NCBI GenBank assembly: GCA_903875575.1
Contig: CAIQWJ010000028.1
Coordinates: 1 to 64,000 of the forward strand
Reading direction: 5' to 3'
DNA length: 64,000 bases
From: an uncultured Acidobacteriia bacterium
Lineage (GTDB): Bacteria > Acidobacteriota > Terriglobia > Bryobacterales > Bryobacteraceae
Shown in pieces: positions 1 to 64,000 of the stretch (its first letter is position 1; each line of letters opens with the position of its first letter). The notes under the pieces are model-generated. The model was not told the origin of the DNA. It was given only the letters and a program-made list of their open reading frames with translations, and did not search any database. A program made the translations under genes and the position numbers.

Positions 1-55
1 CCTGACAGCCTCCGCCATCATGGCTGAACGGCCTGGGTAAGAGAAAATGCAAGGC

Positions 56-499
56 TCAGTCATCGGGCCGGGACGTTGAGGTGCGGCGGGAGACAAAAGA
101 CACTTCGGAACCGTCGTTTACACAAAAGTCTTGACACATCCCCCGCCGAGCTATCGATCTTCCAACCAGGAATCCAATGGCAAGTGTGAGCAGGATGTTC
201 GCCAACGCTGAAGTGTTCAGAAAGATTCCCCACGAAAAGCGGGTAACGCCGGCCAACAGTAGCGCAATGAAATATGCCCACCAAAACCCGGTCAACAGAC
301 CAAAGAGCGCCAACCCCGCAATCCGCCACGGACTCTCCGCCATTCCCCTCCACAACATCGACACAAACATGCGCGCTATCTGTATCCAGAAAGACACTGA
401 CCCGGACCCGCCCTCAATCAAATCGCCGACAATCGCCGCCGAACGTTCCGGACTCACAACCAGCGACAGGACCCACTCCGCCACCGCGCCGTTACGCAT
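56..499 (-). CDS. Small membrane protein, permease-prefix-like, coupled to PadR
   Basis: A 147-residue protein of unknown function. Two hydrophobic stretches (about residues 55-80 and 92-112) predict membrane segments. The N-terminus (AEWVLSLVVSPERSAAIVGD) resembles the prefix domain found before acidobacterial permeases of the MacB/ADOP type, but no permease domain follows; this family link is from memory. ATG 499 is preferred over TTG 505 because a GGGAG Shine-Dalgarno lies 6 nt upstream. It overlaps the end of the PadR gene, so the two are probably translationally coupled. PadR genes beside such permease-like genes are common in Acidobacteriota, so this may be the PadR target. Confidence 0.6.
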   Translation of the reverse strand: MRNGAVAEWVLSLVVSPERSAAIVGDLIEGGSGSVSFWIQIARMFVSMLWRGMAESPWRIAGLALFGLLTGFWWAYFIALLLAGVTRFSWGIFLNTSALANILLTLAIGFLVGRSIARRGMCQDFCVNDGSEVSFVSRRTSTSRPDD

Positions 500-827
500 T
501 AGCAACTCCCGGCAATTGCAGCCCCATCAACAGCCGCCGAAACCCCTGCTGCGCCTGCGCGACAGCCTGCACCCCCGTCGCACTCACCGCAAAGAACCGT
601 TTCGCCCGCCCGCCGCGCTCCGGGGTCGGATCGCCCATCCGCGAAGTCACCAGCCCCTTCTCTTCCAGCCGATCCAGCGTCGTATAAAGCGCACCCGGAG
701 CCACTTCCCGCCCCGTGCATTCCCTGATCTCCGCCCGAATCGTCACACCGTAAGCATTCTCGTCCAGCCGCAAAATCGCCAGCAGTACAATCTGTTCGAA
801 CTCCCCGAGTACATGTGGTGAAGACAT
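492..827 (-). CDS. PadR family transcriptional regulator
   Basis: A 111-residue winged-helix repressor. The N-terminal half shows the PadR signature: LGEFEQIVLLAILRL, then YGVTIRAEI, then GALYTTLDRLEEKGLV followed by a short wing containing RAKRFFAVSATG. Length matches the short PadR subfamily. It is first in a two-gene unit with the membrane protein downstream, which overlaps its stop codon. An imperfect inverted repeat lies directly upstream of its ATG and probably mediates autoregulation. The ligand cannot be inferred. Confidence 0.9.
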   Translation of the reverse strand: MSSPHVLGEFEQIVLLAILRLDENAYGVTIRAEIRECTGREVAPGALYTTLDRLEEKGLVTSRMGDPTPERGGRAKRFFAVSATGVQAVAQAQQGFRRLLMGLQLPGVANA

Positions 828-828
828 T

Positions 829-847
829 TAAACTACAAAATAGTCTA
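829..847 (-). promoter_or_regulatory. Inverted repeat upstream of padR, probable operator
   Basis: Read on the minus strand, TAGACTA and TAGTTTA flank a 5-nt spacer, one mismatch from a perfect inverted repeat. It ends 1 nt before the PadR start codon in an AT-rich patch. Position and symmetry fit an autoregulatory PadR operator; binding is inferred. Confidence 0.45.
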
Positions 848-875
848 AATCAACATTCCGAGTCAAGAGAAATTA

Positions 876-1403
876 TTACGCAGCCCGCGCCACAGACGAA
901 AATGCCGTGCGAAGCGTCACGACGTCCACATGAAGTTCCAGCAAATTCCCCGGCTTGTCCGATATCTGCGGCAAATGTTCGGCCACCGCCGATGCCCCGG
1001 GAAGAAGTTCGCTATCAAGCGTCGCCGCCACCAGCCGGATCAACCGATCCATCGTTGGGCCGATGCGATCCACCCCGTTCTCCCACTTCGAAATCTTCGT
1101 ACGATCCGTATGCAGATAACTACCCATCTGATCGCCACTCAAACCAAGGTGCTTCCGCAGAAACCGCAGTTGCTCGCCAGTCAATCGCGCCGGGCTGTTC
1201 ACAAGAGCCTGGGCAATCGCCCGGTGGACCTTCGCCAGTCGCGGAATCATGACGTCCGAATTTCCGCACTTCGGGCAATCCGCCACCTCAACGCCTTGCA
1301 GCACGACATTCGGGAGCCCGCTCTCCCGGTCGCGATAATTGCGCAACGCCGGAGTCACCGCCGTGCCGCAGTTCGTGCATTCGTGAATTCCCGTTCCGAT
1401 CAT
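876..1403 (-). CDS. MqsA-like antitoxin, zinc-ribbon plus HTH
   Basis: A 175-residue protein with an N-terminal zinc-ribbon-like region (CTNC near residue 9, CPKC near residue 43) and a C-terminal Xre-type helix-turn-helix (about residues 75-130: TGEQLRFLRKHLGLSGDQMG, then RTKISKWENG). This is the MqsA/YgiT-type antitoxin layout. ATG 1403 overlaps the stop of the upstream toxin-like gene in an ATGA junction, so the order is toxin first, antitoxin second, as in mqsRA. The HTH should repress the shared promoter. A longer frame upstream lies inside the toxin gene and was rejected. Confidence 0.85.
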   Translation of the reverse strand: MIGTGIHECTNCGTAVTPALRNYRDRESGLPNVVLQGVEVADCPKCGNSDVMIPRLAKVHRAIAQALVNSPARLTGEQLRFLRKHLGLSGDQMGSYLHTDRTKISKWENGVDRIGPTMDRLIRLVAATLDSELLPGASAVAEHLPQISDKPGNLLELHVDVVTLRTAFSSVARAA

Positions 1404-1711
1404 ATGATCTGCTTCCTTTCGAATGCCGTGATAAGAACCGCTTGTCCCGGCCGAAACGTAAACACCACAGCCACCCGACGCCGATCCGCCGTCAGCCCTT
1501 CGATCCGGTACTTCCACCGGCCGGTCTTGATATCCAATTCCGGCGCCATCGTGACCGCGCCGGAATTGCACACCCGCAGCACATCCTGCATGCTCAGATC
1601 GTCATTGGCAAGTTCTTCGCGAAAGTGCCGCGAGTAGGTCACAACCCCGTCTTCGATGCAGGCGTTGAGCTTCGCCTTCGCCTGATCTTTCCCGAGCGCT
1701 TGGCCTTCCAC
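1400..1711 (-). CDS. DUF4258-like toxin of MqsRA-type pair
   Basis: A 103-residue protein with the DUF4258 pattern: YSRHFREELANDDLSMQDVL in the middle, a GRWKYRIEG strand, then VAVVFTFRPG and VLITAFER at the end. DUF4258 proteins are often paired with MqsA-like antitoxins and are presumed RNase-type toxins; toxicity here is inferred. The start is GTG 1711. A TATAAT lies only about 9 nt upstream, so the mRNA may be nearly leaderless. No frame lesion is visible, unlike the toxins near 16-20 kb. Confidence 0.75.
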   Translation of the reverse strand: MEGQALGKDQAKAKLNACIEDGVVTYSRHFREELANDDLSMQDVLRVCNSGAVTMAPELDIKTGRWKYRIEGLTADRRRVAVVFTFRPGQAVLITAFERKQII

Positions 1712-1715
1712 TTAG

Positions 1716-1730
1716 TTGGTATTATACCAA
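1716..1730 (-). promoter_or_regulatory. Palindromic operator over -10 of the MqsRA-like pair
   Basis: TTGGTAT-A-ATACCAA (minus strand) is a perfect 7+1+7 palindrome containing the -10 hexamer TATAAT. It lies 5 nt before the GTG start of the toxin gene. A repressor bound here would block RNA polymerase, consistent with autoregulation by the HTH antitoxin. No good -35 was found at normal spacing. Confidence 0.6.
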
Positions 1731-1738
1731 CCCCATCC

Positions 1739-3625
1739 TCAACGTGCCCCCGGCAAAGCAAACGCCACCAGATAATCCCCCAAAGGCCCCATCCCCGGAA
1801 TCCCGTGCCCACCCGCCGCAATCACCAGATACTGCCGCCCATCCTTCCCCCGATACGTCATCGGCGTCGCCCGCGCGCTCGTCGGCAGTTCACCGCGCCA
1901 CAACTGTTTCCCCGTCTCCACATCGAACGCGTAAATCGCCGAATCCAGCACTCCCGCCATAAACACCAGCCCACCCGCCGTCGCAATCGGTCCGCCCAGC
2001 GCCAGCGACCCCGGCGGCGTCACCCCGTACTTGAACGACCCGGTCGGCACCGTCCACTTTACCGCCCCTGTGTCCGCATCCACGCCATTCAAAACGCCCC
2101 ACGGCGGCGCCACACAAGGCAACCCGCTCGGCGAGCGCAGCAACCGCCTGGCCATGCCGTAAGGCGTCCCTTTCTGCTCCGCAAACTCCCAGTCGCCATT
2201 CATGTTGCGACCCTCCGTCTCCTTCTCCTTGTCGAAATCCGCCCGCGGAATCAAGCGCACTTCCGCGCCAAGGTTGTTCGTCGGAATCAGCAGCAGCCGG
2301 TGCGACGGATCATACGCCGCCCCACCCCAAGCCATGCCGCCAACATTCCCGGGCAACACGTAAGTTCCCTGCAAACTCGGAGGCGTGAAAACGCCCTCAT
2401 TGCGCAGCTTCCCCATCTCCGCCGCGCAAAACGCCCGGTCCGCCTCGGTCGCCCCCCACGGCACACCCGCGCCCTGCGGAGCCAGTCCCCTCGGCGCGAC
2501 AGGAAACGGCTGCTTCGCCGAACTCTTCTCTCCAGCAATATTCGACTGCGGCACCGCCCGCTCCTCTACCCCAAAAACCGGCTTCCCTGTCGCCCGATCC
2601 AGCACAAAGAAGTTGCCGCTCTTTGACCCGACACCCACCGCCGCGACATTCTGCCCACCCCGCCTCACATCGAACAAGATCGGCGGCGCGGCCACATCGT
2701 AATCCCAAAGATCGTGATGCACCGTCTGGAAATGCCACACCCGCTTGCCGGTTTGCGCATTCAGCGCCACCACGGAATTCGCAAACAGGTTATCGCCCAG
2801 CCGCTCGCCCCCGTAGTAGTCCGGACTCGCGCTGCCGGTCGGCACAAATACAAGATTCCGCGCCGGGTCCGACACAATCACCGACCACGCATTCGCCGCC
2901 CCCGTCTTCGGCAGCCCCGGCAGCGGATCCCACGTCCATTTCAGCTTCCCGGTAGCCGCGTCAAATCCACGCACCTCGCCGCTCGCCTGATCGGTCGCCG
3001 CATTATCCGCAATCCCGGACCCCACAATCACCGTATCCCCCACAATCGCGGGTGGCGACGTCTCTTCGTAATCCGAAAACCCGCGCGATGCGATGCGAAG
3101 GCCATTACGCAGATTCACTTCGCCGTTATCCCCGAAGCCCGCCACCGCTTTACCCGTAGCCGCATCCAGTGCGATCAGCCGGGCGTCAATCGTCGCCACA
3201 AAGACCCGCGACCCCTTCCAGAGGGAAACCCCGCGACTGGCAAAATCCCCGTAACCCTTATCGCGCGGGACCTTGGCGTCGTACGACCATCGCACCCCGC
3301 CAGTCAGCGGGTCCAGCGCGACCACGTGACCAAGGGGCGTCGCCAGATAAAGCGTGCCGCCCACATAAAGCGGCGTCGCTTCAAACGCCGTCGGTCTGCC
3401 GTGCTCGGGCTGATAGCCATCGCCGGTGCGATATGTCCATACCACCTGGAGCGTTGCCACGTTCGAGCGATTGATCACCGCGAGTGGCGAAAACCGCTGC
3501 CCGCCCGCATCATACCCGTAAACAGGCCATTCGTCATCCGAAGCCCCGGCGAAAGACAACACGACGCCCGCCAGCGAGATGCCCGCCACACAAAGCAACA
3601 ACACCCGCCACAATGGATTTCTCAC
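1739..3625 (-). CDS. PQQ-dependent dehydrogenase, exported
   Basis: A 628-residue quinoprotein of the PQQ glucose/alcohol dehydrogenase beta-propeller class. It begins with a signal-like segment (NPLWRVLLLCVAGISLAGVV), followed at once by the family opening WPVYGYDAGGQRFSPL. W-motif repeats (LDPLTGGVRWSYD, LDAATGKAVAGFG, FDAATGKLKWTWD, LNAQTGKRVWHFQ) run along its length, ending with VFMAGVLDSAIYAFDVETGK. Such enzymes oxidise sugars or alcohols in the periplasm and pass electrons to the quinone pool or a cytochrome. GTG 3625 is chosen because it forms a GTGA overlap with the upstream gene and starts the signal peptide correctly. No cytochrome c CxxCH motif is present. The substrate is undetermined. 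Confidence 0.88.
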   Translation of the reverse strand: MRNPLWRVLLLCVAGISLAGVVLSFAGASDDEWPVYGYDAGGQRFSPLAVINRSNVATLQVVWTYRTGDGYQPEHGRPTAFEATPLYVGGTLYLATPLGHVVALDPLTGGVRWSYDAKVPRDKGYGDFASRGVSLWKGSRVFVATIDARLIALDAATGKAVAGFGDNGEVNLRNGLRIASRGFSDYEETSPPAIVGDTVIVGSGIADNAATDQASGEVRGFDAATGKLKWTWDPLPGLPKTGAANAWSVIVSDPARNLVFVPTGSASPDYYGGERLGDNLFANSVVALNAQTGKRVWHFQTVHHDLWDYDVAAPPILFDVRRGGQNVAAVGVGSKSGNFFVLDRATGKPVFGVEERAVPQSNIAGEKSSAKQPFPVAPRGLAPQGAGVPWGATEADRAFCAAEMGKLRNEGVFTPPSLQGTYVLPGNVGGMAWGGAAYDPSHRLLLIPTNNLGAEVRLIPRADFDKEKETEGRNMNGDWEFAEQKGTPYGMARRLLRSPSGLPCVAPPWGVLNGVDADTGAVKWTVPTGSFKYGVTPPGSLALGGPIATAGGLVFMAGVLDSAIYAFDVETGKQLWRGELPTSARATPMTYRGKDGRQYLVIAAGGHGIPGMGPLGDYLVAFALPGAR

Positions 3626-4500
3626 GATCTCCCTATCCTCCCAAATTCCGCCGCATGTTCGCTCGCCCATTCCCGAAATGTTCGCGCAGGCTTACCGGTA
3701 ACCGGCTCCACCGTCTGAGTAACCAGAGCCGGTTGCCCAACCGCGCCCGACCATGCGCGCAGGAGCATCTGCATCACTGGTGGCGGCAATCCGCCCGGCA
3801 ATTCGACCATCGCTTGTTCCGGCGACAGTTCCTCGAAACGCAGCGGGCGCCCAACAACCTCGCCGATGATCGCCAACTGTTCCGCCTGGCTCAGCGATTC
3901 CGGACCTGTCACCAGATACTCCTGGCTTGCATGACCGTCGTCGCACAGCGCGCGCACTGCCACCGCCGCAATATCCCGCTCATCAACAGGTGCGGTCATC
4001 GCATCAGCATAAGGCCAGCGAATCGCATCAGCCCCCGCGCGGATCCGCGGTGCCCACATGTGCAGCCAATTCGCAGCAAACATTCCGGGGCGCACGAAAG
4101 CGCACTCCCGGCCTGACTTTTCTATAATTCCCTCAATCTGCGCATGCAGCGCCGAGAGCGGATTTGGCTGCGCCGCCTGAAAAAATGGGTGCTGCGTCTT
4201 GTACGGGGACGAGAGAAACACAATCCGGGGCGCGTGCCTGACAAGGCGTTCCAGCACCCGCCCCACTGTCTCCGCCGGAGCCGTCCAGACCAGAAACACC
4301 GCGTCCACGCCCTCCAGCACCCCCGCGTCCAGAGTTTCCGGCCTGGTCAGGTCTCCGGAAAAGATTTCCACTTCCGAAGGCAGTCGCGCAATATCCGCCT
4401 TCCTCACCAGCGCCCGCACGCGCTCACCGGCATCGACCAGCTGCCCCACCACCTGCCGTCCCACTGTCCCGGTCCCGCCGATGACGAGGATGCTCTTCAT
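3622..4500 (-). CDS. NmrA-like NAD(P)-binding protein
   Basis: A 292-residue atypical short-chain dehydrogenase. The N-terminus has the dinucleotide-binding loop ILVIGGTGTVGRQVV. DLTRPETLDAGVLEGVDAVFLV marks the second part of the Rossmann fold, and an AFVRPGMFAANW segment matches NmrA/NAD(P)H-binding proteins. The ATG at 4500 places the Gly-rich loop at residues 6-12, as expected; an upstream in-frame ATG would add an uncharged leader. Its stop overlaps the GTG of the PQQ dehydrogenase, so the two share an mRNA. Members act as quinone or flavin reductases or as redox sensors; which applies is unknown. Confidence 0.85.
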   Translation of the reverse strand: MKSILVIGGTGTVGRQVVGQLVDAGERVRALVRKADIARLPSEVEIFSGDLTRPETLDAGVLEGVDAVFLVWTAPAETVGRVLERLVRHAPRIVFLSSPYKTQHPFFQAAQPNPLSALHAQIEGIIEKSGRECAFVRPGMFAANWLHMWAPRIRAGADAIRWPYADAMTAPVDERDIAAVAVRALCDDGHASQEYLVTGPESLSQAEQLAIIGEVVGRPLRFEELSPEQAMVELPGGLPPPVMQMLLRAWSGAVGQPALVTQTVEPVTGKPARTFREWASEHAAEFGRIGRS

Positions 4501-4566
4501 GTCAAACCATCCTACCGGAGTCTGGCCACACACGTGCCTGCATTACCCCGAAAGGCCATACCCAAA

Positions 4567-4719
4567 ATGACAACAACAGAACCGAAGAGATGCGCCCATC
4601 CCGCCTGCAAATGCCTCGTCGAAGAAGGCAAAGACCATTGCAGCACTTCCTGTAAAGACGCCGGTCCGATGACCGAAATCGCCTGTAACTGCGACCACCC
4701 GGGTTGCAGCAAACCGTAG
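4567..4719 (+). CDS. Bacterial metallothionein, SmtA-type
   Basis: A 50-residue protein with 8 cysteines and 3 histidines. Cys spacing is C-x4-C-x-C-x8-C-x3-C-x10-C-x-C-x4-C: CAHPACKC at the start, HCSTSC in the middle and CNCDHPGC at the end. This matches the prokaryotic metallothionein family (SmtA/BmtA), which binds Zn or Cd in a four-metal cluster. It begins 66 nt from the divergent NmrA-like start. No ArsR/SmtB-type regulator is adjacent. Confidence 0.85.
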   Translation: MTTTEPKRCAHPACKCLVEEGKDHCSTSCKDAGPMTEIACNCDHPGCSKP

Positions 4720-4785
4720 CCAACTTACCCAATGATTCGCCGCGGTTCCGTGCGCGCCTCGTTCGGAACCGCGGCAAAATCAAGG

Positions 4786-5067
4786 ATGACGGAAGCGTTT
4801 CGTGATAAAATCCGGGCAGTGGACAAATCGACCCGATCCGGCGTATATGAAATCCGTGCCCAGTGGGACGGTGAGGCAGGCGTCTGGGTGGCTGAGAGCG
4901 ACGACGTGCCAGGCTTGGTTGCCGAGGCCGATTCACCGAAGGCGCTCCTTCAAAAGCTGAGAACCCTGATCCCCGAGTTGTTGGAACTGAACGGCGTCGC
5001 CCGCAGCCAGTCCACTAATTTCCGCGTGCTGTACCAGCATGAAGACAGTGGCGTTCTGACCTTCTGA
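4786..5067 (+). CDS. HicB-like antitoxin, DUF1902
   Basis: About 93 residues from ATG 4786; an alternative ATG at 4732 adds 18 residues without obvious family similarity. The core YEIRAQWDGEAGVWVAESDD, VPGLVAEADSPKALLQKL matches the DUF1902/HicB partial RNase-H fold. The stop overlaps the start of the HicA-like gene (TGATG), the normal tight coupling of such pairs. Order here is antitoxin first. No separate DNA-binding domain is evident at the C-terminus. Confidence 0.8.
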   Translation: MTEAFRDKIRAVDKSTRSGVYEIRAQWDGEAGVWVAESDDVPGLVAEADSPKALLQKLRTLIPELLELNGVARSQSTNFRVLYQHEDSGVLTF

Positions 5068-5261
5068 TGGCCAGTTACACCCCCGGCGTGAAGGAGGTTC
5101 TTCGTGCACACGGATGTTACTTCGAGCGGCCAGGCAAAGGCGACCACGATATCTGGTACAGTCCGCTCACGCAACGGCGTTTCCCTGTAGATGGCAAGAT
5201 TCTGTCCCGCCATACGGCAAACGCGGTGCTGCGGCAGGCCGGTATCCCGAAGCAATTTTGA
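5067..5261 (+). CDS. HicA family toxin
   Basis: A 64-residue double-stranded-RNA-binding-like protein typical of HicA mRNA interferases. It opens with VKEVLRAHGCYFERPGKGDH, contains the conserved GDHDIW with the presumed catalytic His, and ends with TANAVLRQAGIPKQF. Length and motif order fit an intact HicA. It overlaps its antitoxin by one base, so synthesis of the two should be coupled. Confidence 0.85.
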   Translation: MASYTPGVKEVLRAHGCYFERPGKGDHDIWYSPLTQRRFPVDGKILSRHTANAVLRQAGIPKQF

Positions 5262-5378
5262 AATGCCCGTAACCTGAGTTGCCCCTTTCCCCTTTTCCTC
5301 TGTGTCCTACGCGCGCTCTGCCTGCCCCCTTCCACCCCCCTCCCTCGCCACGCAACCCGATATGGAATCCTGAAATAG

Positions 5379-6776
5379 ATGCTCAAACTTCTCGCCCTGA
5401 ACCGTGGTGAAATCGCGATCCGTATCATGCGCGCCGCCACCGAACTCGGCCTTCGCACCGTCGCCGTCTACTCCAAAGAAGACCGCCTCAGCCTCCATCG
5501 CTTCAAAGCCGACGAGGCCTACCTCATCGGAGAAGGTCTCGGCCCCGTCCAGGCCTACCTCGACGTCGAAGGCATCGTCGCACTCGCCAAAGAAAAAGGC
5601 GTCAACCTCATTCACCCCGGCTACGGCTTCCTCTCCGAAAACCCTGCCCTGCCCCGCGCCTGCGAACGCGCCGGCATCACCTTCGTAGGCCCGTCCGCCG
5701 AACTCCTCGAACTCCTCGGTGACAAAACCGCCGCCCGCAAACTCGCCGAACGCGCCGGCGTCCCCGTCGTCCCCGGCACCGATGACCCCGCCAACGTAGC
5801 CAAAATCGGCTTCCCGCTCATCATCAAAGCGTCGTTCGGCGGCGGCGGTCGCGGCATGCGCGTCGTCGAATCGCAGGACCAGTTTCAGGGCAAACTCGAA
5901 GAGGCCACCCGCGAGGCCGCGGCCGCTTTTGGCAACGGTGCCGTCTTCCTCGAACGTTTCATCCGCCGCGCCAAACACATCGAAGTCCAGATCCTTGGCG
6001 ACCGCCACGGCAACATCGTCCACCTCTACGAACGCGATTGCTCTGTTCAGCGCCGCCACCAGAAAGTCGTCGAAGTCGCCCCGGCCGTCGCGCTCCCGCA
6101 AAAAGTTCGCGACGCCCTCGCCGAAGCCGCCCTCAAACTCGCCCGCGAAGCCGGTTATTACAACGCGGGCACCGTCGAATTCCTGGTCGACGCCGAATCC
6201 GGCGAGTTCTACTTCATCGAGGTCAATCCGCGCATCCAGGTGGAACACACCGTCACCGAACTGGTCACCGGCATCGACCTCGTGCGCTGCCAGATTCTCG
6301 CCGCGCAGGGCCACAAACTACACGAAGCCCCCATCGGTCTCCCGCAGCAGAAGGACATCCCGCTCTACGGTTACGCCCTGCAATGCCGCGTCACCACGGA
6401 AGATCCCACTAACAATTTCACGCCCGATTATGGCCGCCTCCAGACCTACCGTTCCCCCGCCGGCTTCGGCGTCCGCCTCGATGGCGGCTCGGCTTACAGC
6501 GGCGCGACCATCACGCCCTATTACGATTCCCTGCTCGTCAAAATCAGCGCCTGGGCCGCTGAGTTCGACCAGACCTGCAACCGTGCCGACCGCGCTCTCC
6601 GCGAGTTCCGCGTCCGTGGCGTCAAGACCAACATCCCGTTTCTTGAAAACGTCGTCAACCACCCGGATTTCCGCGCGGGCAACGTCACCACGGGATTCAT
6701 CGATCAGACCCCGGCGCTCTTCGCGTTCTCGCTACGCAAAGATCGCGCGACGCGTCTGCTGACTTATCTTGGCTAA
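5379..6776 (+). CDS. pyc: Pyruvate carboxylase N-terminal part (biotin carboxylase), ends at in-frame TAA
   Basis: The 465-residue biotin carboxylase half of pyruvate carboxylase, catalysing ATP- and bicarbonate-dependent carboxylation of biotin. Visible motifs are LALNRGEIAIRIMRAA at the start, the ATP loop KASFGGGGRGMRVV near residue 150, KHIEVQILGD, and FIEVNPRIQVEHTVTE near residue 285. The frame stops at TAA 6774-6776, immediately after RLLTYLG. Codons after the stop continue the family sequence in the same frame (IVNGNPEV, then KQLLDELGPKKFA), running straight into the carboxyltransferase ORF. The gene therefore looks like one pyc with a single nonsense codon rather than two designed genes. 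Confidence 0.93.
   Translation: MLKLLALNRGEIAIRIMRAATELGLRTVAVYSKEDRLSLHRFKADEAYLIGEGLGPVQAYLDVEGIVALAKEKGVNLIHPGYGFLSENPALPRACERAGITFVGPSAELLELLGDKTAARKLAERAGVPVVPGTDDPANVAKIGFPLIIKASFGGGGRGMRVVESQDQFQGKLEEATREAAAAFGNGAVFLERFIRRAKHIEVQILGDRHGNIVHLYERDCSVQRRHQKVVEVAPAVALPQKVRDALAEAALKLAREAGYYNAGTVEFLVDAESGEFYFIEVNPRIQVEHTVTELVTGIDLVRCQILAAQGHKLHEAPIGLPQQKDIPLYGYALQCRVTTEDPTNNFTPDYGRLQTYRSPAGFGVRLDGGSAYSGATITPYYDSLLVKISAWAAEFDQTCNRADRALREFRVRGVKTNIPFLENVVNHPDFRAGNVTTGFIDQTPALFAFSLRKDRATRLLTYLG
6774..6776 (+). other. In-frame TAA inside pyruvate carboxylase
   Basis: This stop lies in phase with both halves of pyc; the 150 nt between it and the next in-frame ATG (6927) are an exact multiple of three and encode conserved linker sequence. 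ATG 6927 has no recognisable Shine-Dalgarno. Confidence 0.9.
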
Positions 6777-6926
6777 ACCATTGTCAATGGCAATCCCGAA
6801 GTAGCCGGCAAACCGCATCCGAAAGAGTTCCGCGCCGCGCCAGTTCCACCGCACATCGCAACGCCCGCGCCCCGGGGCACGAAGCAGCTTCTCGACGAAC
6901 TCGGCCCGAAGAAATTCGCGCATTGG

Positions 6927-8792
6927 ATGACCGCGCAACCCGGTCTCCTCATCACCGACACCACCTTCCGCGATGCCCACCAGTCCCTCATGGCCACCCG
7001 CATGCGCGGCGCGGACATGCTGGCTATCGCCAACCACGTTTCGCACCGTCTGCCCAATCTCTTCAGTCTCGAAATGTGGGGCGGCGCGACGTTTGACGTG
7101 TCCATGCGCTTCCTGCTGGAAGACCCGTGGCTGCGTCTCCGCAAGCTCCGCGAAGCCGTCCCGAACATCTGTTTCCAGATGCTGTTCCGCGCTTCGAACG
7201 CCGTCGGCTACACCGCATATCCCGATAACGTAGTGCGCGAATTCGTCCTCGAATCAGCCCGCCAGGGCATGGATATCTTCCGCATTTTCGATTCGCTGAA
7301 CTGGCTCCCCAATATGCGCGTCGCCATGGAAGCGGTGCAGGATACTGACCGCCTCTGCGAAGCGGCCATCTGCTACACCGCCGACATTCTCGATCCCTCG
7401 CGCACCAAATACTCGCTCAACTACTACGTCCGCATGGCGAAAGAGCTCGAAAAGATGGGTGCGCACACCCTCGCCATCAAGGACATGGCCGGTCTGCTGC
7501 GTCCCTACGCCGCCGAAGTTCTGGTGGGCGCGCTGCGCAATGAAATCGGCATTCCGATCCACTTCCACACGCACGATACCAGCGGCGTGAGCGCGGCCTC
7601 CATCCTCAAGGCCGCCGACGCCGGCGTTCACGTCGCTGATGCCGCCATCTCCTCCATGAGCGGCCAGACCAGCCAGCCCAATCTCAACTCCATCGTCGCC
7701 GCGCTGCAAAACACGCCGCGCGCTACCGGTCTCGATCTCGACGCCCTCAACCAGTGCGCCGATTACTGGGAAACCGTTCGCACCTGGTACTCGCCCTTCG
7801 ATACGAGCCCGAAGAGCGGCACCGCCGAAGTCTATCTCCACGAAATGCCCGGCGGCCAGTTCACCAATCTCAAGGAACAGGCCGAGTCGCTGGGCCTTGG
7901 CCCCAAGTGGCCGGAAATCGCCCGCATGTACCGCGACGTGAACATGGCTTTTGGCGACATCGTCAAGGTCACGCCGTCGAGCAAAGTGGTCGGCGACATG
8001 GCGTTGTTCCTGATCAGCCATGACATGACGATCCAGCAGTTCCTCAGTCTGGAACCAGGCCATAGTGTTTCCATTCCGCACTCCGTTGTCGACATGTTTG
8101 AAGGTTCTCTCGGCGAGCCCGAAGGCGGTTGGCCGGAGCACGTGAAGCAGATCGTACTCAACGGTCGCCACGCGCGCGCCGGACGTCCCGGCGAACACCT
8201 CGCACCTGTCGATTTCGATGCGGTTCGCACCAAAGTGGAAGCGGCCATCGGTCGCAAACCGGCGGATGACGAAGTCCTCAGCTACCTGATGTATCCCGAG
8301 GTTTTCCTGAAGTTCGCCAAGGCCCGCGCGGCATACAGCGATGTGGACGTACTCCCGACGCCGCCGTTTTTCTACGGCATGCAGAAGGGCGATGAAGTGG
8401 CGATCGACATCGAGCCAGGCAAGACGCTGGTGGTGAAGTTCCTCGCAGTGAGCGAGCCGCATCCCGATGGCACAAGGACAGTCTTCTTCGAAATCAACGG
8501 CCAGCCGCGTGAAGTCGATGTGCGCGATAAGAGCCTGCTGTCGACAGTCGCCGCCCGCGTGAAAGCAGATCCGGCAGACCTGGGCCAGGTTGGCGCACCA
8601 CTGCCAGGTTTAGTGACGGCAGTAGCCGTCAGTCAAGGCGATGCAGTGAAGAAGGGCGACAAACTGCTGGTCATCGAAGCAATGAAGATGCAGAGCACAG
8701 TCTACGTACCGAGCGACGGCAAGATCACAAAGCTGGTAGCCCACATCGGCATGCAGGTCGAAGCAAAAGACCTTCTGGCCGTAGTGGAGTAG
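6927..8792 (+). CDS. pyc: Pyruvate carboxylase C-terminal part (carboxyltransferase and biotinyl domain)
   Basis: The first available start gives 621 residues. The protein opens with LLITDTTFRDAHQSLMATRM, the classic pyruvate carboxyltransferase opening with its metal-binding Asp. HFHTHDTSG near residue 213 supplies metal-ligand His residues. It ends in a biotinyl domain with the lysine motif EAMKM. It would carboxylate pyruvate to oxaloacetate. With the upstream part and linker the unit is about 1,136 residues, matching single-chain enzymes of about 1,150. The start is uncertain: coding similarity extends upstream of ATG 6927 to the TAA. Function depends on readthrough, reinitiation or the TAA being an error. 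Confidence 0.9.
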   Translation: MTAQPGLLITDTTFRDAHQSLMATRMRGADMLAIANHVSHRLPNLFSLEMWGGATFDVSMRFLLEDPWLRLRKLREAVPNICFQMLFRASNAVGYTAYPDNVVREFVLESARQGMDIFRIFDSLNWLPNMRVAMEAVQDTDRLCEAAICYTADILDPSRTKYSLNYYVRMAKELEKMGAHTLAIKDMAGLLRPYAAEVLVGALRNEIGIPIHFHTHDTSGVSAASILKAADAGVHVADAAISSMSGQTSQPNLNSIVAALQNTPRATGLDLDALNQCADYWETVRTWYSPFDTSPKSGTAEVYLHEMPGGQFTNLKEQAESLGLGPKWPEIARMYRDVNMAFGDIVKVTPSSKVVGDMALFLISHDMTIQQFLSLEPGHSVSIPHSVVDMFEGSLGEPEGGWPEHVKQIVLNGRHARAGRPGEHLAPVDFDAVRTKVEAAIGRKPADDEVLSYLMYPEVFLKFAKARAAYSDVDVLPTPPFFYGMQKGDEVAIDIEPGKTLVVKFLAVSEPHPDGTRTVFFEINGQPREVDVRDKSLLSTVAARVKADPADLGQVGAPLPGLVTAVAVSQGDAVKKGDKLLVIEAMKMQSTVYVPSDGKITKLVAHIGMQVEAKDLLAVVE

Positions 8793-8833
8793 CGCTCACT
8801 ATAAGGTCGTTTCCACTCAGTGGGGATCATAGG

Positions 8834-9052
8834 TTACCGGTAGAAATAGTAATAACCGGCCATACCGCGTTCTATGCAATACATCACTGCCAGTTGGAGC
8901 CAGAACGATTTCCGCAGCCATCTCATGGTGTCTTTGCTGGGGCTTCCGTCTTCAAACATTTGGGCAGCGTTCCGGCTACGAAGATACACGAACACAGCCC
9001 CGGCTGGAGGAGCCAGCAGGAAAAACATGATCGTCTGAATTCGATCGCTCAT
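8834..9052 (-). CDS. Small hypothetical membrane protein
   Basis: A 72-residue protein with two hydrophobic segments (IMFFLLAPPAGAVFVYL and SFWLQLAVMYCI) joined by a short charged linker, ending in an aromatic tail (GYYYFYR). It is convergent with the pyruvate carboxylase gene and follows rnj on the same strand. I do not recognise a family. Hydrophobicity and the clean intergenic slot support a real gene, but only moderately. Confidence 0.5.
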   Translation of the reverse strand: MSDRIQTIMFFLLAPPAGAVFVYLRSRNAAQMFEDGSPSKDTMRWLRKSFWLQLAVMYCIERGMAGYYYFYR

Positions 9053-9116
9053 TCCTGAACTCCGTTAAAACAACCCCTGCGTTTGCCCAGCCGCAGTACC
9101 AATCAATAACCGTGCC

Positions 9117-10778
9117 TCAGATCTCCAGAATCACCGGCATGATCAAAGGTCGCCGCTGCGCTTCCCTGCTGATGAACCGCTTCAGATCCGCGCGGATCTT
9201 TTCCTTCACCACACCCCAGTCCGATTTCTCTTCGTCGCTCGAACCTTCGAGCGTATGCTCCACAGAAGCCTTCGCCCGCGCCATGAAATCCGGATCGTCG
9301 TCCAGCCCGAAACCGCGGCTGACAATTTCCGTCGACTCGATCTTGCCAGTCAGCTGATTGATCGCAATGATCGGGATGACAATGCCGTCCTCCGAAATCA
9401 CTTTGCGGTCGCGGATCACCATATCGCCGACTATCTCGCCTACCGCGCCCGAGTCAATGCAGACACGGCCCACTGTCACGCGACCCGCGCGACGCGCACC
9501 CTGTTTATCGAACTCCAGCAGATCGCCGGTTTCCAGAATGAACGTTTCCTTGAGACCGTGGGGACGGAGATGCTCCGCCAGCCGCGCGTGCTTCGAAAGC
9601 TGGCGATACTCGCCATGCACCGGCACGAAATACTTCGGTCGCACCAGATTCAGCACCAGCCGTAACTCTTCCATCGACCCGTGACCGGAAACGTGCAGCG
9701 GCGGATTCATGCTGCCGTAAATCACGTCCGCGCCGCGCCGCGACAGGTGATCAATCATGCGGAAGATCGTCTTCTCGTTACCGGGGATGATGCGCGAACT
9801 CAGCACCACCATGTCGCCGGGATTCACTGAGATGTGCTTGTGGCTATCCACCGCCACACGCGACAATGCCGACATCGGCTCACCCTGCGTACCGGAAATC
9901 AGCACCGTCACCTTTGACGGTTTTGTGTTCGCGACGTCCTGCGGACGAATCAGCACGCCATCGGGAATCGAAAGCAGTCCGTGACGGTGCGCGATCTCCG
10001 TCACCGAATTCATACTGCGGCCCACCAGCGCGACTTTGCGCCCGTTCTCGTGCGAAAGATCCAGAATCACCTGCAAACGGTGAATCGAGGAACTGAAACA
10101 GGAAACAAACAGTTTGCTCTCGGCGCGATGGAACACGTCTTCCAGGCGGGGACGTACCGCGCGCTCGGAATCCGAATAGCCTGGCCGGTCCGCGTTGGTG
10201 GAATCGGAAAGCAGCAGCAGCACACCGCGCTTGCCGTAATCCGCCAGGGTGTGCAGATCGAAAAGCTCGTTATCGATCGGCGTCGGGTCAACTTTGAAAT
10301 CGCCCGTGTGGATGATGACGCCGAGCGGAGTGGTGATCGCAATTGCCACCGCGCTGACAATGCTGTGCGTGACGTGGATGAACTCGATTTTAAAAGGGCC
10401 GACGTCAAAAATGTCTTTCGGCTTCTTCGCCCGCAGATCGGGCTTTTCCACGTCGTACTCTTCCAGTCGCCGCTCCACCAGCGACAGCGTGAACGCGGTG
10501 CCGTAAACGGGGACGTCGAACTCAGTGAGGAAAAAGGCAACGGCACCGATGTGATCTTCGTGGCCGTGCGTCAGCAGCAATGCCTTGACGTGCTGGCGAT
10601 TCTCTTTGAGGAACGTGAGATCCGGGGTGACGATGTCGACGCCGAGCAATTCATCCTCGGGAAACATCATGCCCGAATCGATCACCACGATGTCGTCGCC
10701 GTAGCGGATGCACATCATGTTTTTGCCGAACTCGCCGAGTCCGCCAAGCGCTACTATCTGAAGTTTTTTATCGGACAT
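9117..10778 (-). CDS. rnj: Ribonuclease J
   Basis: A 553-residue metallo-beta-lactamase/beta-CASP nuclease that processes and degrades RNA with 5'-3' exo- and endonuclease activity. The start is LGGLGEFGKNMMCIRYGDD, with the zinc motif THGHEDHIGA near residue 70 and HTGDFKVDPTP near 155. The beta-CASP region follows (LFVSCFSSSIHRLQ, ISGTQGEPMSALSR), then the family motif FVPVHGEYR near residue 390. A C-terminal domain completes a full-length enzyme. Its start is 79 nt from the divergent nitroreductase gene. Confidence 0.96.
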   Translation of the reverse strand: MSDKKLQIVALGGLGEFGKNMMCIRYGDDIVVIDSGMMFPEDELLGVDIVTPDLTFLKENRQHVKALLLTHGHEDHIGAVAFFLTEFDVPVYGTAFTLSLVERRLEEYDVEKPDLRAKKPKDIFDVGPFKIEFIHVTHSIVSAVAIAITTPLGVIIHTGDFKVDPTPIDNELFDLHTLADYGKRGVLLLLSDSTNADRPGYSDSERAVRPRLEDVFHRAESKLFVSCFSSSIHRLQVILDLSHENGRKVALVGRSMNSVTEIAHRHGLLSIPDGVLIRPQDVANTKPSKVTVLISGTQGEPMSALSRVAVDSHKHISVNPGDMVVLSSRIIPGNEKTIFRMIDHLSRRGADVIYGSMNPPLHVSGHGSMEELRLVLNLVRPKYFVPVHGEYRQLSKHARLAEHLRPHGLKETFILETGDLLEFDKQGARRAGRVTVGRVCIDSGAVGEIVGDMVIRDRKVISEDGIVIPIIAINQLTGKIESTEIVSRGFGLDDDPDFMARAKASVEHTLEGSSDEEKSDWGVVKEKIRADLKRFISREAQRRPLIMPVILEI

Positions 10779-10857
10779 TTTCTGATCCGGAAGGAAATGA
10801 GAGCAAATCAGATTCTACCGCGACCATTGGCCAGAAGCGTGCATCGAAGGAAACGAC

Positions 10858-11418
10858 ATGCCAGAAACCCACCAATTACACGAACTGATTTCCCGCCGCT
10901 GGAGCCCCCGTTCTTACAACGGCGCCGCCGTGGAAACCTGGAAACTCCGCACGCTTTTTGACGCCGCCAACTGGGCTGCCTCCTGCTTCGGCGAAACGCC
11001 CTGGCGTTTTATGGTGGCCTCCCGTTCGGACACCGCGCAGTTCGAGCGCCTGCTGGGCCTGCTGGTCCCGAAGAATCAGGATTGGGCGAAACACGCTGGC
11101 GCGCTGGCCATCTCTGTAACAAAGAAAACCTTCACCCAGAACGGCGCACCCAACCGTTTTGCCATTCACGACGCGGGAACCGCTTTCGGCCAGCTCAGCC
11201 TTCAGGCTGTCGCCTTGGGCCTTCAGGTCCACGGCATGGGCGGTTTTGACGCGGCCCGGGCCAGAACCGAGTTCGGCGTGCCCGAGGATTTTGAGATCGG
11301 GGCGGCTTTCGCCATCGGCTATTTGGACGGGGACGGGGCTCCGCCAGCCGGCCGGACGCGGAAACCGCTCTCGGAAATCGTGTTTACGGGGGAGTTTGGC
11401 ACCCCGGCGGCGCTTTAA
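10858..11418 (+). CDS. Nitroreductase family protein
   Basis: A 186-residue FMN-dependent oxidoreductase. LISRRWSPRSYNGAAV near the N-terminus matches the Arg-Ser/phosphate contact of the family, and AANWAASCFGETPWRFMV the following helix and flavin contact. DAGTAFGQLSLQAVALGLQVHGMGGF is the dimer/flavin-binding core. An AAGGAA Shine-Dalgarno lies upstream of the ATG. Substrates may be nitroaromatics or quinones; none can be assigned. Confidence 0.88.
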   Translation: MPETHQLHELISRRWSPRSYNGAAVETWKLRTLFDAANWAASCFGETPWRFMVASRSDTAQFERLLGLLVPKNQDWAKHAGALAISVTKKTFTQNGAPNRFAIHDAGTAFGQLSLQAVALGLQVHGMGGFDAARARTEFGVPEDFEIGAAFAIGYLDGDGAPPAGRTRKPLSEIVFTGEFGTPAAL

Positions 11419-11527
11419 GACAGCCGCTGGACGTGCGCTGTTTGGCCCGGAAAGGCCCGCGTAGCGGGCCGCGGCCACTTCCGGCGGGCCAAGAGACGCC
11501 GCGCGCCAAAAAAACCGCCTGAACGCA

Positions 11528-11558
11528 GAAAAGCCCACTTCTCACGAAGTGGGCTTTT
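11528..11558. terminator. Strong bidirectional hairpin terminator
   Basis: A 13-nt perfect stem (AAAGCCCACTTC and its complement plus flanking A/T) with a 4-nt loop is bordered by A4 on the left and T4 on the right. It can stop transcription from the nitroreductase side and from the candidate small RNA on the minus strand. Confidence 0.8.
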
Positions 11559-11631
11559 GCACGCACCCCGATTCCTCGGGGTTTTCGATTGGGAGAATTT
11601 TCGACGGCTACACAACCGGCAAAAACTTTGT
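11528..11631 (-). ncRNA. Candidate orphan small RNA of about 104 nt
   Basis: A consensus-like promoter (-35 and -10 at 11638-11667, minus strand) fires into a segment with no plausible coding frame that ends at the strong hairpin terminator 11528-11558. Inside are two further predicted hairpins: a CACAA/TTGTG stem near the 5' end, and a CCCCGA/TCGGGG stem just before the terminator. It does not look like 6S, SRP or tmRNA by any motif I know. Transcription is inferred. Confidence 0.45.
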
Positions 11632-11637
11632 GATTGG

Positions 11638-11667
11638 ATATTAAAGCTTCTGTGGACCCTTCGTCAA
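11638..11667 (-). promoter_or_regulatory. Sigma-70-type promoter for the candidate small RNA
   Basis: On the minus strand TTGACG (11662-11667) and TAATAT (11638-11643) are separated by 18 nt. No coding gene lies downstream on that strand before the terminator. Three TGTGGA/TCCACA elements (11650-11656, 11689-11695, 11729-11735) surround it. Confidence 0.55.
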
Positions 11668-11802
11668 GCTCAAAAACAAAGCCAATTCTCCACAGTCTAA
11701 ACCCATGAGTTCCAGCGTGTTGCGAAAACTGTGGAAAATGACTTGAATTTGGGTTCGTATCGTGCATCGACCCCAACGGTGGGTTCGAAAACGATGTAAA
11801 AC

Positions 11803-12843
11803 CTAAGAGACAGGGGACTTACCGTCATTGACAGCAGGTCCAGTGAGGTGCAAAGAGATCATTTCATCCGCCTCATTGGCCGATCCCTTGCGCCGCCACA
11901 CGTGCCGAATGGTGCCGAACACAAGGCCGGAAACCACGCAAAATGCGATCAGCACGCCGCACAGGATGATGATGTTAAGAAACAAGTTAGCCGGATTATC
12001 CTTCTGCGTGGGGACGGGCTCGGAAACGGTGACTTCGGCCTGATATTTCACCTGCGAAAGCAGGCGTTCGGCGTCGTCAGGGCTGGTCGGGTGCAGGGCG
12101 ATGGCGACCAGCGGGCCAGAGCGCTTCACGACGGCACCGGGGACCGCCTCAAACGCCGGGAGCTGCTTCTGGGCCATCTCGATGCCCGGGAAGTTAAACA
12201 CTACGACCGTAGTCTTAGCCGTGGCCTTTCCGCTGGCCTTTGCACCTGTCGCCGGGTAATCGGCCGTCTCGGCCTCCGAACTGAAGTGGAAAGCAGCGGT
12301 GGAGGGCGGAATGCCCGGGGCATACTTCGCCAGACTTTCCGGGCCGAGGACGTAGCGCTCGGAATTGGGAATCGCGCCAGGCGGCATGTATTTGGGCAGA
12401 ATGGAAAGCTGCGCGTTAGAGTAATGCGGGGCCGTCAGGAAGACGTGGGCCAGCTCTTCTTTGTTCGGCCGGTAGCCCTTGAATACGAACACGAAATTGC
12501 CCACCGCGATGTACTGCGTGGGCTTTTCGCCGGCCACGGTTTCCACGCCGAGGCCGTCCACGTCGACTTTTTTCGCATCGGCGGGGCGGAAGGAGTTCCA
12601 CGCGGCAAAAGCACCCGTAGAATCGCTGAAGCGCCACGCCGCGAGCGAAAATGCTTTGTTGGTGGCCGGGTCCGCGTAGGAAACCTCTTCCGACTCTTTC
12701 AGGCCGTATTCGGTCCAAACTTTCTCGTCCGGTGCCGGAGCGGCGATGGTGTCACCGCGCTTCCATTGGCCGATGGTCTCCGGCAGAATGGCGGAAAAAG
12801 CGAGGGCAGGCAGGATCAGGAGCAGTGCGGCGCGCGGAAGCAT
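11803..12843 (-). CDS. Exported DUF6599-like membrane-anchored protein
   Basis: A 346-residue protein starting with a signal peptide (MLPRAALLLILPALAFSA), chosen at ATG 12843 over upstream in-frame codons that lack hydrophobicity. The body has ILPETIGQWKRGD at its start, a pattern of the acidobacterial DUF6599 family (family name from memory). A C-terminal membrane helix (LFLNIIILCGVLIAFCVVSGLVF) is followed by a basic tail, giving a topology with an external domain. Function unknown. It lies just downstream of secA on the same strand, 65 nt away. Confidence 0.7.
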   Translation of the reverse strand: MLPRAALLLILPALAFSAILPETIGQWKRGDTIAAPAPDEKVWTEYGLKESEEVSYADPATNKAFSLAAWRFSDSTGAFAAWNSFRPADAKKVDVDGLGVETVAGEKPTQYIAVGNFVFVFKGYRPNKEELAHVFLTAPHYSNAQLSILPKYMPPGAIPNSERYVLGPESLAKYAPGIPPSTAAFHFSSEAETADYPATGAKASGKATAKTTVVVFNFPGIEMAQKQLPAFEAVPGAVVKRSGPLVAIALHPTSPDDAERLLSQVKYQAEVTVSEPVPTQKDNPANLFLNIIILCGVLIAFCVVSGLVFGTIRHVWRRKGSANEADEMISLHLTGPAVNDGKSPVS

Positions 12844-12908
12844 TGCTGAGTTGGACGCGCGGAGCGGCCAAATTGATCCTGTAAATTTTGTCAACATCGA
12901 ATGCAGGC

Positions 12909-15761
<2,853 letters not shown>

Positions 15762-15936
15762 AATAGGGGGACGTTGTTATTTTAGCGCGTACAGGCGCGA
15801 TGTGTTGAGGGCGAGAGAGAAACGGCGACGGATACGCATGGGCGGACACCGATAAGAACGCTGATGGCAGGCCGGGAGTTCCATGAAATCGGCGGATGCG
15901 GATGCAGCGATGTCTCGAATCAGGCGATGGACCGCC

Positions 15937-16253
15937 TTACTCCGTATCCCAGGCGACCTCTTGGTCTCGCATGCCGTGAATGATGCGGGAAATTGCAACG
16001 TGCCTTGCCTGCCGACGATAATAAATCACGTAACTACCAACCGGGAAACTTCTGACTCCCGTTTCAATTTCGTCACGGCGACGGCCCGCATCGGGTTGGC
16101 TCAAAAAGAGCGGCTCAAAAAAAGCGGAAAGACTTCCGTGATGGAATCTACAACGCCATTCGCGATTTCAGCACTCCCGGATCGAAGGGCAATTTCGTAC
16201 CAGATCCGGTCGAGATCCTTCTCGGCGAGCTTCGAAACACGGAGGCGCGTCAT
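15937..16253 (-). pseudogene. ParE-type toxin broken by 14-nt tandem duplication
   Basis: The ATG at 16253 overlaps the stop of the ParD-like gene (ATGA). The frame reads MTRLRVSKLAEKDLDRIWYE, then SITEVFPLFL, a RelE/ParE opening, and stops early. Past the stop, another frame resumes the family sequence: QPDAGRRRDEI, VRSFPVGSYVIYYRR, VAISRIIHGMRD, to TAA at 15937-15939. The break coincides with two adjacent 14-nt copies (16099-16112, 16113-16126) differing at one base. Removing one copy restores a single frame of about 100 residues. The toxin is therefore probably inactive. Confidence 0.85.
16099..16126. repeat. 14-nt tandem duplication inside parE
   Basis: GCTCAAAAAGAGCG (16099-16112) is followed directly by GCTCAAAAAAAGCG (16113-16126), 13 of 14 identical. 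A 14-nt gain shifts the frame. The unit carries an A5-A7 run, a slippage-prone context. Confidence 0.9.
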
Positions 16254-16537
16254 CTCACGCCGGAGTTGCTTAGTTCTTCTTCGAGGCGCTTACGTCCGCG
16301 CGCCTTGACCGCCTTCGACAGTTCTCCGATACTTTCTGCGCCGTACTCTGTAAACTCGCCGCGATCAAGATCTTCAAATCCGGCGCGCACGTCCCGTCTG
16401 AGGGCTTCCAGGCGCAGATCGCGTTCCCGGAGCAGACGAAGGCCTTCCCGAATGACTTCACTGGCCGTTTGGTACATGCCGGTCCTGACCTTGTCATCGA
16501 CCAGTTGCTCCAGTTCAGCGGGCAAAGAGACGTTCAT
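16250..16537 (-). CDS. ParD-type antitoxin
   Basis: A 95-residue ribbon-helix-helix protein starting at ATG 16537 (MNVSLPAELEQLVDDKV), with a GGAGG Shine-Dalgarno just upstream. TASEVIREGLRLLRERD is the typical ParD helix pair; the C-terminal half, rich in Arg and Glu, should wrap the ParE toxin. A frame extending upstream to 16609 crosses the promoter and was rejected. The frame is intact although the partner toxin is not, leaving a solitary antitoxin or autorepressor. Confidence 0.88.
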   Translation of the reverse strand: MNVSLPAELEQLVDDKVRTGMYQTASEVIREGLRLLRERDLRLEALRRDVRAGFEDLDRGEFTEYGAESIGELSKAVKARGRKRLEEELSNSGVR

Positions 16538-16590
16538 GGTTCCTCCACATCGCCAGTGATGTTTCACGTCACGGTGCGATTCTAAGCCCG

Positions 16591-16619
16591 AGAATACAGG
16601 GAGGCGCATAAAATGTCAA
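16591..16619 (-). promoter_or_regulatory. Promoter of the first ParDE module
   Basis: Minus-strand TTGACA (16614-16619) and TATTCT (16591-16596) with a 17-nt spacer, upstream of the ParD start at 16537. The -35 is a perfect consensus, so the module still looks transcribed. Confidence 0.65.
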
Positions 16620-16667
16620 ATTCTGTTATTGCCGGGCGTAGGCCGGTCGTGACACGGGTTGCGGCGC

Positions 16668-17090
16668 TTAGCCGGCCCGTTCCGACGCCTCCGCCACATC
16701 GCCGTAAACTTCCTCGCGAATAATCCGTTCGGTGGCCTCGTTGAGATAGTCGTTGAGCGCCTTCCTCAGCTCTTCATATTCCGGCCACAGCGTCTGGTCG
16801 ACAAACGACTTTGGCACGCGCACCATCACGGTTGTGTAGCGCTGCCGTTTGTAGCGGTACGGTTCCAGGCCGTAGCGGCGGCACAACGCCGAGAACAAAC
16901 GCCGTTGCCAGCGATCCGGCAGCGTGAATTGAAATTCTGGCGGCGGGGCGGTCTTCAGCGCCGAGCCGAGAGTCCGCTTGATCCTGTCGATGGCGGCTGC
17001 GGCGGCGTTTCGTTCACCGTCTGTTGTGGCACCTTCGAACAGGGCTGCGATTTTGCGGAGTTTCGCGCGAAGCTGTTCTTCACTGTTCAT
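16668..17090 (-). CDS. Hypothetical protein, DUF2786-like N-terminus
   Basis: A 140-residue soluble protein. Its opening (EEQLRAKLRKIAALFEGATT) followed by an Ala-rich helix resembles the DUF2786 helical motif. The remainder (RWQRRLFSALCRRYGLEPYR, MVRVPKSFVDQTLWPEYEEL, LNDYLNEATERIIREEV) suggests a compact alpha-beta domain. It sits between two damaged ParDE modules on the same strand. I cannot assign a function; DUF2786 is a weak suggestion. Confidence 0.6.
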   Translation of the reverse strand: MNSEEQLRAKLRKIAALFEGATTDGERNAAAAAIDRIKRTLGSALKTAPPPEFQFTLPDRWQRRLFSALCRRYGLEPYRYKRQRYTTVMVRVPKSFVDQTLWPEYEELRKALNDYLNEATERIIREEVYGDVAEASERAG

Positions 17091-17136
17091 GACGGGTTCC
17101 CGAACTTATAGTGTCAATGATGAGCAGCCACAGGAT

Positions 17137-17519
17137 TCAGATCCGGCGGTAGTCGTCCGGCAGATGTCGACAGAGATCCTGGCTGTCATGAATCAGACGG
17201 GCCACTTCAATGATTCCGTCGGGACGCCGACGATAAAGCAGCAGGTGGCGAGGCTGTTTCACCGCGAGACCCGGCACTCTCATACGGCTCAGCGAAATGT
17301 GATAAGTCCGCGCTCCCTCCACTAAAAGTTCGGGACGCTGGATCCGGGACGCTCGTGGTCGATTTCGATATCAAGCAATGCCTGCCGGATCACTGCCCCG
17401 TACCGACGGGAGGCGGCGATCCCGAATTCCCGAAGGCTCCGTCTCAATGCGTCGGCAATATCGCGGCGGGCGGCACCTGTGACGTGAAAGCGGAGAACAC
17501 TCTTTCGATCAGCCGGCAC
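17137..17519 (-). pseudogene. Second ParE-type toxin, frameshifted
   Basis: GTG 17519 opens a ParE-like frame (LRFHVTGAARRDIADALRRS, YGAVIRQALLDIE) that stops at 17322 after SSVPNF. In the overlapping frame the family sequence continues as PELLVEGARTYHISLSRMRV, PRHLLLYRRRPDGIIEVARL, LIHDSQDLCRHLP, to the stop at 17137. A gain or loss of bases near 17326-17340 broke the gene; the spot lies in a partial direct repeat of CGGGACGCT, so a small duplication or one lost base are both possible. Confidence 0.8.
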
Positions 17520-17540
17520 AGGACAGAATGAACGGCAGGG

Positions 17541-17843
17541 TCACTCGCCGCGCCGTTCCACGGCAACTTCCGCCGCAATCTCGGCATGAATCTGGTCGAG
17601 AAAAGAATCCAACTCTTCAACAGAGTGGAGCGCAACGTACTCGCCGCGATTCGCTTCGTCAAAACCTTCCTTCGCCGCCGCGCGGAGCCACTCGATTCTG
17701 GCGGCATCTTCCCGCTCTCGCTGCTCCAGAAGCCGGAGACCTTCCCGGACCACCTCACTCGCATTACCAAAGCGGCCGGACACGATGCCAGTTTCGATGA
17801 ACTCATCGAAGTGTTCGGTCAGATTTACATTGCGGGTGGGCAT
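17541..17843 (-). CDS. ParD-type antitoxin, second module
   Basis: A 100-residue ribbon-helix-helix antitoxin: NVNLTEHFDEFIETGIVSG, then NASEVVREGLRLLEQRERED, then an acidic tail. It is intact, 21 nt upstream of the broken ParE-like gene. A promoter with a perfect palindrome precedes it, fitting ParD autorepression. Confidence 0.88.
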   Translation of the reverse strand: MPTRNVNLTEHFDEFIETGIVSGRFGNASEVVREGLRLLEQREREDAARIEWLRAAAKEGFDEANRGEYVALHSVEELDSFLDQIHAEIAAEVAVERRGE

Positions 17844-17863
17844 AGAATTTCGTTGCTTCCCTC

Positions 17864-17892
17864 ATTTTATCAGGATTGGCAGTTTTTGCCAA
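17864..17892 (-). promoter_or_regulatory. Promoter and palindromic operator of the second ParDE module
   Basis: On the minus strand -35 TTGGCA (17887-17892) and -10 TAAAAT (17864-17869) are spaced by 17 nt. The palindrome TTGGCA-AAAAC-TGCCAA covers 17876-17892, overlapping the -35 and spacer, where a bound ParD would block polymerase. Confidence 0.65.
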
Positions 17893-17993
17893 TGATGTCA
17901 GAGACGGTCGGACTCCGGCGGTTCCGTTGCCGGAACTTTCGACATCACGCTCAGGAACTTCTCATGGCTCCCGCGTGAAGCTTTTTCTTTAAG

Positions 17994-18116
17994 TCACTCA
18001 AATTCAAGAAGTCGTTCCTCAAAGGCCGATGCAAACAAGTCGTCAACAGAGATATTTTCGGACGCCGCTACTTCTGCAGCGCGGCGATACAACTCTTCGG
18101 GGATGTTTATCGTCAT
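17994..18116 (-). CDS. Tiny ribbon-helix-helix-like protein
   Basis: A 40-residue ORF beginning MTINIPEELYRRAAEVAASE and continuing ISVDDLFASAFEERLLEF. The beta-strand then two helices resemble CopG/Arc-type antitoxins. It overlaps the preceding small ORF in an ATGA junction, so the two are probably cotranslated. No toxin of a known family follows before 17892. Length makes this a tentative call. Confidence 0.5.
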   Translation of the reverse strand: MTINIPEELYRRAAEVAASENISVDDLFASAFEERLLEFE

Positions 18117-18274
18117 GCCCAAGGCTGGTCGCAGCAGTCCAGTTCCGCGATCAGTCGCGCCATGACTTCCTCGCCATCGACACTTATTCCCGCATTCAGA
18201 GATGCCAGCCGTTCGGCAAGGGCCTCGTGGAATCTCGACATTAGTTCGATCTCGCCCGACGCTTCGGTGGTCAT
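18113..18274 (-). CDS. Small hypothetical protein upstream of RHH-like ORF
   Basis: A 53-residue acidic ORF (MTTEASGEIELMSRFHEALA, then RLASLNAGISVDGEEVMARL, ending DQPWA). Its helical pattern looks like a small TA component or an RHH partner, but no family is recognised. The ATGA overlap with the downstream ORF is the main evidence for coding. Confidence 0.45.
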   Translation of the reverse strand: MTTEASGEIELMSRFHEALAERLASLNAGISVDGEEVMARLIAELDCCDQPWA

Positions 18275-18422
18275 GAGATTCCTGCGTCAGGATTAGCAGG
18301 ATTCCAGCAGGGTAACGGGTGAGCGGCTCGTTCGTAACTCGAGTTCACACCGAAGGGCACAGGGTTTGGGGCAGCAATCATGTAAACTTCGTTTCGTGCG
18401 ATCCTTCACGACGCAAGTCGTT

Positions 18423-19175
18423 ATGTGCGGCATCAGAGGAGTGATTCTGGTTCTTTGCGCGCTGAGCTTGCTCACGGCGCAAGTCAGGACCGGGGTGTCA
18501 GCGCCGCCACGAACGATAGTCTCTGTTCCATTTGTAGGATGCGATTCCGATGGCCAGGGCGGGCCGCTGGAACGACCAGAGGGCACACGTCAGAACGTCG
18601 CTGTCGATACCAAAGCAGCCAGTCGACTCGCTTTTTATAAGGCGGAAGCTGGACTGGGTGTTCTTGCTCCGCGAGGTTGGTATTGCTTTGGCGTTTATGG
18701 TTCGGGTGGTGCCGGCATTTATGTCAGTCCGCGCCCGATTGACAGATCAGTTGTGTTCTCGCAGAACTGGCCGGACGCCAGGGGACCGATCATCAGATTG
18801 GAGCGTCACGACGGAGAGACAAGCGGCAGATTTGGTGTGGCCGAAATCGTAGCGCGGGTTTTTCCCGCTCACAAGGCGTTTGTTGACGGCGTGCGAACTC
18901 TGTTTGAGCAGCCGGAAGCCAGGTATCCTTCCGGTCCTTATCCGGCGGACAAGTTGCGCTACAAGAGTAACGAAGTCGTCGAATACCAAACGCCTGCGAA
19001 AACTGAGGGAATGGGGACAGGCTTCCCGTTGAAACCAGCGGAGCTTCCCGTCAGGGGAGTGGCTATTTTCGTTGAACAAGATCCGTCTGCCGGAGGACCA
19101 AACGCTATCCTCATTATCTGTCCGGCTTCCCGCCGATCTGGCGGCACTGTCGTCGAGTATCGTTCGCCAGGCTGA
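18423..19175 (+). CDS. Hypothetical exported protein
   Basis: A 250-residue protein whose ATG 18423 gives a plausible signal peptide (CGIRGVILVLCALSLLTAQ); in-frame codons further upstream add a non-hydrophobic leader. The mature part includes YKAEAGLGVLAPRGWYCFGV and SGGAGIYVSPRPID and appears to be a beta-rich extracytoplasmic domain. No family is recognised. It is the only rightward gene in a leftward stretch. Confidence 0.55.
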   Translation: MCGIRGVILVLCALSLLTAQVRTGVSAPPRTIVSVPFVGCDSDGQGGPLERPEGTRQNVAVDTKAASRLAFYKAEAGLGVLAPRGWYCFGVYGSGGAGIYVSPRPIDRSVVFSQNWPDARGPIIRLERHDGETSGRFGVAEIVARVFPAHKAFVDGVRTLFEQPEARYPSGPYPADKLRYKSNEVVEYQTPAKTEGMGTGFPLKPAELPVRGVAIFVEQDPSAGGPNAILIICPASRRSGGTVVEYRSPG

Positions 19176-19216
19176 GCGCGATGCATCCGTCAGTTCGCGG
19201 CATTGAAAGTGCCAGC

Positions 19217-19843
19217 CTACTGCAGCCGGTCGCTTTTCCCGCGATTACATGGCACGCACAGCGCCTGAAGATTCGCCATGTCATTGGAGCCGCCGCGACT
19301 CACAGGGATGATGTGGTCCACCTCCAGAGGCACACCTGATGCATGGCAGATTCGGCACTGGTAGAGGTCGCGCTGGAAGACGCGAAAACGTTTGCTGACC
19401 GAGACCGGCGTTCTCAAATCGCGAGCGATCCGTGCGCCGGAAGTTGACTCGACGTTGCCGAGGCGACTGGCGAGCAACAGAGCTACCTTCCAGGAGCCGA
19501 ATCGATTGCCGTAGGTCCACCACGGCACGTCGATACCGTAGGCCTTGAGGTCTGCCATAACGGGGCTGCGGCCGTGGTCGCGCTCGGTGCGGACCCAGAG
19601 ATCAGAGAGGATCTTCAGCAACTCGGAGTCCGGGCGATTGCGCGACGGCTTGAGGCCCGCGGCGAGGAGCGCGCCGTTCAGCGAGCCGAATTTCCGGTAA
19701 ACGCGGTCGGCACTTACGCGTCCGTGGCGGTTGATCTCGGTCGTGGAAAGGGACCGCTTTCCCAGAAGGCGGGCGATACGCCGGAGTTCATTGGCGATGG
19801 AGGCGCAGTCGTAGGATTCGAGGAAGTCGATTTCGTGCGGCAT
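19217..19843 (-). CDS. HNH endonuclease with homing-associated repeats
   Basis: A 208-residue protein from ATG 19843. The N-terminal part has two repeats of the kind found beside HNH nucleases (YRKFGSLNGALLAAGLKPSR, then WTYGNRFGSWKVALLLASRL). The C-terminal HNH domain has CRICHASGVPLEVDHIIPVS, then NDMANLQALCVPCNRGKSD, with paired Cys zinc ligands and the DH metal site. It may be a free-standing homing or defence nuclease; no inteins or introns are visible next to it. It lies in the TA-rich accessory stretch. Confidence 0.85.
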   Translation of the reverse strand: MPHEIDFLESYDCASIANELRRIARLLGKRSLSTTEINRHGRVSADRVYRKFGSLNGALLAAGLKPSRNRPDSELLKILSDLWVRTERDHGRSPVMADLKAYGIDVPWWTYGNRFGSWKVALLLASRLGNVESTSGARIARDLRTPVSVSKRFRVFQRDLYQCRICHASGVPLEVDHIIPVSRGGSNDMANLQALCVPCNRGKSDRLQ

Positions 19844-20078
19844 CAGCGGGGACTCCCGGTGTGCGGTCCCGCAGTGCCGAACTCCCCAGTGGAGGCCATT
19901 GGCCAGTTGATCGAATTCCCTTTCATCCCTCTCGCTCCCTGCCCGCAGAATAACCGGCAGAAAGTGGGAGGTAGGGGCCCGAACCCGGTAGGGGATTGAA
20001 AAGAAACGAGCGATTTTTTGAAAATCGACGTGAACGTGCCGCGGTTCTATGCCAGCGGCACCGGCAGCGGGATTCCTG

Positions 20079-20482
20079 TCAGCGGATGAATCTGATCTGA
20101 CACAGAGACCGAGCCGCAAGGACATCGAACTCATGATGATCGGCCGTCAGGATGACACCTGTATGCGTCCGGTGAGCTCGATGGCAAAGCAATCGGCCAA
20201 TGAAATACGCCGGAGAACGGACTTCAGGATTCCAGCCGCCCGCCAGACATCGGGAGCGAGATTCGCATCCTGGATGACGCCTGCAATCGACAGGTCCGCG
20301 ATGGCTCGGGAGGCATTTTCGAGCCCCGCTGTTCGATGAAAGTCATAGAAGACTTCGCATAGATTCAGGGCATGTGCGTAACAGGTGGATTCCGGGTCGA
20401 AAAGCGCATTGGCAACAACCTCGGCCCCCGGCTCGTCCCGCAGAAACGCGATCATTGCGCTGGCATCGAGGATGAAGATCAC
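20079..20482 (-). pseudogene. VapC-type PIN toxin with C-terminal frameshift
   Basis: GTG 20482 overlaps the antitoxin stop (GTGA). The PIN fold begins FILDASAMIAFLRDEPGAEV with the first catalytic Asp, has Glu in NLCEVFYDF and Asp in SLADCFAIEL, then runs to a stop at 20147. In another frame the normal C-terminus appears: GVILTADHHEFDVLAARSL to the stop at 20079. The expected fourth acidic residue (TADHHEFD) is therefore out of frame. The total length is one base short of a whole number of codons, so a loss of 1 (or 4) nt near 20150-20165 is the simplest cause. Confidence 0.8.
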
Positions 20483-20709
20483 GACTGCGATTCCAGCTCA
20501 AGGTCTTCCATTTTCCTGCGCATGAACGACTCGCTGGTAGTCGGGACATGCCGGTACTTGCCTCTAATGGAATTGACCAGCTGCTTCCGGTCCGGTTGGC
20601 CAGAGTCGCTCGGGGCGTCCATAGCCGCAAGGACGGACCTCAACTCCTGGAACTGCTCCGGACCAAGGCCTCGGACCGCCTCAACGATAGCTTGCACCTG
20701 TTCTGACAC
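20479..20709 (-). CDS. VapB-like antitoxin
   Basis: About 76 residues from GTG 20709 (SEQVQAIVEAVRGLGPEQFQ, then RKQLVNSIRGKYRHVPTTSE). It overlaps the VapC start in a GTGA junction. The C-terminal KYRHVPTTSESFMRRK is like other VapC-binding tails. No AbrB or RHH domain is evident, so the DNA-binding class is uncertain, and an earlier in-frame start is possible. Confidence 0.65.
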   Translation of the reverse strand: MSEQVQAIVEAVRGLGPEQFQELRSVLAAMDAPSDSGQPDRKQLVNSIRGKYRHVPTTSESFMRRKMEDLELESQS

Positions 20710-20780
20710 GGCAAATGAACCCTGTTTGTATCTTACAGCATCATTAAAGGCAATTTCCGATGCCTGGCGGACAGCCAATC

Positions 20781-21605
20781 TCAGTTCTCCGTGGGCGTGC
20801 GGTCCACGTGGTCGATCACGACGACATCCGCCAACGCCTTTCGCGCTACGAGTCGCAGACCGAGTTGCTCCTGAATCGCAGTGAAGATGGACGGGGCAGA
20901 TTCCTTCTTCTTCGCAGTGGAATCTCCCGGCTTTGTCTTCGCCGGCTTGTCGGAAACCACTTCCCCTGCCCCGGGGGTCCAGTCCAGCAGGATTCGGTAT
21001 TCGCCGGAAATCCCGGTATTGTCGACGACCGGCCTCCCCAACTGACGAGCCAGTGCGTCCGTCAGCCAGGTCATCGTGGCACGCGACGAAATGATGCGTC
21101 CCGGTTTCGACTTGTTTTTGTTCGCGGCTTTGGCCGCGGCGGCGGAGTTGTCCGCGTCCGCCGCACTTCTGAGTTTCGGGCCGCCCTTCGCCGGCAACAA
21201 CGCATCGACCGAGAGTAGCCGCTGCTCGCGATGGAATGTCAGGTGAAACCGCTCCCGCAGCAGTGCCAAACACATCAGACGAGTCTGGTCGGTACCGGTT
21301 TCAGAGGGGGCCTTGGCCTCCACCAGAAAAGTATCCGCATCGAGCCAGGGTGGCCCGGCAATCTGGTGGCCGCGAACGTCCAGCGCGACCTCGATCAACC
21401 CTTTTAAGGAATCCTGAGTCGTCAGCCGTCCGCCCACAAGATCCAGCGAAGGCTCGCCAACCCGGAACCGAGCCTTGCTGTGCGGCACCTGCCGAATCGA
21501 CGCGACTTCGAACTCCGGTGCCGGTTGTGCAGCCAACAGACCGGCAGCCACCAACGCTGTTGCCAGACCATGCGCACCGATTCGCCCTTGCCACCCCAAA
21601 TTCAC
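20781..21605 (-). CDS. TIGR03435-type soil-associated exported protein
   Basis: A 274-residue exported protein with signal segment LATALVAAGLLAAQ then PEFEVASIRQ. The family hallmarks follow: GRLTTQDSLKGLIEVALDVR, HQIAGPPWLDADTFLVEAKA, and LALLRERFHLTFHREQR. The C-terminus has IFTAIQEQLGLRLVARKALA, then VVIDHVDRTPTEN. This family is expanded in Solibacter-like soil Acidobacteriota and has no known function. It is often encoded beside regulators of the BlaR/BlaI kind; none is adjacent here. Confidence 0.9.
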   Translation of the reverse strand: MNLGWQGRIGAHGLATALVAAGLLAAQPAPEFEVASIRQVPHSKARFRVGEPSLDLVGGRLTTQDSLKGLIEVALDVRGHQIAGPPWLDADTFLVEAKAPSETGTDQTRLMCLALLRERFHLTFHREQRLLSVDALLPAKGGPKLRSAADADNSAAAAKAANKNKSKPGRIISSRATMTWLTDALARQLGRPVVDNTGISGEYRILLDWTPGAGEVVSDKPAKTKPGDSTAKKKESAPSIFTAIQEQLGLRLVARKALADVVVIDHVDRTPTEN

Positions 21606-21696
21606 CGCTTCATCCTAACAAAATCCTGATTCCACAGGTAGCAAACAGCTTCGCCTTCCAGCCCCCGCCGCATGGTATAACTTTTTTCGATCAGGC

Positions 21697-21715
21697 AAAT
21701 CTATTTTATAGATTT
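21697..21715. promoter_or_regulatory. AT-rich palindrome upstream of amtB
   Basis: AAATCTAT-TTT-ATAGATTT is a perfect 8+3+8 inverted repeat in the spacer between the TIGR03435 gene and amtB, 71 nt before the amtB start. It may be an operator; no sigma-54 -24/-12 element was found near it. Confidence 0.4.
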
Positions 21716-21785
21716 AGCGGAAGGCCAAACGTGAAGGAATAATGGTTGTTGCCGTCGAATAACCTCCACGTCTGAGGAAGAACCC

Positions 21786-23135
21786 ATGCAGATTCCCTAC
21801 GCGTTGCTGCTCCAGGCAGCAACGGACTTGCCAGCGCGCATTACAGCGCTGGAGGCTGCGGCCAAAAGCGCGCAGTCGGCAGGCGATAACGCCTGGATGA
21901 TGACCAGTGCCGCGCTGGTGCTGCTGATGACCGGCCCTGGGCTGGCCCTGTTTTACGGGGGTCTGGTCCGACGCAAAAATGTGCTGTCCACCATGATGCA
22001 CAGTTTCGTCATGATGGCGCTGGTGACTGTCATTTGGGCCCTGGTTGGCTACAGCCTGGTTTTCAGTGAAGGTTCGCCGTTTATCGGCGGGCTGAAGTAT
22101 TTGTTTCTGAACGGCGTGGGGAAAGAGCCGAATGCGGACTATGCGGGCACGATACCGCAGGGCACTTTCATGATTTACCAGATGATGTTCGCGGTGATCA
22201 CCCCCGCGCTCATCTCCGGCGCGTATGCGGAGCGGATGAAGTTCAGCGCCATGGCGATGTTCACGACGCTGTGGATTTTTATCGTGTACTTCCCCATGGC
22301 GCATATGGTCTGGGGCAAGGGTGGATTGTTAAACGCCTATCTGGGTGGAGCGGTGCCGACGTTGGATTTCGCGGGCGGCACGGTGGTTCACATTACCTCC
22401 GGCGTTTCGGCTCTGGTGTGCGCGCTGTATCTGGGGCGAAGGAAGGGTTATCCCTCGGAGCCGATCAAGCCGCACAGTATGGTGCTGAGTGTGATTGGCG
22501 CCTGTCTGCTGTGGGTGGGCTGGTTCGGTTTCAACGCCGGCAGCGCGTTGGCTGCCTCCGGGCTGGCTACGAGCGCGTTTGTCGCCACACATCTGGCGGC
22601 GGCCGCTGCGGCGCTGGGCTGGATGGCGGCGGAATGGATGCATAGCGGTAAGCCCAGCATGCTGGGTGGAATTTCGGGTTGCGTGGCGGGTCTTGTCGCC
22701 ATTACACCGGCTTCCGGTTTCGTGATGCCGATGCCGGCTTTGGCGATTGGACTGATGGCAGGGGTGTTTTGCTTCTGGATGGTCACGACGGTCAAGAACA
22801 TGTTTAAATACGACGACACACTCGACGCCTTCGGCGTTCACGGAGCGGGCGGAACGCTGGGCGCTCTGTTGACGGGCGTGTTCGCGACCAATGCCATTAA
22901 CGATTCGCCGATCAACGGCAAAGTGATTCCGCTGGGCCTTGTGGACGGCCATGCGGGGCAGATCCTGAATCAGGCGATCGGCGTGGCAATCGCCATCGCT
23001 CTCGCCGCCGCAGGTACATTCATTATCCTGAAAGTGTGCGATCTGGTGATTGGCGTGAGGGTAAATGCGGAAGACGAAGAGCAGGGACTCGATCTCAGCC
23101 AGCACGGAGAAGAAGGATACATTCTTGAAGCCTGA
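21786..23135 (+). CDS. amtB: Ammonium transporter AmtB
   Basis: A 449-residue Amt/Rh channel with about 11 membrane segments. Typical motifs are GPGLALFYGGLVRRKNVLST, YAERMKFSAMAMFTTLWIF, and DFAGGTVVHITSGVSALV with a likely pore His. FGVHGAGGTLGALLTGVF is also present. A GAGGA Shine-Dalgarno precedes the ATG. It is followed by a PII gene and glnD, so uptake and sensing are encoded together. PII is expected to plug the channel when nitrogen is plentiful. Confidence 0.96.
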   Translation: MQIPYALLLQAATDLPARITALEAAAKSAQSAGDNAWMMTSAALVLLMTGPGLALFYGGLVRRKNVLSTMMHSFVMMALVTVIWALVGYSLVFSEGSPFIGGLKYLFLNGVGKEPNADYAGTIPQGTFMIYQMMFAVITPALISGAYAERMKFSAMAMFTTLWIFIVYFPMAHMVWGKGGLLNAYLGGAVPTLDFAGGTVVHITSGVSALVCALYLGRRKGYPSEPIKPHSMVLSVIGACLLWVGWFGFNAGSALAASGLATSAFVATHLAAAAAALGWMAAEWMHSGKPSMLGGISGCVAGLVAITPASGFVMPMPALAIGLMAGVFCFWMVTTVKNMFKYDDTLDAFGVHGAGGTLGALLTGVFATNAINDSPINGKVIPLGLVDGHAGQILNQAIGVAIAIALAAAGTFIILKVCDLVIGVRVNAEDEEQGLDLSQHGEEGYILEA

Positions 23136-23176
23136 TGATGGCAGCGGCTCACAGGCAGTAACAAGAGAGATCTGAA

Positions 23177-23515
23177 ATGAAAAAAATCGAAGCGATTATA
23201 CAGCCGTTCAAGCTCGAAGAAGTAAAAGAAGCGCTGAAGAACATCGGCATTGATGGCATGACCATCAGCGAAGTTCGCGGCCACGGCCGACAGAAGGGCC
23301 ACAAGGAGGTATACCGCGGTCAGGAGTACAACGTCGACCTGTTACCGAAGGTTCGGTTCGATCTGGTGGTTGCCAACGAACGACTCGACGAGGTGGTGGA
23401 TGCCATCACGTCGGCGGCGCGCACAGGCAAAATCGGAGACGGCAAGATCTTTGTGTACGAGGTGGCCGAGGCGATTCGTATTCGCAACGGCGACCGGGGC
23501 GACTCCGCGGTCTAA
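23177..23515 (+). CDS. glnB: Nitrogen regulatory protein PII
   Basis: A 112-residue PII signal protein. MKKIEAIIQPFKLEEVKEAL opens it. The T-loop has GQEY with Tyr51 in the exact position for uridylylation, and the C-terminus has RTGKIGDGKIFVYEVAEAIR. It binds 2-oxoglutarate and ATP/ADP. Adjacency to amtB suggests the GlnK paralogue, but sequence alone does not separate GlnB from GlnK. The gap to glnD is only 6 nt. Confidence 0.95.
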   Translation: MKKIEAIIQPFKLEEVKEALKNIGIDGMTISEVRGHGRQKGHKEVYRGQEYNVDLLPKVRFDLVVANERLDEVVDAITSAARTGKIGDGKIFVYEVAEAIRIRNGDRGDSAV

Positions 23516-23521
23516 GCGCCA

Positions 23522-25903
23522 GTGACGGAACAGGACATTCGGGAGCGGTTTTTCGAGACGCGTGACGCGGCGGCCATGCTCGCCGCAAGAACCGCGCTCG
23601 TGGATAAGCTGGTGCGCGACCGGTGGGCGGAGATGCCACGGGACGTAACGCTGGCCGCGGTGGGCGGGTATGGCCGGGCAGAACTTTTTCCCTGCTCCGA
23701 TATCGATCTTCTTATACTCACGCGCGACGAGCCTTCGCAGAGAGCCATCAAAGAGCCACTGTCGCTGCTTTTGCGCGATCTTTGGGACATGGGCCTGCGG
23801 GTCAGCCAGTCCGTGCACACTCCGCTCGATTGCAACCGGATCGACAACACCAACGCGGAGCTCACGGTCAGCCTGTTGGACCGTCGCTATCTGGCCGGCG
23901 ACGAGAGTCTGTTCAAACTCATCAAAGATCCGCGTCCGGAATTGGGTAAAGACATCGCCCGGCTGACGAAAGAACGCCATCTCGAATACCAGAACACCAT
24001 TTATCACCTGGAGCCGAACGTAAAGGACGCCCCCGGCGGTCTGCGGGATATGCAGGTGCTGCGCTGGCTGGCGAAGCTGGGAGCCGGGGACGAGACGAGT
24101 CCGCCCGATACCGCGGTGCTTTTTGAGATTCGCTGCTTTCTGCATTATCTGGCGGGACGCGACGACAACCGGTTTACGTTTGAGCGGCAGGATGAGATTA
24201 CAAAGCTCATCGGGGCAGCCTCCGTGGAAGACCTGATGCGGCGCTATTACCGCGCGGTGCGTGGCATTGCGCGGCTGGCGAACCGCCGACTGGATCGGTT
24301 CGAAGCGAAGGGCAGTTCGCTGTTCGCGCAGTTCCGCGACAAGACATCCAGGCTTTCCAACGCCGATTTTTCCATCGTCCGCGGCGAACTGTTCCTGAAG
24401 AGTTCGAATGTGGTGGAGACAGACCCCGCGATCGTAATTCGGCTGTTTGAATTCCTGGCCACTCATGGCATCCCGCTGGCCGGAAACACAATGGAGAGGC
24501 TGGAGAATTCCGCGGAGACCTTCGGGAAGTGGGCGCAGCAGCAGCCGAAACTACTGGCAGCGTTCCGGCACGCGCTGGCGCAGCCACACGCCTCCGGCGC
24601 GCTGCGGGCCATCCACGAATGCCGTCTGCTGGAAGCTGTTTTCCCCGAATTGCTGGAGATGGAAGCGCTGGTCATTCGCGATTTCTATCACCGCTACACG
24701 GTGGACGAACACACGCTGGTGGCCATTACCAACGTTCTGAACCTGCGCGGCATGGCGGGCGACCCGTTTGCGGAACTCGCGGCGGAGACGCAGGATCTGG
24801 ACCTGCTGGCCATTGCGCTGCTGTTCCATGACGTGGGCAAGGGCACACCGGATGAAAGTCACGTCATTGTTTCGGTGCGAATTGCCGAGCCGGCCCTGCG
24901 GCGCGTGGGTATCAGCGACCGGGCGTGGGAGATTGTGAAATTCCTCATCGCCGCGCATCTGGAGCTTTCCGCCGCCATGAGCGGACGCGACCTCTCGGAT
25001 CCGGAGATCGTACGGGATCTTGCGGCACGCGTGGGCACGGTGGAGCGACTCCGACTTCTTACGCTGCTGACCTGGGCCGATATCAGCGCCGTAAATCCCA
25101 CGGCGATGACGCCCTGGCGGCGACAGTTGTTGTGGAAACTGCATATGCTGCTGAACGCCGAACTGACGCGCGAACTCAGTGCACGCGTGGCACCGCCGGA
25201 AGACGTGGGAACACCCGAAATGCGGGCCTTCCTGGCAGGGCTGCCGCCGCGTTATCTGCGGATTCATAACCAGGCCGAGATGCAGGAACACCTGCGGCTC
25301 AGCCACAGCGGTGGCGAGAAAGGCATTGCGGTCTCTCTGGTGCGAACCGAAGTCTGGACATTGAATGTGGTGGCGGACGATCGCCCGTTCCTGTTCGCAT
25401 CGGCGGCCGCCGGCATTTCCAGCTTCGGCCTGAACATCCTGAAGGCGGAGGCTTTTTCCAACGCTCAGGGTAAGGTCATCGACACGTTTGCATTTGCAGA
25501 CGAGCATCGCAGTCTCGACCTGAATCCCGAAGAAGTGCAGAACGTGGTGAAGACCGTCATCAAGGCAGTCCGCGGCGAAGTCTCCATGGAGCAACTGCTG
25601 CAGCGCCGCCCCAAAGTGAAGCCGGATGCGCGCGTGCTGGCAAGCGCCAGAGTAGCGTTTAATAACGACGCTTCGCCGAATTCGACGCTGATCGAATTGC
25701 TGACCCAGGACAGGCCGGGGCTGCTTTGCGACCTGGCAACGGTGATTTCGAAGCGCGGCGGCAACATTGAAGTCGTGCTGGTGGATACGGAAGCCAGGAA
25801 GGCGATCGACGTGTTTTACGTCACGAAGAATGGCGCCAAGCTCACCGACGACGAAGCGCGGGATCTGGTGGATGAACTGACCACGGTTGCGATGCCGGCG
25901 TAG
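23522..25903 (+). CDS. glnD: PII uridylyltransferase/uridylyl-removing enzyme GlnD
   Basis: A 793-residue four-domain enzyme that attaches UMP to PII when glutamine is low and removes it when high. The nucleotidyltransferase site GGYGRAELFPCSDIDLLIL lies near residue 48, the HD hydrolase motif LLFHDVGKGTPDESH near 440, and there are two C-terminal ACT domains (EVWTLNVVADDRPFLFA; LIELLTQDRPGLLCDLATVI) that sense glutamine. The start is GTG 23522, directly behind the PII stop. It is slightly shorter than the roughly 890-residue E. coli enzyme but complete. Confidence 0.95.
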   Translation: MTEQDIRERFFETRDAAAMLAARTALVDKLVRDRWAEMPRDVTLAAVGGYGRAELFPCSDIDLLILTRDEPSQRAIKEPLSLLLRDLWDMGLRVSQSVHTPLDCNRIDNTNAELTVSLLDRRYLAGDESLFKLIKDPRPELGKDIARLTKERHLEYQNTIYHLEPNVKDAPGGLRDMQVLRWLAKLGAGDETSPPDTAVLFEIRCFLHYLAGRDDNRFTFERQDEITKLIGAASVEDLMRRYYRAVRGIARLANRRLDRFEAKGSSLFAQFRDKTSRLSNADFSIVRGELFLKSSNVVETDPAIVIRLFEFLATHGIPLAGNTMERLENSAETFGKWAQQQPKLLAAFRHALAQPHASGALRAIHECRLLEAVFPELLEMEALVIRDFYHRYTVDEHTLVAITNVLNLRGMAGDPFAELAAETQDLDLLAIALLFHDVGKGTPDESHVIVSVRIAEPALRRVGISDRAWEIVKFLIAAHLELSAAMSGRDLSDPEIVRDLAARVGTVERLRLLTLLTWADISAVNPTAMTPWRRQLLWKLHMLLNAELTRELSARVAPPEDVGTPEMRAFLAGLPPRYLRIHNQAEMQEHLRLSHSGGEKGIAVSLVRTEVWTLNVVADDRPFLFASAAAGISSFGLNILKAEAFSNAQGKVIDTFAFADEHRSLDLNPEEVQNVVKTVIKAVRGEVSMEQLLQRRPKVKPDARVLASARVAFNNDASPNSTLIELLTQDRPGLLCDLATVISKRGGNIEVVLVDTEARKAIDVFYVTKNGAKLTDDEARDLVDELTTVAMPA

Positions 25904-25959
25904 GCAGGCGACCTGGGCTGTGGCCGCTCCGGGTTCGTGATATTGTAGCTTTCACGCCT

Positions 25960-26382
25960 ATGAAACTTACCCACCTGATTTCCTTTGTTGCGGGATGCCT
26001 GCTCACGCTGGGCGTCTTTTCCGTCAGCCAGTCGCAGGCACAGGCACCGAACCACGTCTATGAGCTCCGGATGTATCACACGAGTCCGGGAAGGCTGGAC
26101 GCCCTGCAGAAGCGCTTCCGCGAACACACGATTTCCATTTTCAATAAGCACGACATGAAGAGCGTCGGTTACTGGGTGCCGCAGGATAAGCCGGATTCCG
26201 AGAATCTGCTGATCTACGTGCTGGAACATCCGAGCCGCGACGCTGCCACGAAGAACTGGGCGGCGTTTAACGCCGATCCGGATTGGGTGAAGGCCAAAGC
26301 CGATTCGGAAAAAGACGGCAAAATCATCGATAAGGTGGATAGCTACTTCATGAATCCGACCGATTATTCTAAGCTGAAGTAG
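25960..26382 (+). CDS. Exported NIPSNAP family protein
   Basis: A 140-residue protein with a signal peptide (LTHLISFVAGCLLTLGVFSV) and a NIPSNAP ferredoxin-like domain: HVYELRMYHTSPGRLDALQK, then RFREHTISIFNKHDMKSVGY. Export of NIPSNAP domains is common in Acidobacteriota. The domain has no settled enzymatic role. It is followed after 1 nt by the DUF1684 gene. Confidence 0.85.
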   Translation: MKLTHLISFVAGCLLTLGVFSVSQSQAQAPNHVYELRMYHTSPGRLDALQKRFREHTISIFNKHDMKSVGYWVPQDKPDSENLLIYVLEHPSRDAATKNWAAFNADPDWVKAKADSEKDGKIIDKVDSYFMNPTDYSKLK

Positions 26383-26383
26383 T

Positions 26384-27286
26384 ATGCTCCGCTTCAGTCT
26401 TGTTTTGCTGGTTGGAATTCCTATCGTGGCAGCCGTGGTGATGGCAGCCGTACCGGGGTTTATGAAGGAAGAGGCCGATTGGCGTGCCGCGCGAGAGGAT
26501 CGTCTGAAGCAGCCGAATGGCTGGCTCTCAGTGGCCGGGCTTTTCTGGCTGCACGATGGCGCGATGGCGCTTGGTTCAGACCCACAATCCGACGTGGTGC
26601 TGCCTGCCAGCGCGCCGAAACATGCGGGCACGCTGCGCATGCAGGCGGGGAACGTGACGTTCGAACCGGCTGCTGGTGTGGGGGCAACCGTTTCCGGGAA
26701 GCCCGCAACCAGCAAGGCGATTCTCCAGCCGGACACTGCGGAGCATCCCGACGTGCTGCAGATCGGCAGCATTGCGCTGACGGTAATTAAACGCAGCGAC
26801 CGCACTGGAATTCGTCTGCGCGATCCCGATGCCGCCACCCGACGCAGTTTCACCGGCTGCAAGTGGTTCCCTGCTTCGACAGCGTGGAAAGTCAAGGCGA
26901 AGTGGGTAGCGTACAAGGAGCCGAAGAAGATCAGCATCACCAATATCCTGGGCATGACCAGCGATGAGCCGTCGCCGGGTTACGCGGAGTTCACGATTGC
27001 CGGCAAGACGCTGCGCCTGGAACCGGTGGATGAGGGCGACGGTGGCCTTTCCTTTATGTTCAGGGACACGACGAGCGGCAATGTGACGTACGGGCCGGGC
27101 CGTTTCCTCGATACGGACATGCCGAAAGACGGCTTCGTCGTTCTGGACTTCAATCAGGCATATAACCCGCCTTGCGCGTTCACTGCGTTTGCGACCTGTC
27201 CGCTGCCGCCGAAGCAGAATATTCTACCCATTGCCGTGAATGCCGGCGAGAAGAAGTACAGCGATCATACTGGCGGGTCACATTAA
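26384..27286 (+). CDS. DUF1684 domain protein, membrane-anchored
   Basis: A 300-residue protein with an N-terminal hydrophobic segment ([20 protein letters not shown]), then [20 protein letters not shown] and [10 protein letters not shown], the DUF1684 signature. The C-terminal half has [20 protein letters not shown] and [20 protein letters not shown], also typical. Function unknown. It starts 1 nt after the NIPSNAP stop, so the two are one unit, and its 3' end is close to maf. Confidence 0.88.
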
Positions 27287-27305
27287 GAGCGCGGCACGCA
27301 CTAAC

Positions 27306-27872
27306 GTGGCGGTACGAACGCTCGTATTGGCCTCGCGATCTCCCCGGCGAGCAGAGTTATTATCAGCGGCGGGCATAACGTTTACCGTACGCGCAGCGGA
27401 TATCGACGAGACACCATGCTCCGGCGAGAAGCCACGCGACTACGTTGCACGCATGGCGGAAGAGAAAGCCCGCGCTGTGAAGGCCACGGATTCAGAAATC
27501 GTTCTGGCGGCCGATACGACGGTGGTTCTGGGAGACGCTATTCTTGCGAAACCGGAGGATGCAGCGGACGCGGTGCGGATGCTGACCTCGCTCGCAGGAC
27601 ACCGGCATGAGGTGCTAACGGGCATTTATCTGCTCCAACAGGGGAAGTGCCTCGGCAAGGAAGTCGCGAGCACCGCCGTCTGGTTTGGGCCGATGACGGC
27701 AGCGGAAATCAACGCGTACGTAGCATCTGGCGAGCCAATGGATAAAGCCGGTGCCTACGCGATACAGGGCATTGCTTCGCGTTGGATTACGCGGATTGAA
27801 GGCGAGTATTCGAATGTGGTGGGTTTGCCGGTGAGCCTGGTATACGGGTTATTGAAGACGGCAAACAGGTAG
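27306..27872 (+). CDS. maf: Maf family nucleotide pyrophosphatase
   Basis: About 188 residues from GTG 27306, chosen to place the family opening [20 protein letters not shown] at the N-terminus. [20 protein letters not shown] and [20 protein letters not shown], then [20 protein letters not shown] complete the Maf fold. Maf proteins hydrolyse non-canonical or modified nucleotides, typically dTTP/UTP in the YhdE branch. Earlier in-frame starts overlap the DUF1684 gene and add no conserved sequence. Confidence 0.92.
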
Positions 27873-28181
27873 CCAGTTCCGTTCACGCGGCACGTTTGGC
27901 CGCAGGCCATGAAACGACGCTGCACGCTGGCCAGGAGAATACATGGGTGCCAGGGCCGCAACATCCTTGAGATGCCGTTCCGGCTGGAGATGTGCCGATG
28001 GAAGTTTCCGGGCTGCCGGACCAGGAAAAGAGGACGTCACCCTGTGACAAACGTCATTTAGGGTCATTGAGCCTGGTCGGTGAATTGGGTCTGGCTCGTG
28101 ATGCCATGCTCCAGCGCAGAAATTTGATAATCGGCAACTCGGATCGGTCCGGGGTGAACGCGTCCTCCCGAAAAACAGAAG
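27873..28181. other. Intergenic, no gene supported
   Basis: A 309-nt convergent gap between maf and the amidohydrolase. Short frames exist on both strands but none has a start signal or recognisable protein pattern. No clear terminator hairpin with a T-run was found. Confidence 0.5.
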
Positions 28182-29501
28182 CTACTGTTTCGTTTCCGAA
28201 TCCTGCCGCACTACGGTGCCGCCCTTCATCACGAATGTCACTCGACGCAGTTCGGTGATATCCGTCAGCGGGTCGCCGCGGACGGCTATGATGTCGGCGA
28301 AGCGGCCTTTTTCGAGTGAGCCGACCTGATCCTGCCAGCCCATCAGTTCCGCCGCGCTGGTTGTTGAAGCACGGATGGCTTCGAGTGGCGTGAGACCGAG
28401 GCGCACCAGCGATACCGGTTCGCTCGCGTTCTTGCCCTGCTCGACTCCGGTGGAGGCGTCCAGTCCACTGGCGAGCCGGACGTGCGCATCCTTCGCCATG
28501 GCGATTTCGGCGCGTAACGCCTGCATGGTTGGTTCCAGTTCAGCCTGGCGAGCCGGCGTGGCTGTTTCGTAACCATCGGAATATGCGGCCGAGGTGGGGA
28601 CAAGGAATGTGCCGTGCTGCGACATCAGGGTGAGAAGTTCGCGGTCGACGTCTGTACCGTGCTCGATGGAGTCCACTCCGGCCTCGACGGCGTTGCGGAT
28701 GCCCTCGCGCGTGGTGGCGTGGGCGGCGACGCGGTGGCCTCCTTTGTGCGCCTCATCGACAATGGCGCGCAGTTCTTCGGGCGTGAGCGTCGCGTGCAGA
28801 CTGCGAGTGGTGTTGGGTGAAGCGATGTCGAGAAAATCGGCGTAGACTTTGATGAGGTCGGCACCGTAGAAGATTTGCTCGCGGGTGGCGCGGCGAGCTT
28901 CGTCGGCACCGGTCACCATCTGGGCACCGCGCGGGAAGGAGGGGACGTCGGGCGAGAGGCGTTCGGGAAAGTAGCCGCCGGTGGCGGCGATGGCACGGGT
29001 GGCGACCTGCATGCGCGGGCCTTCAACAAGGCCGCGGATGATGGCGTCGCGCAGGGCGACGTCGGCGTAGCCGGAACCTTCGTTTTCGACATCGCGCACG
29101 GTGGTGAAGCCGGCACGCAGGGTGTCGCGAGCGCTGGCTGCGCCTTCGAGGGCGCGGTAGGCCTCGGACTTGCCTGCAAGTTGCAGGATGTATTTCTCAT
29201 TTTGGTTGCCCTCGGCCATGCGGGCCATCAGGTGGGTGTGGGCGTCGATGAGGCCGGGAAGGAGGGTGGCTGCGGGCAGGTCAATGATGGCTGCACCGGG
29301 GGGAATGGCGAGGCCGCTGCCTGCATCGGTGATTTTTCCTTTGGCGATCAGGATGACGGGATTCGGGATGTAGGTGCCGGAAGTGACATCAAGCATGCGG
29401 GCTGCGCGGACGGCAGTGACGGGAACTGGATTCTGCGCGGCCAACCGCGTGGCGCAACAGAGGAGAGTCAGGGTGACGTAAGCGACGACATTCTGCGGCA
29501 T
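28182..29501 (-). CDS. Exported amidohydrolase
   Basis: A 439-residue metal-dependent hydrolase of the imidazolonepropionase/Xaa-Pro dipeptidase-like branch. A signal peptide starts at ATG 29501 (NVVAYVTLTLLCCATRLAAQ). The metal motif LLPGLIDAHTHLMARM lies near residue 80, and HRVAAHATTREGIRNAVEAG, VDSIEHGTDVDRELLTLMSQ supply further His ligands. LEKGRFADIIAVRGDPLTDI closes the fold. These exported enzymes cleave peptides or cyclic amides; the substrate is unknown. Confidence 0.9.
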   Translation of the reverse strand: MPQNVVAYVTLTLLCCATRLAAQNPVPVTAVRAARMLDVTSGTYIPNPVILIAKGKITDAGSGLAIPPGAAIIDLPAATLLPGLIDAHTHLMARMAEGNQNEKYILQLAGKSEAYRALEGAASARDTLRAGFTTVRDVENEGSGYADVALRDAIIRGLVEGPRMQVATRAIAATGGYFPERLSPDVPSFPRGAQMVTGADEARRATREQIFYGADLIKVYADFLDIASPNTTRSLHATLTPEELRAIVDEAHKGGHRVAAHATTREGIRNAVEAGVDSIEHGTDVDRELLTLMSQHGTFLVPTSAAYSDGYETATPARQAELEPTMQALRAEIAMAKDAHVRLASGLDASTGVEQGKNASEPVSLVRLGLTPLEAIRASTTSAAELMGWQDQVGSLEKGRFADIIAVRGDPLTDITELRRVTFVMKGGTVVRQDSETKQ

Positions 29502-29869
29502 TGGGGCATTATCGCAGGAGGAAGGCGGGAGCGGTACGACGGTCTGCGACAGGTCACGCGCCCGAACGTCCGAATACCGATTGCCCGGGGGCGGTGACTG
29601 CGCAGGACGATGGTGTCGGGTTTGCGAAGGTTGCCTGGCTGCTTTGACCCGTTGCCGTGGCACTGCGGGAGCCCACGGGCGGCTGTGCGTCCGTCATAAG
29701 CGGCGGGCGGAGCCTGTGGAATCGCGGAGCACTTCGGCGCGAGGCGTCTTCGTCACAGGCTCATTGCCCGCCTGGCGCGCCGACGTGGAATGTATCGAAA
29801 CCGTCTGACGTGGCGGCCGCACAGGCCGACGCTCGGTTTGTCAACGATAGGGTACCGGAGGGGCCGGTA
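29502..29869. other. Intergenic, no gene supported
   Basis: A 368-nt gap between the amidohydrolase start and the DtxR-family stop. It is GC-rich, with short frames lacking start signals on both strands. It should hold the amidohydrolase promoter, but no convincing -35/-10 pair was seen. Confidence 0.45.
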
Positions 29870-30556
29870 TCAGGCAGTCTGGCGAATTACCTGAATATCA
29901 GAGGCGAGCACGCGGCTCAACCGGCACTGTGGCCGTCCGGCGATGCGGACCAGCACCGAAGCCTTGCGTGTCCCAGGGTCGACGATCACGGCAGTTCCGG
30001 GAACCAACCCCAAACGCTCCAACTCGCGCAGGGCAGCGGAGTCCCGATCCGAGACGCTGCTTATAATGGCGGGGACGCCGCAGGGGCAGTTCGAGAGCGC
30101 GATCTCATCGCGAACGGCAATCACGCCATCTTTTTCCGGGATGGGGTGGCCGTGGGGATCGGTCTCGGGATCACCGAGTTTGGCGGCAATTCGGTCCTCC
30201 AGCCGTTCCGATATGTAGTGTTCGAGGCGTTCGGCCTCCTCATGCACTTCATCCCACGAATAATCGAGAATGTCGTGCAGGAAGCGTTCCAAAAGGCGGT
30301 GATGCCGCAGAACCTCTAATGCACGGTATTTGCCGGCTTCGGTGAGGCGCACGCCATGATGCTTCTCATATTTCACGAAAGGCGGCCGGAGGGCTGCCAG
30401 TTTCTTCAGCATGCCCGTCACGGACGCAGCACGAACCGAGAGCTGGTGAGCGAGTGCGTTGCTGGTAACGCGGACGCCGTCCGGTCCGCTAAGCTCCAGA
30501 ATTGCTTTCAGGTAATCATCTGTCGATTCCGTACTGACACGACTTTTAGCTGGCAC
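29870..30556 (-). CDS. DtxR/MntR family metal-dependent repressor
   Basis: About 228 residues from GTG 30556, with an AGGA Shine-Dalgarno 9 nt upstream. STESTDDYLKAILELSGPDG opens the winged helix; VRAASVTGMLKKLAALRPPF is the recognition region. The dimer/metal domain has HHRLLERFLHDILDYSWDEV, then EEAERLEHYISERLEDRIAA, with conserved His/Glu ligands. An FeoA/SH3-like domain ends the protein (LRELERLGLVPGTAVIVD). It senses Fe or Mn. A perfect DtxR-like palindrome lies in the leader of the divergent TonB receptor gene, the likely target. Confidence 0.9.
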   Translation of the reverse strand: MPAKSRVSTESTDDYLKAILELSGPDGVRVTSNALAHQLSVRAASVTGMLKKLAALRPPFVKYEKHHGVRLTEAGKYRALEVLRHHRLLERFLHDILDYSWDEVHEEAERLEHYISERLEDRIAAKLGDPETDPHGHPIPEKDGVIAVRDEIALSNCPCGVPAIISSVSDRDSAALRELERLGLVPGTAVIVDPGTRKASVLVRIAGRPQCRLSRVLASDIQVIRQTA

Positions 30557-30764
30557 TAAACCAATCCTAGCAGCCCGTGGCAACAGTCGCTCCCTTGCGA
30601 TTCGCGACACTGAACGTGTCCCTTCCGCTGAGCCGCGCAGGCAAAATAAGCGGTCGATCCGGACTTCTGTCACGAGTTGCCAGCCCACGATATGGGCCGA
30701 TGCCATGCTCCGTGACCATCCGGTAAATCAGGCGGGCCTGATAGGTTCGAGCCCGGCATGGTAG

Positions 30765-30782
30765 ATTTAGGCATGCCTAAAT
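30765..30782. promoter_or_regulatory. Perfect 18-bp DtxR-type operator palindrome
   Basis: ATTTAGGCATGCCTAAAT is a perfect palindrome with TTAGG/CCTAA half-sites like those of DtxR/IdeR boxes. It lies between the DtxR-family gene and the signal-peptide ATG (30818) of the TonB receptor. Metal-dependent repression of the receptor is inferred. Confidence 0.65.
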
Positions 30783-30817
30783 TCAAGGGCGGACGCGACC
30801 TGTTTTCTCCACACGCC

Positions 30818-33800
30818 ATGTCGATTCCTCTGGGGCTCCTGCTGCTATCCGCTCTCACCGCTCTTCCGCTGGTGGCTCAGGGTGAGACCACGAGCGCAAT
30901 CGTTGGTTCCGTCAGCGATCCGGCGGGAGCCGCCATTGCGGGGGCCACGGTGACGGTCACGAGCACGGATACCGCTATGAAGCGATCCGGGAAAACGGAC
31001 GAGGCCGGACGATTTAACTTTCCCCAGCTCAGGCCCGGCTCCTATGCGGTGCGGGCGGAGGCGGACAGGTTTGCAGCACAGGAGAATAACCCGGTTGTGG
31101 CCGGACTTGGCCAAAGACAAACAGTCGACTTCACTCTGCATATCGCAGCTGCGAACCAATCCATCACGGTTACGGAAGAAACGCCACTCATCAATCCGCA
31201 GAATCCGAATACATCGACGACGCTGACCGCCGCGGCGCTGGAGAACCTTCCCAATCCGGGTGGCGACATGACGTATCCTTTACAGTTTGCCGCCGGCGCG
31301 CTCATCAATACGGCTGGCAGCGGCAATGACTTCGTGGGCGGCACGAACGGCTATGGCAACGTCCAGTTCAATGGTCTGCCCTCTCTCTCAAACGGCTATA
31401 TTGTCGACGGCCTGGAAACGAACGACCCGCTGACCAATCTGAACAGCGGCCTCTCCACCAACCTGGTACTTGGCCTGAATTCCATCTCCGAGGTGACTGT
31501 GAACACGCTTTCCTACGCCGTGGATCAGGGACGGTACGGGGCTTCTCAGGTCAATTATGTGACCAAATCGGGGACGAATCAGTTTCACGGAAACCTCTAC
31601 GGGCTTTGGAATGGTTCGAAGATGAACGCCGCGAACTTCTTCACCAATTCGACGCCGGGTAACCACAAGCCGCGCTCGACGGTGAACCACTTCGGGGGCA
31701 GTCTGGGTGGGCCATTGGTACGCAACAAACTGTTCTTCTTCTTCGATTCCGAGTGGGTGCGAATCGCGCTTCCCATCGTCTCGGCAACCACGGTCCCAAC
31801 GCCCGCGTTTGAAAACTACGTACTGCAACAGCTTCCGTGCGGCGGAACAGATTCCATCACGGGGTCAGTTTATCAACCGTCGCCACAATCGGTCCCGTTC
31901 TATCAGAAGATGTTCTCGCTTTACGGAAACACCGCGGGCACGCCGCTCACGGTTCAGGGCTGCCCGTTCAACAGCGACGGAAGTCCGGCAGGCGGCACTC
32001 CGGCGGCGGGCAACGGTTGCGCGAATCGACGGAGCGTTTCGCAATCCAGCTCAGATTCCGAGCAAGTCCAGACGGGCCGGGTGGACTACAACATCAATGA
32101 GCACAGCACCGCCTGGTTCCGCCTTCAGTATGACGGCGGATTGCAGGCCGCTTACACCGACCCCATCAATCCATTGTTCAACGCGGTATCGGCTCAACCG
32201 CTTTACTCGTTTGCAGCGGGATTCACGCAGGTGTATTCGCCAAAGGTCGTGAACTATTTCAACCCTGCCTTTTCCTGGTATGAGAGTCTTTTTGGTCCCA
32301 GTGATCTTCAAAAAACGCTCCTTGCGTTCCCCATCGTGCTCGAAGGCAGCGGAGCGAACGCGCCCTTTACGACTCTCGGCGGGCTCGATAACACCTGGGT
32401 GCAAGGCAGACGCGCTTCCCGGTTTTTCATCAACGATAATCTGGCCTGGAGTGTTGGGGCACACGAACTGAGGTTTGGGACCAATACCAGAATCCTTCGG
32501 CTGAACGACTACGACTTCGGCGAGGGCGCGGTGCCGGTGGTGAACTACACAACGCTGCCGCAATTCATCTATGGAGTTGCATCGACGGCCTCCCGGACGT
32601 TCACTCTGGCCAATTCACAGCCTTACAACTTTCTCAATCTGGACCTTTATGTTCAGGACACGTGGAAAGTGACCCGCGCCCTGACGTGGACGTTCGGATT
32701 GCGGGCTACCCATAACGCCAACCCGATCAATCCGCATAACGCCGTGGCACGTCTCTCCGGCGCGTTCGATGCAATCCTTCATGATGTCAACCAGCCCCTG
32801 AACGCCGCGATCCAAACCGATCTGGGAAACGTCTTCGCTTCAACCGCGCCGGCCTTCTTACAGCCCAGAACGGCGATTGCCCTGCAATTGGCACCGAAGA
32901 CAGTACTGCGAACGGGGTTCGGGTTATTCAGCGACCTCCTGCCTGGGAGCGTGGTCGATCTCATCGGCAGCAACCCACCGTACTCGAAAACATTTCAGGG
33001 AGGTCTGCTGGGCAATGTGGGTGGCACCGCGATTGCGCCGGGAGTTCCAGGCAGCGCCGTGGACGCGACCATCGCGGCAAATCAGACCTTCCTTTCCGGA
33101 TTCGCTCAGGGCCGGCTCTCCTGCGCCTCACCGCAGGCCAACCCGGTTACGTGCCTTCCGCCGATCGCAATCACGACCGTTCCGGATGGCAAGCTCCGTG
33201 CGCCCTATTTCATGGAGTGGAGCTTTGCACTGGAACAACAGTTTGGATCGACCGTCAATCTCCGTGCCCAGTACGTCGGCACGCGCGCGGTGAACCAGCC
33301 GTATCAAACCCAGGTGAACGGCTATCAAACCGTTTGCGAAGGATGCTTTGCGCCGTTTCCCTATGGGAAGCCAACGGACCCCAGATTTGGCGCGGTCACG
33401 CAACTGAATACCGGTGCGAACAGCCACTACAATGGCCTGCAACTGACAGCGGAAAAGCGGCTCGCCCACGGATTGCAGGTACAGACAAACTACACCTGGA
33501 GCCGTTGCATGGACACAGTTTCGAACGGCGGATTCCTGCCCTTCTCCGCGGGCGGAATTGTCTCGCCGCTGCCCGGAGAACTGGGACGCCAGTACGGTCC
33601 CTGCGATTACGATGTGCGCCACAATTTCACGGCGCAGTACACGTACCAATTGCCTGTCAAGGTGAGGAACAGGATGGCGGGCTATGCGTTGAACGGCTGG
33701 CAAGTATCCGGAACGGCGTTCTGGCACAGCGGGATTCCGTTCTCGGTTCTAAGCGCGCCCTATACGGCGAGTGGAAATGGCATCGTGCAGGGTAGTGGCC

Positions 33801-34279
33801 CTCAGTACGCCAGCGTCGTTCCCGGCGTGCCGCTGTACGCGCATCAAGCCATCCCGGGCGTGACGCAGCCGGGAACGGTGCAGTGGCTCAATCCCGACGC
33901 CTTTGTCTCGACCACAGATCCAGGCACGGGTGCGTGTGTGGGTGGCGACAATCCGAAGAGCTGCCAGTTCGGCAACCTGGGGCGCAATGCACTACGCGGA
34001 CCAGACTTCAGATGGAGCGATTTTTACATCACCAAATGGTTCGCGTTGCGGGAGCACGTGAAGCTGCGGATCGACGGGCAGTTCTTTAACGTCTTCAATC
34101 ACCCGAATTTTGGTCTTCCCGTCCTGGGCTATGCAGGCATCCCCGGCAAACCTTCCACGCAAACCGGATTTGGAGCGCTCAGTTACACGACCGCCCCGCC
34201 GACGGGGCTGCTTGGCGTTGGTTTGGGCGGTGACAGTTCCCCGCGAATGATCGCTTTTCAGGCACGGCTGGAGTTTTGA
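30818..34279 (+). CDS. TonB-dependent receptor, Oar-like, with carboxypeptidase-regulatory domain
   Basis: About 1,153 residues from ATG 30818, which starts the signal peptide (MSIPLGLLLLSALTALPLVA). An upstream in-frame ATG at 30758 would read through the operator palindrome and is not preferred. A carboxypeptidase-regulatory Ig-like domain follows (SAIVGSVSDPAGAAIAGATV, FNFPQLRPGSYAVRAEADRF), then a plug-like region (GLPSLSNGYIVDGLETNDPL). A long beta-barrel ends in a C-terminal aromatic residue (IAFQARLEF). Acidobacterial proteins of this layout are outer-membrane receptors, mostly of unknown substrate. The box upstream suggests iron or manganese control. Confidence 0.9.
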   Translation: MSIPLGLLLLSALTALPLVAQGETTSAIVGSVSDPAGAAIAGATVTVTSTDTAMKRSGKTDEAGRFNFPQLRPGSYAVRAEADRFAAQENNPVVAGLGQRQTVDFTLHIAAANQSITVTEETPLINPQNPNTSTTLTAAALENLPNPGGDMTYPLQFAAGALINTAGSGNDFVGGTNGYGNVQFNGLPSLSNGYIVDGLETNDPLTNLNSGLSTNLVLGLNSISEVTVNTLSYAVDQGRYGASQVNYVTKSGTNQFHGNLYGLWNGSKMNAANFFTNSTPGNHKPRSTVNHFGGSLGGPLVRNKLFFFFDSEWVRIALPIVSATTVPTPAFENYVLQQLPCGGTDSITGSVYQPSPQSVPFYQKMFSLYGNTAGTPLTVQGCPFNSDGSPAGGTPAAGNGCANRRSVSQSSSDSEQVQTGRVDYNINEHSTAWFRLQYDGGLQAAYTDPINPLFNAVSAQPLYSFAAGFTQVYSPKVVNYFNPAFSWYESLFGPSDLQKTLLAFPIVLEGSGANAPFTTLGGLDNTWVQGRRASRFFINDNLAWSVGAHELRFGTNTRILRLNDYDFGEGAVPVVNYTTLPQFIYGVASTASRTFTLANSQPYNFLNLDLYVQDTWKVTRALTWTFGLRATHNANPINPHNAVARLSGAFDAILHDVNQPLNAAIQTDLGNVFASTAPAFLQPRTAIALQLAPKTVLRTGFGLFSDLLPGSVVDLIGSNPPYSKTFQGGLLGNVGGTAIAPGVPGSAVDATIAANQTFLSGFAQGRLSCASPQANPVTCLPPIAITTVPDGKLRAPYFMEWSFALEQQFGSTVNLRAQYVGTRAVNQPYQTQVNGYQTVCEGCFAPFPYGKPTDPRFGAVTQLNTGANSHYNGLQLTAEKRLAHGLQVQTNYTWSRCMDTVSNGGFLPFSAGGIVSPLPGELGRQYGPCDYDVRHNFTAQYTYQLPVKVRNRMAGYALNGWQVSGTAFWHSGIPFSVLSAPYTASGNGIVQGSGPQYASVVPGVPLYAHQAIPGVTQPGTVQWLNPDAFVSTTDPGTGACVGGDNPKSCQFGNLGRNALRGPDFRWSDFYITKWFALREHVKLRIDGQFFNVFNHPNFGLPVLGYAGIPGKPSTQTGFGALSYTTAPPTGLLGVGLGGDSSPRMIAFQARLEF

Positions 34280-34799
34280 AGCCGGTCCCATGAAGGCAAC
34301 AGGCGCGCCCTGGCAGCGTGGCGAGCAGGTGGTTTGCCGTAAGGTATTCGCGCCCGGAAGTTGACGGGCGTACCAGTGAAGCCCCACAGCCGGCCCGTTG
34401 GACTGGCGGTGCCGTGAGATCACACGCAGTCTTTCAGGAAACAATCCTGCTCAGGAAACCTTACTGCGACCGATGCAGGCGAAACCTCTCAATTGTCGTG
34501 AAGATAACCCCGCCACCCTGCGTCGTGAGAAAACGCCGGAGTTGATCGGCGTTTTCGGTCTGCTTGGCCGGGCCGGCCGGAGAACGGGCGGTCACAAATT
34601 CGACAGGAAGCTGGTTGTCAGGGTCATGGCGAACCGCCTCAATCACGGACATCGGGTGGCGGAGCGAGGCGCGCCGCCGCAGCCAGGAAGATCACCAGAA
34701 GGCGATTTGCCCGAGCCCTTGAGGTGGCCGATCTACGATTTTGCACACGGCGAGCCGCACCGCGAAGAATTGGCGGCACCGGCAAGCCTGCTGGTGCTC
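34280..34799. other. Intergenic, no gene supported
   Basis: A 520-nt convergent gap. A 63-residue minus-strand frame at 34461-34652 (opening MSVIEAVRHDPDNQLPVEFV) looks protein-like in places but has no start signal or family match, so it is not called. It might be the remnant of a decayed gene. Confidence 0.4.
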
Positions 34800-35813
34800 T
34801 TAAAGCGATAATCGATCAGTGCGGACGGGGCCGGTGGAATCGCGGACCACGAGTTCCGGGGCGAAGGCAAATTCGCGGCCCACGAGTTCCTTTGCTTTCT
34901 CGTCGCGGGCCAGAGTCCGGAAAACCATGTGCCCGATTTCATCGCGCGGGATATGGACGGTGGTCAGAGGGGGGTAGCAGTACTTCGCCAGTTCGATATC
35001 GTCGAAGCCTGTTACGGAAATGTCACGGGGAACCTGAAGACCGCGCTCTCTGATTTCGAGCAGAGCGCCGACTGCCATGATGTCATTCACGCAAATGATG
35101 GCAGTGGGCGGACGTCCGGTGGAAAGGAGTTCGGCGGCGGCGGCGCGACCGCCCTGGAGACTATCTTCACTGGAGGCCTGCCGAACGGTGGCGGAGGAGT
35201 TGGTCGCCCGGGCACGTTCGAGCACGGCGCTGCACCGATCGAGAAGGGGGCCGAGGGCCGCATGATGACTGATCAGGCCGAGTTCGGTGTGGCCGAGAGA
35301 GGTGAGATAGTCGACCACGCGCTCCACGCCTCTGCGGTAGTCCACGCTGACTTTCGTCACGTGGCCCCCGGCCTTGCCGACGTCATAGAGGACAACGGGC
35401 ATATCGCCCTGGGTCAGTTCGTCAATGAGGACGTCATCTACCTCTGAGACGATGAGGGCGAGACCGGCGACGCGTCGGCCGAGCATGACGCGGACACTCG
35501 CGGTCAGTTGTTCAGGCCGATAAAGTGTGTTCGCGACGACCACTTCATACCCGGCGGCATGGCAATCGCTCTCCACTGCGCGGTAGACGTCGAGAAAAAA
35601 CGGGTTATCGAGATTTGAAACTATTACGCCGATGGTTTTGTTGGTGGCCCCGGCGAGGCTGCGGGCGTGGAGGTTGGGATGGTACTTGAGGTCGGAGATG
35701 GCCTTCATCACGCGGGCGCGGGTGGAACTCTTTACGGTATCCACGCCATTGAGAACACGTGAAACGGTGGCGGTGGAGACGCGGGCGCGTTCGGCGACAT
35801 CTTGCAAACTCAT
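34800..35813 (-). CDS. LacI family transcriptional regulator
   Basis: A 337-residue repressor from ATG 35813 (MSLQDVAERARVSTATVSRV, then LNGVDTVKSSTRARVMKAI), the LacI HTH and hinge. The periplasmic-binding-like core shows NKTIGVIVSNLDNPFFLDVY, PPTAIICVNDIMAVGALLEI and ISVTGFDDIELAKYCYPPLT. It should bind a sugar or sugar acid from the adjacent hemicellulose locus. It is the last gene of the leftward run. A 12-bp perfect inverted repeat abuts its start codon. The LacI-type palindrome at 48310-48329 is a candidate target. Confidence 0.93.
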   Translation of the reverse strand: MSLQDVAERARVSTATVSRVLNGVDTVKSSTRARVMKAISDLKYHPNLHARSLAGATNKTIGVIVSNLDNPFFLDVYRAVESDCHAAGYEVVVANTLYRPEQLTASVRVMLGRRVAGLALIVSEVDDVLIDELTQGDMPVVLYDVGKAGGHVTKVSVDYRRGVERVVDYLTSLGHTELGLISHHAALGPLLDRCSAVLERARATNSSATVRQASSEDSLQGGRAAAAELLSTGRPPTAIICVNDIMAVGALLEIRERGLQVPRDISVTGFDDIELAKYCYPPLTTVHIPRDEIGHMVFRTLARDEKAKELVGREFAFAPELVVRDSTGPVRTDRLSL

Positions 35814-35814
35814 T

Positions 35815-35843
35815 GCGGAATCAGTGTACCGCACTGATTCCGC
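35815..35843 (-). promoter_or_regulatory. Perfect inverted repeat abutting the lacI start
   Basis: GCGGAATCAGTG (35815-35826) and its exact complement (35832-35843) flank a 5-nt spacer; the repeat ends one base before the ATG. As DNA it could be an operator; as RNA it would form a hairpin covering the ribosome binding site. Confidence 0.55.
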
Positions 35844-35900
35844 GCGGCTTTGTCAGGACGGCAGCCAGGTGCGCGGTTTCGTAGGGACCGAGGGACCGGC

Positions 35901-37718
35901 TCAGTGGCCGAAGGTGCCGGAGTTGTCGAGGTACTCAGGCGCGGGAGGCGTGAATTTCGCTTTTGGCGCGGCAACACATTGGAAGTTTTCGGCCTTCGTG
36001 TTGTCGCCTGTTCCTTTGTACCGGGCAACTTTGGGATAAGCGCAAAGCGGCCTTGTGGCAAGCAGAACCCGCGGCTGGGGAGGAGGGGCCGGCATATCGG
36101 CTACAGGAGTTCCGCCTCTGCCAACGGCTCCGCTGCCGCTACGCGCGCCGCCTGCGCCGCTCCCGCCACGTCCGCCACCACTGAAACCACGTCCGCCACC
36201 GCGGCCACCCGCGCCGAAACCGCCGGACCATTTCGTGGCAATCACCTGTTCCGGCGCGACGCCTTTCGTGACCCAGCGATCCAGGGCACTGACCATGTTG
36301 TGATCGGGATCGGGCAACTGGCCTTCCACTGCGCGTGTTCCAAAACTATCGAGGCCGGGGCCATTCTGGCAGTGGTCCATTCCGGGGACCATGAAGAGGC
36401 GCACGAAGCTTTTCGAATTTTGAAGGCGGTCGTAGTAGTTGATGGAATCGAAGGGGCTGACCGTCGTATCCTGCCAGCCATGATACGTGATGAGCTTGCC
36501 GCCGCGCTTTCTGAAGGCGGAGAGATCGGCGGAGAGCGCGTTGATATCGGCACCCCAGACCTTGTAGAGTTCTTCAACATCCTTGTTGAAATCAAACGTC
36601 ACGGGGCTGTAGGCGGGACCTTTGGCCCAATTCAGGAGATCCGTAGTGCCTCGCCCGGCACCGCCCCCCAGGGTACCGAGACGCGCCGCCCCGGAAGCTT
36701 CCGTGCCGAACGGGTTGCCCGGATAGATGGTGTGACCGTTGGCGAGATTCTGAACACCCGCATAGAGCTTCTTCAGCATGGTGAGCTGCGGGGAAGTGAG
36801 ACAGGACTGCGGATCCTGACCGGGTTTGCACTGGAGAGTTTCGGGTTTGAAGTCGCAGGTTCCCGGATTCGCGGCCCAGTCATCCGTCGTCAGGCCACTG
36901 CCCTGCCCCGCGCACCGTGCAATGACTGCCTTGCGTACCATGGTGCCCTGTTCGCGCGACATCCAGTAGCCGGGGTTGTCCTGAGCGACGCGGAGGTAGT
37001 AGAGAAAAGCAAGATGCAGGGCGATGCGGTTGTTGCCGGCCGCACCGGCGAGGATGCCATCGTAGTCTTCGGGATAGCGTTGTGCTTCCATCAGGGCCTG
37101 ATGTCCGCCCGTGGAGCAGCCGGTGAAGTAGGACTTCGCGATGGGATGCGCGTAATAGGCGAGAGTAATTTCCTTGCCAGCCACGGTCATGGCGTGGGTG
37201 GAGCGCCAGCCCCAGTCTTTGATCATTTCGGGCTTGCCGGTGCCGCCCGCATAGCCGCCCACGGTACCCATATCGGTGTTCGCCGTGGCATAGGAGAGGC
37301 CGATGCCGGTTCTGAGATCGCCGACCGCAATGGAGCCGGCGAAGCCACCGTTGCCGGTGCCAAGGAATTTGCCGTTCCATTCGGAGGGGTCGGGCAGCCA
37401 CAGTTCAACGTTGATTTTGGAATCGGGACCTGACGACAGAACGGCGGTGACGCGGCAGTATTGAGGGAGCGGGGGAGTGATGGCACCGCGTCCACCGGCA
37501 GGCGTTGCGCCTTTTTCAATGTGCTCGGCCGCGGTGACGGTGCCACCTGAGACTTTCATGCCTCTGAGGCTTTCGCAGGACGCGGCGCAGGCGGGACCCA
37601 TGGCGACCGTCAGGAGCATAAGGACGACGGCGAGGTGAAGGACGACAACACGGCCTCGCCCTGCGCCGGACGGAAGCCGATGAACCGGTATGCCTGGTTC
37701 GATGAAGGATAGTTGCAT
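35901..37718 (-). CDS. Tannase/feruloyl esterase family protein, exported
   Basis: A 605-residue serine esterase from ATG 37718. A signal segment VVVLHLAVVLMLLTVAMGPA precedes CAASCESLRGMKVSGGTVTA. The nucleophile motif is GCSTGGHQALMEAQR near residue 200, with flanking Cys as in the family, and the late VPGMDHCQNGPG carries the catalytic His. Members hydrolyse ferulate or gallate esters; in this locus ferulate on arabinoxylan is likely. A Gly/Arg-rich insert (about 36100-36230) lies between that motif and the conserved end RPLCAYPKVARYKGTGD. Gap to lacI is 87 nt. Confidence 0.9.
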   Translation of the reverse strand: MQLSFIEPGIPVHRLPSGAGRGRVVVLHLAVVLMLLTVAMGPACAASCESLRGMKVSGGTVTAAEHIEKGATPAGGRGAITPPLPQYCRVTAVLSSGPDSKINVELWLPDPSEWNGKFLGTGNGGFAGSIAVGDLRTGIGLSYATANTDMGTVGGYAGGTGKPEMIKDWGWRSTHAMTVAGKEITLAYYAHPIAKSYFTGCSTGGHQALMEAQRYPEDYDGILAGAAGNNRIALHLAFLYYLRVAQDNPGYWMSREQGTMVRKAVIARCAGQGSGLTTDDWAANPGTCDFKPETLQCKPGQDPQSCLTSPQLTMLKKLYAGVQNLANGHTIYPGNPFGTEASGAARLGTLGGGAGRGTTDLLNWAKGPAYSPVTFDFNKDVEELYKVWGADINALSADLSAFRKRGGKLITYHGWQDTTVSPFDSINYYDRLQNSKSFVRLFMVPGMDHCQNGPGLDSFGTRAVEGQLPDPDHNMVSALDRWVTKGVAPEQVIATKWSGGFGAGGRGGGRGFSGGGRGGSGAGGARSGSGAVGRGGTPVADMPAPPPQPRVLLATRPLCAYPKVARYKGTGDNTKAENFQCVAAPKAKFTPPAPEYLDNSGTFGH

Positions 37719-37863
37719 GAATTGTCTCCCTGGACACGGGTCCGCAGCGTCACGCCACCATTTAAAACCAGGCGAGAGCTGCCGAGTCCAAGCTACCATC
37801 GCGGTGACCTGAAGACAATTGAAATATTCTGATATCAGTTATTTTCTTTCGCGAATAATCAGC

Positions 37864-39769
37864 TCAGTCCAATACGCATTCGATTTTGGTGCCTTCATGG
37901 GCCAGAGTGACGCGTTGTGTCTTGGTCTTGCCCGCGACCTTGACTGAAATCTCGTAGTCGCCCAGGAAACCGCGCGTGGCGTAGGTTCCCTGCGCACTGG
38001 TCTTGCCGTCGGTATTGGTCCACCACTTTTTCAGAACCAGATCTTTGTAAACTTCGCCGTTCGGTTTCAGGGACCAGTCGCGGCGGAACATGGCACCGTT
38101 CGGCCTCCAGTGCGCGCCTTCCCAGAAGCCCCACATGACGAAGGCCTTGACGGAGGGATTGCTGAAGGCGATGGTCATGAAGTCGCGGGTGTAGTCCGCC
38201 TGGGTGGCTTCATCGGCGGTGTCGATATCGAATTCTGTGATTTCGAGATCCTTGCCGAAGGCGGCGAAACGGTCGAGGCGCTTCAGGAGTTCGTCGATGG
38301 GCGTGACACGAGCAGAGAAGTGACTTTGCAGGCCGATGCCATCGAGAGGCGCGCCCTGGTCGATGAGGTACTGGATGGTGGCAGCGTAGTCGTCCTGGTG
38401 GGCCTTATCTTCGCCGGTGAGGATGGCGAAGTCATTGATGTAGAGTTTGGACTTCGGATCGCCCTCGCGGGCGGCCTTGAACCAGTCGACCATGGCGTGG
38501 CGTCCGAGGATATCCATGAAGTCGTGATTGGTAAAGGGCTCGTTGAGAACGTCCCAGTTCACAACGCGGCCGCTGAGGGCGGCGGTGGTTTCCGCGATGT
38601 GATCGAGAATGACTTTGGCAAGGGCGGCGGGGTCATTCTTCGCGTCCTGTGCGGCTTTCACGTTGGTGTTGTTCCAGGAGGGCCAGACGAGATTGTGGCC
38701 GCGAACCTGAAGGCCTTTCTCGCGGAGCCAGTCCATGGTGGCGATGGTGGCGGGGCGGGAGGCTTCGTTGGCCCATTGCGGCCATTTGTTTTCATTCTCC
38801 ATGACGGAGAAGTTGAACAGTTCCGGGATGTGCTGTTTGTAAATCGCGAGATTCTCCGGAGTGATGCGAACGCCGGAGAAGGCGGCTCCGCTTACGGCAG
38901 TACCGAATGGGAAAGCGTGCTTCTGCATGCGGACCGAGACTTCGGCGTTGCGAACGGGTTTACCGGCCTTGTCCTTTACGAGAACGGTGAGATCGCCTTT
39001 GCGGAGCTTTTCGATCTGCGCTTCGGCGGTTTTGCGCCAGGCTGCATCAGGTTCATTGCCGGGGTAGCCGAGTTTTGTATAGGGCACGTCGGAGACTTTT
39101 TTCGTGGTGCCGTAGTCCACGAGTTCGATGCCGCCAATTTGAAGCGTCTGCTCACGGAGTCCGAGGGTGAAGTAGAGTTCGGCCTCGCCCTTGTTGTAGG
39201 CGCGTGTCAGAGCGAAGGGAAACTGGATCTGTTTCCATGTTGTGCCTGCTCTGGCAGCGGCGTTGAGAGCGGGCTGAGCGGGGAAGCCTCCGGGGCCGCG
39301 GCCGCGACCTGCTCCGGACGCGCCAAAGGCTCCGGATGCACCGGGTGCTCCGGCTGGTGGGGCAACCGGGGGGCCGCCGGGGCCTCGACCGGCTCCGGCT
39401 GCTCCCGCTACGGGTACCGTGCGGAAGCCGGCATCGAGGGTGACTTCGGACGATGATCCACGCAGCCAGAATGAGACCAGCAGGACGTCGCCGCTTGCCA
39501 TGGCGGCATCCACGGGAGCGGTGAGTTGCACGTCTGCGGCGCGTTGGGGCTTCGTGGTTACTTCAACCGAGCAGGGCGCTGGATATCGGCTGGCCTGTGA
39601 GCGCCGTCGTGTTCATCCGAGCGTATGGGGCTGCGGCTGCGCTGAGTTTGAACGAGGAGGTTGCACCCGGTGGCAGCAATGCCGTACCAGCGGCATCAGC
39701 GGCATTGGCTGCGCAAGCGAGTAAGGGGAAAGCTGCTGCGAGAACGATGGTTCGGGTTCGGTTTGTCAT
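37864..39769 (-). pseudogene. GH10 endo-1,4-beta-xylanase, frameshifted near N-terminus
   Basis: The leader frame starts at ATG 39769 after an AAGGAG Shine-Dalgarno: signal peptide TRTIVLAAAFPLLACAANAA, then PYARMNTTALTGQPISSALL, stopping at 39563. Dropping one base near 39571 joins it to SVEVTTKPQRAADVQLTAPV and on through the catalytic domain. GH10 motifs are intact: acid/base Glu in NWDVLNEPF (near 38545) and nucleophile Glu in LEITEFDIDT (near 38235), in a TIM barrel opening with HAFPFGTAVSGAAF. A Gly/Pro-rich insert lies near 39270-39415. A shorter protein could start at GTG 39531 but would lack a signal peptide. Real mutation or sequence error is undecided. Confidence 0.85.
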
Positions 39770-39832
39770 GGTGGGTCTCCTTTTTGTTTTGTTCAGTGGC
39801 CGCGAAAGAGTGCGGGCAAGGTGAATTCTGCC

Positions 39833-39856
39833 AACGCTCCCTTGCGGTCGCGGCTC
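39833..39856. repeat. Dispersed 24-nt repeat, copy 1
   Basis: Identical over 24 nt to 41097-41120. Both copies lie in the 5' leader of a leftward gene of this locus. The core CTCCCTTGCGGTCGCGG is imperfectly symmetric, REP-like. A diverged relative lies near 30588-30608. Confidence 0.6.
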
Positions 39857-39922
39857 ATTAACGTCGCGGTTCGGCGAAGACGCGGTTTCGCAACTTCGCG
39901 TTCGGCAACGATGAGGTTCACA

Positions 39923-41131
<1,209 letters not shown>

Positions 41132-41171
41132 TTATTTTCCAGGTACGCGGTTGTTTTGCGGCACGGTTGTC

Positions 41172-42818
41172 TTAACTGAATGGCTCTGTGCGATAAGGGC
41201 GCTCGCGGTAATCGAAAGAATCGAAGTCGGCATGTTGGCGGGTGCCTGCGACGTCCTGACAGCAAACGCCGACAAAGGCACCTGTGAAATTCGGCGTTCC
41301 GGGGGCTGCGGCTTCGTCCGAGAGGATACTGGCGTCGAGCGGTCCGGGCAGGAGCGTCCACGTGCCGCTTTCAAGCCGAAAGGCGAACCAGAGGCGTTCG
41401 AAATCGACTTCGACGCGGAGGTGTATGCGCACGCCCGAGGGAATGGCGACCGGCGCGCTGAAGACATCCGACTGGAGTTGGTCCGGCAGACAAGACATGA
41501 CGCGGATGTATTTTCCGAGTTGATCGTCATGCGAGACGTAGAGGTAGTGAAATTTGGCGCTGTTGTAATAACAGATCAGGCCGGCCATCTGCTGGAAGCG
41601 GTCGGGCTCAAACTCAATGACGGTTTCCGCGCTGTAGCAGTGGGCCTGCTGGCGGCGCGCCACCAGCGACTGGCGGAAGAGGCTGCCCAGCGACTCACGG
41701 CCATAGAGACGCAAGTGGCCGGGGCGCGCGGTCAGACTGAATAACTCATCGGGCCAGGGCGAGCGCAGCCACTGGAAAGCCAGCGGCAGTTGCGGGGAGT
41801 CGAAATCCTCGTGTTCGGGCGTGGCGGGGAAGACATGTTCCGGCAGATTGGGCGCGGGCACATCGGTGTAAGGAACACCTGCGGCATCGGCGGTGCGGAG
41901 CCAGTCATCGCCAGACCACTTCATGGGCTGAATGGCGGTTTCGCGGCCCAGAGTGCAGCGCCCGCGATTCGGAATTGGGCGGCCGCAGAGATGCACCATA
42001 TAAGTTTGGCCGTCGGGCGTTTCGACCAGATCGGCGTGGCCCGCGCGCTGGAGTTCAAGATCTGGGCGGTTGCGCGACGTGAGGATGTAAGTATCCGGAT
42101 GGAGTTCGTAAGGGCCGGTGAGTTGACGGGAACGCGCCATGGTGACCGCGTGGCCCCAGCCGGTGCCGCCTTCAGCGGTCAGCAGATAGTAATAGCCGTT
42201 CCGCTTGTAAAGATGTGAACCTTCGGTGAAGCCAATTGATGTGCCTTCGAAGATCAAGTGGATGGGGCCTGTGAGAGTTCGTTCTGTGTGCGAGTATTCC
42301 TGGAGTTCAATGCCGGCGAAGCGCTTGCCGCCGGGGCGATGGTCCCAGCGGAGATTGACCAGGTACTTGCGGCCATCGTCATCGTGAAAGAGAGAAGGAT
42401 CGAAGCCGGTGCTGTTGAGGTAAACAGGGTCAGACCATTCGCCATCGATGGCAGGGCTTGTCACCAGATAGTTGTGGGTATCACGGAGAGAGGCACCGGC
42501 GGCGGAGCCCTGGGTGGTGCGGCCGTAGCGCTTTACGTCGGTATAGATGAGCCAGAACAGACCGTCGGAGTAGGTGAGGCACGGTGCCCAGATGCCGCAG
42601 GAATCCGGGTTGCCCAACATGTTGAGCTGGCTGGGGCGAGTGAGCGGGCGGGTGAGCAAACGCCAGTGAACCAGGTCACGGGAGTGGTGAATCTGCACGC
42701 CCGGGAACCATTCGAAGGTGGACGTGGCGATGTAATAGTCTTCGCCCACGCGCACGATGGAGGGATCGGGATTGAAGCCGGGCAGGATGGGATTGCGGAT
42801 CATGTTCAGACGCTTCAC
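41172..42818 (-). CDS. GH43 beta-xylosidase, probably cytoplasmic
   Basis: A 548-residue enzyme from GTG 42818, which overlaps the MFS stop (GTGA); ATG 42803 is an alternative. No signal peptide. The opening IRNPILPGFNPDPSIVRVGE has the catalytic base Asp, followed by DYYIATSTFEWFPGVQIHHS, all as in GH43 subfamily 11 beta-xylosidases. GIWAPCLTYSDGLFWLIYTD and TEGSHLYKRNGYYYLLTAEG (general acid Glu) follow. The C-terminal beta-sandwich (AGLICYYNSAKFHYLYVSHD) completes the active site. It would release xylose from imported xylo-oligosaccharides, consistent with the coupled transporter. Confidence 0.94.
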   Translation of the reverse strand: MKRLNMIRNPILPGFNPDPSIVRVGEDYYIATSTFEWFPGVQIHHSRDLVHWRLLTRPLTRPSQLNMLGNPDSCGIWAPCLTYSDGLFWLIYTDVKRYGRTTQGSAAGASLRDTHNYLVTSPAIDGEWSDPVYLNSTGFDPSLFHDDDGRKYLVNLRWDHRPGGKRFAGIELQEYSHTERTLTGPIHLIFEGTSIGFTEGSHLYKRNGYYYLLTAEGGTGWGHAVTMARSRQLTGPYELHPDTYILTSRNRPDLELQRAGHADLVETPDGQTYMVHLCGRPIPNRGRCTLGRETAIQPMKWSGDDWLRTADAAGVPYTDVPAPNLPEHVFPATPEHEDFDSPQLPLAFQWLRSPWPDELFSLTARPGHLRLYGRESLGSLFRQSLVARRQQAHCYSAETVIEFEPDRFQQMAGLICYYNSAKFHYLYVSHDDQLGKYIRVMSCLPDQLQSDVFSAPVAIPSGVRIHLRVEVDFERLWFAFRLESGTWTLLPGPLDASILSDEAAAPGTPNFTGAFVGVCCQDVAGTRQHADFDSFDYRERPYRTEPFS

Positions 42819-44071
42819 TGCCCTTCCGTTTTGCGTTCCTGCACCACGGTCCACAGAACCGTGGCACCGACAAGGTCCAGCAGGCCGAGACAGACGAAGA
42901 AAGGCGTGTAGCCTACTGTGGCGACAAGCCCGCCGATGAGCAGAGAGAAGATCAGGAGGCCTGCGTTGCCAAAGGTGCCTGCCATGCCGGCGGCGGTGGC
43001 GATTTCATTTCTGCGGAAGAGGTCGGACGACATGGTGATGACGGTGACTGAAAGCGTCTGGTGAGCGAAGCCCGCGAGACTGAGCAGCGCGATGGCCGCG
43101 TAGGGGCTCTGCACAAAGCCGACGAAGCCCACGCCGAGCATCATGACGGCACCGACAGTGAAAGCGCCGCGGCGGGAATTGATGACGCTGAGGCCGAAGT
43201 GCTTCTGGAGCCGCATGGCGATGAGGCCGCCGAAGATACAGCCGAAATCGGCGGCGAGGAACGGCAGCCAGGCGAAGAGGGCGATCTGCTTCAGTTCCAT
43301 GTGCCGCACGGTGCTGAGGTAGAGAGGCAGCCAGAAGCTGAGCGTGCCCCATGTGGGGTCGGCCAGAAAACGGGGTACTGCGATGCCCCAGAAATTACGC
43401 TGTGAAAGGATATGCAGGATGGAAGGTCGCGAGCCATCGCCCTGGAGGTGCTTTTCCTGCCCGGAGGAAATGTAGTTTTTCTCTTCGGCGGAGAGCGCGG
43501 GATGTTTATCCGGGGCGCGATACAGCAGCAGCCAGAGAACCGCCCAGATCAGGCCGAGGCTGCCGGTTATCACGAAGGCCACACGCCAGTTGTAGGCGAG
43601 GATGGCCCAAGCTACCAGTGGCGGTGCCAGCATAGAGCCGAACGACGCTCCTATGTTGTAGATGCCGCCAGCGAGGCCTCGCTCTTTGGCGGGAAACCAT
43701 TCGGAAGTCGCTTTCATGCCGGCGGGGTTGGCGGAGCCTTCGGTGAAGCCGAGGAGCGCACGAAGGCCGGCGAGAGTCGGCCAGCCACCCGCAAACGAAT
43801 GGCTCATGTTGATGAGGGACCACGCTATGGCGAACATGGCGAAGCCGAAACGCAGACCGAGGACGTCGAGAACATAACCGCAGATGGGCTGGAGCATGAT
43901 GGCGCCCTGGAATGCACCCACGATCCACGAGTACTCTTTCGGGCCGATGTGGAGTTCCTTGAGTACTGTGGGTGCGGCAACAGAGAGGGTGCTGCGGGTT
44001 AAGTAGTTGATGACCGAGCCCAGCATAATGAGGCTAATCATCCACCAGCGAAGTCCTTTGATTTTGGTCAT
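42815..44071 (-). CDS. MFS transporter, anion:cation symporter (hexuronate-like)
   Basis: A 418-residue, 12-helix carrier. WWMISLIMLGSVINYLTRST near the N-terminus, LRALLGFTEGSANPAGMKAT (loop after helix 4) and EWFPAKERGLAGGIYNIGAS are typical of the ACS family that includes ExuT. Substrates are usually uronates or sugar acids, fitting a xylan/pectin locus. It is translationally coupled to the GH43 gene, so products of the same pathway are likely imported. Confidence 0.92.
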   Translation of the reverse strand: MTKIKGLRWWMISLIMLGSVINYLTRSTLSVAAPTVLKELHIGPKEYSWIVGAFQGAIMLQPICGYVLDVLGLRFGFAMFAIAWSLINMSHSFAGGWPTLAGLRALLGFTEGSANPAGMKATSEWFPAKERGLAGGIYNIGASFGSMLAPPLVAWAILAYNWRVAFVITGSLGLIWAVLWLLLYRAPDKHPALSAEEKNYISSGQEKHLQGDGSRPSILHILSQRNFWGIAVPRFLADPTWGTLSFWLPLYLSTVRHMELKQIALFAWLPFLAADFGCIFGGLIAMRLQKHFGLSVINSRRGAFTVGAVMMLGVGFVGFVQSPYAAIALLSLAGFAHQTLSVTVITMSSDLFRRNEIATAAGMAGTFGNAGLLIFSLLIGGLVATVGYTPFFVCLGLLDLVGATVLWTVVQERKTEGQ

Positions 44072-44098
44072 TATTTATCCGTTGGGAGAGGCTGCGAA

Positions 44099-45037
44099 CT
44101 ACTGGGGACCGCCGGGGCCGCGTCCACCGCGTCCGGCACCGACGTTGGTGCTGTCGACGTGTTTGCTGAGGTCTCGCGCCACGCCTACGATCAGAAATTC
44201 CAGCGGCTCGGTGCCGGTGTTTTCAAAAGAGTGGACATCGCTCAACTGGATGGGCACTGCGTCGCCTTCTTTGATGGGAGCGGTTTCGGCGCCACCGCGT
44301 CCGCCACCGATGGTCGCGGTGCCGGAGCCTTTCATGACGTAATAGAACTCCGCCACTTCGTGGTGCATGTGGGGACCGACGGAGGCTCCTGGCGTCAGGA
44401 CGAGGTGGTCGACGTAGGCCCAGCTTGAGGTGAAGATAGTGGGGTCGAGTGCGCGCCGGTATTGGGCAGTGCCTTTGCCTCCGTTCATTGCTTCCACGGG
44501 CCGGAGCAGAGCGCGATCGAGCTTCATGTTGATGAATTGCGGAATGGCGTCGAGCTGCGCGCCAACGCGGGTATCGCCGAGATCGAAGTTGTCGTACTGA
44601 TCTTTGACCATGGATACGTTGATATTGAGCCACTGGACCGGCTTGTCTGTCGCGTTGTAAATGGCGTGGGAGTGGCCCAGTTTGCAGGGTGCGCCGGCGG
44701 GGCCTTTGAGGAGCGAGGTGTGGCCATCGATGGTGAACTGGGCCTCGCCATCGAGAATGACGAACATCTCTTCGCACTGATTGTGAAAGTGGGCGCCAAT
44801 GCCACTTTTCGGCTGGATGACGCCGCGGTGGAGGAACTGGAGGTTCGGTTCCAGCGTGTGGGCGTCAAAGAGAGCCGTGAAGTCGAGGGTGCCGGCACCG
44901 CCGTGAACCGCGGGGCTGGACCGGTATCTTGCCGGATCGCTGTGCGCGATGCGCGCGGCCAGCGGTTCTCGCGCCACCATGGGCAGAAACGTCACGAAGC
45001 CTAAACCGAGTACAAGTGTTGCCTGATAACCCTTCAT
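44099..45037 (-). CDS. Exported two-domain cupin
   Basis: A 312-residue protein from ATG 45037, behind an AAGGGG Shine-Dalgarno, with signal segment YQATLVLGLGFVTFLPMV. Two cupin domains: KSGIGAHFHNQCEEMFVILD near residue 80 and GASVGPHMHHEVAEFYYVMK near 215, each with the metal-binding His/Glu set. The C-terminus is Gly/Arg-rich (GAGRGGRGPGGPQ), and GGGRGGAET interrupts the second cupin. Role unknown; exported cupins may bind or isomerise sugars. Confidence 0.85.
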   Translation of the reverse strand: MKGYQATLVLGLGFVTFLPMVAREPLAARIAHSDPARYRSSPAVHGGAGTLDFTALFDAHTLEPNLQFLHRGVIQPKSGIGAHFHNQCEEMFVILDGEAQFTIDGHTSLLKGPAGAPCKLGHSHAIYNATDKPVQWLNINVSMVKDQYDNFDLGDTRVGAQLDAIPQFINMKLDRALLRPVEAMNGGKGTAQYRRALDPTIFTSSWAYVDHLVLTPGASVGPHMHHEVAEFYYVMKGSGTATIGGGRGGAETAPIKEGDAVPIQLSDVHSFENTGTEPLEFLIVGVARDLSKHVDSTNVGAGRGGRGPGGPQ

Positions 45038-45063
45038 CGTTATTCCCCTTGCTGCGATAGTTT

Positions 45064-45459
45064 CTACTTCGAATCGAACAGAAGCGTGGCGTAGTCTTTG
45101 GAGGCCAGCTGGTTTTCGATGGTGGGCCAGACTTTCTGGTGCACGTCGGATTTGATCCACTTCTGGCGGAGTTCTTCGTTTTCGTAGGTCAACTGGAAGC
45201 GGTAGTTGACGTTGACCGGAGCCGAGCCTGAGTAGACTGTTCTCAGTTTGAGAAGTTTGACGTCCATATAGCCAGCGAACTTTGTCGCTGCAGGTTTGAA
45301 GATGTTATGGAAGTTGTCCAGCATCAGCTTTTCGTGAGCTGCGTCGACGGAGAGATCGCAGTAGAGGACGATTGGATTCTTTGGTGCGGGCTGTGAGAAG
45401 GCGGCTTTCGTACCTGTGAACATGGCGGCCATGGCCGCTAAATAAGAACGTCTTTGCAT
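45064..45459 (-). CDS. Small exported hypothetical protein
   Basis: A 131-residue protein. ATG 45459 is preferred over the overlapping ATG 45480 because AGGAG sits just before it. MQRRSYLAAMAAMFTGTKAA is a signal-like start with paired Arg. The mature part (IVLYCDLSVDAAHEKLMLDN, then VNVNYRFQLTYENEELRQKW) looks like a dimeric alpha-beta-barrel (ABM/NIPSNAP-like) domain, but this is a structural guess. Confidence 0.65.
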   Translation of the reverse strand: MQRRSYLAAMAAMFTGTKAAFSQPAPKNPIVLYCDLSVDAAHEKLMLDNFHNIFKPAATKFAGYMDVKLLKLRTVYSGSAPVNVNYRFQLTYENEELRQKWIKSDVHQKVWPTIENQLASKDYATLLFDSK

Positions 45460-45476
45460 GATTTCTCCTGATGGAT

Positions 45477-46505
45477 TCATTGGTAGACCTGATAGAGCGG
45501 CTTGGTGCCGGGGACTGACAGCCGTATGCGGTAGACGCTGGTGCTGGCGGTGATGAAGAGCGTTTTGCCATCCTCGCCCCAGTTGCAGTTGGCGGCTGTT
45601 TCCGGGAGTTGGAGGGTTCCGAGGTGGCGGCCATCGGGCGAGAAGACCCAGATGCCACCGGGGCCGGCGGCGTAGAGATTGCCCTGGGAATCTACTTTGA
45701 TGCCGTCGGGAATTCCTTGCTCTTTTGAGTCCGCGAGATCGAAGAACTTACGCCCGTTGGAAACGCTGCCGTCCGGGGCGACATCGTAGCGCCACCACGC
45801 GCGCTTCTTTTCGTCGGAATCGGCGACATAGAGGGTCTTTTCGTCGGGGGAGAGCGCGATACCATTGGGGCGGCTGAGGTCCTTGACGATAACTTTGAGT
45901 TTGCCTGCGGCGTAGATGAACACGCCGTTGAACGGGAGTTCCTTCGCGGGGTCGTCATCCTGCTTTATGAGACCGTAGGGCGGATCCGTGAAATAGAGAG
46001 CTCCGTCTGAGCGGTAGATCAGATCATTGGGGCTGTTGAAACGTTTGCCTTCGAACTTCTCGAGGAAGGGCGTGACTGCGAGATCTTTGCCTACACGCGC
46101 AATCCGACGGTTGCCGTGCTGGCAGAGGAGCACGTTGCCGTCCTTATCGGCGATCATGCCGTTGGGTCCGATGAACGCGCCGGGAGGCGCAGCGATGGTT
46201 CCGCCTGCGTTCTGAATGAGAACTTTCACTTCGCCGGTGGCGGACACGGAGCGGACCAGGTTGCCGGGCACGTCGCTGAACCAGAGGCTGGCGTCTGGCC
46301 TCCAGAGCGGGCCTTCGGTAAACGTGAAGCCGCTGGCAATCTTCTCGATCCTGGCGGCTGTTGGCACGATGGCATCGAAGGCCGGATCGAGACGGACGAT
46401 CTTCCCGGCCGCGGTGTCAACGCTGGCCTGCGCGGGGGCCGGAGGCGGCGTCCGTGAACAAGCCGTCAGGAGCAGGAATAACGGTAGAGTGTGGCGAGCC
46501 TTCAT
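45477..46505 (-). CDS. SMP-30/gluconolactonase family lipoprotein
   Basis: A 342-residue beta-propeller from ATG 46505. The lipobox LTAC gives a lipoprotein signal (TLPLFLLLTACSRTPPPAP). FTEGPLWRPDASLWFSDVPG, metal-binding Glu included, RFNSPNDLIYRSDGALYFTD and LSRPNGIALSPDEKTLYVAD are classic SMP-30 motifs. It would hydrolyse sugar lactones at the cell surface, matching oxidative sugar metabolism. The stop overlaps the following gene. Confidence 0.92.
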   Translation of the reverse strand: MKARHTLPLFLLLTACSRTPPPAPAQASVDTAAGKIVRLDPAFDAIVPTAARIEKIASGFTFTEGPLWRPDASLWFSDVPGNLVRSVSATGEVKVLIQNAGGTIAAPPGAFIGPNGMIADKDGNVLLCQHGNRRIARVGKDLAVTPFLEKFEGKRFNSPNDLIYRSDGALYFTDPPYGLIKQDDDPAKELPFNGVFIYAAGKLKVIVKDLSRPNGIALSPDEKTLYVADSDEKKRAWWRYDVAPDGSVSNGRKFFDLADSKEQGIPDGIKVDSQGNLYAAGPGGIWVFSPDGRHLGTLQLPETAANCNWGEDGKTLFITASTSVYRIRLSVPGTKPLYQVYQ

Positions 46506-46524
46506 AAACAGATCTCTTTTCACG

Positions 46525-47307
46525 TCAGGTCCAGAACGGCTCATCGGCCGGAACAAATTGAATGGGAACGTCTTTGATGAAAGTGCCGAGCCACTTCGCC
46601 AGGTCTTCCATGCCGGGTTGTTCGGAAACCACGTGGCCGAGCATAATGACCCCTTTCGGCATGCCGAGCGCGGCGGCGTCGGCGACGTAACCGACGTTGT
46701 CAAAAGCACCATCGGCCTCCTGCTGCTCTCCGCCGATGACGACGTCTGCATCGGCCGTCATTACCGGAGTGGCGTAGCCGGGGCCGAGGAGAATTCTGCT
46801 GACCTTTGCTTTCGGATCGCCCACGCAGCGGAACGCGCGAGAGCCGGTCAGACGCTTGACCTGGGAGGCGAATTCGCCGAGGGTCGTTTCCGGAATCGTC
46901 ATAGCGGGCGGGTGCATGCCGACATGTTCGCCGCCTTTCACGCCCACAGAGCGCAGAGACCCGACGACCGTGTAATCCGGCTGCATGCTGTGCATGTGAT
47001 CGTGCATGCGCCAGACGATCATGTCGTTCTTCTGCACGTATTCCGTCTTGAGTTTATAGAGGGGATTGGAGGTCAGGTCTTTGGTGTCGTCACGATCATT
47101 CCAGTAAGTGTCTTCGTGGGAAATGATCATGTTCAGGCCAGCCTCATTGGCGCGCTTCAACATGCCAAAGGTTGCCATAACGGTGGTAGCGATGCCTTTG
47201 ACTGTCGCGTCCGGATTGCCGACCTTGAAGGTGTCCCGAAACGACTGGTCGTTCCAGGGCACTCCGATATTCTTCCGGATGAGGTCGACGACTTCGCGGC
47301 CGGTCAT
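46525..47307 (-). CDS. Nif3-like dinuclear metal centre protein, cytoplasmic paralogue
   Basis: A 260-residue protein from ATG 47307, which overlaps the stop of its paralogue (TGATG). GREVVDLIRKNIGVPWNDQS, then GIATTVMATFGMLKRANEAG, LNMIISHEDTYWNDRDD match Nif3/DUF34. VIGGEQQEADGAFDNVGYVA and GVIMLGHVVSEQPGMEDLAK carry the second metal ligands. No signal peptide. Nif3-like proteins have been linked to GTP cyclohydrolase-like or metal-chaperone roles; here a hydrolase or isomerase of the sugar pathway is possible but unproven. Confidence 0.85.
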   Translation of the reverse strand: MTGREVVDLIRKNIGVPWNDQSFRDTFKVGNPDATVKGIATTVMATFGMLKRANEAGLNMIISHEDTYWNDRDDTKDLTSNPLYKLKTEYVQKNDMIVWRMHDHMHSMQPDYTVVGSLRSVGVKGGEHVGMHPPAMTIPETTLGEFASQVKRLTGSRAFRCVGDPKAKVSRILLGPGYATPVMTADADVVIGGEQQEADGAFDNVGYVADAAALGMPKGVIMLGHVVSEQPGMEDLAKWLGTFIKDVPIQFVPADEPFWT

Positions 47308-48209
47308 CAGGCAGCCCTCCAGTAGAGATCGCCGGCGGAGATCCAGCGGGTGGGGATGTCCGGGACCAAGGTCTTGAGCCAGTCGGCGCAGGCGCGCATG
47401 CCGGGATCTTCGGAAACAATGCGGCCGAGGGTCACCAGGCCGCGCTTTTCGCCGGCTGTGAAGATGTCGGCAGCGTAATAAGTGTTCTCCCATTCGCGCA
47501 CCTCGCCGGTGACGATCAGATCGGTTTCGGAATAGCGCTGCCACATGATTGCCGGCGTCAGGGTGCCGGGGTGCAGCATGACTCGTCGTACGGTGGCTTT
47601 GCGATCTCCCACGGCACGAAGGCCGCCGCGGAGGTTGAGGGACTTGCGGAGTTGCGCGACGACGTCTTCGGCGCTGCCAGACGGGAGGTCATAGAGAGAA
47701 TCGTCCGGCCTGACGCGGTATTTCGTCCAGCCGAGGGAAGCGGCCAGGCCGGTGAGCATCTCGTTTTCTTTGCGCGCCTGCCAGTGGTCGTGGAGGCGGT
47801 AGACGACGAGTCCGTTCTTTTCGATGAAGTCTTGCTTGGCCCTGAAGACCGGATCGTCCGGGGCGACGCCGGCGGGTCCGCGTCCGGCGGGCGACGGTCG
47901 TCCATCCTGGCGACCGAAGAAGGTCGGCTCATACGAGATGACAAGGTTGGTTCCGGCGGCGACGGCCTGTTTCAGAACTTCGACGGTGGCCATGGCCGTG
48001 GTGGCGATGCCGCGGACCGGAGTGTTGGGGTCACCCGCTTTGAAGCCATCGAGGCCAGTGGCAGGCCAGTCACCGCCGAGGCTTGCCTGCACCTGCTTAA
48101 CGACATCCTGAGCGGTCAGCGCAGAAGCACCAGGCAGCGGGAATTGCGCTGTGGCGAGGGTTCCTGCCAGCAGGGCGAATTGCCGTCGAGAGACATTTGG
48201 CTTGTTCAT
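47307..48209 (-). CDS. Nif3-like protein with Tat-type signal
   Basis: A 300-residue paralogue of the preceding gene, first of the leftward run. It opens with NVSRRQFALLAGTLATAQFP, a twin-Arg signal, so the product is probably exported folded with metal. Core motifs: VRGIATTAMATVEVLKQAVA, TNLVISYEPTFFGRQD (where the paralogue has ISHEDTYW), and LVTLGRIVSEDPGMRACADW. The His of the first metal site is replaced by Tyr, so its metal site may differ. A Pro/Gly-rich insert (RPSPAGRGPAGVAPDD) is present. Confidence 0.83.
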   Translation of the reverse strand: MNKPNVSRRQFALLAGTLATAQFPLPGASALTAQDVVKQVQASLGGDWPATGLDGFKAGDPNTPVRGIATTAMATVEVLKQAVAAGTNLVISYEPTFFGRQDGRPSPAGRGPAGVAPDDPVFRAKQDFIEKNGLVVYRLHDHWQARKENEMLTGLAASLGWTKYRVRPDDSLYDLPSGSAEDVVAQLRKSLNLRGGLRAVGDRKATVRRVMLHPGTLTPAIMWQRYSETDLIVTGEVREWENTYYAADIFTAGEKRGLVTLGRIVSEDPGMRACADWLKTLVPDIPTRWISAGDLYWRAA

Positions 48210-48309
48210 TTCAGACCAGGTCCGGGCGCAAGATACGAGGAGTTGCCGGTAATGAGCATATCATCGGGTCAACGACATCGTAGCGCCATTCTACTTTGGC
48301 CGGACCAAG

Positions 48310-48329
48310 TATTGCAAGCGCTTGCAATA
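48310..48329. promoter_or_regulatory. Perfect 20-bp LacI-type operator between divergent runs
   Basis: TATTGCAAGCGCTTGCAATA is perfectly palindromic with the central AAGCGCTT common to LacI-family sites. Its TTGCAA overlaps a possible -35, with TATAAC 15 nt further on as a rough -10 for the rightward run. The gap between divergent starts (48209 and 48392) holds only this element. Confidence 0.75.
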
Positions 48330-48391
48330 GGCGGGGGATTGATATAACATCGCAGTTTGCTTTGCGCGGGGAAAACTCCAGCAGGAACCAC

Positions 48392-49471
48392 ATGAAAATC
48401 AATTTCAGGATCAGTAGCATCGGCCTGTTCGCCGCGTTCGTCGGTATCGCGCTGGCCGCACAGGCGCAGGTTGCGACCGAGGTGCCTCCGGTCATCCCGG
48501 GCGCGAAACCGGTGGCAGTAGAACACATCAAGGTACACGGGACGGCGCTCGAAGGGAATCTCGAAGGCGACGATGTGGATCGGGACGTGATTGTATTCCT
48601 GCCTGCGAGCTACGCGACACAGAAGAACCGGCGTTATCCGGTGGTGTATGCGCTGCACGGCTATTCGATTGGCGCGGACCAGTGGACGAAGGAAATCCAT
48701 GTGCCGCAGACGATTGAAGGCGCGTTTGCTCAGGGCGCGGCGGACATGATTGTCGTGCTGCCCGATTCGAAGACCGTTCACAATGGCTCGATGTATTCGA
48801 GTTCCGTGACGACCGGAGATTTTGAAAAGTTTATTGCGCACGATGTGGTGGCGTGGATTGACGCACATTACCGCACGATTCCGCAGCGTACCAGCCGGGG
48901 CCTTGTGGGCCACTCGATGGGGGGTTATGGGGCGAGCCGGATCGGGATGAAGTTTCCCGAGGTATTTGGCAGCCTTTACATCATGAGTCCGTGCTGCATG
49001 ACGGCTCGCGCGGCGGGTCCTGTGAATGCGGAGACGGATAAGGCGCTGGCCGCGGTGCAATCACCCGCAGACTCGGCGAAGCTATCGTTTGGACTGCGTG
49101 CGCAGTTGGCTTCAGCCGCGGCGTGGTCGCCGAATCCGAAGAATCCTCCGCTCTACCTGGATTTGCCGTCGAAGGATGGAAAAGTGGATCAGGACGTGAT
49201 TGCAAAATGGGCCGCCAACGCGCCGCTGGCATTTGTGGATCAGTACATCGGAAACCTGAAGCAATACCGCGGGATTTCGATCGACGTGGGAGATCAGGAC
49301 GGGTTGCGTGCGGGCACCGCGAAGCTGCACGAGATACTGGACAGCTATGGCGTGGCCAACAGTTTCGAAGTTTACAAGGGCACGCACACGAGCGCGGTAT
49401 CCGACCGCTTTCAGAATCACGTCATGCCGTTTTTCAGCAAGAATTTATGCGCGACCGCCAGTTGCAAGTGA
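48392..49471 (+). CDS. Exported esterase, FrmB/esterase D-like
   Basis: A 359-residue alpha/beta hydrolase from ATG 48392 after AGGA. Signal peptide NFRISSIGLFAAFVGIALAA. RDVIVFLPASYATQKNRRYP, VVYALHGYSI, nucleophile GLVGHSMGGYGASR near residue 175, and late GTHTSAVSDRFQNHVMPFF with the likely catalytic His. Substrates may be acetyl or feruloyl esters on hemicellulose. It is first in the rightward run and just downstream of the LacI-type palindrome. Confidence 0.88.
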   Translation: MKINFRISSIGLFAAFVGIALAAQAQVATEVPPVIPGAKPVAVEHIKVHGTALEGNLEGDDVDRDVIVFLPASYATQKNRRYPVVYALHGYSIGADQWTKEIHVPQTIEGAFAQGAADMIVVLPDSKTVHNGSMYSSSVTTGDFEKFIAHDVVAWIDAHYRTIPQRTSRGLVGHSMGGYGASRIGMKFPEVFGSLYIMSPCCMTARAAGPVNAETDKALAAVQSPADSAKLSFGLRAQLASAAAWSPNPKNPPLYLDLPSKDGKVDQDVIAKWAANAPLAFVDQYIGNLKQYRGISIDVGDQDGLRAGTAKLHEILDSYGVANSFEVYKGTHTSAVSDRFQNHVMPFFSKNLCATASCK

Positions 49472-49519
49472 GCGGTTGATTGATAACGCCCGAAAGAAAG
49501 AAACTCAGTTGATCGTCTT

Positions 49520-51121
49520 ATGAAATATTCCATTCCAGTTCTGGCAGCCGCATTGGCTGTGGCATCGCTCGCTCTCGCTTTGGACGGACAATCCGGGATA
49601 CATGATCCGTCCACAGTAGTGCTGTGCAACGGCAAGTACTACACGTGGGGCACGGGCGGTACGGGCCTTGTCTCCGACGACGGGTGGACGTGGAAGACTG
49701 GCACGCCACTGCCGCGACGGGGGCTGGCGCCAGATGTAATTCACATCGGCGACCGTTACTATGCTTACGTTGCCGCGAACATTGGCGCGCAGCCGAAGGC
49801 CGCGGTGAACATGATCTGGAGCAAGACGCTGGATCCGGATTCGCCCGATTACAAGTGGGAAGAGGGCGGAGTAGTGGCGTCTTCGGACGGCGTGGAAGAC
49901 TCCAATGCGATCGATCCGGGAGTATTTCTGGACCCGAACGACGGCAGGCTCTGGCTGGTCTATGGGTCTTATTTCGGCTATATCCGGTTGGTGGAACTCG
50001 ATCCCAAGACGGGCAAACGGCTGCATCCCGGCGATGTGCCGCGCAATCTGGCGGTGAACTGTGAAGCCTCCGACATGATTTTTCACGATGGCTATTATTA
50101 CCTGCTCGCCACGCATGGCAGTTGCTGCCGGGGGACGGACTCCGGGTACAACATCCGCATGGGCCGGGCGCGGAAGGTCACGGGACCGTTCATCGACAGC
50201 GAAGGCGTCGATATGATCCAGGGCGGAGGGAAGCTTTTCGTGGGATCTCGCGGGACGTTGATTGGCCCGGGCCATTTCGGACTGCTGGATCTGGGCCAGG
50301 GCGTGCAGAAGTTTTCACTGCACTATGAAGCCGATCTGGATCGCGGCGGCGCGAGCGTGCTCGACATTCGGCCTTTGCTGTGGAAGGATGGCTGGCCCGT
50401 TGCCGGCGACAACCTGAAGGCGGGAACGTACGAGCTTGAATCTGCGCACACAGGGACGGCGCTGGAACTCGCAGTGGAGGGAATGCCGGTTGGCGGACGG
50501 GTTGGCCGGGGCGGTGGTCCGGGTCGTGGTCCCGGTGGACCGGGTGGACGCGGTGGCTCTGGTGCGGCCGGCGGCGGTCGGGGTGCTTCGGGGTTTGTTG
50601 GTGGAACTCCGGGTGGGCCGGCCTTTGGTGCGGGTGGTGGGCGGGGTCCGTCGGGACCTGCCGGCGCTCCAGGCGGCGGACGCGGAATGTTTGGCGGCCA
50701 GGGTGGCGTGATTCCAGCGCAGGATGTGGCGCAGGTTTCGGCGAACTGGCCTTCCGGCAAAGTGGATCCGCGCATGGCGATTTACCTGAGCGAGGCACAA
50801 CAAAAATGGGCGATCACGCCGGTGGCGAACGGTGGCGGCTATCCGGGTTCGCCGTATTTCAAGATCACGATTGCAGGCACAGATAGAACGCTTGCCGCTA
50901 CGGAAGGCGGAGAACTTGTGGTACTGCCCGCCTTCACGAACGGGCCCGAACAACTCTGGCGTTTTGATGAACTGGCGGACGGCTCGTGGCGCATCATGCC
51001 CAAGGCCATTCCGAATTCCAAAGACACGATGGCGCTTTCGGCTGTGGGCAGCAGTTTCGCGACTTTATCGAAATTCGATCCGGCCAGCCAGAAGCAGCGC
51101 TGGCTGCTCAGGACACCGTAA
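49520..51121 (+). CDS. GH43 arabinan endo-1,5-alpha-L-arabinosidase-like with trefoil module
   Basis: A 533-residue exported enzyme with signal KYSIPVLAAALAVASLALA. The 5-bladed propeller begins SGIHDPSTVVLCNGKYYTWG (base Asp), has SNAIDPGVFLDPNDGRLWLV (second Asp), then CEASDMIFHDGYYYLLATHG (acid Glu) and GPGHFGLLDLG. A C-terminal beta-trefoil-like module (AGTYELESAHTGTALELAVE ... EQLWRFDELADGSWRIMPKA) is split by about 75 residues of Gly/Arg/Pro-rich repeats (about 50490-50710). It likely cuts arabinan side chains. Insert length is unusual for the module. Confidence 0.9.
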   Translation: MKYSIPVLAAALAVASLALALDGQSGIHDPSTVVLCNGKYYTWGTGGTGLVSDDGWTWKTGTPLPRRGLAPDVIHIGDRYYAYVAANIGAQPKAAVNMIWSKTLDPDSPDYKWEEGGVVASSDGVEDSNAIDPGVFLDPNDGRLWLVYGSYFGYIRLVELDPKTGKRLHPGDVPRNLAVNCEASDMIFHDGYYYLLATHGSCCRGTDSGYNIRMGRARKVTGPFIDSEGVDMIQGGGKLFVGSRGTLIGPGHFGLLDLGQGVQKFSLHYEADLDRGGASVLDIRPLLWKDGWPVAGDNLKAGTYELESAHTGTALELAVEGMPVGGRVGRGGGPGRGPGGPGGRGGSGAAGGGRGASGFVGGTPGGPAFGAGGGRGPSGPAGAPGGGRGMFGGQGGVIPAQDVAQVSANWPSGKVDPRMAIYLSEAQQKWAITPVANGGGYPGSPYFKITIAGTDRTLAATEGGELVVLPAFTNGPEQLWRFDELADGSWRIMPKAIPNSKDTMALSAVGSSFATLSKFDPASQKQRWLLRTP

Positions 51122-51138
51122 TGACCAGGGACTCTTCC

Positions 51139-51927
51139 ATGACTCTTCTTTCCAAATACCGTATTCCGGCGCTCGGCGCGCTTGCTATCGCCGCCTTACT
51201 GAGCGCGGCAGCCCAGGTACCGCCGGTGGGTGGCACGACGAAAACGCCGCCAGCCGGTGCCGCTGCGAAGGTGCCAGCGGCGGGTGCTGCAGCGAAGGTG
51301 CATCCGGTGAGCACCGCGGCCCCAGTGCCGCCGGTGGTACTGACTAAACCGATTACGCCGGAGAAGCTCACCGGTGCGGACGGCTTCATCCAGCGATGGC
51401 TTCTGCTCGAACCGATCGGCGCAAACGGGCTGACTGACGCTATCGTCCAGGCCACCGTGAAGAAGGAATATTTTCCCGGGCAGTTCACTGCTATTCCGCA
51501 CGACGGCGATAAAGTGGCTGTCGATGGCGGCGATCTGACGTGGCACGCCGTGGATACGAAGGACTACAACATCAATTTGTATCGTTTCTCTGAAAGCCAT
51601 GGCAAGAAGACTTCGGACGTACTGTTCTGGGCTGTCACCACGGTTACCAGTCCGAAGGAGATGAGTGGCGTGCGGCTGGCGATCGGTTCGAACGCGGCGT
51701 CAGTCTGGTGGGTGAATGGCCAGGAAGTGATTGGCATTTATGGCGACCGACAGACGGTGATCGACGATGGCGTTTCGAAGCGCCTGACGCTGAAGAAGGG
51801 GCCCAATGTGGTTCGCGCCGCGATTGTCAACGGCGGTGGCGCGACCGATTTCTGCGCGCGGTTTCTGGATGCTGACGACCAGCCTGTAAAGGGCCTTTCG
51901 GTCAGCGTTGGCGAGGTTCGCAAGTGA
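51139..51927 (+). CDS. Hypothetical exported protein with Pro/Ala repeats
   Basis: About 262 residues from ATG 51139, preceded by AGGGA; ATG 51121 overlapping the GH43 stop is an alternative. Signal segment KYRIPALGALAIAALLSAAA. Pro/Ala-rich near-repeats follow (VPPVGGTTKTPPAGAAAKVP). The globular part has FIQRWLLLEPIG and VRLAIGSNAASVWWVNGQEV, then IYGDRQTVIDDGVSKRLTLK, a galactose-binding-like beta-sandwich pattern seen next to glycosidases. Its stop overlaps the CE7 start. It could be a carbohydrate-binding partner of that esterase; this is inferred. Confidence 0.7.
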   Translation: MTLLSKYRIPALGALAIAALLSAAAQVPPVGGTTKTPPAGAAAKVPAAGAAAKVHPVSTAAPVPPVVLTKPITPEKLTGADGFIQRWLLLEPIGANGLTDAIVQATVKKEYFPGQFTAIPHDGDKVAVDGGDLTWHAVDTKDYNINLYRFSESHGKKTSDVLFWAVTTVTSPKEMSGVRLAIGSNAASVWWVNGQEVIGIYGDRQTVIDDGVSKRLTLKKGPNVVRAAIVNGGGATDFCARFLDADDQPVKGLSVSVGEVRK

Positions 51928-53303
51928 CGCGCCAACAGCCACGGCTGGCATTTGCCCTGATGCTTGCGGCGGTGTCCGCATTTGCACAACCTCCGCAACG
52001 GCCTCAGATTCAGCAGCAACTGACCTTTGTGCCCTATCATGCGGGTGGCATCTACAACGTGGGTGAGACGGTGGGCTGGACTGTAACTCCAGGGCCGGAC
52101 AAGCCGACTTACAGTTACAAATTTACGATTCGCCGGAACAATGCCGTGGTTCTCAAGGAAGGCCAGTTGGATCTTTCGTCGGGCCAGGCCAAGATTGAGA
52201 TCACCGGGGATCAGCCGGAGATGCTTTATGTTGCGGTGGAGCCGTCCGCGAAACTGGCGGGCGAAGAGCCTGCGGCGGGTGCGCCCGCACCACCGGCAGT
52301 TGACCCCGTGACCGGTTATCTGGGCGGCAATACGGGGCGCAATAACGGTCTTTATGCGGTCGGGGCGGCAGTGTCGCCGACGAAACTGACGCTTTCCACT
52401 CCGCGTCCCGCGGACTTCGACGCGTTCTGGAGCCAGAAGCTCGCCGCGCAGGCGAAGATCCCGATCAACCCCGTGCTGACGCCGGTGCCGACAGATGTGC
52501 CGGGAGTGGAAATGAATATGTTCGCGCTGGATGCGCTGGGAAGCAAAGCGCACGGGTACGTCGCGAAGCCGGCGAAGGAAGGTAAGTTTCCAGCCGTGAT
52601 CCAGTTGCAGTATGCGGGCATCTATGCGCTGAACGCTCGTGGCGATGCACAGCGCGCGGCCGAAGGCTGGCTGATGATCAACGTAGATTCGCACGATAAG
52701 CTGCCGTCCGATCCGGCGGGCGATGTCCCTAAGGGTTATCAGGCGGTGGGAAATACGGACCGGGAGAAGTCGTATTTTCTGAACATGTATCTGCGCGATT
52801 CGCGGGCGTTGGATTATTTGATGACGCGGGACGACTGGGACGGGAAGACCATCGTACTGACGGGCGGCAGTATGGGTGGGCAGCAGAGTCTTATGCTGGC
52901 TGGCCTGCGTCCGGAGAAGATTACGTCAGTGCTGGTATGTGTGCCGGCGGGCGCGGACAGCAACGGCGACCTGCACGGCCGTAAAGCAGGGTATCCGAAC
53001 TGGGCCGTGAGTAACCCGGATGTGGCGAATACAGGGCTCTATTTCGATACCGTCAACTTCGCTTCGCGCATCAAAGCGCCGGTAATGGCGGGCATGGGGT
53101 TCATCGATACGATTTCACCGCCAGCGGGTGTGTGGACGGCGCTGAATCAGATTTCCGCGCCGGTGGAGCCACTGCCGATGATCGAATCCGAGCATGATAA
53201 TCTTACGCCGATGAAGGGACGCGCCTGCCCGGCGAGAACAAAAGAATTGCTGGACGTGCTGGTCAAGGGCGGCGAATTCAAGCCAAACGGCATCAGACAG
53301 TAA
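51924..53303 (+). CDS. Acetyl-xylan esterase, CE7 (AXE1) family
   Basis: A 459-residue enzyme from GTG 51924 (GTGA overlap with the previous gene). Signal PRLAFALMLAAVSAFA. An N-terminal beta-sandwich precedes the CE7 domain: TLSTPRPADFDAFWSQKLAA, then FPAVIQLQYAGIYALNARGD, nucleophile ILTGGSMGGQQSLMLAGL near residue 315 and late IESEHDNLTPMKG with the catalytic His region. It removes acetyl groups from xylan and oligomers. Confidence 0.92.
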   Translation: MTRQQPRLAFALMLAAVSAFAQPPQRPQIQQQLTFVPYHAGGIYNVGETVGWTVTPGPDKPTYSYKFTIRRNNAVVLKEGQLDLSSGQAKIEITGDQPEMLYVAVEPSAKLAGEEPAAGAPAPPAVDPVTGYLGGNTGRNNGLYAVGAAVSPTKLTLSTPRPADFDAFWSQKLAAQAKIPINPVLTPVPTDVPGVEMNMFALDALGSKAHGYVAKPAKEGKFPAVIQLQYAGIYALNARGDAQRAAEGWLMINVDSHDKLPSDPAGDVPKGYQAVGNTDREKSYFLNMYLRDSRALDYLMTRDDWDGKTIVLTGGSMGGQQSLMLAGLRPEKITSVLVCVPAGADSNGDLHGRKAGYPNWAVSNPDVANTGLYFDTVNFASRIKAPVMAGMGFIDTISPPAGVWTALNQISAPVEPLPMIESEHDNLTPMKGRACPARTKELLDVLVKGGEFKPNGIRQ

Positions 53304-53343
53304 CGGGCGGTTCTGTCAGGGATTTCTGAGGAGAGTGTTCGTA

Positions 53344-55425
53344 ATGAAGAATAAGAGTATTTCGCGACTGAGCCGTCGCTCCTTTGCAGGGGCCATTGCC
53401 GGGGTGGGTGCCGCCGCTACGCTGGCAGCACAGCAACCGACCGCGGCACCGAATCCGGCCCCGGGTGTGGCACTACCGCGCCCGGGTGGCCCGCCGCCGG
53501 AAGTGGTCCCATTCGCCGCGCCGCTTGAGTTCAAGCGACGCGATGTAGCTCTCAAGGCGAAGCCATTTCCGATGACGCAGGTTCGCGTTACCGGAGGCGT
53601 TTTTAAGGCAGCCGAGGATGCGAATCGCGGTTACATGAGCCGTCTGGCGGCTGATCGTCTCTTGTACAACTTCCGTCAGAACGCCGGGCTCGACGTGAAG
53701 GGAGCGGAGCCGCTGGGTGGGTGGGAGGCACCTGCGGACGGCAAACACGGCACTGAACTCCGTGGGCATTTCATTGGACATTTTCTTTCCGCCAGCGCTA
53801 ATCTCTATGCCGCCACGGGCGACAAAGACGCCAAGGCCAAGGCCGATTACATGGTGGCGGAACTGGCCAAGGTGCAGGAGAAACTTGGCGGCGGCTATCT
53901 CAGCGCCTTCCCGATGGAATTGTTCGACCGGCTCGACGCACTCAGCGGCAAGCCTCGCCCCGCAGGCCCTCCGCAGCCGAACCAGCCGCAAATTCCGTGG
54001 GCTCCGTTCTACACGATTCACAAGATCTTCGCGGGAATGCTCGACATGCATACGCTCGCGGGCAACAAGCAGGCGCTCGATGTGACGAAGGGCATGGGAG
54101 ACTGGGCCGACAAGTGGTCCGGAGCTAAGACCGAAGAGCACATGCAGGAGATCCTGAATGAGGAATTCGGCGGCATCGCGGAATCGCTCTACAACCTTGC
54201 GGCGATCACTGGTGACGATAAGTACGCGAAAGCGGGCGACCGCTTTACGAAGAAACGCTTTGTGAATCCGCTGGCGCTGCGGCGCGACGAACTCAAAGGG
54301 CTCCACGTCAATACGCATGTTCCGCAGGCAATCGCCGCTGCCCGGCGCTATGAGATCTCGGGCGATCTGAGGTTTCACGATGTTGCGGACTACTTCCTCA
54401 TGGAAGTTTCCAGCGCGCGCAGTTATGTGACCGGTGGCACGAGCAATGGTGAACTCTGGCAGACCGAACCGCGGCGTCTGGCGTCTGAACTGAAACGCAG
54501 CACGTCTGCAGCGGAATGCTGCTGCTCGTACAACCTGATGAAGCTCACGCGTCATCTGTACAGCTGGAATCCGGATCCGAAGTATTTCGACTATTTCGAG
54601 CGGACGCTGCTCAATGAGCGCATTGGGACCATACGACTCGACAAGGGCTATACCCAGTACTATGCGTCGCTGACTTCGGGTGCGTGGAAGACTTTCAATA
54701 ACGAAGACAAGGCGTTCTGGTGCTGCACGGGCACAGGCGTGGAGGAATACGCCAAGCTCAACGACAGCATCTACTGGCATGACGACCGCGGGGTCTTCGT
54801 CAACCTCTATATTCCGTCGGATCTCGACTGGCAGGAAAAGGGTCTGAAGCTGCGCCAGGAGACGAAGTTTCCGGACGAGCACACGACGAGCCTGACTGTG
54901 ACCGCGGACAAGCCGGTGCAGACGGCGATTCGGCTACGTATTCCTTCATGGACGAACGGGGCGCGCGTGAAACTGAACGGACGCGCGTTGGAAGCGACGG
55001 CCGAACCCGGGAGTTATCTGACTCTCGATCGCACGTGGAAGAACGGCGACCGCATCGACGTGGAAATGCCCATGAGGCTGACCGTGGAGGCCATGCCTGA
55101 CGATCCGAGCATACAGGCATTTCTCTATGGTCCGCTGGTGTTGGCGGGAGACCTGGGCAATGAAGGGCTAACGGAGCAGATGATTATTGGACCGCAGGGT
55201 CCGGCGGTCAGGAGGCCGGACGGCCCGCCTGCGAATCCAAACCGTCCAATGCTGGAAGCGATTTCGATCCCGCTGCATGCGTCTGGTCCGGACCCGGCGG
55301 CGTGGATCAAGCCGACGGAGAAGCCGCAGACGTTCCGCACCAGCGGGCAGAAGCAGGATGTGACGCTCGCGCCACTGAACAAGATGCTCGATCGCCGTTA
55401 TGCAGTCTATTGGGAAGTATCCTGA
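53344..55425 (+). CDS. GH127 beta-L-arabinofuranosidase, Tat-exported
   Basis: A 693-residue (alpha/alpha)6 enzyme (DUF1680). ATG 53344 follows GAGGAG; the signal ISRLSRRSFAGAIAGVGAAA is of twin-Arg type. RVTGGVFKAAEDANRGYMSR and GHFIGHFLSASANLYAATGD start the domain. The zinc-Cys site is seen in AAECCCSYNLMKLTRHLYSW near residue 389 and FWCCTGTGVEEYAKLNDSIY near 458, whose Cys is the nucleophile in studied members. It would release arabinose from beta-linked arabinofuranosides as found on plant glycoproteins and pectin. Confidence 0.93.
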   Translation: MKNKSISRLSRRSFAGAIAGVGAAATLAAQQPTAAPNPAPGVALPRPGGPPPEVVPFAAPLEFKRRDVALKAKPFPMTQVRVTGGVFKAAEDANRGYMSRLAADRLLYNFRQNAGLDVKGAEPLGGWEAPADGKHGTELRGHFIGHFLSASANLYAATGDKDAKAKADYMVAELAKVQEKLGGGYLSAFPMELFDRLDALSGKPRPAGPPQPNQPQIPWAPFYTIHKIFAGMLDMHTLAGNKQALDVTKGMGDWADKWSGAKTEEHMQEILNEEFGGIAESLYNLAAITGDDKYAKAGDRFTKKRFVNPLALRRDELKGLHVNTHVPQAIAAARRYEISGDLRFHDVADYFLMEVSSARSYVTGGTSNGELWQTEPRRLASELKRSTSAAECCCSYNLMKLTRHLYSWNPDPKYFDYFERTLLNERIGTIRLDKGYTQYYASLTSGAWKTFNNEDKAFWCCTGTGVEEYAKLNDSIYWHDDRGVFVNLYIPSDLDWQEKGLKLRQETKFPDEHTTSLTVTADKPVQTAIRLRIPSWTNGARVKLNGRALEATAEPGSYLTLDRTWKNGDRIDVEMPMRLTVEAMPDDPSIQAFLYGPLVLAGDLGNEGLTEQMIIGPQGPAVRRPDGPPANPNRPMLEAISIPLHASGPDPAAWIKPTEKPQTFRTSGQKQDVTLAPLNKMLDRRYAVYWEVS

Positions 55426-55463
55426 CCGTCCATCAGGATTTGAGTCGACATAAAAGGGGAGTT

Positions 55464-57346
55464 ATGAAGACGAATCGATACTGTCTGTTTTCCGGAGTCC
55501 TTCCGGCCCTTGTTCTATTGTTCGGAAGCGTAACCGGTGCGGCCGGACAGGATGCTAACGCGCGTCCGTTCGTGAGTCCGATTTTCGGCGACAACATGGT
55601 GCTGCAGCGCGAGAAGCCGAACACCATCTGGGGCTGGTCGACACCGGGCGATGTGGTCAAGGTGGAGGCCGGCGAGAACACCACAACCGGAACGGCGGGA
55701 ACCGACGGCAAGTGGCAGGCGAAACTTCAGCCGCCGCCTACGGGTGGGCCTTATACGGTAAAGATTTCCGGCAAGCAGACCGTTGAATTGCACGACGTTC
55801 TGGTGGGTGATGTGTGGATCTGCTCCGGACAATCCAACATGCAATTCGGTCTCACGCAGGCAAGAAATGCCGCGGAGGAAATCAAGAACGCGAATTATCC
55901 GCAGATCCGCTTCTTTGTGGCTGGACAGCGGGCGGCCTATAGTCGCGTCGATGTACCGCGCGGCTCGTGGAAGGTGGTCTCGCCGACGACAGTTGGCGGT
56001 CGCGGTGGCGGGATCTCCGCAGTGGCCTACTTCTTTGCGCGAAAACTGCAGGGGAATGTTCATGTCCCGATTGGACTGGTGCAGGAAGCCGTGGGCGGAG
56101 TTCCGGCGGAAGCGTTCACCAGCGCCGAGGGTCTGCGGCCGCTGAAGGATTTCGATGCCGGAGTGGCGGAGGTCGCACGCCGTCATGCGGAAGGCCAGAC
56201 CGAATATGGCAACTACATTACGCACTGGTATGACGACTACGATCTCGGCATGCGCGCGGGCGCTAACTGGGCCGCGCCATCACTGGATGATTCGCAATGG
56301 AAGGCCGTCCAGGTTCCGGGTGCATACTTCAAGGATCTGGAAGTCGATGGCGTCCCAGGCCTGATCTGGCTGCGCAGGGAGGTAACGCTTCCCGCCACCT
56401 TGCCAGCGGGTATGGCGCGCTTGTCTCTGGGCTCCGTGGACAAGATGGATACGGCTTACATCAATGGCACGCAGGTGGGCGGGAGTTCCTGGGTTGAGAA
56501 CCCACGTCTGTATATGGCTCGCGAGGGGATGCTCAAGCCGGGGCGGAACGTGATTGCTGTTCGCTTGTTTAAACTGAGCGCGTCCAAAGGTTTTCTGGAC
56601 GGAGCGGATTCCCTGAAACTCACACTGGGCGATGGCACGGTGATTCCTCTGGCGGGCGAGTGGAAGGGCAAGCTGAGCGTGGACGGACGTCCGCCACAGG
56701 CGCTGCCGCTCGGATTCGAAAATAATCCCGTGATGGCGGGGGTTCTGTACAACGGGATGATCTCGCCAATTGTTCCGCTGGCGATCACCGGCGCAATCTG
56801 GTATCAGGGCGAATCCAATGAGAAGCACGCGGCGCAGTACCGGGAATTGCTTCCGGCCATGATCGCCGACTGGCGGAAGAATTTTGGTCAGGGAGACTTC
56901 CCGTTCTACATCGTCAGTCTCCCCATGTATAAGCATCACAGCGACGTGCCGGTGGAAGATTCCTGGGCGGAGGTGCGTGAAGCCCAGGCTCTGGCGGCAA
57001 GAAACGTCCCGCATGCATGCCTGGCCGTCACGGTGGATACGGGCAATCCCGATAACGTCCATCCGATTGACAAGGTAGAACCCGGTGACCGTCTCGCGCT
57101 CTGTGCTCTGGCGGAGCACTACGGTCAGAAGGTGGTGTATTCAGGCCCCACTGTCAAATCCGTGGAACGTTTGCCCGGATTGAGGGCGACACGATTGTTG
57201 TGACATCCAGTTCCGTGACAAACCCCAAGGAGGTACGCTACGCCTGGCAGGCGAACCCGAAGGCGAACCTGTTTAACGGGGCGGGCCTGCCTGCTTCGCC
57301 GTTCCGGACGGATGACTGGCCGGGAATCGTACAGATCCTGCGGTGA
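55464..57346 (+). pseudogene. Sialate O-acetylesterase-type SGNH esterase with out-of-frame internal deletion
   Basis: ATG 55464 follows AAAAGGGGAG. Signal LPALVLLFGSVTGAAG, then SPIFGDNMVLQREKPNTIWG and the SGNH Ser motif VWICSGQSNMQFGL; an inserted carbohydrate-binding-like domain lies in the middle; GAIWYQGESN and the Asp/His region [17 protein letters not shown] follow. After [12 protein letters not shown] the frame goes wrong and stops at 57203. The family C-terminus then appears in another frame: [40 protein letters not shown], to TGA 57344-57346. Roughly 70-80 usual residues between these points are absent, so a deletion removed them and shifted the frame. Confidence 0.82.
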
Positions 57347-57465
57347 AGCGCGATGTTCGGGCTGGCACAGGTCAGGCCCAATCTGGAATTCCGAGGATTT
57401 TGAAGAATTTTTTATCACGGGATGTTTCAATTCGCTATATACTGGCGTGAGCTGAGAGGTGGAAT

Positions 57466-58446
57466 ATGAAGGCTTTACAACGTTTGACGATATCCGGAGC
57501 CAGGATAGCACCGGCGCTTCTGGCAGCCATTGCCGTTTTTTCGGCAGTCGCGCTGCTGGCACAACAAGGGACGCCTGGCCCGGCTGGCCCGGCACCCGGG
57601 GGACCAGGCGCTGCCGGTGGCTCCGGCGGCGGTGGCAGGGGGTTCGGACGCGGCGGTAACGCGCTCCCCACTTTGCCGCCAGGCCGGCTGTACAACACGG
57701 CGAAGGAAAAGCTGCTTGCAGGCAAGCAGGTTTTCAGTTTCACGCAATCGACCATGGACCCCGCGGGTTACTGCGAGAAGGCGAAGCATTACGACTTCAC
57801 GTGGTTTGAGATGCAGCACAGCACGCTGGAGTTCCGGGACATTGAGGCCATGATCGCGGCCTGTCCCCATGTGGCCGCCATACCCATGATCCGATTGCCG
57901 GACGCGCAGGAGATGCGCATCCAGCATGCTACCGATATCGGATGTCTGGGCGTGATTGTGCCGACCGTGGATGACGTGGACCGGGCCAGGGAGGCAGCCA
58001 AGTGGGCGCGCTACCCGCCCGTGGCGCGGCGCAGTTCCGGTGCGGGCCAGGCCGCCGGCATCTGGGGTAATAATTATTCGAAGACCGTGAACGACAACAT
58101 GCTGGTGGTGGTGATGATTGAGACGCCTACCGGGGTGGCGAACGCGTTTGATATCGCATCAGTGGCGGGCGTGGATGTCGTGATCATCGGAAACAACGAT
58201 TTGAGTGTCTTTTCCGGCTTTCCACAGTCCGATGACCGGTATCAGGCCATGGTGAAAAAGGTTCATGATGATACGATTCGCGCCGGAAAGATTTTCGGGC
58301 AGGCCGCCGCAAACTATTCAACCGGTCCTTACAGTTACGACGCGCGGTTCTTTCAGAACGGCAAATCGAATGACGGATACGTGCCGCAGGGACGTGGTGG
58401 CGCACCGATCAACGTGAACGCGCCGCCCAAGGGCGAAGAACCGTAA
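57466..58446 (+). CDS. Exported HpcH/HpaI-type aldolase
   Basis: A 326-residue protein with an N-terminal signal-like helix (IAPALLAAIAVFSAVALLAQ) and a Gly-rich linker, then the aldolase barrel: AGKQVFSFTQSTMDPAGYCE, VAAIPMIRLPDAQEMRIQHA (catalytic Arg), VVVMIETPTGVANAFDI (metal Glu) and VVIIGNNDLSVFSGF (metal Asp). HpcH/HpaI enzymes are normally cytoplasmic class II aldolases that cleave 2-keto-3-deoxy sugar acids to pyruvate. Active-site residues look intact, so an envelope-located aldolase is implied. It ends the rightward run, 48 nt before a terminator. Confidence 0.85.
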   Translation: MKALQRLTISGARIAPALLAAIAVFSAVALLAQQGTPGPAGPAPGGPGAAGGSGGGGRGFGRGGNALPTLPPGRLYNTAKEKLLAGKQVFSFTQSTMDPAGYCEKAKHYDFTWFEMQHSTLEFRDIEAMIAACPHVAAIPMIRLPDAQEMRIQHATDIGCLGVIVPTVDDVDRAREAAKWARYPPVARRSSGAGQAAGIWGNNYSKTVNDNMLVVVMIETPTGVANAFDIASVAGVDVVIIGNNDLSVFSGFPQSDDRYQAMVKKVHDDTIRAGKIFGQAAANYSTGPYSYDARFFQNGKSNDGYVPQGRGGAPINVNAPPKGEEP

Positions 58447-58493
58447 GAGTGGTTCGTGGCCAGCGCTGCCGTGAGGTAGTTCTTATGTTGGGC

Positions 58494-58526
58494 AAAAAGG
58501 GCACCGTGTACCACGGTGCCCTTTTT
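58494..58526. terminator. Bidirectional terminator
   Basis: AAAAAGGGCACCGTG, a 3-nt loop, then the exact complement ending in T5. It ends both the rightward aldolase run and the leftward GH95 run. Confidence 0.9.
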
Positions 58527-58621
58527 GCGTGACGGCGTTTACAGAATTATGCGTTCATTGACAGGACATCGCTGACAAGTGTAAAGCCGGAACGCGGAGG
58601 CCCGGGTGCCCTGAGAAGGAA

Positions 58622-61060
58622 TCAAAGGCCGTTCCAGGTCAGCGACTGCCCAGACCGCAGGGTCGCAGCCTTGACTGCCTTGCCATAGCGAAGGCGAACC
58701 GTTGTTCCCGCCGTTGACCGGACAGTGGAACTGGTCAGGTGCCCATCCTTCCATGTGGCGTCGACTTCGAAGCCGCCGCGCGCCCGGAGGCCGGTCACCG
58801 AACCGCTCGGCCATGCCTTCGGTAATGCGGGCAGAAGCTCGATCTCCCCATTGTGGCTTTGCACCAGCATCTCCGCTATCGCGGAGGCACCGCCGAAGTT
58901 GCCATCGATCTGGAATGGCGGATGTGCGTCGAACATGTCCGGATAAGTTCTCTGGGGACTGAGCAGGAAGCTGAGAATACTGAACGCATGGTCGCCATCG
59001 CCCAGCCGGGCCCATAGGTTAATGCGCCAGGCCGTGGCCCAGCCCGTCGCCTGATCGCCGCGAATTTCCAGCGACCGTTTGGCCGCAGCAGCCAGTTCCG
59101 GTGTATCGCGCGGATTGATCTGCCAACTCGGATAAAGGCCGAACAAGTGCGAAACGTGCCGATGATGTACGTCCTTCGCCTCCATGTCCCAGTCTTCCAG
59201 CCATTCCTGCAACTGTCCGGCCTTCCCGATCTGGCTTGGCGCAAAGCGCGCGCGCGTGGAGGTCAATTGCGCGCGCAGATCGGCATCCACGCCCAGAATT
59301 TCTTCGGCGCGAATCGTATCGGCAAAAAGATCCCGCAGGATCTGCATGTCCATGGTGGGCCCGGGCGCCACGGAAGCCCCCATCGGGTGCGCATTCTCCG
59401 GCGAGAGCGACGGGTTGGTCACCAGCCAGTGGTGTTTCGGCTCTTCCACTAAGGTATCGAGGAAGAATTGCACGGCACCCTTCAGGGCCGGATAGGCCTT
59501 CGCGAGAAAGGCCTTGTCGCCGCTGTAATCGTAGTGATCCCAGAGATGGAGCGCCAGCCAAGCACCGCCCATGGGCCACATCCCGTAGGGCGCACCGTCA
59601 ATGGGAGCCGAGGCTCGCCAGATGTCGGTATTGTGATGCACTACCCAGCCGCGTGCGTTGTACATTTCCTTCGCGGTGCGAGCGCCTGTTTCAGTCAGGT
59701 CCATGACCATGGCGATCAGCGGGTCAACGCATTCGGCGAGATTCGTCGGCTCCGCAGGCCAGTAGTTCATCTCCGTATTGATATTGATCGTGTACTTGCT
59801 GCCCCACGGAGGGCTCATGGCATCGTTCCAGATTCCCTGCAGATTGGCAGGCTGTCCACCGGGACGGGAACTGGAGGCGAGAAGATAACGGGCAAACTGG
59901 AAGTAGAGCGCCGCCAGCTGAGGGTCTCCGCCATTGGCAAAATCCTGTATGCGTTCGTCGGTGGGCTTTTTTGCCGCCGGAGTGGTGCCCAGATCGAGTT
60001 GGACTCGGCGGAACAGGCGCTGGTGCTCTTTGACGTGGGCCTGCCGTAGAGTATCGAAAGGCTTCTTTTCCGCCGCGACCAGAGTTTTTTGATTTGCCTC
60101 CCGCGGATTGCCGCTGACGTCTTTGTAGCTCTTGTAACTGGTGGCAGCCGCGATCAGGAGCGTGGCGGAATCCGCGCCATCCACCGCCACGGACTGACCG
60201 TCCGCCGAAGTACGTCCGCCCTGCGCCAGAACCCGCACGCGCGTTTCGAAGGTCAACGCGCCTTTGATTCCGGAGGAATCGCCATTCACGCCGGTCATGA
60301 TCAGGGTACCGGGAGCCTCAGCGACAACGGCAGCTTTCTGCGGAGTATTCATCTCCGCTTTGAATGAAATCTTCCCGCGCTGTCCGGCGGTGAGGTGCAC
60401 CACGATCACCTGATCCACGGGACTTGAAAACACTTCCCGCGTATAGTGCACGCCACCGGAAGTGTAGTCCACCCGCGCGATGGCCGTGTCCAGATCCAGA
60501 TCGCGCCGGTAGTTCTCCGCGGCGTTTGTTTCCGGAAAAGTCAGTTGGAGATTGCCGATGGTCTGATACGGCATCTGAGCCAGCGGCTTGGCCATCACCT
60601 TGTCCGTGATGAGCTTCGCGCCCTCGGCGTACTTGCCGTCAAAGAGGAGGCGGCGCACTTCGGGCAGGGCTGCCTGTGCGTCGGGGTTGACTGGGTCATA
60701 TGGACCGCCTGCCCACAGAGTATCCTCGTTCAACTGGAGACGTTCGTTCACCACGCCACCGAAGACCATCGCGCCCAGACGACCGTTCCCAACTGGCAGC
60801 GCCTTCACCCATTCCGAAGAAGCCGCCGCGGCGGCACCGCGGCCCCCACCCGCCACAGGTGGCGTGTAAGGATGGTCCGCGGCCGGTTGGCGGTACCAGA
60901 GAGTCATTGCTCCATCGGGCGGAGGTGCCTCGCCTGTGAACCGGACCCCTGTGGCGGGTGCGTTCTGCGCCTGTCCGGAGACCGGCGGGATCAGCAGTGC
61001 CGTTCCAACTCCGATGATCACGGCGGCGGTGCCAAATAAAGCGAGCTTCGATACGGTCAT
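58622..61060 (-). CDS. GH95 alpha-L-fucosidase
   Basis: An 812-residue exported enzyme with signal KLALFGTAAVIIGVGTALLI. MTLWYRQPAADHPYTPP, then ALPVGNGRLGAMVFGGVVNE, RLQLNEDTLWAGGPYDP are the family opening. The catalytic (alpha/alpha)6 core has INTEMNYWPAEPTNLAE, then FQIDGNFGGASAIAEMLVQS near the end. It would remove alpha-1,2-fucose (or galactose) from xyloglucan or pectin side chains. A short Gly/Ala-rich insert (VAGGGRGAAAAASS) sits within the conserved N-terminal domain. It lies 13 nt downstream of the GH51 gene. Confidence 0.94.
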   Translation of the reverse strand: MTVSKLALFGTAAVIIGVGTALLIPPVSGQAQNAPATGVRFTGEAPPPDGAMTLWYRQPAADHPYTPPVAGGGRGAAAAASSEWVKALPVGNGRLGAMVFGGVVNERLQLNEDTLWAGGPYDPVNPDAQAALPEVRRLLFDGKYAEGAKLITDKVMAKPLAQMPYQTIGNLQLTFPETNAAENYRRDLDLDTAIARVDYTSGGVHYTREVFSSPVDQVIVVHLTAGQRGKISFKAEMNTPQKAAVVAEAPGTLIMTGVNGDSSGIKGALTFETRVRVLAQGGRTSADGQSVAVDGADSATLLIAAATSYKSYKDVSGNPREANQKTLVAAEKKPFDTLRQAHVKEHQRLFRRVQLDLGTTPAAKKPTDERIQDFANGGDPQLAALYFQFARYLLASSSRPGGQPANLQGIWNDAMSPPWGSKYTININTEMNYWPAEPTNLAECVDPLIAMVMDLTETGARTAKEMYNARGWVVHHNTDIWRASAPIDGAPYGMWPMGGAWLALHLWDHYDYSGDKAFLAKAYPALKGAVQFFLDTLVEEPKHHWLVTNPSLSPENAHPMGASVAPGPTMDMQILRDLFADTIRAEEILGVDADLRAQLTSTRARFAPSQIGKAGQLQEWLEDWDMEAKDVHHRHVSHLFGLYPSWQINPRDTPELAAAAKRSLEIRGDQATGWATAWRINLWARLGDGDHAFSILSFLLSPQRTYPDMFDAHPPFQIDGNFGGASAIAEMLVQSHNGEIELLPALPKAWPSGSVTGLRARGGFEVDATWKDGHLTSSTVRSTAGTTVRLRYGKAVKAATLRSGQSLTWNGL

Positions 61061-61073
61061 GATTCTCCTTACG

Positions 61074-63197
61074 CTACTTTCCGCTCAGTTCCAGCACGGT
61101 AATGGAATACGGTGGAAACGTGCGGGTGAAATCCGTGCTCAAGCCAGTCACATCGGCTGTGACGGGCACGATCTTATTCGGCTCTTTGATCGAGTTGGTG
61201 TCTTCCGGGCTTCCCGATGCGATGGTGACTATCTTCCCGCTGGGGTTGACCGACGTCAGGCCGCTCAGCGCTATGTGGACCGGCGCGGCATTGCCCGACC
61301 GGTTGACGATCTTGACATAGATGGTGCCGGTATTACTGTCGCGCGTCGCGTTGGAAAACAGTAACGGCAGGGATTTCGGCATGGGAATCAGCGGGACCTG
61401 GGTGGGCCCGGGAGGAACGGGCGCAGCTGGAGCAGCCGCGGGTCCGCGGCCACCTCGGCCGGGTGCAGGTTGCTGCCATTCCGCATTGGGGATATTGGAG
61501 GCAGTCATGGGCAGGACGAGGTCGCCGTGATGCGAACTAAAGACCTGCTGTACCCAATAAGCGGGTGACCCGTAGCTGCTCAGGGTGTTGTAGCCGATCA
61601 AATCCGTCTGCCACTGCATGCCGCCTGGGTTCACGTTCACGAACAGCGGCGCGTAGCAGTTCATCAGGACAAGATCTGCGTTTCGCTCCAACCCTACCAG
61701 CCAGGCTGCGTCACCGAGGGCACCGTGCAGATTCGGAGTCGGGCTGCCGACGCGTGTGGCCCACTCGCCCACGAAGACTTTGGGCACGGTGCCGCCGCGA
61801 CCGCCCCGCGAGCGGAGATCGTAATCGTAAGCGTGCAATGCCATCTCTTCTTCCGAGCGATAGAAGTGCTCGTCGATGATATCCGGCGTGCGGGTGGAAA
61901 CTTCGGTGGTGGCGATGACTTTCAGATCCGGGTACTTCTTTTTGATCGCGTCGAAGAAGGCTGTGAAGCGACCGTCGTAACTGCCTTTTTCGTTATCGAA
62001 GTTATCCTCATTGCCAACTTCGACGAACTGGAGCTTAAACGGCGCAGGATGGCCGTCTTTAGCGCGGCGCGCGCCCCAGGTTGTCTTCACGTCGCCGGTG
62101 ACGTATTCGATTTCTTCCAATGCTTCCTGAATGAAGGGGTCCAGGTCGGGACCGGGTTTGAAGCGAACCTGGCGCATCGAGTAGCCCGCGTAGACCGCGA
62201 GCACAGGCTCCATACCCAGGTCCTCGCACCATCCGAGATATTCGAGCAGACCCATGCCATCGGAAGTCCAGTAGCCCCAGCCATCGTTCATGTGGCCGGG
62301 GCGTTCTTCGATGGGGCCGAGCGTCTTCTTCCAGTCGAACCGGGTCGCCACCTGATTGCCTTCCAGATAGTTGCCACCCGGGAACCGCAGGAACTTCGGC
62401 TGCATGTTCGCCATGAGCTGCATGAGGTCCGCACGGTTGCCGTTGGCACGGTTCTTGTAGGTAGGCGGGAACAGAGACACGAAGCCGAACCAAAGAGTGC
62501 CTGGCTTGTTGGTGCTGAGGACGAGTTTGTTCTCTGCGGAGGCCTTTGCGGTTGCGCCGGTGGTGAGGGTCAATTCGTATTTCTGCCAGGTTTGCCCGAC
62601 TTTCGCAACCTGGCCGGTGGCTGCGACAGTTGCGCCGTCGTTGCTCACGATGGACAGGTTCACCGGGCCGGTGAAGCCGGCAGCGGCCTTCGCGTAGAAC
62701 ATCGCCTTGTATTGAGTTGAGGGCTTTACCGGGATGCCCCAGAAGCCGTCATTTGCAATGCCGACCGACCCCGCGCCGGAAGCCTGCGCGACGGTGAGTT
62801 TCAGGCTGGCGGGTACCGCACTGTTCAGAGGCGTTGCGGTGTCGAGTTCCATGGAACCGGTGCCGCCACGGTCCTGCACCAGTGCCCAGTGCACCAGATC
62901 TTTTGGTTCCTTACCTGGAGTTGGTTGATTGGGGTTCTGTGGATTTCGACGTTCCGGAACGGCCTCTTTGAAATTGCGGTTGCGAACCAGTTCGCCATAG
63001 AGGCCGCCTTCATACGCGTAGTTGATTTCCTCCGTCATGAGGCCGTAGAAGTTGGCGGGGATTCGCGCCGTGAACTGATCGGCGTGAATCTGGAGGTTCA
63101 TGGCCGTTGGCTGACCCTGCATGAGCGGGGGAGCCGAGAGCAGCAGGCAAAGCGATGTTGCGCACCAACGGCGCAGAGAAACTGAAATTGTTTTCAC
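61074..63197 (-). CDS. GH51 alpha-L-arabinofuranosidase
   Basis: A 707-residue exported enzyme. GTG 63197 is chosen for its GGAGG Shine-Dalgarno 7 nt upstream and the signal peptide SLRRWCATSLCLLLSAPPLM; an upstream ATG lacks both. IPANFYGLMTEEINYAYEGG opens the catalytic unit; a CBM4-like sandwich follows; the acid/base Glu is in FVEVGNEDNF near residue 392 and the nucleophile in VFVGEWATRVG near 475. A Gly/Ala/Pro-rich insert (about 61400-61475) precedes the C-terminal beta-domain. It releases arabinose from arabinoxylan and arabinan. Confidence 0.93.
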   Translation of the reverse strand: MKTISVSLRRWCATSLCLLLSAPPLMQGQPTAMNLQIHADQFTARIPANFYGLMTEEINYAYEGGLYGELVRNRNFKEAVPERRNPQNPNQPTPGKEPKDLVHWALVQDRGGTGSMELDTATPLNSAVPASLKLTVAQASGAGSVGIANDGFWGIPVKPSTQYKAMFYAKAAAGFTGPVNLSIVSNDGATVAATGQVAKVGQTWQKYELTLTTGATAKASAENKLVLSTNKPGTLWFGFVSLFPPTYKNRANGNRADLMQLMANMQPKFLRFPGGNYLEGNQVATRFDWKKTLGPIEERPGHMNDGWGYWTSDGMGLLEYLGWCEDLGMEPVLAVYAGYSMRQVRFKPGPDLDPFIQEALEEIEYVTGDVKTTWGARRAKDGHPAPFKLQFVEVGNEDNFDNEKGSYDGRFTAFFDAIKKKYPDLKVIATTEVSTRTPDIIDEHFYRSEEEMALHAYDYDLRSRGGRGGTVPKVFVGEWATRVGSPTPNLHGALGDAAWLVGLERNADLVLMNCYAPLFVNVNPGGMQWQTDLIGYNTLSSYGSPAYWVQQVFSSHHGDLVLPMTASNIPNAEWQQPAPGRGGRGPAAAPAAPVPPGPTQVPLIPMPKSLPLLFSNATRDSNTGTIYVKIVNRSGNAAPVHIALSGLTSVNPSGKIVTIASGSPEDTNSIKEPNKIVPVTADVTGLSTDFTRTFPPYSITVLELSGK

Positions 63198-63379
63198 GAA
63201 AACCTCCAAATTGATTAGGGCGAACCCCTTTCCCCGACTGAGGCAATTGAGGTAGCGAGTGTCTTTGAGTGACGATAGCATTTCACCCTTCTGGTACCGC
63301 TTCCATATATGCGAATCAAGCATATCACTCTGAGTCTGAGTTGTCAGTGAAAAGGACGCCGTCCGCAGACTGCAAACGC

Positions 63380-64000
63380 TTACTTAGTTCCTGCAATCTT
63401 CCATGCGAAACACGAGCCGTCTTTGCGGTCCGGCGCGGGACCGGCGTGATCCGCCGCTACGAGGCCCGGTTCCTTCGGGGCGACGATGTAGCGATCAGTC
63501 GCGAGCGACAGGAATAATGTGTCGCCGCGCTGGAGATCGATCCACTGGAAAGTCTCGGCGTCGCCCGGCTTACCTGGCTTCACGGTTACTTCGCCGGATT
63601 TGCCTTCGCCGCTAACCGAAATGTATTTCCCATCTTTGGTCCGGAGGGCGATGCGGCCCTTGCCGCGGTCCACAACCGTGAAGGCGCTGGCCTTCGCTGG
63701 CCCGGCTACGGACTGCAGCTTGCCATCCACCACGGCGAGAGAATTCCCGTTGGCGAGATCCGTGAAGGTAATGGATCGCGACACAGGAATGGGCCGGGTC
63801 AAGCCACGCGGACGCGGCTCATCCACCGTGAAGTCATTGAAATCAGCATAACCGCCTGAAGTAGCCCCCGTATTGTAGTGGAACAAAGTAAATCGAACGC
63901 CCTGAAAGGTCCGGAGCTGGAAGACGGTGATGAAGTCGGAGCCCAGCGGTAGAAAGGTTTTGCCATCGGTGCTGTAGCTGAATTTTGAAACCTCCGAATC
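63380..64000 (-). CDS. C-terminal part of a GH43-type glycosidase with fascin/trefoil-like module, truncated by window edge
   Basis: Only the last 206 codons are present; the 5' end lies beyond base 64000. The first part (KFSYSTDGKTFLPLGSDFIT, FQLRTFQGVRFTLFHYNTGA, GGYADFNDFTV) matches the beta-xylosidase C-terminal concanavalin-like domain found after GH43 propellers. A beta-trefoil-like module follows (SRSITFTDLANGNSLAVVDG ... TFQWIDLQRGDTLFLSLATD). It should be an exported xylosidase/arabinosidase and the first known gene of the leftward GH51-GH95 run. Confidence 0.8.
   Translation of the reverse strand, partial: DSEVSKFSYSTDGKTFLPLGSDFITVFQLRTFQGVRFTLFHYNTGATSGGYADFNDFTVDEPRPRGLTRPIPVSRSITFTDLANGNSLAVVDGKLQSVAGPAKASAFTVVDRGKGRIALRTKDGKYISVSGEGKSGEVTVKPGKPGDAETFQWIDLQRGDTLFLSLATDRYIVAPKEPGLVAADHAGPAPDRKDGSCFAWKIAGTK

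Follow-up and report, generated by a model that had tools for sequence, protein, structure and literature searches.

Pyruvate carboxylase (PYC) is a refill enzyme of the central metabolic cycle, and in the genome studied here (G000) its gene is cut in two by a stop codon. Is this break real, could the enzyme work in spite of it, and how might a cell live with it? The locus lies in a stretch of 64,000 nucleotides (the window) from an uncultured Acidobacteriia bacterium and has the following features, in which G012 is the nearest relative.

5379 to 6776, plus strand: 5' part of PYC, a complete biotin carboxylase domain of 465 aa that ends at the premature TAA (TIGR01235 positions 1-472)
6774 to 6776, plus strand: in-frame TAA, where the alignment has a sense codon in relatives (Glu in five PYC-bearing congeners)
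6777 to 6926, plus strand: linker with PYC coding sequence and no in-frame ATG, GTG or TTG (dN/dS against G012 0.014 over 49 codons)
6777 to 8792, plus strand: 3' part of PYC with carboxyltransferase, PYC_OADA and biotin-carrier domains, 671 open codons past the stop (TIGR01235 positions 475-1143)
5354 to 8788, plus strand: DNA homology with the PYC locus of G012 by DNA comparison, 83% identity, with different flanks

We found that a single TAA (6774-6776) split one PYC frame into two ORFs of the same frame, 5379-6776 (465 aa) and 6927-8792 (621 aa). The 150-nt open linker between them encoded TIVNGNPEV...KQLLDELGPKKFAHW, and the ATG at 6927 was the earliest ATG, GTG or TTG past the stop. The 5' half carried the Pfam domains Biotin_carb_N, CPSase_L_D2 and Biotin_carb_C and aligned with 2dzd_A over residues 3-450, and the 3' half carried HMGL-like, PYC_OADA and Biotin_lipoyl and aligned with residues 495-1162 of the solved PYC 2qf7_A. 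The domain set of a single-chain PYC (biotin carboxylase, carboxyltransferase, PYC_OADA and biotin carrier) was therefore all present in one frame. Taken as one gene, the whole scored 1713.8 bits (NCBIfam TIGR01235, cut-off 1114.45), with exactly one TAA and neither a second stop nor a frameshift found. The locus thus matched single-chain PYCs (TIGR01235; solved homologues 2qf7, 3bg5 and 4qsh) in domain order and sequence over the full length and differed from them in the single in-frame TAA that follows the biotin carboxylase part and interrupts the single-chain reading frame. The first-pass annotation had placed both halves, the stop and the linker in one frame, and the ORFs, the TIGR01235 matches of both halves and the conserved linker confirmed it.

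The stop was then compared with the same position in other genomes. Among 41 genomes of the relatives set, 23 (including G000) had a long PYC match across the junction. All 22 others carried a sense codon there, which was GAA or GAG (Glu) in the five congeners with PYC (G012, G006, G001, G003 and G010) and a sense codon in the other 17, so that a stop occurred in G000 only. A collection of named genomes contributed 80 PYC loci, three of which were, judging by their length, the same contigs as G003, G010 and G012 and hence not independent; by title, 35 came from Acidobacteria groups (the closest ones among them) and most others from Verrucomicrobia-type MAGs. One match started past the site, and none of the 79 spanning loci had a stop (Glu 24, Asp 34, Asn 17, Gln 3, His 1). 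The TAA is private to G000 among the genomes compared, and one base change is enough to account for it. An established two-gene arrangement at the junction was found in none of the 22 genomes and none of the 79 spanning loci. The codon comparison in close relatives that the first-pass annotation had proposed thus returned sense codons throughout.

Conservation of the two halves was used to bound the age of the break. The dN/dS of PYC between G000 and G012 was 0.019 for the 5' half, 0.032 for the 3' half and 0.027 overall, values that are rough because synonymous sites were near saturation (dS 1.17). When amino-acid changes were polarised, 16 clear and 8 probable ones fell on the G000 side and 9 and 6 on the G012 side, with 10 assigned to neither; the excess in G000 (24 versus 15) was not significant (p 0.20). 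At columns invariant in the other 22 sequences, G000 had one change, compared with 0 in G012, 1 in G006 and 2 in G001. Had selection ceased when the stop arose, the age of the stop would lie below about 1% (from the amino-acid excess) to 6% (no further stop having appeared) of the branch since the divergence from G012. Both halves being still conserved, the stop should be a very young one, a false one or one made tolerable by continued expression, three cases that the conservation fits equally.

G000 also encoded a phosphoenolpyruvate carboxylase (PEPC, PF00311), as one unbroken ORF of 940 aa on a 192-kb contig (C33). It scored 857.8 bits against an equivalog cut-off of 815 and aligned through the last residue to the solved PEPC 1fiy, which we take to be the E. 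coli enzyme. The motifs TAHPTE, GYSDSNKDGG, FHGRGGTVGRGGG and a C-terminal NTG, presumably with catalytic roles, were visible. An intact analogous enzyme thus shares the genome with the broken PYC. The intact PEPC lay in a cluster ordered lysR-dabB-dabA-cysD-purE-purK-PEPC (purE being named from sequence and place) that was not found in the nearest relatives: neither PEPC nor DabA was found in G012, G006 or G008, which are imperfect references (G012 10% and G006 6% contaminated, G008 83% complete). These three and G000 were joined in a ribonuclease J tree (100/99). Contamination as the source of the PEPC was judged unlikely; in the flanks of C33, the sulfatase was 90% and the PQQ region 78% identical to G012. 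The sole match to G012 inside the cluster was a short stretch of cysD (74%), and a clean empty site was sought there and not found, the two flanks lying on different contigs in G012.

The same association recurred within the genus. The PEPCs of G014, G015 and G018 were 77-78% identical to that of G000 and adjoined the same genes. The PEPC of G009 was only 33% identical to it and fell on another branch of the PEPC tree, and it too adjoined lysR-dabB-dabA. PEPCs of two distant lineages (about 33% identical) have therefore joined the same DAB cluster within the genus. In the stretches fetched from G001, G003 and G005, lysR-dabB-dabA occurred without PEPC. Beyond the genus, 11 PEPC loci (of 20 PEPC genomes there) were inspected with 1-8 kb of flank, and none had a DAB gene nearby. 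The PEPC nearest to that of G000 in the tree came from another genus (G208, 83% identity) at a weakly supported fork, so the tree left the direction of transfer unsettled. An archaeal-type PEPC, as another source of oxaloacetate, was found in none of 21 genomes, a set that included 13 from this genus.

We further investigated how the two enzymes were distributed. In the 19 genomes of the genus, PYC was present in 6 and a PEPC match in 6 (in G017 only a mid-contig fragment), and 8 had neither. G000 alone had both, its PYC being broken; the exclusion within the genus was not significant (p 0.13). No PYC was found in 13 of the 18 congeners; of the 12 with completeness of 90% or more and contamination of 5% or less, 9 showed none. 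The first-pass annotation had held that loss of PYC would matter for oxaloacetate supply, a view left unsupported by these absences and by the intact PEPC of G000. Across the 257 genomes of the order, PYC exceeded the cut-off in 162 and PEPC was present in 26. Genomes were called PYC-negative when the best match was worse than 1e-170 (83 genomes), and 12 of the other 174 were under the cut-off. PYC was absent from 21 of 26 genomes with PEPC versus 62 of 231 without (Fisher p 1e-7, uncorrected for kinship), and genera lacking PYC in every genome made up 7 of 11 with PEPC versus 15 of 73 without (p 0.006, counted by eye). PEPC and PYC thus tend to exclude each other across the order. PEPC does not force the loss of PYC, because G153, G154, G181 and G182 kept both, with PYC matches free of stops (that of G182 cut by a contig end). 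Nor does PYC loss need PEPC, as the 8 genus genomes with neither enzyme indicate. Order-wide, stops in PYC occurred among the matches listed in G000 and G253 only, the latter having an in-frame TAG inside the carboxyltransferase part and no PEPC match. Broken PYCs were not significantly commoner with PEPC (1 of 5) than without (1 of 169; p 0.057).

We consider the best explanation, with a probability of about one half, to be that a nonsense mutation struck PYC very recently, when PEPC had already made the enzyme dispensable. Such a single mutation would end PYC after the biotin carboxylase domain. The cell would then make a free biotin carboxylase domain of 465 aa and little or no carboxyltransferase and biotin carrier, so that PYC would no longer make oxaloacetate. 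The break would be tolerated because the intact PEPC, apparently encoded together with a DAB-type bicarbonate pump, would make oxaloacetate from PEP and bicarbonate, and the locus would be an early snapshot of PEPC displacing PYC. The main rival to the recent mutation, which we regard as rather unlikely although worth serious weight, is that the TAA arose as a consensus error in assembly or stems from a minority strain, the living PYC being intact. In both halves and in the linker the sequence has every appearance of function, the excess of amino-acid changes is not significant, and a single base suffices for the TAA. However, the site lies 6.8 kb inside a 128-kb contig, and a codon-usage scan of 484 kb of G000 (the window, L114 and 20 stretches) argued against widespread error. 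The scan yielded 17 in-frame stops flanked on either side by coding signal. By Pfam, the 16 outside PYC had different families on either side (11), a family on one side only (3) or none on either (2), and in none of the 16 was the same family found on both sides. PYC was therefore the sole interruption confirmed by homology in the 484 kb, with 5 of the 16 other candidates undecided. A generally error-ridden assembly is unlikely, from which nothing certain follows for one single base. The candidates with different families resembled ordinary gene boundaries, such as P-II followed by GlnD, or pseudouridine synthase followed by pyrophosphatase.

The mutation may also be real and unrelated to PEPC, PYC having become dispensable otherwise, through PEP carboxykinase or the growth substrate. 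GTP-PEPCK was present in 18 of the 19 genus genomes, and the genomes with neither enzyme, like the broken PYC of G253, agree with this reading. We hold it to be unlikely, given that PYC was missing about three times as often in genomes with PEPC as in those without and that G000 is the only member of its four-genome clade with PEPC and the only one with the stop; in another member of that clade, G008 (83% complete), no PYC was found. Least probable, in our estimate, is a PYC that still works, either as a two-subunit enzyme through re-initiation at ATG 6927 or through readthrough of the TAA. The subunits of the two-subunit enzyme are presumably those named PycA and PycB. Selection on PYC was apparently undiminished, and the break lies near the boundary of the known two-subunit forms (subunit B model NF006761; 2-oxoglutarate carboxylase small subunit 7kct). 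In the ORF from ATG 6927, residue 8 met position 5 of NF006761, which places the ATG within a few residues of the model's start, and a start there would yield a subunit-B-like protein. In contrast to two-subunit enzymes, a 150-nt coding linker would be left untranslated, the top-scoring models for the locus were those of single-chain PYC, and no relative compared had such an arrangement or a stop at this point. The second half also appeared to lack a translation start and ribosome site of its own, judging from its upstream sequence: the first start lay 150 nt past the stop, and the 20 nt ahead of ATG 6927 paired with the anti-Shine-Dalgarno sequence at -1.0 kcal/mol versus -3.3 at PYC's own start. 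Stronger pairing was found for 28 of 33 long ORFs in the window, and ATG 6927 ranked 14th of the 27 internal Met codons in PYC, as a typical internal Met would. Moreover, the same Met occurred in unsplit congeners and hence did not arise to serve a split. As for recoding, the stop was not conserved, no stop-reading tRNA was found among the 41 tRNA genes of G000 (an incomplete assembly whose set had no tRNA-Ile by name and looks incomplete), and the RNA past the TAA folded less stably than shuffles (z 1.59). The first-pass annotation had offered four options, of which a fresh nonsense mutation and a sequencing error survived, whereas the relatives, tRNAs, pairing and folding lent little support to a young gene split or readthrough.

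Non-orthologous gene displacement is known to leave a pseudogene after an analogous enzyme has been acquired. Under the preferred reading of a recent mutation made tolerable by PEPC, G000 would resemble such cases, its older enzyme being broken and an analogue that makes the same product being intact, and would differ in that we infer the displacement from distribution. The break is probably an event of a familiar type, met in an instructive context, and not a new kind of gene. A broader and more tentative proposal, to which we give odds of less than even, is that the lysR-dabB-dabA bicarbonate-supply cluster, joined by PEPC at least twice, displaces PYC, and that G000 shows this process at its outset, when PEPC is in place and PYC, still there, has only just been broken. 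If the stop is real, G012 and G000 would form a natural before-and-after pair for a swap of oxaloacetate-making enzymes in an uncultured group, and the bicarbonate pump would be a possible partner in the change from PYC to PEPC. If the TAA is an assembly error, the locus would advise caution in calling metabolic gaps from draft genomes.

The cluster of G000 resembled the DAB/MpsAB bicarbonate uptake systems in having DabA (PF10070), a DabB-like membrane protein and a LysR regulator. It differed from the known systems in its place beside PEPC, an arrangement seen here in five congeners and with two PEPC lineages. PMC10880623 (Table 1) describes both PEPC and PYC as users of bicarbonate, and PMC6689103 describes DAB/MpsAB pumps as also serving non-autotrophs. 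The DAB pump may supply bicarbonate to PEPC. In the open-licence literature, judged by titles and abstract starts on DabA together with PEPC, on PYC pseudogenes, displacement or exclusion, on Acidobacteria having both enzymes and on DAB/MpsAB, we found no paper on the pairing of DabA with PEPC and none on the combination described here.

Elsewhere in the window, a second candidate for an interrupted gene, at 28818, proved to be an antisense artefact. The window ORFs of at least 90 aa that adjoined PYC were beside PYC in none of five congeners, with one exception in G006, where a PQQ-dehydrogenase-like gene lay about 1.9 kb beyond PYC.

The pyruvate carboxylase gene of the window is directly preceded by a DUF1902 gene, which we take to be HicB-like, and a HicA toxin gene:

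4732-5261, + strand: DUF1902 gene and HicA toxin gene (Pfam PF08972 and PF07927)

When the window was compared with the pyruvate carboxylase loci of five congeners (L185, L186, L187, L194, and L195), its immediate neighbours of the gene adjoined pyruvate carboxylase in none of the five, and the shared DNA was limited to approximately the gene itself (window 5354-8788). A second interrupted pyruvate carboxylase was found within the order, in genome G253, where a single in-frame TAG lies in the carboxyltransferase part (HTHD*SG; L256:4236). A phosphoenolpyruvate carboxylase (PEPC) match was sought in G253, and none was found.

Across the order, neither pyruvate carboxylase (scored negative when the best match was worse than 1e-170) nor PEPC was found in 62 of 257 genomes. 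Those 62 include five genomes from the genus of the window whose completeness is 90% or higher and whose contamination does not exceed 5%. GTP-PEPCK was present in 18 of the 19 genomes of the genus.

PEPC is adjoined by lysR-dabB-dabA, encoding a LysR regulator and a DAB-type bicarbonate pump, in five congeners (L114:1849-12223, from the genome of the window; L115, L116, L192, and L193). The PEPC of the congener G009 shares only 33% identity with that of the window's genome, so this bicarbonate-pump cluster has taken in PEPCs from two distant lineages. In another congener, G017, a short piece of PEPC lies mid-contig (L200:6797-7224), while the DAB genes of that genome are on a separate contig; this fragment is possibly a remnant.
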